Below, in pieces: positions 1 through 38,944 of a DNA stretch of 38,944 nucleotides (the stretch's first letter is position 1; the number at the start of each line of letters is the position of its first letter). The DNA lies in contig JANYFP010000007.1 in assembly GCA_025362555.1 (NCBI GenBank), positions 1 to 38,944 on the forward strand. Reading direction: 5' to 3'. The notes beneath the pieces are model-generated. The model was not told the origin of the DNA, did not search any database, and was given only the letters and a program-made list of their open reading frames with translations. The stretch comes from Verrucomicrobiota bacterium. GTDB lineage: Bacteria > Verrucomicrobiota > Verrucomicrobiia > Opitutales > Opitutaceae. A program made the position numbers and the translations under genes.

Positions 1-689
1 CGGCGCGAGGCGAGCGCGTGCAAGGCGGGTGAGAGTCCGAAGTTTTTATCCGGAGCAACGGCGCGCTGTTCGTCGAGGATGGAAAAAATTTCTCCGTCGA
101 GCACGTGCAGACCGAAGAAGCAGAGATAGAAACCGGAGCGCAGGCCTGGCACAATGAGTTGCTGCTCGGCGAGCGTTGGCGTGGGTTTTTCCAGCACAGC
201 TTCGATTTGATAAAGCTGTTTGTCACCGCTGACGAGTCGGCCGCCGATGGCGCCGTAGGAAGTGAGCAGGCTTTCACGCGTCGGTTGTACAGCGGCGACG
301 GGGGCATTTTCGGCGGCGGCGACGGTAAGAATTTGGCGGGCGCACCCGGTGGCCCCGAGCGCGACGTGGAGATGGTCGCCGACGAGATGGAGGAAAGGTT
401 CGTCGCCCATTAATTTGCGACCGCATAGCACGGCGTGACCGTAGCCTTTGGGTTCATCCTGCGGGATGAAACGCACGCGCGGGCGCAATGCGCCGCAGGC
501 GGTGGCGTAGGCGATCTCGTCGCCGGGACAAACGACGACGCCGAATTCCTCGATGCCGCCGCTCACCGCCTCCTCGAGGATAATCTGCAGCGCGGATTTG
601 GATTCACCGTCGCGATCCACCAAGGTTTGCAGGGGAAGAGTGCGCTGGCGGGGATTGGCCGCCGTGATCAGGGCTTTGCGAATATTCAT
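1..689 (-). CDS. UTP--glucose-1-phosphate uridylyltransferase-like nucleotidyltransferase (3' end beyond window)
   Basis: Not in the ORF track because its stop lies outside the window. Manual reverse-strand translation from ATG at 689: MNIRKALITAANPRQRTLPLQTLVDRDGESKSALQIILEEAVSGGIEEFGVVVCPGDEIAYA..., with a nucleotidyltransferase-like start and later ...PFLHLVGDHLH.... Confidence 0.8.
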   Translation of the reverse strand, partial: MNIRKALITAANPRQRTLPLQTLVDRDGESKSALQIILEEAVSGGIEEFGVVVCPGDEIAYATACGALRPRVRFIPQDEPKGYGHAVLCGRKLMGDEPFLHLVGDHLHVALGATGCARQILTVAAAENAPVAAVQPTRESLLTSYGAIGGRLVSGDKQLYQIEAVLEKPTPTLAEQQLIVPGLRSGFYLCFFGLHVLDGEIFSILDEQRAVAPDKNFGLSPALHALASR

Positions 690-912
690 GGGTGCAGAGG
701 GCGCGGGAGTGTCGATGGAGAGAGGGTAACGATCAACAGGAAATCTCGGCTACGCAGAAATGGCGCGCCGCTCAGGCGTGGCGGAGCGCACGCAAGCACA
801 CGGCCTACGGTTGAGAGGCGTAGGCGCGCGGGCTTGCCTTATCGATCGGACTTACGCGTTCGAAGCATCGGGGCGTGAAGCCACTCCGACAGCTTTTTCC
901 GACGGCTTGGCG

Positions 913-2301
913 TCAGGCAACGAACGAATAATCGTAGGGCTTGCGCATTTCACGCACGAGGTAGCGGTTCGCATCCGCGGCGTTGTCGCCGACGAATTGT
1001 TCCGCGGTGGAATCCCAGGTGAGATTCTTGCCGGTGCGCAGCGAGATGGCTCCAAGGTGGCACATGGTGGCGGAACGATGTCCCGTTTCCACGTCGCAGA
1101 TCGGCAGATCGCGGGAGCGCACGCAGTCGATGAAATTGCCCATGTGATTTTTGCTCTGGTAAAGGCGAACGGCATCAGCGGGCAGCGGCGTCTTCAATAA
1201 TTCCGGATTGCTGGCTTTGATCTCGTCGCGGTTGACCCAGATCCAGCCGTCGGTGCCTTCGAAGCGGATGCCGTTGGGCTGACCTTGCGGATTAACATGC
1301 GCCCCGTAAATGGAGTCGTCTTTCGTGGTGTTGATTTGCAGGCCGATGCCGTTGGCGTAGGTGTAATTTACTTCGTAGTCAGCGTAGGCGTTGTAGCCGC
1401 CAGCGATCGGTTCGGATAAGTGTTTGGATTCCACTTTGGTCGGAGCGAGCAGGCCGATGGCCCAATAAGCGATGTCGTTGTGGTGCGCGCCCCAATCGGT
1501 CATGGTGCCGCCGGAGTATTCATACCAGAAACGAAAATTGGCATGGCAGCGCTCGGTCACGTAGTCGGCGGCGGGAGCCTGGCCCTGCCAGAAATCCCAG
1601 TTCAAGCCGGCGGGAATCGGGGAGGATTGAAATGGACCGGCGCGCAAGCCGGCCGGCAGCCAGACGCGGGCCTGTTGGAGTTTGCCGAGGCGACCGTTAC
1701 GGACCAATTCACACGCGAGGCGGAAGCGCTGGTTGCTGCGTTGTTGGGTGCCGGTCTGGAGCACGATTTTGTTTTCGTGCACGGCTTTGACGATATGGCG
1801 GCCTTCGTCGATGGTGAGGGTGAGAGGTTTTTCCCCGTAGACATCCTTGTGCGCCTTGGCGGCGGCGAGATTGACAAGGGTGTGCCAGTGATCAGGCGTG
1901 GCATTGACGATGATGTGAATATCATCCCGCTCCATAACTTTGCGGAAATCACTATAGATCGTCGGCACGCGGCCCTCGACAGTGAATTGAACGGCGGCGG
2001 CGGCGGCGTGGTTTTCGTCCACGTCGCACACGGCGAGAATATCACCATAGGCGCTGGCATTGGTGGCATCACCTTTGCCCATGCCACCGCAACCGACGAG
2101 GGCGATGCCCGGCCGATTATTTGGCGTGGGGAGTTTCGTGGTTTCTGCGGCCATGAGTTGCTGGCCCTGGACAAACCAGAGCGGCAGACTGGTCGCGGCG
2201 GCGATCATGGTGCAGCGCTGTAGAAACGTGCGCCGCGAGATATTGAAAGTGAGGGCAGAGTTTTTCGCGGCGGACTCGCCGTGATTTTTGGAGTTTTTCA
2301 T
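913..2301 (-). CDS. Gfo/Idh/MocA family oxidoreductase, Tat-type signal
   Basis: ORF 913..2373; likely start MKNSKNHGES at 2301. SRRTFLQRC Tat-like motif, GIALVGCGGMGKGD Rossmann motif, ATPDHWHTLVNLAAAKAHKDVYGEKPLT typical of the family. Confidence 0.92.
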   Translation of the reverse strand: MKNSKNHGESAAKNSALTFNISRRTFLQRCTMIAAATSLPLWFVQGQQLMAAETTKLPTPNNRPGIALVGCGGMGKGDATNASAYGDILAVCDVDENHAAAAAVQFTVEGRVPTIYSDFRKVMERDDIHIIVNATPDHWHTLVNLAAAKAHKDVYGEKPLTLTIDEGRHIVKAVHENKIVLQTGTQQRSNQRFRLACELVRNGRLGKLQQARVWLPAGLRAGPFQSSPIPAGLNWDFWQGQAPAADYVTERCHANFRFWYEYSGGTMTDWGAHHNDIAYWAIGLLAPTKVESKHLSEPIAGGYNAYADYEVNYTYANGIGLQINTTKDDSIYGAHVNPQGQPNGIRFEGTDGWIWVNRDEIKASNPELLKTPLPADAVRLYQSKNHMGNFIDCVRSRDLPICDVETGHRSATMCHLGAISLRTGKNLTWDSTAEQFVGDNAADANRYLVREMRKPYDYSFVA

Positions 2302-2471
2302 GGGGGAGGGGGAATGCAGACCGGACACGGTAAACTGACAAGGCGGTGCCGCGAAAGAAAGCGATAAAAGCACCCAGAATTGAGAAATGTTTCGTGGCGA
2401 TTCAGCGGGGTGTTTTTAGGCTCACGCTGGGTTGCGGTGCGCTTTGGATTTACTGCGGTCCTTGGAGTGGA

Positions 2472-3224
2472 TCAGAGGATTTTTTCCAAGGCGGTTCGGC
2501 CGGTCGGACTCACGACCAGGTAGAGATAAGTCTGGTCCGACCAACTCGCAATACTCACACCCGCATGGTCGGCGATCGCCGGGGCGGAGGGGGCGGTGAG
2601 ATTTGGAAAATCAGTCCGTCGGGCGATGTAGTAGTGCAGGCCGGCGCCGTTGCGTTTGAAACATACCTCAAGCACGTCGCGGCTTTCGAGGTGCAGGGTG
2701 CGACAGCCGGTATCATGAAGCACTGGGAAATCGATGGCCCTTGGATCGCTGAGTCGCGTCGTAGATAGTTTGAGCAAGCGATTCAGTGCCGCCGCTTCTT
2801 CGCCGTGGCCACCATGGGTCTCGGGGTGCTGCGCGTCGCTGATCACGAAGGCAGCCAAAGGACTAGCGGCCGCAGACTGAGGAGCTTGAGACTTTAAGGT
2901 TAGCGTGAGCGTGAGAATCACGGCGATGCTGGCGGCCACAGCGAAGCCAATCGCCAGGCGCCCGCGCCACCACTGCGAGCGGGGAGTTTCTGCGGCGGCG
3001 GCATCAGCCGCCGAAAGAATGGCGTCGCACAAGCTCTCGGGCACTTCGATCGCTTCGAAATCCGCGCTCATCGCCTGGTCGAAGGCTTGTTGTTTTTCGA
3101 ACCACGCGCGCAGGGTGGCGTCGTTGCGGGACAAGGCCAGGGCTTCGCGGAAGTGGGGGTTAGCGGCGTCCGCCCCATTTGGTCGATAGCCGTGGAGAAT
3201 TGATTTGGCCTCCTCGATTTTCAT
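2472..3224 (-). CDS. putative membrane anti-sigma factor
   Basis: Immediately downstream of an ECF sigma gene; cytoplasmic N-terminal region, single TM (LAIGFAVAASIAVILTLTLTL), periplasmic C-terminus. Confidence 0.65.
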   Translation of the reverse strand: MKIEEAKSILHGYRPNGADAANPHFREALALSRNDATLRAWFEKQQAFDQAMSADFEAIEVPESLCDAILSAADAAAAETPRSQWWRGRLAIGFAVAASIAVILTLTLTLKSQAPQSAAASPLAAFVISDAQHPETHGGHGEEAAALNRLLKLSTTRLSDPRAIDFPVLHDTGCRTLHLESRDVLEVCFKRNGAGLHYYIARRTDFPNLTAPSAPAIADHAGVSIASWSDQTYLYLVVSPTGRTALEKIL

Positions 3225-3252
3225 GCGTGTTTTGTGGTGAGAGGATTTCGAA

Positions 3253-3771
3253 TTAACTGTTTTGCGGGGAGGATCCGACTTGTTTGCGGGAGAGCGCGGC
3301 GCGCAGTTGCGCTTTGCCTCGGGCTAGACGCGACATCACGGTTCCGATGGGGACGTCGAGTTGGTCGGAGATTTCCTGGTAGGAAGATTCTTGCAGATAA
3401 AAAAGCGTGAGTGGGATCCGGTACAATTCGTCGACTTCCGGCATTGCCTCCAGTACGACTCCGGTGCGTCGACCGACGTAGGAATCCGCCTCCGGCGCCG
3501 GTGGATCGGCTTCCGCTGGTGGCAAGTCTTCCAGCGCTTCCACGCGTTGTGCGCGGCGAGCTCCCCGCAAATATTCCCGATAGAGCGTCGTGAAGAGCCA
3601 CGATTTTGATTTTCCATCGTCGCGCAAGGCGTGGCCGGATTTTGCCCAGATCAAAAAAGTTTGCTGCGTGAGATCGCAAGCATCCGGCGAGTTCCGGGTC
3701 AGGCTGTACGCGAAACGAAAGAGCGGCTTGTAATGCGCTTTCACCAGCAGAGTGAAATCTTCGGTCGGCAT
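3253..3771 (-). CDS. ECF RNA polymerase sigma factor
   Basis: Region 2-like FRFAYSLTRNSPDACDLTQQTFLIWAK and region 4-like LFYLQESSYQEISDQLDVPIGTVMSRLARGKAQLR. Confidence 0.93.
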   Translation of the reverse strand: MPTEDFTLLVKAHYKPLFRFAYSLTRNSPDACDLTQQTFLIWAKSGHALRDDGKSKSWLFTTLYREYLRGARRAQRVEALEDLPPAEADPPAPEADSYVGRRTGVVLEAMPEVDELYRIPLTLFYLQESSYQEISDQLDVPIGTVMSRLARGKAQLRAALSRKQVGSSPQNS

Positions 3772-4003
3772 GCGATTGGAACGATCAACTGAGGCAGAGG
3801 GTACTCAAGCAAATAGCGGCGACATGCCCGCTCGTTGCCCCGGGTGGAAATTTTCCAGCGTCAATTCTCCGGCTGAAAAATAATTTGGTGAAAGTGGGAA
3901 TAAATCGGCCCGTTCGATTCTCTTATGAGAGGTATTGTTTCGGCGTACTCTCACAGTGCGATCCGAGTTGGACCTATAAACCTCGCCCGCCAAATTCTCC
4001 GTC

Positions 4004-7000
4004 ATGGCGCGTTCGCTCCGCGACGCGCTAACGGCGAGGATTGGCTGCACCCTAACCTACCACCCCGCCGTGTTATTCCTTACTTCTTGCTGGAAACAGC
4101 ATGCTCACGCCCTCGCTTTGCGCTTGGTGCGATTCACTTTTTATCCAATTGGCCGCTGGCTTTGCGCTTCAGGTCTTGCGCTGATCATCACAGGGGCGAT
4201 GCCTTCGCTGGCCAAAGCCGGCGAGGCGGCCGCGGTTTTTTCCGGCAAAGTTCTGGATAGCACTTCAGGCAAATATCTCGAGGGCGCCGAGATTGCCGTG
4301 CAGGGCACGGAGATTCGGGTGAGCACAGGGCGCGCCGGCGTATTTGTGCTCCCGGAATTGACTGTTGGTTCCCATACGTTGCTCGTGACCTACCTGGGCC
4401 TGGAACCAAAAACGGAAACAATTCAGGTGCGACCGGGCGATAAAGAGGAGCACGTCGTGCGTCTTGGCGCAGCCGAAGTTCTTCAGCTGAATGTCATTCG
4501 CGTGAGTACGGCGCGGGAAGGCATGGCTCAGGCGATCGCGCTGCAAAAGGTTTCCGTGCAATCCAAAGTGGTCGCGGCCGCCGATCAATTCGGTGAAGTC
4601 AGTGAAGGTAACGTCGGGGAGTATCTGAAATTTCTCCCCGGGGTCACGATTGACTACAACGTCAACGACGCGCGCGGGATCAGCCTGCGGGGGTTGAGCA
4701 CGGCTTTCACGATCGTCGCGGTCGACGGCACGCCGATGGCGGGCACTTCGTCGATGGACGATTCCCGCCGCTTTGAATTTGAGCAGATCGCGATGAATAA
4801 CGTCGAGACTACCGAATTGTTTAAAACGGTGACTCCGGATCTTCCGGCGAGCTCGACCGGCGGCTTTGTGAATTTTGTCACGAAAAGTGCGTTCGATAGC
4901 GAAGGTGTCCAACGATTTTCTTACAACGCGTCACTGTCCGCTCCCAGCACCAATCTCCATTTTGATAAACAGGGCGGCGTCTGGGGCCATAAAGCGGAAT
5001 ACACGATTCGGCCGAGCTTGGATCTTAACTATGCGCGCCGGGTGAATTCGAAATTTGGTTTTAATCTTAATTATCGGCTCTCGGAAAAATACGACGACTC
5101 GCCGCGCACCACGGCTACGTGGAATCAAGTCTCCATCGCGGGCCAACCCTCGATCTTCAGCGCCACTCCGCGGCTTGGTACTTTCGCGGTGCGTAGTGAA
5201 CAGAAACTGACCCACCGCGAAGCCTTTGCGACCAAACTCGATTACTTCATCAGTGATGCGACCAAACTTTCCGTCTCCGGCCAGTGGAATTGGTACGATC
5301 TCAATTTCACTCAGCGCGGACCAACTTTCGCGCTGGGCACCAATGCCACGGCTAACGGTGATAGCTATACCTCGGGCACGGGTGCGGGGGTCACCGCTCC
5401 CGCCGGCACGATCACGAACGGTGTGCTTTACCGCAATAAATACGGCACGACGTGGCACGTGAACGGAACGCTGAGTCACGAATTCAGCTCGAAGGCCAAA
5501 GCCTCGTTCACCACTTATTTTTCCCGCGCTGACGGGCAGTATCGCGACGTCACCAAGGGTTTCATTTCTTCGGCTCAAACCATGTCGCCCTCTGCGGCGA
5601 CCTACACGAACGTCACGATTGCCGGTTTGCAGCAAGGTGACCTTCCCACGATTTCGCTCACGAATGCGGGCACACTGGTCTCGCTCGATCTGATCCGCTC
5701 GCTCAGTAACTACACGTTCAGCAATACCACGGGCACCAACTTTCAGTCCCGTCCGTGGAGCGCCATCGACACAAAAAAAGGCGTGAGTGGAGTTTATTAC
5801 TATGACCTGGCGTTGGCTGTGCCGGTGAAACTTCAGACGGGCTTTGCGCTGGACGACGTCGAACGCTACATTAACCGCCCCGACTATCGTGGGGCAATTC
5901 CCGCGACCACCGGTTCCGCGCTCACCGCACTCAGTGATCCGAATTATACCAAGGATGTGGCTTTCGGTTTCGGTTCCTACCAGGTGGTTGATCCGTACAA
6001 GGTGAAAGATGCCTTTATTTCAAAGCTCACGCTGGTTTCTGCGGACGATGTCCGTAACTTTCATGAGAAAAATAATGCCGGCTACTTGCGGGCCGACGCC
6101 AATCTGACCAGCGAATTACTCGTTATTGGCGGGGTGCGTTGGGAGAATCATACGATTGATGCTCAAGCGCAGAGTCGCGCCAATAAGCGCTCCAAGCTCG
6201 CGCAAATTAATCTGGATTACGCGGAATTGTATCCCTCGTTGAGCTTCAAATATTCGCCAAAAGCCAATCGGAATGTGGTCGTGCGCGGCGGAGTCAGTCG
6301 CACCGTCGGCCACCCCGACTATGTTGACCTCCTCCCGGTGATCACCTCGGAGAGTGCTCCGGGGGCGGCCGATGGCGTCATCAGTGTGCCCGATCCGAAA
6401 TTGAAACCGTATTTTTCGACGAACTTCGATCTGTCGATCGACTACTACCTGAAGCACTCCGGTGTGCTCAGTGTCTATGGCTACGTGAAGGACGTGAAAA
6501 ACGCCTTTGTCCAACGCAGTATGACCGCGAGTGATATCCAGGCGGTGGCGGCGGATTACGGCTATAACTCGGCGGAGTTTAGCTCCGGGATCGTGACCGA
6601 AAACGGCGGCACCTCCCGCCTGAGCGGCCTGGAAATCAGCTACGCGCAAAACCTCACGTTCTTACCGAAGCCCTTTGATGGTCTCAGCATTCAGGCGAAT
6701 TTCACCGCTCTGGCCGTGAACACGAACGATCTGGATCTGCGCTATTCCCAACTCCGGGCGGTATCGCCGAAAACCGCGAACTTCATTCTGAACTACCGCT
6801 ATCGGGCATTTTCCGTGACGGCTACGACCAACTGGGTTTCGGAAAGCATTTTCGGCGGTTTTGTCGCCACCGCGTTCGTGACGGGAACCAAAGGCAATGC
6901 GCTCACCGGCGCGCCCGATACCCGGTTGGTCAGTTACCGGGATGAAAAAGCCACGACCGACGTGAAGTTCGAATACGCGATCAACAAGAATGCCTCGGTG

Positions 7001-7147
7001 TATTTCCTTGTGCGGAATATTATGAATAGTCAGCGAATTGATTATTATCGCGGATATTTGAAGGAGAATCAGGGCGTTATCCTGCCGTTTAATCGCTATG
7101 AATTTGGTGAGCCGCATCTGACGCTCGGCGTGCGCGGCCGGTTTTAA
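4004..7147 (+). CDS. TonB-dependent receptor with N-terminal carboxypeptidase-regulatory-like domain
   Basis: FSGKVLDSTSGKYLEGAEIAVQGT...GVFVLPELTVGSHTLLVTYLGL (CarboxypepD_reg-like), plug region GVTIDYNVNDARGISLRGLSTAFTIVAVDGTPM, C-terminal beta-barrel ending ...LTLGVRGRF. The start is uncertain; an in-frame GTG near 4127 gives a better signal peptide. Confidence 0.93.
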   Translation: MARSLRDALTARIGCTLTYHPAVLFLTSCWKQHAHALALRLVRFTFYPIGRWLCASGLALIITGAMPSLAKAGEAAAVFSGKVLDSTSGKYLEGAEIAVQGTEIRVSTGRAGVFVLPELTVGSHTLLVTYLGLEPKTETIQVRPGDKEEHVVRLGAAEVLQLNVIRVSTAREGMAQAIALQKVSVQSKVVAAADQFGEVSEGNVGEYLKFLPGVTIDYNVNDARGISLRGLSTAFTIVAVDGTPMAGTSSMDDSRRFEFEQIAMNNVETTELFKTVTPDLPASSTGGFVNFVTKSAFDSEGVQRFSYNASLSAPSTNLHFDKQGGVWGHKAEYTIRPSLDLNYARRVNSKFGFNLNYRLSEKYDDSPRTTATWNQVSIAGQPSIFSATPRLGTFAVRSEQKLTHREAFATKLDYFISDATKLSVSGQWNWYDLNFTQRGPTFALGTNATANGDSYTSGTGAGVTAPAGTITNGVLYRNKYGTTWHVNGTLSHEFSSKAKASFTTYFSRADGQYRDVTKGFISSAQTMSPSAATYTNVTIAGLQQGDLPTISLTNAGTLVSLDLIRSLSNYTFSNTTGTNFQSRPWSAIDTKKGVSGVYYYDLALAVPVKLQTGFALDDVERYINRPDYRGAIPATTGSALTALSDPNYTKDVAFGFGSYQVVDPYKVKDAFISKLTLVSADDVRNFHEKNNAGYLRADANLTSELLVIGGVRWENHTIDAQAQSRANKRSKLAQINLDYAELYPSLSFKYSPKANRNVVVRGGVSRTVGHPDYVDLLPVITSESAPGAADGVISVPDPKLKPYFSTNFDLSIDYYLKHSGVLSVYGYVKDVKNAFVQRSMTASDIQAVAADYGYNSAEFSSGIVTENGGTSRLSGLEISYAQNLTFLPKPFDGLSIQANFTALAVNTNDLDLRYSQLRAVSPKTANFILNYRYRAFSVTATTNWVSESIFGGFVATAFVTGTKGNALTGAPDTRLVSYRDEKATTDVKFEYAINKNASVYFLVRNIMNSQRIDYYRGYLKENQGVILPFNRYEFGEPHLTLGVRGRF

Positions 7148-7269
7148 TGTCGGACTATTTTCTGCCGGTCGGTGTGCTCCAGGATGGCTTGGAGTTTCCT
7201 TGCCGGCAGATTCTCGGGGCAAATCATAGACTAGGGGCATGCGTAGTTTCCTGTCCCTGGTCTATTTTT

Positions 7270-9036
7270 ATGTTCAAGCCCAGAGCCGTTAAGCGCCGCG
7301 CGATGTTCGCCGCGGGTGCGGTTTGGGGTGGATTCCTTTTTTTCGTGCTTCCAATTCCGGTGCGCGGCCAAAGTGATCTCGTCGGACGGCTAATTGAGAA
7401 GGTCAGTTGCGAGCAAAATGAAGCGCAAAGTTACGTGCTCTATTTGCCGTCGGATTACGTGAAAGAAAAAGCGTGGCCGGTGATTTTCTGTTTCGATGCC
7501 AGTGCGCGCGGGCGGATTCCGGTGGAGCGATTGCAAGCGGCGGCGGAAAAATATGGTTACATCGTGGCTGGCTCACTCACTTCGCGCAACGGGCCGTTTG
7601 CGGCCAACGTCGCGGCCAGCCAGGCGATGATCCGGGATGTGAGCGCGCATTTCTCCATTGATTCGCGCCGCGTGTATACGGCTGGGGTTTCCGGTGGGGC
7701 GCGGGTGGCGACTTCGCTCGCGCTGGCGGGGGTGGCGCAAGGAGTGATTGCGTGTGCGGCCGGATTCCCAGCTTTGCCGGCGGGAATTCCGCAGCGAGTG
7801 CCGTTCGTTTTATTCGGGACGACCGGCACGGAGGATTTTAATTGGGGAGAACTCGTGCGCCTCGATGGTGAGCTGGAGGAACGTAAAGCGCCCCATCGGA
7901 TCGTGGTATTTAACGGCGGGCACGAGTGGGCGTCGGCGGCGTTGATGACCGAGGCGGTGGAGTGGTTGGAATTGCAGGCGATGCGGACCGGGACACGGCC
8001 GATTGATCCCGAATTTGTGCGGATGTCCTATGGAGCGCGCATGAAGGGGGTTCCGCTTAAGCCGGCTTTGGAGCGCTGGCGTGGACTGCAATCGGTCGCA
8101 GCGGATTTTGCCGGTCTCGGCGACGTGGACCCGCAGATGTCGACGATTAAGGAACTGGGTGAAAGTCAGGCGGTCCGGGACGAATTTCGCGCGGAGCGGG
8201 CGCTCATGGGGCGGGAGCAGGACTTGATGGATGAACTCGCCGAAACGGCGGAAACGAGCGCTGGGCGAAAGCAGCGTTTGGTGGCGGAGTTGAAAAAGAA
8301 GCGAGATCGGTTCGAGGATTCGGCGGAGCGGCGTATGGTACGGCGGGCCATTGCCGGGTTTCGCATGATGGCCCGGGCGACAGCGAGTTCATCGTTTGAT
8401 GATCACAATTATCGAAAGGCGATCGCATTGCTTGAGTTGGCAAATGAGTTTCAGCCCACGCAAAAATCAACGTGGTTGGACCTCGCTCGGGCTTATGCGC
8501 TGCTCGGTGAAAGTGAGCACGCCCTTGACGCGCTCGCTCGGTTAGTCGAGCTAGGCTTTGACGATTATTCGCGGTTGGACACGGATCCGGCGTTGGCTCA
8601 GCTACGCGGGGATCGCCGTTTTCCGGTCGCGTTTCCGAGGAAGTCTTCCGGGGCACGTGAGGCAGTACTTGAGTTGCCGGTCCTGCGGGTGTCTGCCTCG
8701 CTGGCGAGTGTTCAAGTGCGGCTTTTTTATCTGCCAAGCGTGGAAAGTGAGATCGATCGACTGAGTTATGTCGGGGTCGAGGATGTGATTCCGGGATCTG
8801 CGCCCGCGCAGGCCGGGCTCGCACGCGGGATGGAAATAATGGCGATACAGAGGACTCGCATCCGCAGCCTGACGATTTCGGATCTCGATCGGATCTTAGC
8901 AATGCCGGTAAAAAACGAGATCATCCTGACGGTGCGCAATTCTCGGGACGAACCGGAAAGAGATTTATCGGTGTTGATCCGGCAGCGCTCGTCTTCTTTC
9001 GGTCCGGAAAGAGCCGGTCATGAGCTGGCGGAATAG
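7270..9036 (+). CDS. secreted alpha/beta-hydrolase (esterase-like) with helical/TPR-like region and C-terminal PDZ-like domain
   Basis: ORF 7147..9036; start MFKPRAVKRR at 7270. Signal peptide, YVLYLPSDYVKEKAWPVIFCFDASARG, nucleophile elbow TAGVSGGARVA, FNGGHEW histidine, TPR-like NYRKAIALLELANEFQPTQKSTWLDLARAYALLGE, PDZ-like VIPGSAPAQAGLARGMEIMAIQ. Confidence 0.75.
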   Translation: MFKPRAVKRRAMFAAGAVWGGFLFFVLPIPVRGQSDLVGRLIEKVSCEQNEAQSYVLYLPSDYVKEKAWPVIFCFDASARGRIPVERLQAAAEKYGYIVAGSLTSRNGPFAANVAASQAMIRDVSAHFSIDSRRVYTAGVSGGARVATSLALAGVAQGVIACAAGFPALPAGIPQRVPFVLFGTTGTEDFNWGELVRLDGELEERKAPHRIVVFNGGHEWASAALMTEAVEWLELQAMRTGTRPIDPEFVRMSYGARMKGVPLKPALERWRGLQSVAADFAGLGDVDPQMSTIKELGESQAVRDEFRAERALMGREQDLMDELAETAETSAGRKQRLVAELKKKRDRFEDSAERRMVRRAIAGFRMMARATASSSFDDHNYRKAIALLELANEFQPTQKSTWLDLARAYALLGESEHALDALARLVELGFDDYSRLDTDPALAQLRGDRRFPVAFPRKSSGAREAVLELPVLRVSASLASVQVRLFYLPSVESEIDRLSYVGVEDVIPGSAPAQAGLARGMEIMAIQRTRIRSLTISDLDRILAMPVKNEIILTVRNSRDEPERDLSVLIRQRSSSFGPERAGHELAE

Positions 9037-9095
9037 CGGAGGGTGCGATTTCGCGCGGGCGGACAGACGCGAACGCTCACTCGTCCGCCGCGCTT

Positions 9096-10523
9096 TCAAG
9101 GTGCCATTGCGATGATTCGGTGGGACGAAATTGGGGTGGAACTTTCCGGCAAAAACCCGGCGAGGTGCAAGCCACGTTGAACTTCGGGGGCTTGCATGAA
9201 ATTTTTCCAAACCATTCCCGTGCGCAGATTTTCGGCCATGACGAGCATGATGCCTACGTCGATGCCGATCACGTCGCGTGCAACCCAACCGGTCTGAGGA
9301 TTGAAGGCATCAGCGAAGCCGTATCGCCCCCATACTTTTTTACCGCCGGTCAGCCGCATCTTTTTAAGTGCGGCGAGGCACTCGCGGGGCGCGAATGGCA
9401 GTGAGCCGCCAGGGGCGCAGGGGGCGAGGGTGCCGTCGACTTTATCCGTGGCGCCGAACGGTCCGCCCTGCACCGTGTAGCCGCGGGGTCCGTCGCAGGC
9501 GGTCACGCCCCAGAGTTCGAGCGACCATTGAGGAAAATCTCCGGCGCGGCTGGCGCACCATTCGCGTTGGGCGAGGGTGGCGTCGACGGAGTTTTGCCAG
9601 TAGTCGATGCCGTCATCGCGCAGTCCGCGAAAATCAAACCACGCCTGGGTGTACTGATGAGTGAAGAGCGGGGCGCATTGGAGAAAAGTGCGTCCGGCGT
9701 AGTTGACGACCGGGCCGCGTTGCCAGGCTTTCCACGTGGCCGCCGGCAAGGCCTGCGCCGGCGCGCCGATCCCGAGGAGATACAGGCCGATTAATTCCGC
9801 GAAACGGTCCCACCGGTGGGTGATGAATCCGTTCTCCGGACGCCAGCCGTGGGAGAGCGTCGCTCCTTCGTTGAGGGCCCAATTCCAATCGATGCGCGCA
9901 TAGATTTCGTCGACTAAAATCCGCACGGCGGGATCGTTGAAATATTCGCGCGCGCCCAGGGCGCCTTGCAAAAACAGGGAGGTGTCGATGGTCGACGCCT
10001 CGCATTTCCATACGCGCTGCCCACTGTGCACATCGATAAAATGATAGAGCCAGCCGTGTTCGTGGGGCGCCTGGGTTGCGACAAATTGCAGCGTGTTCAG
10101 CACGCGCCGACGGGCTTCGCCGGGGGGCAGCCACCCGCGTTGATCGGCGATGCACCAGGCCGTGAGGGCAAAACCCGTGGCGGCAATACTTGAGGGAGCT
10201 TCACTCGGGCTGCCATCGGCCGGTGCCCGGTCGCGCGTCATTCCTGAAATGGGATCCGTGTGCTCGTCAAAATAACCGAAGGCGCGCTGCTGTAATTCCT
10301 CGACGAACGCTTCTTCGGCGTGACTGAGCGGGTAGGCCGGCTGGCTCGGGTAGCGGGGGAGGGCGGGTAGGAGGGTCACGCCCGGCAAGAGCAGACCGAG
10401 GACAAAAAGGGCCCGGGCCCAGCGAATGGTCGGGGAGCGAGAGCCGAAACGTCGTGTTCTAAAAAGGAAGTGCATCATGCAGGAGCCCTCTCCCTCTGAT
10501 ATCGGCACAAATCGGTCGTCCAA
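9096..10523 (-). CDS. glucoamylase family protein (PF10091/GH144-like)
   Basis: LQQRAFGYFDEHTDPISGMTRDRAP...SSIAATGFALTAWCIADQRGW, ...HGWLYHFIDVHSGQRVWKCEASTIDTSLFLQGAL...; the true start may be internal (e.g. MMHFLFRTRR). Confidence 0.85.
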   Translation of the reverse strand: MDDRFVPISEGEGSCMMHFLFRTRRFGSRSPTIRWARALFVLGLLLPGVTLLPALPRYPSQPAYPLSHAEEAFVEELQQRAFGYFDEHTDPISGMTRDRAPADGSPSEAPSSIAATGFALTAWCIADQRGWLPPGEARRRVLNTLQFVATQAPHEHGWLYHFIDVHSGQRVWKCEASTIDTSLFLQGALGAREYFNDPAVRILVDEIYARIDWNWALNEGATLSHGWRPENGFITHRWDRFAELIGLYLLGIGAPAQALPAATWKAWQRGPVVNYAGRTFLQCAPLFTHQYTQAWFDFRGLRDDGIDYWQNSVDATLAQREWCASRAGDFPQWSLELWGVTACDGPRGYTVQGGPFGATDKVDGTLAPCAPGGSLPFAPRECLAALKKMRLTGGKKVWGRYGFADAFNPQTGWVARDVIGIDVGIMLVMAENLRTGMVWKNFMQAPEVQRGLHLAGFLPESSTPISSHRIIAMAP

Positions 10524-10760
10524 TTATGAGATGATTGCTAAAAAATCACCGCGCGCGCGCCGGACTCGGCAATTCCTCCGCGACTCTTTTCGTGGATTCC
10601 TACTTTCGGCTGTCGTCATCCGGGGGCCGGTTCCACCCGAAGCGGCGGCACTTCAGCATTGCCGCTTGCGCGTGCATGCCCGCCGCCCACCGTTGAAAAA
10701 ACGCTTGAGGCCCCTTCCTGCGCAAAAGATGCGCTTCACTGGCCAATTGCTGCGGTGCTC

Positions 10761-10778
10761 AGTTGGGCCGGGCCAACT
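10761..10778. promoter_or_regulatory. imperfect palindrome just upstream of the CoA-transferase start
   Basis: agttgggccgggccaact: 8 of 9 symmetric pairs match; ends 13 nt before ATG 10792. Confidence 0.35.
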
Positions 10779-10791
10779 ACACTCAAACTGT

Positions 10792-12282
10792 ATGAAATCC
10801 CCCTTTCCCATTCTCACGGCTGACGAAGCCGCCGCGATGGTCAGCAATGGCGATATTATCGGTTTCAGTGGTTTTACCCCTGCCGGCGCGGCCAAAGCAG
10901 TGCCCAAGGCCATCGCGGCCCGCGCCAAGGCCGAACACGCCGCCGGTCGCCCCTTCAAGATTGGCGTCATCACGGGCGCTTCCACCGGTCCTTCGCTGGA
11001 CGGTGAATTGGCCAAGGCCGACGCGGTGCTTTTCCGCACGCCATATCAATCCAATCCTGATCTCCGGAAGAAAATCAATGCAGGCGAAGTTCAGTTCTTC
11101 GACATGCATCTCTCTCAGTTGCCGCAAACCGTGCGTTACGGATTTCTGGGCAAAGTGAAATTCGCCATCGTCGAGGCCTGCGAAGTTTTCCCCAATGGCG
11201 AAATCGTCCTCACCACCTCCGTCGGCGCGTCGAACACCTTTTGCAACGTCGCGGATAAAATAATTATCGAATTAAATGCCGCCCAGACTTCCGCGCTCCG
11301 TGGCTTTCACGATATTTATGAGCCGCGGGATCCGCCGTACCGTCGCGAAATTCCGCTCTACACGGTTCGTGACCGCATCGGCTCGACGGTCGTCAAAGTC
11401 GATCCTTCGCGCATTGCAGGCGTCGTGCAAACGAATCAGGCGGATGAATCCGGTCTGTTTGAAGAACCCAACGAGGCCACCACCCGCATTGGCCGGAATG
11501 TCGCCAACTTCCTCGCGGCCGAACGCCGGCGCGGCACCATTCCCGCACCATTTCTTCCAATTCAATCCGGTGTGGGCGATATCGCGAATGCGGTCCTCGC
11601 CGCCATGGGTGAGAATCCCGACATTCCTCCGTTTGAGATGTATTCCGAAGTGCTGCAGGATTCTGTTTTCAAGTTGATTCAGAGTGGTAAACTCACGTTC
11701 GCCAGCACGACGGCGATCACGGTCAGTCCGGCCATGGCGAAGGAATTCTATTCGAACCTTGATTTCTATCGCTCCCGCATCGTGCTGCGCCCGCAAGAAA
11801 TTTCCAATAATCCGGAGATCGTGCGGCGCCTCGGCATCATCTCGATCAACGCCGGCATCGAGGCCGATATTTTTGGCAACATCAACAGTACGCACGTTCT
11901 CGGCACCAGCATGATGAACGGGATCGGCGGCTCCGGCGACTTCACCCGCAACGCCTTCATTTCGATTTTCGTCTGCCCTGCGCTGCAAAAAGGCGGCAAG
12001 ATCAGTACCATCGTTCCCCTCGTCAGTCACACCGATCACAGCGAGCACTCCGTGCAGGTCATCATCACCGATCAGGGTATCGCGGACCTTCGCGGGAAGT
12101 CCCCGAACGAGCGGGCGCGACTGATTGCGGATAATTGTGCGCACCCTGATTTCCGGGAACCGCTGCGGCAATACCTGGAACTCAATCATTCCGGACAAAC
12201 CCCTCAATCCCTGCGAAACGCGTTCGCCTTTCACCGTCAATTTATGGAAACCGGTGACATGCGCGGCGTGAAAATGACCTGA
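10792..12282 (+). CDS. acetyl-CoA hydrolase/transferase family protein (succinate/acetate CoA-transferase-like)
   Basis: ORF 10426..12282; start MKSPFPILTADEAAAMV at 10792. SGFTPAGAAKAVPKAIAARAK, GVITGASTGPSLDGELAKADAVLFRTPYQSNPDLRKKINAGEVQFFDMHLSQ, IQSGVGDIANAVLAAMGE, GIGGSGDFTRNAFISIF. Confidence 0.93.
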   Translation: MKSPFPILTADEAAAMVSNGDIIGFSGFTPAGAAKAVPKAIAARAKAEHAAGRPFKIGVITGASTGPSLDGELAKADAVLFRTPYQSNPDLRKKINAGEVQFFDMHLSQLPQTVRYGFLGKVKFAIVEACEVFPNGEIVLTTSVGASNTFCNVADKIIIELNAAQTSALRGFHDIYEPRDPPYRREIPLYTVRDRIGSTVVKVDPSRIAGVVQTNQADESGLFEEPNEATTRIGRNVANFLAAERRRGTIPAPFLPIQSGVGDIANAVLAAMGENPDIPPFEMYSEVLQDSVFKLIQSGKLTFASTTAITVSPAMAKEFYSNLDFYRSRIVLRPQEISNNPEIVRRLGIISINAGIEADIFGNINSTHVLGTSMMNGIGGSGDFTRNAFISIFVCPALQKGGKISTIVPLVSHTDHSEHSVQVIITDQGIADLRGKSPNERARLIADNCAHPDFREPLRQYLELNHSGQTPQSLRNAFAFHRQFMETGDMRGVKMT

Positions 12283-12460
12283 CGCAGGGAAACCTGGGGT
12301 CTGCAGGTGGGATCTGACGCAGGTTTCGTCACGGTAGGCAGCGTTACCGAGCGAATGCGACGTCTGCCACTTGCTCGCGCTCCGGAGAGCACGGTTTTGG
12401 CCCAACGGCGGAGCTTGGTTGCACGCGATTCAGGGCGCCAGTTGACGGCACCATGTTTGG

Positions 12461-12485
12461 AATCGCTTGCAAGCAAGCTCCTACA
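12461..12485. repeat. REP-like element (AATCGCTTGCAAGCAAGCTCCTACA)
   Basis: Same sequence as part of 23281..23306 and the reverse complement of part of 23228..23253. Confidence 0.8.
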
Positions 12486-12653
12486 GTTTGGCGACGGAAT
12501 CGCGATTGGGCGGTGATCGCGTCTTATCCCGCGCCAACGACCAGCCTTGCTTTGCCGGTGCGGGCTGCTTCGCTGGCGCGAACGCATGTTCCACGATCAA
12601 CGAAAAACGGCATCGGTGCGCAAATTACCGGGGGAGTTGCGGTGAGGAATTCC

Positions 12654-13208
12654 ATGGCGTGGTGGACTCACTTGGTCCGGTCGCCGCGGCGAGTCGGCAG
12701 TATCGCGCCGTCTTCACCACGGTTGGCTGACCACATCGCCCGGCGGATCGCGGCGTTTGCAGCACACCATCACGGGGTTCGTCTGATCGAGGTCGGAGCT
12801 GGCACGGGTGCACTGACGAGGTCGATGATCAAGTTGATCGATCCCGCCGCCATTACGCTCGTCGAAGCCGATCCGAAATGTTGCCAACAACTGCGCCGTC
12901 GCTTTCCGCAGGTCACCGTCTTGGAAGGCTTGGTCGAAAACCTGCTCGACGAATTGGTGGTCCCAGGCGAGCCCTTAGTACTCGTCTCGTCGGTCCCGCT
13001 TTTCAGTCTGACTGAAGAGCAGCGGGGAGCTATTTTGTCGGCTTACGAGCGGATTATTTCAAGTGCCCGCCAGTGTCGCGTGGTCCAATTCACTTACGTG
13101 CCTTGGTTGCCCGGGGCGCAAGCGAGGCGGTTTTGTGGCCGGGAAGTGGGTTCGGTGTGGCGGAATCTGCCTCCGGCGTGGGTCTGGAGTTCGACTCACA
13201 CTAGCTGA
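12654..13208 (+). CDS. class I SAM-dependent methyltransferase (phospholipid N-methyltransferase-like)
   Basis: ORF 12453..13208; likely start MAWWTHLVRSPRRVGSIAPSSPRLADHIAR at 12654. SAM motif LIEVGAGTGALTRSMIK, VLEGLVENLLDEL, LVSSVPLFSLTEEQR, FTYVPWLPG. Confidence 0.8.
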   Translation: MAWWTHLVRSPRRVGSIAPSSPRLADHIARRIAAFAAHHHGVRLIEVGAGTGALTRSMIKLIDPAAITLVEADPKCCQQLRRRFPQVTVLEGLVENLLDELVVPGEPLVLVSSVPLFSLTEEQRGAILSAYERIISSARQCRVVQFTYVPWLPGAQARRFCGREVGSVWRNLPPAWVWSSTHTS

Positions 13209-13242
13209 CGCCGAATTGATTTAATCGAAAGGGGGGGGAGCG

Positions 13243-13260
13243 TTCTGCTGGCCAGCAGAA
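13243..13260. other. perfect 18-bp palindrome between convergent genes
   Basis: TTCTGCTGGCCAGCAGAA is its own reverse complement; preceded by an 8-G tract at 13231-13238. Confidence 0.7.
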
Positions 13261-13298
13261 TAACCGGAATCCGTTCGGGCTTGGCGACGCTGACCGAT

Positions 13299-13529
13299 TC
13301 ACGCCCCGTCGTTGCCGATGGAGCAAGTGGCGCAGGCTTCCGTGGCTTCGTCCACTTCGGCGATCTCTTCCGCCGTTTCGGGCTGCTGCTTGACGAAAGA
13401 CATGCCGTCTTCATTCCGGCCGAAGAAATCAGGGGCGATCGCACGACATTGGTCGCAGTCGATGCAGGAGGTATCGACGTAGTACTTGCCAGCGATGTTT
13501 TGTGGGACGCGATCGGTGAGTGTGGCCAT
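13299..13529 (-). CDS. small ferredoxin (single Fe-S cluster type)
   Basis: YYVDTSCIDCDQCRAIAPDFFGRNEDGMSFVKQQP...EACATCSIGNDGA; CxxCxxC plus distal Cys. Confidence 0.88.
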   Translation of the reverse strand: MATLTDRVPQNIAGKYYVDTSCIDCDQCRAIAPDFFGRNEDGMSFVKQQPETAEEIAEVDEATEACATCSIGNDGA

Positions 13530-13732
13530 AGTTGGGTGGGTTAAGAGACCCTACTGTAGCAAGGCGGTCATCACTCGGCGCGGCGCTAATTGGCCGAAAC
13601 TCGGCGTTAATTGCGGTGCGCAATAGGGCGCGCACGGGTGAGCCGTTGCGAGCGACTCCGCAGCAGGTGCACGCTGCCTACGCCAAACACCCTCGCTCGC
13701 CGTGACCAACCTTGTCGCGGGATTTGGCTGCT

Positions 13733-14008
13733 TCAGACTTCTGCGGTAGTCGGATCGATGATGCCTCGTATTTCGGAGACCCGGTTCGCCGGGAAACCTC
13801 CCTGCTTCGCATGTTCGCGGACGGTCGCTTCATCGGGGGCGATATACACGCAGTAGATCTTATCATCGGTCACGTAGCTTTCCAGCCACTGGATTTGTGG
13901 GCCGAGTTTTTTTAGCACACCACAGGACGTTTGAGAAATGCCCTGGAGTTGAGCCGCGGTGAGCTTGCCTGCTCCCGGGATTTCGCGTTCGATGACGTAT
14001 TTAGGCAT
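13733..14008 (-). CDS. DUF4242-type small protein
   Basis: MPKYVIEREIPGAGKLTAAQLQGISQTSCGVLKKLGPQIQWLESYVTDDKIYCVYIAPDEATVREHAKQGGFPANRVSEI; matches the general DUF4242 pattern from memory. Confidence 0.75.
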   Translation of the reverse strand: MPKYVIEREIPGAGKLTAAQLQGISQTSCGVLKKLGPQIQWLESYVTDDKIYCVYIAPDEATVREHAKQGGFPANRVSEIRGIIDPTTAEV

Positions 14009-14368
14009 ATGCGTTTTTATTTACTGGGTTTTCGGGTGGAACAAAAAATCGTGGTTTCGCGAGACGCTAAAAGTCCGTAGTCTCCGTGGCGTTCAGATCG
14101 TAAAATCGTCCGAGGTGGACGATCTGGGAGATTGCCGGCGGGGGGCAGCGAGGGCGACGTGCTCGGCCCAAGTGTGATCCGGTAAAGGTATTCGAAGGAA
14201 GTGCATGGTACGACACCGCACTACGGGATGCGAAATAGAAACCAAAACAGACGATGAAAGCAACTGCGTGGTCGTGCGTTCATCGCGCTGGAGTTCCCGG
14301 GCGGCCGATGGCTTGCGGCTTGCGTTACAGAGTGCCTGAATGACTAATGATCGGGTCTTTCCAGCCCC

Positions 14369-16792
14369 ATGCATTGGCTTCTCAAGCGTTTGTCAGGTTT
14401 GGGCCGCGTCGTCTGTCTGGCGATTAGTCTGCTCACCGGCTTGGCCGCGGCGGATTTGCGGCCAATTCGCGTGGGGGTGCTGACGGATAATTTTCCGTTC
14501 TCGTATCGGGAGGAGGACGGATCGATCCAGGGGTTCGCTTACGAGTTGGTGGCGGAGATTGAGCAAAATATGGCGCTCAAATTTGAGCGGGTCGTGGGGC
14601 CGACGAATGAAATCAATCCGGCTTTTGTTGATGGTCGGCTCGATCTGTTGCAAAGCTACGTGCAGTTTCCTGAGCGGGACGGGCAGGCGGATTTCTCCGT
14701 CCCGTACCTGACGATGACGGGGGCGATTTTTGTGCGGGAAGGGGAGCGGCCCATAAAGCAGTTGGAGGATTTGAAGGGCCGGCGAGTGTTGGTGCATCGG
14801 GGTAGTTTGGGCGACGCGGTGCTGCGGCGGGCGGGCTTGGCTGATTCGATCATGTACGCCGATTCGGTGGAGCAATCGATGATCCAGTTGAATCGCGGGG
14901 AAGGGGATGCGGTAATGATCAGCCGTCTGAACGGACTCGTGCTCGTGCAACGTTTGGGTTTAAAGCGGCTGCGTCCGCTGCCGTTGAAAGTGGAGGGTTA
15001 CGATGTGCGCTACTGCATTGCGGTGCGCAAAGGCCAGCCGGTGCTCTTGGCGCAGATTAACGAAGGACTCGCGATTTTGGTCCGCACGGGCCGTTTCGAC
15101 GTCTTGTATCAGAAATGGTTTGGGCACATCGAGCCCAAAGGCTACACGGCGGAGCAGGTGATGGGAGCGGTGGCCATCGGTTTGTCCTTGGCGCTGGCGG
15201 TGGCGATCTGGGCGGGAGTCAAACAACGCGCGCTGCGAAAACGGATCGCCTACCAGGCCGAGGCCTTGCGCCTGAGCGAAGAGCGGCACCGCGGTATTTT
15301 CGAAGGGGCTCATGACGGACTGATTGTCGTTAGTGGTCCGCCGGAAAATTTGGTGGCAGAGCAAATCAATCCAGCGGCGGTCGGTTTGCTGGCCTTGATT
15401 GGCGACCGGCGGACGGAAATGAATCTTGGGACCTTGTTGGGGTCGGATGCGGCTTTGGTTGCTCGAATCAGCACAGCCGTCAAGGCGGGGCGAGTCGAGG
15501 AATTCGAACACCACCGTCCAGATGGGCCTTGGTTGCGAGTGGTCGTCGGCCCGCTGGGGCGCAGAGCACTGGTCACGTTGACGGACATTGCCGAACAAGT
15601 TCAGGCGCGCGGCCGACTCCGACACCAAGAAGAGCAGATCCGGCAGAAGCAAAAGCTGGAGGCGGTTGGCACGCTCGCCGGCGGTGTCGCGCACGATTTC
15701 AATAACCTGCTCACGGCCATCATGGGAAATACCGAGCTGTGTTTGTTGAATCTTCCGTCGGAACACTCGGAGGCGAAGGGCATGCAGCAAGTGATGAGCG
15801 CGGCTAAACGTGCCCGCGATCTCGTGCGACAGATCCTCTCTTTTTCCCGGCAGTCATCGCCCGGTCGCGAGGTTGTGGCGGTGCGGCCGTTGATCGATGA
15901 AACCATTAATCTGCTGCAGACCCTTGCGCGCAGCACGGTGGCGTTTGAAGTCGAGCTGTCCGCCGATTTGCCCGCGATTAATGCTGATCCCGTTCAGGTG
16001 CACCAAGTGTTGATGAATATTGGCACCAATGCCGTGCAGGCGATGCGCCGGGCGCCAGGTCGGTTGATTTTCCGCGCTGAATCCCTCGATGTCCGTGGCG
16101 AGGTGCCCGCGCAATTTCCCGGTCTGCGCCCCGGTTCGTACGTCCGGTTAAGTGTGCAGGACAGTGGGCCCGGGATGGCGCCGGAAGTTCAAGCGCGGGT
16201 TTTCGAACCATTCTTTACGACCAAGGTGCAGGGGGAAGGAACGGGGTTGGGTCTCTCGGTGGTGCACGGTATCATGCAGCAGCACGACGGGGCGGTGACC
16301 CTTTATAGCCAGCTCGGGCGAGGCTCGGTATTCAATTTATATTTTCCGGCCGCGACCGCGGCTGCAGGTGCGGCGGTGGTCAAGCGGGCGGAAGTTATTC
16401 CGACCGGGAAGGGCGAACTGATCCTCGTGGTGGACGACGAAACGGCGATTGCCGATTTGCTGCAAAAGATTTTGGGCCGGCTTGGTTATCGCGTGAGCAA
16501 ATTTAACCACGCCGAGGCGGCGTGGCTGGACTATGCGGCCCAGCCTGATGAGTTTGCGGCAATTTTGAGCGATCTCACGATGCCGGCTATGAACGGACTG
16601 CAGTTGTTGGGCCGCGTGCGAGAGCTTCGACCGGCTCAGCCCTTCGTGTTGACCAGCGGATTTTTTTCAGAAGCGGAGCGGCTGGAAGCACTGGCGCTCA
16701 ACGTCACGTTGCTGCTGCCTAAGCCACTTGGTTATGCAGAAGTCGCCCGGGCGGTGGCGGTGGCGACAGGGCGGGCGAAGCCAAACGCATGA
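14369..16792 (+). CDS. hybrid sensor histidine kinase with N-terminal periplasmic solute-binding domain, TM, PAS-like region, HisKA/HATPase and C-terminal receiver
   Basis: RPIRVGVLTDNFPFSYREEDGSIQGFAYELVAEIEQ (SBP_bac_3-like), TM GAVAIGLSLALAVAIWAGV, GGVAHDFNNLLTAIMGN H-box, GPGMAPEVQARVFEPFFTTKVQGEGTGLGLSVVHGIMQ, receiver ILVVDDE...ILSDLTMPAMNG...LTSG...LPKPL. Confidence 0.93.
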   Translation: MHWLLKRLSGLGRVVCLAISLLTGLAAADLRPIRVGVLTDNFPFSYREEDGSIQGFAYELVAEIEQNMALKFERVVGPTNEINPAFVDGRLDLLQSYVQFPERDGQADFSVPYLTMTGAIFVREGERPIKQLEDLKGRRVLVHRGSLGDAVLRRAGLADSIMYADSVEQSMIQLNRGEGDAVMISRLNGLVLVQRLGLKRLRPLPLKVEGYDVRYCIAVRKGQPVLLAQINEGLAILVRTGRFDVLYQKWFGHIEPKGYTAEQVMGAVAIGLSLALAVAIWAGVKQRALRKRIAYQAEALRLSEERHRGIFEGAHDGLIVVSGPPENLVAEQINPAAVGLLALIGDRRTEMNLGTLLGSDAALVARISTAVKAGRVEEFEHHRPDGPWLRVVVGPLGRRALVTLTDIAEQVQARGRLRHQEEQIRQKQKLEAVGTLAGGVAHDFNNLLTAIMGNTELCLLNLPSEHSEAKGMQQVMSAAKRARDLVRQILSFSRQSSPGREVVAVRPLIDETINLLQTLARSTVAFEVELSADLPAINADPVQVHQVLMNIGTNAVQAMRRAPGRLIFRAESLDVRGEVPAQFPGLRPGSYVRLSVQDSGPGMAPEVQARVFEPFFTTKVQGEGTGLGLSVVHGIMQQHDGAVTLYSQLGRGSVFNLYFPAATAAAGAAVVKRAEVIPTGKGELILVVDDETAIADLLQKILGRLGYRVSKFNHAEAAWLDYAAQPDEFAAILSDLTMPAMNGLQLLGRVRELRPAQPFVLTSGFFSEAERLEALALNVTLLLPKPLGYAEVARAVAVATGRAKPNA

Positions 16793-16838
16793 GTTGGTCG
16801 ATGCAGGTTGAGTTAGAATCCTGAATCGGTCGGAAAGG

Positions 16839-16902
16839 TAGGAGCGATTGCCCTCAATCGCCTGCGTCACGGAGGGCCATTAGAGGCAATGGCCCCTACC
16901 AC
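16839..16902. repeat. REP-like multi-hairpin element between convergent genes
   Basis: Outer ggtagg/cctacc-type arms enclosing gcgattg-ccct-caatcgc and gggccatt-agaggc-aatggccc hairpins. Confidence 0.6.
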
Positions 16903-16939
16903 TGACGCCGAACAATAATTTTTTCCGAAACTCTCTCGG

Positions 16940-17635
16940 CTATTTTTTCTGACCGTAATAGGCGCCGGGGCCGTGTTTGCGTTTGAAATGTTTGTTCAGC
17001 AATTCGGGCTCGATTTCGCCGAGTTTAGGCACGAGTTGCAGCGACATCAGCGCCATGTGGGCGCAACACTCAGCGGCGACGGCGACTTCGACGGCTTTCG
17101 CGACCGTGAGTCCCCACGTGAAGGGCGCGTGACGATTAACTAGCACCGCCGGACAATCGAGTGGATCAAGTTTTTTGAAGCGTTCCAGAATCACGTTGCC
17201 GGTTTCCCACTCGTAGGCGCCGTTGCTGATTTCCTGTTTCGTCATTTTTCGGGTGACGGGAATTTCGCCATAAAAATAATCCGCGTGAGTGGTGCCGAAG
17301 ATCGGCACGGCCCGGCCGGCTTGGGCGAACGAAGTCGCGTGCGAGGAGTGCGTGTGCACGATGCCGCCGACTTTTTCAAAACCGAGATAGAGCCGGCGAT
17401 GCGTGGGCGTGTCGGAAGAGGGATTTAATTTTCCTTCGATCTTTTTCCCTTCGAGATCGACGAGGACCATGTCTTTCGCCTTGAGCACGGTGTAGTCCAC
17501 GCCGCTGGGCTTGATGGCGAAGATGCCGCGCGCGCGGTCGAGGGCACTGGCGTTGCCGAAGGTGAGATTAATCAGGCCGTATTTCGGCAGGAGCAGATTG
17601 GCTTCGTAGGCTTCGCGTTTTAATTCGGTGAGCAT
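16940..17635 (-). CDS. araD: L-ribulose-5-phosphate 4-epimerase
   Basis: LTFGNASALDRARGIFAIKPSGVDYTVLKAKDMVLVDLEGKKIEGKLNPSSDTPTHRRLYLGFEKVGGIVHTHSSHATSFAQAGRAVPIFGTTHADYF, ending HFKRKHGPGAYYGQ. Confidence 0.96.
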   Translation of the reverse strand: MLTELKREAYEANLLLPKYGLINLTFGNASALDRARGIFAIKPSGVDYTVLKAKDMVLVDLEGKKIEGKLNPSSDTPTHRRLYLGFEKVGGIVHTHSSHATSFAQAGRAVPIFGTTHADYFYGEIPVTRKMTKQEISNGAYEWETGNVILERFKKLDPLDCPAVLVNRHAPFTWGLTVAKAVEVAVAAECCAHMALMSLQLVPKLGEIEPELLNKHFKRKHGPGAYYGQKK

Positions 17636-17686
17636 GGGAGGGGATCAGTTAAATTAATTCCAACGATGAATGACTGGGAGGGGGTG

Positions 17687-17812
17687 GCCCGCGAAACATG
17701 CGAAATTCGCGAAAACGGAGAGCGTGGACATGCGCAAAATTTTACTCCTGATCGGAGGCGGATTGGGTTGAGGAGCTTGTTCGATTTCGTGTCTTTCGCG
17801 TGTTTCGCGGGC
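17687..17812. repeat. inverted repeat of a GCGAAA-rich motif
   Basis: gcccgcgaaacatgcgaaa (17687-17705) pairs with tttcgcgtgtttcgcgggc (17794-17812), one mismatch in 19. Confidence 0.8.
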
Positions 17813-17823
17813 AAACGTTATGT

Positions 17824-18813
17824 TCAGCTGCGTTGCTTGAGGCGGTCGAGCATGACGGCACCGAGGAGGATCGCACCGCGCACGATGTATTGATAAAAGG
17901 AATCGATGTTGAGCAGGTTCATCGCGTTCTCGACGATGCCCATGATGAAGACACCTGCGATCACGTAGCTCATGCGGCCGATGCCGCCGCTCAGTGACAC
18001 GCCGCCGAGGACGCAGGCGGAAATGATCGAGAGCTCGCTGCCCTGCGCGGTCTTGGGATCGCCAATGCCGAGGCGCGCGGCGAGTAAAACGCCGGCGAGC
18101 GCGGCTACCGTGCCCTGTAAGGTGAAAATCGTGATCTTGACGCGGTTGACGTTGATGCCGGCGAGGCGCGCCGCTTCTTCGTTGCCACCGATGGCGAGCG
18201 TGTTGCGACCGAAGGTCGTGCGCTGCAAAATAAAACCGAACAGTGCGAATAGGCCCAAGCAGATCCAGACGGGCAAAGTGATTTGAAAGAGAATGGTTCC
18301 GGTGCTGCTGTGGATCACCGGGAAAGCGGAGTTGGCGAGGTTGAGCATGGTTTCGTCCGAGATGCCGATTGATTTTCCATCGGCGAAAACGAAGGCCGCG
18401 CCGCGCACCATCATCATGGTCGAGAGCGTCGTGATCAACGCGTTGATTTTGAATTTGGCGACGACCACTCCGTTGATGAATCCGACGATGGCACCAAAGG
18501 CGAGGGCGGTGGCAGTTGCGAGCGCAAGGCCGCCGCCGTGCCGCAGCACGAGCGCGCACAAGACCCCACCGGCGGGAATGAGCGTGCCGACGGACAAATC
18601 AAAATTACCCGAGGCCAGACAGAACAGCATCGTGGTGGCAACAATGCCCACGGTGGAAACCTGTAGCAGCAGGTTCATGATATTCTCTGGTGAGCCGAAA
18701 TTCCTGACGGTCAACCAGCACACAATAATAAGTGCGCCCAAAATGAGCTGCATGCCGGCACGGTCGAGCAGGGTGAGAAAAGGTGAAGCGGATTTACCGG
18801 TGGGCGAACTCAT
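17824..18813 (-). CDS. sugar ABC transporter permease (AraH/RbsC-like)
   Basis: Multi-TM; SGNFDLSVGTLIPAGGVLCALVL, TLSTMMMVRGAAFVFADGKSIGI, FGRNTLAIGGNEEAARLAGINVNRVK, SACVLGGVSLSGGIGRMSYVIAGVFIMGIVENAMNLL. Confidence 0.95.
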   Translation of the reverse strand: MSSPTGKSASPFLTLLDRAGMQLILGALIIVCWLTVRNFGSPENIMNLLLQVSTVGIVATTMLFCLASGNFDLSVGTLIPAGGVLCALVLRHGGGLALATATALAFGAIVGFINGVVVAKFKINALITTLSTMMMVRGAAFVFADGKSIGISDETMLNLANSAFPVIHSSTGTILFQITLPVWICLGLFALFGFILQRTTFGRNTLAIGGNEEAARLAGINVNRVKITIFTLQGTVAALAGVLLAARLGIGDPKTAQGSELSIISACVLGGVSLSGGIGRMSYVIAGVFIMGIVENAMNLLNIDSFYQYIVRGAILLGAVMLDRLKQRS

Positions 18814-18816
18814 GGA

Positions 18817-20334
18817 TCAGGCGACGGAGGTTTTTTCGAGTGGGAGGGCGTGGGCGAGGACGCGTTCGGGCGTGGCTTCGGCGCGGGTTAAAACGGCGGA
18901 AATTTCTCCTTCCCGCATGACGGCGACGCGGTCGGCGAGGCCGAGCACTTCGGGCAGATCACTCGAGACCACGACGATGCCCGCGCCCTCGCGGGCGAGA
19001 CGAAAGATGATTTGGTAGATTTCACTTTTCGCGCCGATGTCGATGCCGCGCGTGGGTTCGTCGAGCAGCAAGACGCGAATGTTGGTCGAGAGCCAGCGGC
19101 CGAGGATTACTTTCTGCTGGTTGCCGCCGGAGAGATGTTTGATGAGCTGCGTGAGCGACGGCGTGCGGACTTTGAGGGAATCGACTTGCTGGCGCGCGTT
19201 CGTTTTTTCCCATGTCTCATCGATCAGGCAGCCGGCGCGGAGATGCGCGGGGCGCGCGCTGATATTGCAATTCTCCATGACCGAGAGAATGGGCACGATA
19301 CCGTCGCGTTTGCGGTCCTCCGTGCAGTAGGCGAGGCCGACGTCGATGGCGTCGCGGGGTGATTTTAGCGGCACTGGGTGGCCGTGCACGCGCACAGTGC
19401 CTGAGCTCAGTGGCTCGGCTCCGAAAAGTAATTTGAGGAATTCGGTGCGGCCGGCACCGATGAGGCCGAACAGTCCGAGAATTTCTCCCTTCGCCACCGA
19501 GAGCGTGATCGGAGAATTTACTCCGCGCCCTGACACGTCGGTCACTTCGAGGGCCGGTCCGCCGTGTGGGCGAGGCGAGTAGCCGAAGACATCAGCGATG
19601 TCGCGTCCAACCATATCTTGGACGAGCAGTGCAGGTGTGACGCCGTCGAGGGTCGCGTGCGTGCGGACGTGGCGGCCGTCGCGCAAGACGGTGCAGGCGT
19701 CGCACAATTTAAAAATTTCTTCCATGCGATGCGTCACGTAGAGAATGACGCAGCCTTCCGTGCGCAGGTCGCGGATGACGTTGAAAAGTTTGTCGATTTC
19801 GCGGGCGGAAAGACTGCTTGTCGGTTCGTCAAACGCGATGACCCGCGCGCCGCGGCTGAGGGCTTTAGCGATCTCCACCATCTGGCGCTGGCCGATCGGG
19901 AGTTGCGCGAGCAGGGTGTCGGGATCGATGTCTTCGCCGAGGCGTTTTAATTGGGCCGCGGCTTGATCGTGCAGTTGCTGGCGGTTGACCAAGCCCCGGC
20001 GCGCGGGCAGGTGGCCGAGGTAAATATTTTCCGCGACCGTCATCCCCGGGATGAGATGCAGTTCCTGATAAATAACCGCGACTCCGGCCGCGAGTGCGTC
20101 GCTGGTGGATTTGAAAACGTGCGGCACGCCGTCGAGGAGGAGCTGGCCCGAAGTGGGTTGGTGGGCGCCGCTCAGGGTTTTAAGCAGGGTGGATTTGCCG
20201 GCGCCGTTTTCGCCCATCAACGCGTGGACGGAACCGGTGCGCACGCCGAAGCTGACGCCTTGAAGGGCAGTGACTCCGGGATAGGTCTTGGTGACGTCCT
20301 CGAATTGGAGGAACGGCTGAGCGGCAGTGGTCAC
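18817..20334 (-). CDS. sugar ABC transporter ATP-binding protein (AraG-like, two ATPase domains)
   Basis: GTG start; MGENGAGKSTLLKTLSGAHQPTSG, LPIGQRQMVEIAKALSRGARVIAFDEPTSSLS, second half LSGGNQQKVILGRWLSTNIRVLLLDEPTRGIDIGAKSEIY. Confidence 0.96.
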   Translation of the reverse strand: MTTAAQPFLQFEDVTKTYPGVTALQGVSFGVRTGSVHALMGENGAGKSTLLKTLSGAHQPTSGQLLLDGVPHVFKSTSDALAAGVAVIYQELHLIPGMTVAENIYLGHLPARRGLVNRQQLHDQAAAQLKRLGEDIDPDTLLAQLPIGQRQMVEIAKALSRGARVIAFDEPTSSLSAREIDKLFNVIRDLRTEGCVILYVTHRMEEIFKLCDACTVLRDGRHVRTHATLDGVTPALLVQDMVGRDIADVFGYSPRPHGGPALEVTDVSGRGVNSPITLSVAKGEILGLFGLIGAGRTEFLKLLFGAEPLSSGTVRVHGHPVPLKSPRDAIDVGLAYCTEDRKRDGIVPILSVMENCNISARPAHLRAGCLIDETWEKTNARQQVDSLKVRTPSLTQLIKHLSGGNQQKVILGRWLSTNIRVLLLDEPTRGIDIGAKSEIYQIIFRLAREGAGIVVVSSDLPEVLGLADRVAVMREGEISAVLTRAEATPERVLAHALPLEKTSVA

Positions 20335-20413
20335 GAGAGTGGGTTGATCAACAAATGGCGGAAAGACGTGGAAGATCCAATCCTGATCACAAAATGTCGC
20401 CGTTGGAGATCTT

Positions 20414-20474
20414 TGTAGGTCGGGCTTTATGCCCGACGCTCGGGAGTGCTGTCGGGGGTAAACCCCGACCTACA
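20414..20474. repeat. REP-like multi-hairpin element
   Basis: tgtaggtcgggctttatgcccgac ... gtcgggggtaaaccccgacctaca: outer tgtag/ctaca pairing plus two inner 7-bp hairpins; located between the ABC ATPase and binding-protein genes. Confidence 0.75.
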
Positions 20475-20593
20475 TTCGGAAAACATCGGCGTATCGGATG
20501 GCATCGTCTTGCTTGGCGGCGCGATCGGATGATCCCGTGAGTTGGTGGTGGTGCCTTGCGTGAGTGAATCAAGAAATCTGCTCGGCAACATCC

Positions 20594-21619
20594 TCACCCG
20601 CCGGTCGCTTCTTTCTTCAGGACCGCTTCGAGGTTTTCACGGGTCATGAGCGTGCCTTCGGTGCGGGTATCAAGGGCTGGCGGAGTGCCGTCCTTGATCC
20701 ATTTGTAGAGCATTTCGGCGGTGGCAAAGCCTTCGCCGATGGCGGAGACGCGCATGGAGCCGAAGAACGGCGTCGCTTTGGCTTTGCGCAATTCGTCGAG
20801 ACAATCGGTGCCGTTGATGCCGATGCCGGCGGCGGTGTCGGCGGTGAAGCCGCGGGATTCGACCGCGCGCACGGCCCCCAGCACGGCGCTGTCATTCATC
20901 CCGAGGATGAGCCAGCGTTTTACTTCGGGATGCTGCGTCAGCAAGACGTTGGCAGCGTCGAAGCTGCCGGGGATATCAGTGGTTTTTTGCGCGGCCTTGA
21001 AGATGCGGTCGGCAGAAATTCCGGCGGCTTTCAATGCGGCGATGGAGCCGTCCGTGCGTTCGCGCGCGGTATCGAGTTCCTCGAAGGTGATGGCGCAGAC
21101 GGCGGTCTCTTCGGCGGACCAGCCGCGCCTTTTCATTTCGGCCGCGAGAGCCGCGCCCTGTTGGGCGCCGATGCGGGAAGCGGACATGCCGAGGTAGGGG
21201 ACTTCGAGCATGAATTTTCCGTCCGAGATGAACTGGTCGTCCACGGTGACGACCTTCAGTCCGCGCTGCTTCGCGCGGGCCATGAGTGCGGGCCCGAGGC
21301 GCACGTCAGGCGTGCAGATCACAAAGCCCTGGGCGCCGGCAACCGCGAGGTTGTCGATCATACCCATGACTTTTTCGCCGTCCTGCACACCCTGCTTGAC
21401 GAGGTCAAAGCCGTATTGGGCGGCGGCTTTCTCCGCGCCCTTCCACTCGTCTTGGAACCACGGTTCCTCCGGCTGTTTCACGAGGAAGCCCAATTTGATT
21501 TTGGCTGGGGCCGCCGCTTGGTTTGCGGTGGTGGTGGAAGCGGTCGGTTGTTTGCTGCACGCGGTGCTGAGGATCATCGCGCAGGACAAACCGAGACTGA
21601 GTAAACGGGGTAAGTTCAT
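20594..21619 (-). CDS. sugar (arabinose-like) ABC transporter substrate-binding lipoprotein
   Basis: Lipobox-like ILSTACSK; KIKLGFLVKQPEEPWFQDEWKGAEKAAAQYGFDLVKQGVQDGEKVMGMIDNLAVAGAQGFVICTPDVRLGPALMARAKQRGLKVVTVDDQF. Confidence 0.93.
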   Translation of the reverse strand: MNLPRLLSLGLSCAMILSTACSKQPTASTTTANQAAAPAKIKLGFLVKQPEEPWFQDEWKGAEKAAAQYGFDLVKQGVQDGEKVMGMIDNLAVAGAQGFVICTPDVRLGPALMARAKQRGLKVVTVDDQFISDGKFMLEVPYLGMSASRIGAQQGAALAAEMKRRGWSAEETAVCAITFEELDTARERTDGSIAALKAAGISADRIFKAAQKTTDIPGSFDAANVLLTQHPEVKRWLILGMNDSAVLGAVRAVESRGFTADTAAGIGINGTDCLDELRKAKATPFFGSMRVSAIGEGFATAEMLYKWIKDGTPPALDTRTEGTLMTRENLEAVLKKEATGG

Positions 21620-21646
21620 AGGGTAGGAAGCGTGCTTCGGTTGTAA

Positions 21647-23152
21647 TCAGACGCGCAGGCCTTGGGCGAGTGCGTAGTAGAGGTCGTTTTGGCGCAGCTC
21701 GGTTTTAAATTCCCGCAGTCGCGTATCCCCATCGATCACGGCCAGTTCGATGCCGGCGATTTCGGCGAAATCTTCCAGGTGTTCGGTGGTGACCGAGTAG
21801 CTGTAACCGGTGTGGTGCGCGCCACCGGCGTAGATCCACGCCGCGCAAGCCGTCTTGAAGTCGGGCTGGCATTCCCAGACGGCACGGGCGACAGGAAGCT
21901 TGGGCAATTTCGGAGTTTTGACCGCTTTGACTTCATTGACGATGAGACGGAAACGGCTGCCCATGTCGACGAGCGAAGCGTTGAGGGCGGGGCCGGCCGG
22001 TGCATCGAAGACGAGACGCACGGGGTCCGCTTTGCCACCGATACCGAGCGGATGGATTTGTAGCGAGGGTTTCGCGACGGCGATCGTCGGACAGATTTCC
22101 AACATGTGGGAGCCGAGCACCTGATGGCCCTTCGGGGAGAGATGATAGGTGTAATCTTCCATGAACGAGGTGCCGCCAGGCAAACCGTCGCCGATCACTT
22201 TCATGGCGCGAAGCAGTGCGGCGGTTTTCCAATCGCCTTCGGCGCCGAACCCGTAGCCGTCGGCCATGAGGCGCTGGCAGGCGAGGCCGGGAAGTTGGGT
22301 GAGCCCGTGCAGATCTTCGAACGTGGTGGTGAAGCCCTTGAAATTCCCTTCTTCCAAAAAGGCGCGGATGCCGAGTTCGGCTTGGGCGCCTTCGCGCAAC
22401 GCGCCGTGACGCGCGCCGCCTTGGCGGAGTTCTTTCGCGACGGTGTAGGTGCTTTCATATTCGAAACAGAGGGCGTCGATGGCCTCCGCGTTGACGGCTT
22501 TCACCCGAGCGGCGAGATCGCCCATGCCATAGCCATTCGTGGCAAAACCGAAACGGATTTCTGCGGCGACCTTATCGCCTTCGGTGACGGCGACCTGGCG
22601 CATGTTGTCGCCGAAGCGCGCGAATTTTGCGCCCTGCCAATCGTGCCAGGCGCGAGCGACGCGGGTCCAGGCACCGAGGCGCTGTTGCACTTCGACGTCG
22701 CTCCAATGACCGACGACCACCTTGCGGCCGAGGCGGAGACGCGTGTGGATGAAGCCGGCTTCGCGGTCGCCATGCGCGGCTTGATTGAGATTCATGAAGT
22801 CCATGTCGATCGTCTCCCACGGGAGATCGCGATTGAACTGCGTGTGCAAGTGGCAGAATGGTTTCTTCAGCGAGGTGAGCCCACGAATCCACATCTTCGA
22901 GGGGGAGAATGTGTGCATCCAGAGGATGAGGCCCGCGCACTTCGGATCGGAGTTGGCGTCGAGGCAAAGCTGCGTGATCTCGTCGGGTGTGGTGAGCAGC
23001 GCTTTGAAGACGATGTCGACGGGAATGTGTTTGGATTTGTCGAGGGCGGCGGCGACTTCTCCGGCGTTCGCGGCGACCTGCTTGAGCGGGCCGGGGCCGT
23101 AGAGATGCTGCGAACCGCAGACGAACCAGATTTCGGAAGGAGCGAGTTTCAT
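21647..23152 (-). CDS. araA: L-arabinose isomerase
   Basis: ORF 21647..23293; start [37 protein letters not shown] at 23152. [62 protein letters not shown]. Confidence 0.97.
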
Positions 23153-23227
23153 GGGAGGGAGAGGGAAGGGAAGAGTTGAGAGCTGAGAGATACTGAAGAG
23201 GACTGAGCTTGAGTGTAGCGGCTCGGA

Positions 23228-23306
23228 TGTAGGAGCTTGCTTGCAAGCGATTCGGAGCGCGCGCGGACGGGGCACATGCTGAATCGCTTGCAAGCAAGCT
23301 CCTACA
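23228..23306. repeat. paired REP-like elements forming a perfect 26-bp inverted repeat
   Basis: tgtaggagcttgcttgcaagcgattc (23228-23253) and gaatcgcttgcaagcaagctcctaca (23281-23306), 27-bp spacer, between araA and the GH51 gene. Confidence 0.95.
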
Positions 23307-23336
23307 TTCGGAGCGACTAAAGGCGGACGCGGGTTT

Positions 23337-24914
23337 TTATTCGAGTGTGAGGATCAGCACGGATTTCGCCGGGAGCGTGAGCGTGAGTTTTCCACTGTCC
23401 AATTTTGCGCCGGTGAAGGGCTGGGGTTTCACTGCGTCGGGTGCGGCGAACGTGTTGCGATCCTGCATCGCGGACGAAGTCAGCACGCGGCCGGTGACGG
23501 TTTTTGCCGTGAGGCCCGCGAGAGTGCAGCTGACGGTAATCGGCGTGTTCGGGTTCGCGTTGACGAGCGAGAGGTGAACTTTTCCGGCGGCATCACGCGA
23601 GGCGGCAGCGCTGACGGCGGGAATTTTTTCCGTGCCGACGACGTAGTCCGGCGTGGTGAGTTGGACGGGTAGCGACGTTGCGCCCTGGTGCACATTGTAC
23701 ATTTCGAAGACATGGTACGTCGGAGTGAGCACCATCTTATCTTTATCCGTGAGGATCATCGCTTGGAGTACATTGATCATCTGGGCGATGTTCGTCATGC
23801 TCACGCGATCGGCGTGATTTTGGAACAGGTGCAGATTCAGGCCGGCGACGACGGCGTCGCGCATGGTATTCTGCTGTTGGAGAAATCCGGGATTGCTGCC
23901 GGGCGTGGCGTCGTACCACGTGCCCCATTCGTCGACGACGAGGCCAACGCGTTTTTCGGGATCATATTTGTCCATGATCGCGGAATGTTTCTTGAGCAGG
24001 TCCTCCATTTGGAGCGTGTGCTTGAGCGTGGTGAACCAAGCCGCTTCGTCGAATTCGGTGGCGGAACCTTTCGAGCCTTTCCAGTTGCCGGTGGGCAGCG
24101 TGTAATTGTGCAGAGAGAGGCCGTCCATTTGTTTGCCGGCGTTGGCCATGAGAGCTTCGGTCCAGGCGACGTCGTCACCGTTGGAGCCGCCCGCGACGCG
24201 GTAGATTTTGTTGCCAGGATAGTTTTTGACGAAGGTGTTGTAGCGGCGAAATTCGTCCGCGTAATACTCGGGGCGCATGTTGCCGCCGCAGCCCCAGCTC
24301 TCATTGCCGACGGCGAGATACTTTACCTTCCACGCTTCCTTGTGGCCATTCGCGCGACGCAGATTGGCCATCGGAGAGTCGGCGTTGGAGGTCATATATT
24401 CGACCCATTCCATCATTTCCTGGACGGTGCCGCTGCCGACATTGCCGCAGACGTAGGCGTCGGTGCCGATGAGTTCGCAGAGGTCGAAGAATTCGTGCGT
24501 GCCGAAATGATTGTTTTCCACGACGCCACCCCAATGCGTGTTAATCATCGCGGGGCGTTTTTCGCGCGGGCCGATGCCGTCTTTCCAATGATATTCATCG
24601 GCGAAACAGCCGCCCGGCCAGCGGAGCGCGGGCACGTGAAGTTGTTTGAGGGCGGCGATGACGTCGTTGCGGATGCCGCGTGTGTTGGGGATAGAGGAAT
24701 CTTCGCCGACCCAAATGCCGCCGTAGATGCAGGTGCCGAGATGTTCGGCGAATTGGCCGTAGATATTGCGGTTGATGACCGCGCCGGGTTGATCGGCGTG
24801 GAGGGTGAGAGTCGCGGCGGGTTCAGCGGCGCGGAGGGAAAGTGCGGCGCCGAGACACAGCACGAGCACGGCTAGGCCGCGTGCGAGGGAGAATTGAATT
24901 GAGGGGATTTTCAT
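23337..24914 (-). CDS. secreted alpha-L-arabinofuranosidase, GH51
   Basis: ORF 23337..24983; start [36 protein letters not shown] (signal peptide) at 24914. [100 protein letters not shown] acid/base region; VDEWGTWYD nucleophile region. Confidence 0.95.
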
Positions 24915-26667
24915 GGGACGAGAGAGGGGGGAGGGGGATTGGTTCGGGCAACGGCGGATTTTTCCGGATGTAGGAGCTTGCAAGCAAGCTCCTACAATTG
25001 GGACGGGAGTGAGGAGTTGAGTTTTTCAGCGCCAGCAGGTCTTTCATGACCCGCGAGAGATCGGCGGATTTATTTAGGCCACCGAAAGAATCATGGACCT
25101 GACGGTAGAGCGCGTAGAGTTGGTTGTAGGTTTTCTGCGCGTCGGCTTTTGGCTTGTAGGAAACTTTCTTGAGGGAAGTCATCTTGCGCTGCGCGGTCGG
25201 GAAGTCCGGATGGGCGCCGGCGAGCACGGCAGCGGAGACGGCGGAACCGAGCGCGCAGGCTTGGCTCGAACCGGATACGAGCATCGTGCAACCGGTAACA
25301 TCGGCGTAGATTTGCATCAGCAGCGGATTTTTCTCCGCAATGCCGCCGGCGCAGACGACGCGGTCGATGGGCACGCCGTATTCTTTGAAGCGTTCGATGA
25401 TGGCACGCGCGCCGAAAGCAGTGGCTTCGATGAGTGCGCGATAAATTTCCGCCTGCGTCGTGTGGAGAGTGCAGCCGATGATGACGCCGGTGAGCAGCGG
25501 ATCGACGAGGATGGTTCGATTGCCATTTTGCCAATCGAGGGCGAGGAGACCGCTCGCGCCGGGTTTTTGTTTCGCGACTTCCTGAGTGAGCCGAGCATGC
25601 CGGGCGGCGTTGCCTTCGCAGACGACCTCGACCCACCATTTGAAGATATCACCGACGGCGGATTGGCCGGCTTCGAGACCGTAAAAACCCGGGAGAATCG
25701 CACCGGGGACGATGCCGCAGATGCCGGGAATATCGGGGACGTTTTTGGTGGCGGAGACGACGCCGCAATCGCAGGTGGAAGTGCCGATCACTTTGACGAG
25801 CGTGCCTTCGGCGACGCCGCAACCGATGGCACCGTAATGCACATCGAACTCGCCGATTGCGATGGGGATGCCGGCGGGCAGGCCGAGTTTTTTCGCCCAC
25901 TCGGCGCTCAGAGCGCCGGCGGATTCGGTGGCGTCGTAGGCTTTCGTGAAGAGGCGGTCGCGTAAATCCGCGAGGGCCGGATGGAGCAGCGTGAGAAATT
26001 CCTTGTCGGGCAAGCCGGCCCAATCGTCGGAGTAGAGCGCCTTGTGGCCGGCGGCGCAGATCCCGCGTTTGACGAGTTTCGGATCGGTGATACCGGCGAG
26101 AACGGACGGAACCCAATCACAGAGTTCAACCCAGGAGTACGCGGCGGCAAAAACTTTCGGGGCGACGTTTTGGCAATGCCAGAGCTTCGACCAAAACCAT
26201 TCGGAGGAATACGTGTTGCCGCACTTGGCGATGAATTGCGGACGGTGCTGCGCGGCGAGTGCGGTGATCTGCGCGGCTTCGCGGTGGCTGGTGTGGTCTT
26301 TCCAGAGCCAGCATTGGGCGTGGAGATTCTTGGCCCATTTTTTGGACGAAGCCAGTGGGACGTTATTTGCGTCGACCGGGATCGGGCTGGAGCCGGTGGT
26401 GTCGACGCCGAGGCCGATTATTTTTTTCGCGTCGAAGCCACGCGTTTTTTTCGCGGCGGCGAGCGCGAGGCGGACGCTCTTTTCGAGACCGAAAAGATAA
26501 TCGGCCGGATGTTGGCGGGCGAGGTGATGATCGCGCGGGTCGAGCAAGATGCCCTGCGAGCCGGAAGGGTAGTTGACGGAGCTGCTGCCGAGTTCCGCGC
26601 CGTCGGCGCAGCGAACCACGAGGGCGCGCACCGAGTTTGTGCCGTAATCAATGCCGAGGGTATACAC
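24823..26667 (-). CDS. araB: ribulokinase with an unusual C-terminal extension that reads through a REP-like palindrome
   Basis: GTG start [83 protein letters not shown]. The plausible native end is near ...[13 protein letters not shown]; the reading frame continues about 65 aa further. Confidence 0.95.
24969..24996. repeat. REP-like palindrome inside the araB reading frame
   Basis: tgtaggagcttgc-aa-gcaagctcctaca: perfect 13-bp arms with a 2-nt centre. Confidence 0.9.
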
Positions 26668-26838
26668 GTTGGAAATCTTAGCCGACGGAGGTTGCAGGAA
26701 AACAGTGCTGCTACTTTACAGTCACACGGCGGAAAGTTAACCGCTAATCCACACCATTGAGGATCGCGCGATGGACTCGCGCCAAGCGTAAAATTTGTCC
26801 CGCCGCGAGTTATACCACTGGCTATTGAAAGTTAGGCT

Positions 26839-26882
26839 TTAGGTCGGGACCGTTGCCCTCTGCTGCAACCGCCCCTACCTAA
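26839..26882. repeat. degenerate REP-like element upstream of araB
   Basis: ttaggtcggg...cccctacctaa outer arms, similar ends to the elements at 20414 and 16839. Confidence 0.4.
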
Positions 26883-26931
26883 GTCTATTTATCATTGGCG
26901 TTGGTCTTGGTTGTTTTCCCGAAAAGGGCAC

Positions 26932-26963
26932 AAAAAAGCGGAGTCATTCGACTCCGCTTTTTT
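26932..26963 (-). terminator. intrinsic terminator for the b562-like gene, potentially bidirectional
   Basis: aaaaaa-gcggagtc-attc-gactccgc-tttttt: perfect 8-bp GC-rich stem with A/T tracts on both sides, just downstream of the minus-strand gene ending at 26986. Confidence 0.85.
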
Positions 26964-26985
26964 GAATTGGATTTGTTATCCCGTT

Positions 26986-27468
26986 TTACTTGTCGGGGCG
27001 TTTGTACTCTTTGTGGCCTTCGCGCTGCATCTGGCCCAATTCTTTAATGAGGGCTTGGGCGGCGGTGTTGTCGTTGGCTTTGAACGCGGCGGTGAGCGAG
27101 GCTAGCTTTGTCGTAAATTCTTTCATCTTCGTCTTGTAGCCTTCAACGTATTTTGCGCGGTCGGCCTCTGGCAGATCCTTCGTTTTGTCGGGCTGGAGGG
27201 TGGCGGCTTTTTCGGTGGCGGCCCCGATTGCGGCTACGAGTTCAATGGAGGAGGCGTTGCTGGCGGCGTCGGCGGCTTGCTTGCGCAATTTCCGCCAGGA
27301 GCGGCTGAGGTCTTCCATCACTTTGCCCAACTCAGTCTCCGGTTCTTTGGAGACGGCCTTGTCGCCTTCTTTATGGGCGGGGGCTTCTCCTTCGGCGCGC
27401 ATCATCAGGACCGCGGACGGGGAAAAGAGGGTTAAAACGAGGGCGAGGGGCAGGAGACGTTTTTTCAT
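26986..27468 (-). CDS. periplasmic small helical protein, cytochrome b562-like
   Basis: ORF 26986..27585; start MKKRLLPLALVLTLFSPSAVLMMRAEGEA at 27468. GKVMEDLSRSWRKLRK near the start of the mature protein and ELGQMQREGHKEYKRPDK at the end resemble the Met and His heme-ligand contexts of cytochrome b562. Confidence 0.55.
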   Translation of the reverse strand: MKKRLLPLALVLTLFSPSAVLMMRAEGEAPAHKEGDKAVSKEPETELGKVMEDLSRSWRKLRKQAADAASNASSIELVAAIGAATEKAATLQPDKTKDLPEADRAKYVEGYKTKMKEFTTKLASLTAAFKANDNTAAQALIKELGQMQREGHKEYKRPDK

Positions 27469-27743
27469 AGGGTGGACTGCAACGAGGTTAAGCCGGATCG
27501 ATTTTGAAAAGCCAGTAAGGAATGAGTGTGACCGATACTTGACGGTAATCGCGAGGGGCGGTTGCGCCTTATGACGTGACTGCAATGATCGGGTTTCAGC
27601 GTTTACCCTCGTTATCCCGACCGTTTGACTGTCATCGCGTTTCGATCACCCTTTATCCCTTGGAATTTCCTGTGTTTTTCGGCCAGAATTAACTGGTATC
27701 ACCTGTTGCGTCGCCCCTTCCACCCCGTGTCATTTTCAACCCC

Positions 27744-28301
27744 ATGAGCGAGATCACACTAGTGCTGGAAGCGATTGGGCGGGGCGAGGACTGTGCCTCC
27801 GAAGAATTGCTGCCGCTCGTCTATGCGGAATTGCGGCGGCACGCGTCGGTGCGGATGGCGCACGAGGCAGCGGGGCAAACCTTGCAACCCACGGCGTTGG
27901 TCCATGAGGCGTGGTTGCGTTTGTTTGGCAACGGGGATTGTCGCTGGCAGAATCGGGGGCATTTTTTTGGGGCGGCGTCGCTGGCGATGCGGCGAATTCT
28001 CATTGAAAATGCGCGACGGAAATCCCGGCTGAAGCGTGGCGGGGACCAGTTGCGGGTGGATGTGGAACAGCTCGAACTCGCGGCGACGACACCGGACGAA
28101 AAGGTGCTCCTGATCGATGACGCGTTGGAGAAATTGGAGCTGCAGGATCCGGAAAAGGCGCGGGTCGTCGTGTTGAAGTTTTTTGGCGGACTGACGAATC
28201 AGCAGGTGGCGGAAACCATGGCGGTCACGGAGCGCACCATCGAGCGGCACTGGGCCTACGCCAAGGCGTGGTTGTTCCAAAGCATCCGCGCGCAGCAATG
28301 A
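27744..28301 (+). CDS. ECF-type sigma factor (family often paired with Ser/Thr kinases)
   Basis: LLPLVYAELRRHASVRMAHEAAGQTLQPTALVHEAWLRLFG...FFGAASLAMRRILIENARRKSRLKRGG...VVLKFFGGLTNQQVAETMAVTERTIERHWAYAKAWLFQSI. Confidence 0.94.
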   Translation: MSEITLVLEAIGRGEDCASEELLPLVYAELRRHASVRMAHEAAGQTLQPTALVHEAWLRLFGNGDCRWQNRGHFFGAASLAMRRILIENARRKSRLKRGGDQLRVDVEQLELAATTPDEKVLLIDDALEKLELQDPEKARVVVLKFFGGLTNQQVAETMAVTERTIERHWAYAKAWLFQSIRAQQ

Positions 28302-28380
28302 GACGTCGCGCCAGCGTCCCTGGCTTTTTTGTGTCGGGTTTTGCGTGAAAAACGCGCATGATTAGGGTGATAACAGACGG

Positions 28381-30627
28381 ATGAACGCCGAGACCCAACG
28401 GGAGGAGGAATTATTTGATGCTGCACGGATTCTGCCGGATCCGGCGGCGCGCGCGGCGTTGCTTGATCGCGGCTGTAACGGCAATGTGGCGTTGCGCGGA
28501 CGGATCGAGGCGTTGCTGACGGCGAGTGACGAAGCCGAGTCTTTTTTTGCCGAGAGTCGCACCGTCATGACTCTGCCCGGGGCAGCCCTGCAATTTTCCG
28601 CCAGTGTCATGTCGCCGCCGGAAACGGGCCGGGCAAATCAACCGGGGGAAGAGCCGATCGGCGCTCTGATCGGACGTTACAAGTTGCTGGAGAAAATCGG
28701 GGAGGGCGGTTGCGGCGTGGTGTACATGGCGGAACAGCAGGAGCCGGTTCGCCGGCGGGTGGCGCTCAAGATCATCAAGCTGGGCATGGAAACCAAGAGT
28801 GTCGTCGCGCGTTTCGAAGCGGAGCGGCAGGCGTTGGCGATGATGGATCATCCCAATATCGCCCGCGTGTTTGATGCCGGCGCCACGGACCGGGGACCGC
28901 CGTACTTTGTGATGGAGTTGGTGCGCGGCGTGAAAATCACCGAGTACTGCGAAAAAAACCGGCTCGATGTCCGGCAGCGGCTCGATCTTTTCATTCAGAG
29001 TTGTCACGCGATCCAGCACGCGCACCAGAAGGGAATCATTCACGGCGACATCAAGCCGTCGAACATCATGGTCGCCCTGCATGACGGCGTGCCGGTGCCC
29101 AAGGTGATCGACTTCGGGATTTCAAAAGCCACCGAGGCCCGGCTCACCGACGAAGTCTTGTTCACGGCGAACGCCCAGCTGATCGGCACGCCGGCTTACA
29201 TGAGTCCGGAGCAGGTGGAAATGGGCGGGCTCGATATCGATACGCGCAGTGACATCTACAGTCTCGGCGTGTTGCTCTATGAACTGATGACCGGCAAGAC
29301 GCCGTTCGATTCGAAGGAATTGAGCAAGGTCGGCCTCGATGAAATGCGCCGCACGCTGCGCGAAAAGGAACCGCCGCGTCCGTCCGCCCGCCTGCATGCG
29401 CTGTCGGTCGGCGATTTGGAAAAGACGGCGGCTTCGCGCCAGGTGGAGCCGGCACGGCTCGTGTCGTTGCTGCGCGGTGATCTCGACTGGATTGTGATGA
29501 AGGCGTTGGAGAAGGATCGCGGCCGGCGCTATGAGACGGCCAACGGGCTGGCGCTGGATGTCCAGCGGCACCTGAGCAATGAGCCGGTGGTGGCGCGTCC
29601 GTCCGGCTGGCGTTACCGCTTCCAGAAGTTGGTCCGTCGCAACCGGGTGGTGTTTGCGGCGGGCGGGGCGGTGGCCCTGGCGCTGGTGATCGGCATGAGC
29701 TTGTCGACCTGGTTATTTTTGCGCGAGCGTGAGGCCCGGCAGCGGGCGGTCGCGGCCGAGCAACAACAGGTCAGGTTGCGTCACGAGGCGGAAGTCCGGG
29801 AAAAAATCACCCAGGCGGCACTGTTGGTGAGTCAGGAGAAATTCACCGAGGCCGATCGCCTGTTGAGCGAGATTTCGTTTGCCCAGCCCACCGTGGAAGG
29901 CGCCGCGGTATTGCGGGCGATTGCCGAATGGCACGCCGTGCAAAGCCGGTGGAAGCCCGCTGCGGACCGGCTGATGCTGCTGATCGGGGTCAACCAGCTC
30001 GACGGCTGGGATGTTTCCACGCTGGACTATTTGCGGTGCGGGCCGGTGCTGATCGAGCTGGGTGATTCGAGCGGTTATGACCGGTTTCGCGAGGAGGCCA
30101 TCAGCCGGTTTACCAAGACGCCGAGTCCGGCGACGGACCGCATTGTGAAGATTTGCCTGCTTCTACCGGCGGATCGCAAGCTGCTCGCGGCGTTGAATCC
30201 ATTCGCTGAAAGCACGACGAAGAATTTTATGGAGGCGGATGCCGGCGGCGATGTGTTTCAGGCCGCCTGGTTGTCGGTTTCCTTGGCGCTCTGGGAATAC
30301 CGCGCCGGCAATTATGCGAAGGCGGCGGAGTGGTGCCGGCGGTGTCTGGCTTACCCCGAGCCCAACGCTCCGCGCACGGCGACGGCGCGGGTGATTTTGG
30401 CCATGAGTTACCAGCGGTTGGGGCGCGGTGAGGAAGCCTTGGGCGAGCTCGGCAAGGGACGCGAGATTGTCGAAAATAAATTCAAGAGTCGCGTGGGCAC
30501 CCCGGTGCAAGGGTTTTGGTTCGACTGGATTTTTGCCCGGATTCTGCTGCGCGAAAGTGTCGGGGTCGTGGAATCCACGCCGATGTCCGGCGACCCGACC
30601 GGGGTGGCTGCGGCAATTTCCCGCTGA
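28381..30627 (+). CDS. membrane-anchored Ser/Thr protein kinase with C-terminal repeat region
   Basis: YKLLEKIGEGGCGVVYMAEQQEPVRRRVALKIIKLGMETKSVVARFEAERQALAMMDHPNIARVFDAGATDRGPPYFVMELVRGVKITEYCEK, HGDIKPSNIMV, VIDFGISKAT, GTPAYMSPEQ; TM VVFAAGGAVALALVIGMSLSTWLFL. Confidence 0.95.
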   Translation: MNAETQREEELFDAARILPDPAARAALLDRGCNGNVALRGRIEALLTASDEAESFFAESRTVMTLPGAALQFSASVMSPPETGRANQPGEEPIGALIGRYKLLEKIGEGGCGVVYMAEQQEPVRRRVALKIIKLGMETKSVVARFEAERQALAMMDHPNIARVFDAGATDRGPPYFVMELVRGVKITEYCEKNRLDVRQRLDLFIQSCHAIQHAHQKGIIHGDIKPSNIMVALHDGVPVPKVIDFGISKATEARLTDEVLFTANAQLIGTPAYMSPEQVEMGGLDIDTRSDIYSLGVLLYELMTGKTPFDSKELSKVGLDEMRRTLREKEPPRPSARLHALSVGDLEKTAASRQVEPARLVSLLRGDLDWIVMKALEKDRGRRYETANGLALDVQRHLSNEPVVARPSGWRYRFQKLVRRNRVVFAAGGAVALALVIGMSLSTWLFLREREARQRAVAAEQQQVRLRHEAEVREKITQAALLVSQEKFTEADRLLSEISFAQPTVEGAAVLRAIAEWHAVQSRWKPAADRLMLLIGVNQLDGWDVSTLDYLRCGPVLIELGDSSGYDRFREEAISRFTKTPSPATDRIVKICLLLPADRKLLAALNPFAESTTKNFMEADAGGDVFQAAWLSVSLALWEYRAGNYAKAAEWCRRCLAYPEPNAPRTATARVILAMSYQRLGRGEEALGELGKGREIVENKFKSRVGTPVQGFWFDWIFARILLRESVGVVESTPMSGDPTGVAAAISR

Positions 30628-30659
30628 CGGGTTTCAAGCTCATTTCTCCGTCTTTTTTC

Positions 30660-31622
30660 ATGAACCTATCCCCCGTTCTTTTTCGTCACGCCCGTCGGGC
30701 CCTGCTGATTCTGCCCTGCTTTGCTCTCGCCCTTCGCGGGGCGAATCCGGTCATCACCGATGTCCATACCGCCGATCCGGCGGCGATGATGCACGCTGGC
30801 ACGGTTTATCTTTATACCGGTCATGACGAGGCGCCGGAAAATGAAAACCGGTATGTGATGAAGGAGTGGCTCTGCTTTTCCTCGACTGACATGGTGAACT
30901 GGCAGTCGCGCGGTTCGCCGCTCGCGGTCAGTGCATTCAAATGGGCCAAGGGCGACGCGTGGGCCGGGCAGGTGATCGAACGCGGCGGGAAATTTTATTG
31001 GTACGCGCCGGTGAGCCACGCGACGATCCCGGGATTTTCCATCGGAGTGGCGGTGTCGGATAGTCCGACTGGACCGTTTAAGGATGCCCGCGGGTCCGCG
31101 ATCATCACGAATGACATGACGACGGACGTGTCGATCGGATGGGACGATATCGATCCCACGGTGTTCATCGACGATGACGGTCAGGCCTATCTTTTCTGGG
31201 GCAACCAGCGTTGCCGCTACATCAAACTCAAGGCCAATATGATTGAGGCGGACGGACCGATTCAGAAAGTGGAGAATTTGCCCGGTTACACCGAAGCGCC
31301 CTGGATTCACAAGCGGCAGGGGATTTATTATTTGTCCTACGCCTACGGTTTCCCGGAGAAAACAGCTTACGCGACGAGTGACCGCATCACGGGGCCGTGG
31401 AAATTTCAGGGAATCCTCACTGAGCTGGCCGGCAACTGTAACACGAATCACCAGGCGATCATTGAGTTCAAGGGCCAGTGGTATTTTATTTATCACAACG
31501 GCGGCACCCTGACCGGATCGAGTTTTCGCCGATCAGTGTGCATCGACCTCCTGCACTACAACGCCGACGGAACCATGCAGCGCGTCGTGCAAAGCACGGA
31601 AGGCGTCGGTGCGGCCAAGTGA
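30660..31622 (+). CDS. secreted GH43 glycoside hydrolase (arabinofuranosidase/xylosidase-like)
   Basis: ORF 30516..31622; start MNLSPVLFRHARRALLILPCFALALRGANPVITDVHTADPAAMMHAGTVYLYTGHDEA; IDPTVFIDDDGQAYLFWGN, YTEAPWIHKRQGIYYLSYAYG. Confidence 0.92.
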   Translation: MNLSPVLFRHARRALLILPCFALALRGANPVITDVHTADPAAMMHAGTVYLYTGHDEAPENENRYVMKEWLCFSSTDMVNWQSRGSPLAVSAFKWAKGDAWAGQVIERGGKFYWYAPVSHATIPGFSIGVAVSDSPTGPFKDARGSAIITNDMTTDVSIGWDDIDPTVFIDDDGQAYLFWGNQRCRYIKLKANMIEADGPIQKVENLPGYTEAPWIHKRQGIYYLSYAYGFPEKTAYATSDRITGPWKFQGILTELAGNCNTNHQAIIEFKGQWYFIYHNGGTLTGSSFRRSVCIDLLHYNADGTMQRVVQSTEGVGAAK

Positions 31623-31725
31623 GAGTCGCGTCGGAATAAATCGGCCGTTATTTTTCCGGTCTCGTGTCGGGTTCAGTTGATTGACGGCGCATATAGGGGT
31701 GAAACTCCGCTCGCGGCGTTTCATT

Positions 31726-31739
31726 GTGAATACGTTCAC
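31726..31739. promoter_or_regulatory. operator-like inverted repeat upstream of the TonB-dependent receptor
   Basis: gtgaa-tacg-ttcac, 26 nt upstream of ATG 31766; resembles general bacterial operator symmetry. Confidence 0.35.
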
Positions 31740-31765
31740 CCAAGTCTAAACTTGTCTTACCTCCC

Positions 31766-34528
31766 ATGATCCCCCAACCAAACTCCCTGTCGCGCCAGCC
31801 GATGTCCGTTCCTTGCGGAAAAATCGGTGCGCTTTGTTCAATTTCCGCCCTCGCCTTGATGTTCGGACTTTTGCCAGTCCAAGCTCAGGAGAAAAAAGCT
31901 GTCGAGTCACCTAAAACCGAGGAAGCCTCGGTGGTCCTCGATGCCTTTGTTGTTAAAACCGTTCGCGCCAGTTTGATCAGTGCCCAGCAGATCAAATCCG
32001 AAACTCCGGCCTTCGTGGATTCGATCGTCGCCCAGGACGTGGGCAAGTTGCCGGACAACACGGTGGCCGACGCCTTGCAGCGCATTGCGGGTATTCAGGT
32101 GGCGCGCGGCGCCGGTGAAGCCAATACGCCGGTCATTCGCGGATTGCCGAACATTGAGACGACGCTCAACGGCTACGAAGTCTTCACGGGCACCGGTCGC
32201 GGCGTGGCGTTTCAGGATATTCCCGCGGAAATGATCGCGGGCCTCGACGCTTACAAGTCCGCCAGTCCCGATCAGATCGAGGGCGGCGTGGCGGGTTTGA
32301 TCGACGTGCGGCTGCGCCGTCCGTTGGATTTCAACTTGGGGGTCACGACCGCGCTCAATGCCCGCGGAATGTACAGCACCCAGGCCAAGAAGGATAGCGT
32401 GTTCCTCAGCGGTCTGGTCAACAATCGCTGGAAGAACGAAAACGGCGAGTTCGGCGTATTGCTGGATATTTCCTATCAGAAACGTCAGTATGAAGACCAG
32501 ATCTTCGACAACTGGGTGCACTATCCGTTCGATTTCAACGTCGCCACGGACGCGAGTGGCAAGGCCGGGTATTTCGGGGACAACTTCGGCTTCCAAATCG
32601 TTCCTGGCAAACGGACGCGGCCCGCCGCGGAACTGGCCTTCCAGTGGAAAACCAAGAGCGGCGTTGAACTTTATTCCGAAACCCTCTTCACCGGCTATCG
32701 GAACGCTCATTCGGTGGATTTCTTCATCGGAATTCCCAGCTGGGGTGGCACACGGAGCAATGTGGTGCTCTATCCCGCCGGTTATGACGGGGTGAATATT
32801 CTCGATCCGCAGGCGAAGAACGGTGCGGGAACCAATGCGCTTTTCGTGAAGAGCCTGACCGCCACGGCCACGAACACGATTATCAGCAAGCAGGCGTTTG
32901 ACGATAAAACCGACACCATTCAGGGCGCGTTCGGCGGCAAATGGGTGCAGGATAATCTCCGGCTCAACGCGGAACTCAGCTACAACATCAGTACGGTGAA
33001 AACTCGCGGCGCGATTCTCGACACCATCGCGAATACCCCGACGGAGGTTTTTAAAATCACTTACAACGACGGGACCAATCCCACGGTGCAGGGCTCGGGT
33101 TTGGATTTCACGAATCCAGGTAATTTCATCGCGTCCAATTTGTTCGATCAATGGTCGCGCGCGCACAGCGCGCAATATGCGGTCAAAACCGACGCGGTGA
33201 TCAGCCTGCGGAATGACTTCTTGAAGTCGGTCACCTTCGGCGTGCGGTACAGTGATCGCGGAGTTAACTTCCATCAGGCCAATCCGGGCCCGGCCTTTGG
33301 TCCGGCGGTGGCAGCTACGTCTATCGCCGGTCTCGGCGTGGTCACGTCCAACAATCTTTTCGTGTCTGATGCGGACATGAACATCCGGAAATGGTGGTCG
33401 CCGAGCGCAAGCTTTCTGCTTGGACACACCGACTTGATTCGTCAGGCCGGCGGTCGTCCGTTGGGCACCCCGCCCGCGGATCCGGCGAGTACTTTCAGCG
33501 ACGACGAAAAGAACCTGGGGCTGTACGCGCAGGCTAACTACAAGGCGACCCTTGGCACGATTCCCCTCGACGGTGTTTTCGGGGTGCGCCTCGCCAATAC
33601 ACGCCAAGCCCTGAGCGGCTATCAGCATCCCCTGGATGCGACGGGCAGCAGCATCAATTCCTCGTTCGTGAAAACGACAAACTCCAATGCCAACTGGGAA
33701 GTATTGCCGACCCTCAATGGCCGGCTCCACCTCACGAACGAATTGCAGATGCGCTTTTCCGCGACCGAGACGCTCACCCGGCCGAATTTCGGTGATCTGA
33801 ATCCGGCGCTGGCGTTGTCTCACTCGGGACCCACCTCGCAGATTGGTTCAGGCAATGGTGGTAATCCCAATTTGAAACCAATCAAGTCCACCAACTACGA
33901 TCTGTCGTTGGAGTACTATTTTGCGAAGACCAGCCAGGTGACGGCCACGCTCTTTGACCGTGAACTCAAGGGTTACGTGCAAAGCTTTTCCAAGTTGGAG
34001 GACGTCAGTGGCACGCCGTACAATATCACGCGGCCGCAAAATACCGGCAAAGGCCGGCTCAAGGGCTTTGAGCTCACGTATCAGCAGTTCCTCGATGGAT
34101 TGTCGATCGATGCACTCAAGGGCGTTGGATTGCAATTCAACTACACGGGCATCAACGGCACGACTGAGGATCCGGCTCACCCCGGCCAGCAACAGCAGAT
34201 CACCCAGGTGGCCAAGAGTAATTACAATGTTATCTTGATCTACGAAAAGGGACCATTCTCGGGCCGGTTGGCTTACACGTGGCGCGGCACCTATATTGAC
34301 TCGTACAATCAACCGGGCTTCCAGCCGAACACGGTTTACGTGCAGCCGACCAGGCAACTGGATTTCTCCGCGAGCTACGATCTGACGAAACAAATCACGA
34401 TCACGTTCGACGCCACCAATTTGTTGGCCAGCAAATATCGTGATCGTTTCGGACCGACCGCGATGTTCAACCGTGACGTCCGCAACTACGACACCACCTA
34501 TTCGGTCGGTGCCCGGTTCCGCTTCTGA
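31766..34528 (+). CDS. TonB-dependent receptor (no carboxypeptidase-regulatory-like extension)
   Basis: Signal peptide then plug QDVGKLPDNTVADALQRIAGIQVARGAGEANTPVIRGLPNIETTLNGYEVFTGTGRGVAFQDIPAEMIAGLDAYKSASPDQIEGGVAGLIDVRLRRPLDF; C-terminus DTTYSVGARFRF. Confidence 0.95.
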   Translation: MIPQPNSLSRQPMSVPCGKIGALCSISALALMFGLLPVQAQEKKAVESPKTEEASVVLDAFVVKTVRASLISAQQIKSETPAFVDSIVAQDVGKLPDNTVADALQRIAGIQVARGAGEANTPVIRGLPNIETTLNGYEVFTGTGRGVAFQDIPAEMIAGLDAYKSASPDQIEGGVAGLIDVRLRRPLDFNLGVTTALNARGMYSTQAKKDSVFLSGLVNNRWKNENGEFGVLLDISYQKRQYEDQIFDNWVHYPFDFNVATDASGKAGYFGDNFGFQIVPGKRTRPAAELAFQWKTKSGVELYSETLFTGYRNAHSVDFFIGIPSWGGTRSNVVLYPAGYDGVNILDPQAKNGAGTNALFVKSLTATATNTIISKQAFDDKTDTIQGAFGGKWVQDNLRLNAELSYNISTVKTRGAILDTIANTPTEVFKITYNDGTNPTVQGSGLDFTNPGNFIASNLFDQWSRAHSAQYAVKTDAVISLRNDFLKSVTFGVRYSDRGVNFHQANPGPAFGPAVAATSIAGLGVVTSNNLFVSDADMNIRKWWSPSASFLLGHTDLIRQAGGRPLGTPPADPASTFSDDEKNLGLYAQANYKATLGTIPLDGVFGVRLANTRQALSGYQHPLDATGSSINSSFVKTTNSNANWEVLPTLNGRLHLTNELQMRFSATETLTRPNFGDLNPALALSHSGPTSQIGSGNGGNPNLKPIKSTNYDLSLEYYFAKTSQVTATLFDRELKGYVQSFSKLEDVSGTPYNITRPQNTGKGRLKGFELTYQQFLDGLSIDALKGVGLQFNYTGINGTTEDPAHPGQQQQITQVAKSNYNVILIYEKGPFSGRLAYTWRGTYIDSYNQPGFQPNTVYVQPTRQLDFSASYDLTKQITITFDATNLLASKYRDRFGPTAMFNRDVRNYDTTYSVGARFRF

Positions 34529-34550
34529 TCACTAAACTATTCGACCCGCT

Positions 34551-34581
34551 GTGGCGGTGGCTCACCGGGAGCCGCCGCCAC
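34551..34581 (+). terminator. strong stem-loop downstream of the TonB-dependent receptor (terminator/attenuator-like, no U-tract)
   Basis: gtggcggtggctc-accgg-gagccgccgccac: 13-bp arms with one mismatch (G-U wobble possible in RNA), 22 nt after the receptor stop. Confidence 0.45.
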
Positions 34582-34747
34582 CAGTTCGGCCAGGACTGTT
34601 GACGGGACTTTTTCGGCTTCAATTTCAATGGCGATCGCAGGCGGATGCCCCGCGCAACCGCGCTCCTGCCGGCACGGGTCGCCGCAGCAAGACCGGTTGA
34701 GCTTACCTGTTTCACTTTCGATTTCATCACTTCGGATTTAGCACACT

Positions 34748-35770
34748 ATGTCTTTTGGGTTCCGCAAAATTATTTGCCTGATTTTTGGATGGATGCTCGC
34801 CGGCGGTCTGTCGCCGGCATCGGCCAAACAGGTCAGCATCCACGATCCGGTCATGGCCCGGGAAGGGGACACGTATTATTTGTTCAGCACCGGACCTGGC
34901 ATTACTTTCTACAGTTCGAAGGATTTGAAAAACTGGCGTTTGCGCGGTCGAGTGTTCCCGGGCGATCCGGTGTGGGCGAAACAGGTGGCGCCGACTTTTA
35001 ACGGCCACATTTGGGCGCCGGACATCGTGCAGCATGGCGGGAAAAATTATCTCTACTATTCGGTGTCGGCCTTCGGGAAAAACACGTCGGCCATCGGCGT
35101 GACGGTGAACAAAACGCTCGATCCCGACTCGCCCGGATTGAATTGGACGCAGGCGACGGCGCTTTTTTCCGCGGAACTGCCGTGCGCGAGGAAATACGCG
35201 CCCGCGATGCGCCCGTTGGATGTGTGGGCACCGGACGGACAGGAATTTGTCGGACGAATCTGGTGTTATTATTCCGTCTCCGAATTTGGCCGGAATAGCT
35301 CCGCGATCGGATTGAAATCCTGTACCAGTTTAGCCGCAGGCGACTGGCGCTACGACGCCTTGGTAAGCACTTCGCGCAGCGGGTTGGATGCCTACAATGT
35401 GATCGATCCGTTTCTTACTGCCGATGCCGCCGGTAAACTCTGGCTGGCCTTTGACTCCGGGTTCGACGGCATTCAGCTCGTGACGCTCGATTCTGCGGCA
35501 ATGAAGCCAGCGGGAGCCATTCGCTGCATCGTCCGGAGGGAAAACGGCATCGAGAGCCCCAATCTGGTTTACGCGAACGGCTGCTTTAACTCCATCGAGA
35601 AATGCTGCGCGGGCGTGAAGAGCACTGGCAAGATCGCCTGCGGTCGCTCCGCAAAAAGCAGGGGTGCCTACGTGGACAATGCGGGTGTCTCTCCCTGGGG
35701 TGGCGCCGGCACCGTGCTCGAAATCGGCGGGGAGCGCTGGGAAGGACCGGAGCGCCCGTCATGCCTATGA
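34748..35770 (+). pseudogene. chimeric GH43 ORF: N-terminal half of an arabinanase-type GH43 fused to a GH43 lacking its start; frame lost near the C-terminus
   Basis: Residues up to about KTLDPDSP are nearly identical to the GH43 at 37429. A second WAPD...CYYSVSEFGRNSSAIGL blade and the remainder of a GH43 follow. Stop after GGERWEGPERPSCL, while the expected tail RHAYDAQDNGRPALRGSDLFWDAERWPTF continues in another frame (ORF 35664..36053). Confidence 0.75.
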
Positions 35771-35886
35771 CGCGCAGGACAACGGCCGGCCCGCATTGCG
35801 CGGCAGTGATTTGTTTTGGGACGCGGAGCGCTGGCCCACTTTCATCAAGCCCGCGGATTCCGCGACAATCCGGTCCCCTAAATTCT

Positions 35887-37428
35887 ATGCTAAATTCACG
35901 GTCCCTTCGTTACCTGCTACGCTTCGCCCTGCTTGGCTGCTGCTCCCTCGCAGGAGCTCTCCGCGGCGCCGATCCGCTGTCGCCACCCGAGCCGATTGCG
36001 GCGGGAACATTTGCGCCGACGGTCGAATCTTTGCGGCAATACCAAACCCCTGAATGGTTTCGCGACGCGAAGTTCGGTATCTGGGCGCACTGGGGTCCGC
36101 AAGCCGTGCCGCGCCAGGGCGACTGGTATGCGCGCCAGATGTATTTACAAGGGCATCCGCAATACGAGCATCACCTCAAAACCTACGGCCATCCCTCGAA
36201 GCACGGCTACAAGGATATCATTCCATTGTGGAAGGCGGAGAAGTGGGACCCGGACGCCTTGATGGCGCTCTACGCCAAAGCGGGCGCCAAATATTTCGTC
36301 AGCATGGGGGTGCACCACGACAATTTCGATCTGTGGAATTCAAAATTTCATCGCTGGAACTCCGTGGCGATGGGCCCGCACCGCGATGTCGTGGGCGAAT
36401 GGAAACAAGCCGCCGTGCACGCTGGTTTGCGTTTCGGCGTCTCCGAACATCTCGGCCCCAGCTACGCTTGGTTCTCTCCGAGTCACGGTTGGGATCAGTA
36501 TGGCCCCACACCGGGTGTTCCCTATGACGGGGCTGATCCGACCAACGCGGATCTCTACCATCCGGAACATAACGAGCCGTTTCATTGGGGACGCTCCTGG
36601 TACGCGACTGATGAAAAATGGCATCGGGAATGGTTCAACCGGATCAAGGATCTTGTCGATCAGCACCATCCTGATTTTCTCTACACGGATGGGGGAATTC
36701 CATTCGAGGAAACCGGTCGCAGCCTCCTTGCCCATTTCTACAATTCAAATTGTGCGGCGCACGGCGGGAAAAATGAGGCGGTCTACACTTTCAAGGACAT
36801 GGGAACCGGCGAAGTTATTCCGGAAGCTGGGGTGTTGGATGTTGAGCGCGGCGTGATGCCCGGTATCCAGCCTCGCCCCTGGCAAACCGATACTTCGATC
36901 GGCGATTGGTTCTACAGTGACGGCTTCAAATATAAGACAACCACTGACGTCGTTCACATGTTGGCCGACATCGTTAGCAAGAACGGCAATTTGTTACTGA
37001 ACGTGGTGCTCTACGCCGACGGCAGTCTTCCGCCCGAACCGCGTGAGTTCCTCGGCGAGATGGCGGCATGGATGACGGTAAATGGGGAAGCAATCCACGG
37101 CACCCGGCCATGGAAAATTTTCGGTGAAGGTCCGACTGTGGCGGCTTCCGGTCATTTTAAGGAGGACACCGTTTACACGCCGCAGGACATCCGTTTCACC
37201 ACCAAAGCAGATGCACTTTACGCAATCACCCTCGGCGTGCCCGAGGGTGAAGTCCGAATTAAGTGCCTCGGCCGCGATGCCAAACTCTCCGACAAGACGG
37301 TGCAGACCGTGCGCCTTCTCGGCAGCAGCGAAAAACTTACCTGGTCGCAGCAGGCTGAGGCGTTGGTGATCACGGTGCCTTCTTCCCTCCCCAGCCAACA
37401 CTCCGCCACGTTCAAGATTGAATTTTGA
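35887..37428 (+). CDS. GH29 alpha-L-fucosidase-like glycoside hydrolase
   Basis: ORF 35602..37428; start MLNSRSLRYLLRFALLGCCSLAGALRGADP at 35887. WFRDAKFGIWAHWGPQAVPRQGDWYARQMY, KAGAKYFVSMGVHHDNFDLWNSKFHRWNSVAMGPHRDVVGEWKQAA, DFLYTDGGIPFE, NGNLLLNVVLYADGSLPPE. Confidence 0.93.
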   Translation: MLNSRSLRYLLRFALLGCCSLAGALRGADPLSPPEPIAAGTFAPTVESLRQYQTPEWFRDAKFGIWAHWGPQAVPRQGDWYARQMYLQGHPQYEHHLKTYGHPSKHGYKDIIPLWKAEKWDPDALMALYAKAGAKYFVSMGVHHDNFDLWNSKFHRWNSVAMGPHRDVVGEWKQAAVHAGLRFGVSEHLGPSYAWFSPSHGWDQYGPTPGVPYDGADPTNADLYHPEHNEPFHWGRSWYATDEKWHREWFNRIKDLVDQHHPDFLYTDGGIPFEETGRSLLAHFYNSNCAAHGGKNEAVYTFKDMGTGEVIPEAGVLDVERGVMPGIQPRPWQTDTSIGDWFYSDGFKYKTTTDVVHMLADIVSKNGNLLLNVVLYADGSLPPEPREFLGEMAAWMTVNGEAIHGTRPWKIFGEGPTVAASGHFKEDTVYTPQDIRFTTKADALYAITLGVPEGEVRIKCLGRDAKLSDKTVQTVRLLGSSEKLTWSQQAEALVITVPSSLPSQHSATFKIEF

Positions 37429-38457
37429 ATGCACTTTGAGTTCACCAATTTTGCTCGTGGGATTTTGAGCTGGCTGCTTCTGGCTGGGATTACATCTGCC
37501 GACGCGAAACAGGTCAGCATTCACGATCCGGTCATGGCTCGGGAAGGAGATACTTTCTACCTTTTCAGCACTGGACCGGGAATTACTTTCTACAGTTCGA
37601 AAGACATGAAGAATTGGCGGCTGCGTGGGCGAGTGTTCCCCGGCGAGCCAGCGTGGGCCAAGCAAGTCGCTCCGACCTTTAACGGCCACATTTGGGCGCC
37701 TGATATTGTCCGCCATGACGGGAAAAATTTCCTCTACTATTCTGTTTCCGGTTTCGGGAAAAACGCCTCAGCCATCGGCGTGACGATCAACAAAACGCTT
37801 GATCCCGATTCGCCCGACTACAAATGGGAGGATCAAGGAATCGTGCTTCATTCCGTGCCGGAGCGTGATCTCTGGAATGCAATCGATCCCGCCGTGGTGC
37901 TGGAATCCGACGGCACCGCGTGGATGGGTTTCGGTTCCTTTTGGTCGGGACTGAAGCTGGTGAAGCTGGCGCCCAGTCTCACCGCGTTGGCTGAGCCGCA
38001 GGAATGGCGGACGTTGGCGAAACGGGATCGTTCGTTTCTGATTCCTGATACCGAGCCGGGAACGGCCGAAATCGAAGCGCCCTTCTTCTTTAAAAAAGGA
38101 GACTACTACTATCTGTTTGTCTCGTGGGGCCTGTGCTGTCGCGGCAAGGACAGTACGTATCGATTGATGGTGGGGCGCTCGACGAACGTCACGGGTCCCT
38201 ACTTTGACAAAGAAGGCCGTAAATTGACCGAAGGCGGTGGCAGCGTGGTGTTGGCCGGTAATAAAACGTGGCCGGGCCTGGGCCACAACAGTGCGTACAC
38301 TTTTGACGGCAAAGATTATCTCGTTTTCCACGCCTACGAGGCGGCAGATCACGGTCTGCAAAAATTGAAAATCGCCGAAATTTCCTGGGACGCGCAATTC
38401 TGGCCCGTCATCGATCCGACCGTGCTCGATGACTACGTCAGCACGCAAATCGAGTAA
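37429..38457 (+). CDS. GH43 arabinan endo-1,5-alpha-L-arabinosidase-like
   Basis: [45 protein letters not shown]...[99 protein letters not shown]. Start abuts the GH29 stop (TGAATG). Confidence 0.95.
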   Translation: [342 protein letters not shown]

Positions 38458-38481
38458 ACCGCGCTCCTCCGGTCACATTTC

Positions 38482-38850
38482 ATGCAAACTCAAAAACTTA
38501 CCGTGCTCGAGAAGATCGGTTTCGGGGCCGGCGACGCCGCCGTCAACGTCGTCTGGTCATCGATGGCCCTGATCCTGACGTTTTTTTATACCGACGTGTA
38601 CGGGCTCAAGACCGCGGACATTGCGATGCTCGCGCTGCTGCCGCGGTTAATTGACGCCTTTGCTGATGTCGCGATGGGCATGATTACCGACAAGCACACG
38701 ACGCGGTGGGGGCGCTACCGTCCGTACCTGCTGTTCTTCTCCGTGCCGTTCGGCCTGTCGATCATGCTGGTCTTCACGACCCCGGAGTTGGCGTACAATT
38801 CTAAACTGCTCTATGCGTATGCGACGTACATTGCGATGATGCTGGTGTTC
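38482..38850 (+). CDS. GPH/MFS-type sugar:cation symporter, truncated by the fold-back at the window end
   Basis: LTVLEKIGFGAGDAAVNVVWSSMALILTFFYTDVYGLKTADIAMLALLPRLIDAFADVAMGMITDKHTTRWGRYRPYLLFFSVPFGLSIMLVFTTPEL...YATYIAMMLVFTA; sequence after about 38850 is the reverse complement of upstream sequence. Confidence 0.9.
38554..38647 (+). repeat. left arm of a 94-bp perfect inverted repeat
   Basis: tggtcatcgatggccctgatcctgacg...gctgccgcggt equals the reverse complement of 38851..38944. Confidence 0.97.
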
Positions 38851-38944
38851 ACCGCGGCAGCAGCGCGAGCATCGCAATGTCCGCGGTCTTGAGCCCGTAC
38901 ACGTCGGTATAAAAAAACGTCAGGATCAGGGCCATCGATGACCA
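38851..38944 (-). repeat. right arm of a 94-bp perfect inverted repeat at the contig end
   Basis: accgcggcagcagcgcgagcatcgc...gggccatcgatgacca equals the reverse complement of 38554..38647. Confidence 0.97.

Follow-up and report, generated by a model that had tools for sequence, protein, structure and literature searches.

A terminal inverted repeat truncating a GPH-type symporter gene in an Opitutaceae contig is almost certainly a fold-back chimera

The window analysed here, a stretch of 38,944 nucleotides, is the complete contig C170 (G000:C170:1-38944), which belongs to a 94% complete draft genome assembled into 588 contigs with a total of 5.19 Mb. At the right end of the contig lies a truncated open reading frame (ORF) belonging to a sugar:cation symporter gene, within which an inverted repeat begins that reaches the last base (Table 1). 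As the window is the entire contig, the end of the repeat coincides with the end of the contig itself rather than with a boundary set by the choice of window. Upstream of the transporter, a GH43 ORF (34748-35770) has its Pfam match mostly in its first part and is overlapped by the next ORF (35602-37428), which begins with a long stretch without a family match, while a close GH43 paralogue adjoins at 37429-38457; the first of these ORFs is possibly a frameshifted or decayed GH43 copy. Additionally, a short dispersed inverted repeat, GAATCGCTTGCAAGCAAGCTCCTACA, is present in the window at 12460-12485, 23228-23253, 23281-23307, and 24976-24996, as well as on other contigs (L008, L019, L081, L130, L160, and L176), and may represent a REP-type element.

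Table 1. Features at the right end of contig C170 and fold-backs at two further contig ends of the same genome
Feature	Position	Strand	Description
Truncated ORF, 136 aa	38482..38892	+	N-terminal part of GPH-type (MFS_2) sugar:cation symporter; roughly the first 125 residues are genuine, the remainder is the false tail AAAARASQCPRS
Arm 1 of inverted repeat	38554..38647	+	Genuine transporter coding sequence; uninterrupted coding in relatives
Spacer, 203 bp	38648..38850	+	Genuine transporter sequence; overlap with the end of contig C261 over 38663-38857 (96% identity)
Switch point, 7-bp microhomology ACCGCGG	38851..38857	+	Reverse complement of CCGCGGT (38641-38647); end of the sequence common with C261
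False fold-back copy of arm 1	38858..38944	-	Splits from C261 at 38858; in G023 and G034, matches the transporter gene in reverse
Fold-back, contig C60 (L008)	17397-17504 / 17586-17693		108-bp perfect arms, 81-bp spacer, to last base
Fold-back, contig C31 (L127)	6045-6158 / 6230-6343		114-bp perfect arms, 71-bp spacer, to last base

The initial annotation had described a perfect fold-back with 94-bp arms and a 203-bp spacer running up to the last base, and direct sequence comparison confirmed this description. Positions 38851-38944 are the exact reverse complement of 38554-38647 (94/94 bp), and extension to 95 bases breaks the match, while a repeat finder reports slightly longer arms of 97 nt (38554-38650 / 38848-38944) that are 99% complementary. 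An inverted repeat of this length and perfection is far beyond chance, since 1.24 Mb of the same genome contain no internal perfect inverted repeat of at least 40 bp, the longest being 37 bp. The palindrome CCGCGG, which had been proposed as the switch point, was retained as its core, and the sequence common to both sites was refined to 7 bp (ACCGCGG / CCGCGGT).

The truncated ORF covers only the beginning of the family models, matching positions 1-114 of 427 in PF13347 and positions 1-115 of 437 in TIGR00792 (gph), the latter with a score of 108, and its protein alignments end at residue 124-125 in all relatives compared. Used as a query against the genome, the terminal 505 bases of C170 retrieved contig C261 (6397 bp), whose own end lies inside the overlap between the two contigs. 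Both agree through ...GTGTTCACCGCGG and diverge directly after ACCGCGG; past this junction, C170 folds back, while C261 stays in frame as VTIPYISLPGVITADPQERLSANGYRLFF... (VTIPYISLPGV...) until the transporter is complete. The rest of the transporter in C261 is an MFS_2 protein that on its own scores 282 against TIGR00792, above the curated cut-off of 231. Both the genuine stretch of the ORF and the C261 continuation are members of the GPH family (TIGR00792; PF13347 MFS_2), but owing to the chimera the C170 copy ends after about 125 genuine residues. After the transporter, C261 carries a GH43 gene. The 195-bp overlap contains eight differences, seven of which are synonymous, a pattern that would be expected of two strains in one population, and C261, which is 4% different in the overlap, may derive from a co-assembled strain.

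Comparison with related genomes places the break at the same position. The best DNA matches among the 95 genomes searched end at query positions 412-423, corresponding to 38851-38862, and the remaining tail of C170 matches the same gene in reverse in G023 and G034, while the C261 protein can be aligned almost end to end in every relative tested. The order of the C170-type GH43 gene, the transporter, and the C261-type GH43 gene is kept in G023 and G033, each of them a single contig, and in L097-L100, named records with this order including PMOA01000100.1 and PLMW01000079.1, and the second GH43 gene of C261 also lies downstream in G023 and G033. Because relatives keep this order, C261 can be identified as the true downstream contig of C170. 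In G023 and G033, the transporter continues without inversion. The initial annotation had also held that the same inverted repeat in independent isolates would speak against an artefact; the C170 junction sequence, with up to three mismatches allowed, was found in none of the 199 other family genomes, and among all 200 it is present only in its own genome. Its reading of the transporter as truncated, and of the ORF end at 38892 with the tail AAAARASQCPRS as artefactual, is borne out by C261 and the relatives, both of which carry the gene past the junction; the ORF end at 38892 is artefactual.

Similar structures are found at other contig ends of this genome. The sample comprised 125 unmasked contigs totalling 1.24 Mb, with 20-kb starts used for large contigs, and provided 121 right ends and 125 left ends; seven further contigs of G000 (C2, C26, C32, C175, C179, C404, and C411) are short and wholly masked as N. 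Perfect fold-backs of 94-114 bp that run to the last base were identified at three of the 121 right ends, namely those of C170, C60, and C31. The fold-back of C31 cuts a conserved transporter-like gene at the junction, with the matches of relatives that reach the junction ending at 6232-6237, that is, 2-7 bases beyond the start of arm 2 at 6230, and with the tail of the contig mapping in reverse in those same relatives. These alignments confirm the C31 junction and make this contig an independent test of the fold-back pattern. In a search of the same genome, no contig was found that continues C60 or C31. That all three fold-backs lie at right ends may be a coincidence (1 in 8) or may be due to the direction in which contigs were extended.

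Chimeric structures of this general form have been described in two settings. In multiple displacement amplification (MDA), more than 85% of chimeras are inverted, and in more than 70% the segments are joined at a complementary stretch of 2-21 nt (Lasken and Stockwell 2007, PMC1855051). The C170 end resembles these in that its second segment is inverted, originates nearby on the same molecule, and is joined through a short complementary sequence (7 bp here), although the published chimeras come from amplified DNA, whereas the sample behind C170 may or may not have been amplified. A 94% complete draft with apparent strain variation would resemble a bulk metagenome bin more than a single amplified cell. 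Library preparation yields comparable inverted or palindromic chimeric reads, for which the PDSM model has been proposed (PMC10908179); in these, too, the sequence switches to the opposite strand where a short inverted or palindromic match lies, comparable to the palindromic core CCGCGG in C170, but they were described as reads in human capture libraries, whereas the present case is found in an assembled contig. The literature search yielded no relevant report of metagenome bins whose contigs end in fold-backs.

It is considered close to certain that the right end of C170 is no genomic feature but a fold-back chimera that arose either in vitro or during assembly. The initial annotation had arrived at the same reading, which is now backed by the overlap with C261, by the relatives, and by the two further fold-backs in the same genome, and its proposal of a microhomology template switch accords with the 7-bp match at the junction, as defined against C261. 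In such an event, a DNA 3' end halting at ...TTCACCGCGG would pair with the complementary CCGCGGT lying some 200 bases upstream in the same strand and then prime synthesis back along that strand; alternatively, sister fragments would undergo an equivalent switch of strand. The chimeric read or reads would then have taken the contig 87 bases backwards until the contig end. By inspection, the 3' end at 38851-38857 pairs with 38641-38647 over seven bases, or over nine of ten when one mismatch is included. We infer both the copying step and its stage, which could be amplification, library preparation, or assembly; MDA, the type of amplification named in the initial annotation, is one possible source of the chimera beside library preparation and the assembler. 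A fixed de Bruijn k-mer overlap (k of about 95) was considered as the sole cause and rejected because the lengths are not constant: those of the arms are 94, 108, and 114 bp, and those of overlaps at other contig ends are 73, 79, 96, 121, 124, and 137 bp.

Among biological explanations, a real and very recent inverted duplication could have inactivated the GPH transporter in the strain represented by C170, with the co-assembled strain represented by C261 remaining intact and the true repeat breaking the assembly graph. True inverted repeats can terminate contigs, and the 4% difference in the overlap might indicate that C261 belongs to another strain; yet the two arms match at all 94 bp, in a locus where the C170 and C261 versions differ by 4%, and arm 2 destroys a conserved gene found intact in all relatives examined. 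The same defect, moreover, ends two unrelated contigs and is never internal in the sample, and none of the relatives examined has a comparable repeat within the transporter gene, so that a duplication of this kind is judged very unlikely.

Two further readings are still less probable. A phase-variable invertible switch generally consists of a short segment between inverted repeats, and the 94-bp arms would here act as recombination sites turning the transporter on and off. The arms, however, are sense and antisense copies of a coding sequence and not of a promoter, the form seen in C261 is the straight continuation of the spacer and not the spacer inverted, and the junction is absent from the 199 other family genomes, leaving such a switch with a negligible probability. 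A long perfect inverted repeat within a protein gene has a published precedent in the mitochondria of Nematomorpha (PMC6649704), in whose coding palindromes both arms encode conserved protein. Arm 2 of C170 does not, giving instead AAAARASQCPRS followed by a stop, which is unrelated to the conserved VTIPYISLPGV... of all relatives; a coding palindrome is accordingly refuted by protein alignment, in which arm 2 is without homology to the conserved continuation, and is regarded as exceedingly improbable.

The reading of the repeat as a fold-back chimera has consequences for the annotation of this genome and for the gene content of the locus. With three of the 121 sampled right ends defective, terminal inverted repeats in G000 should be trimmed before gene calling, and the stub protein with the tail AAAARASQCPRS should be recorded neither as a gene product nor as a pseudogene. 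In the organism, the transporter would read on as in C261, with a GH43 gene next. In the corrected reading, C170 and C261 would adjoin to form one carbohydrate-use cluster, consisting of GH43, a GH29-type fucosidase, GH43, the GPH symporter, GH43, and GH43.
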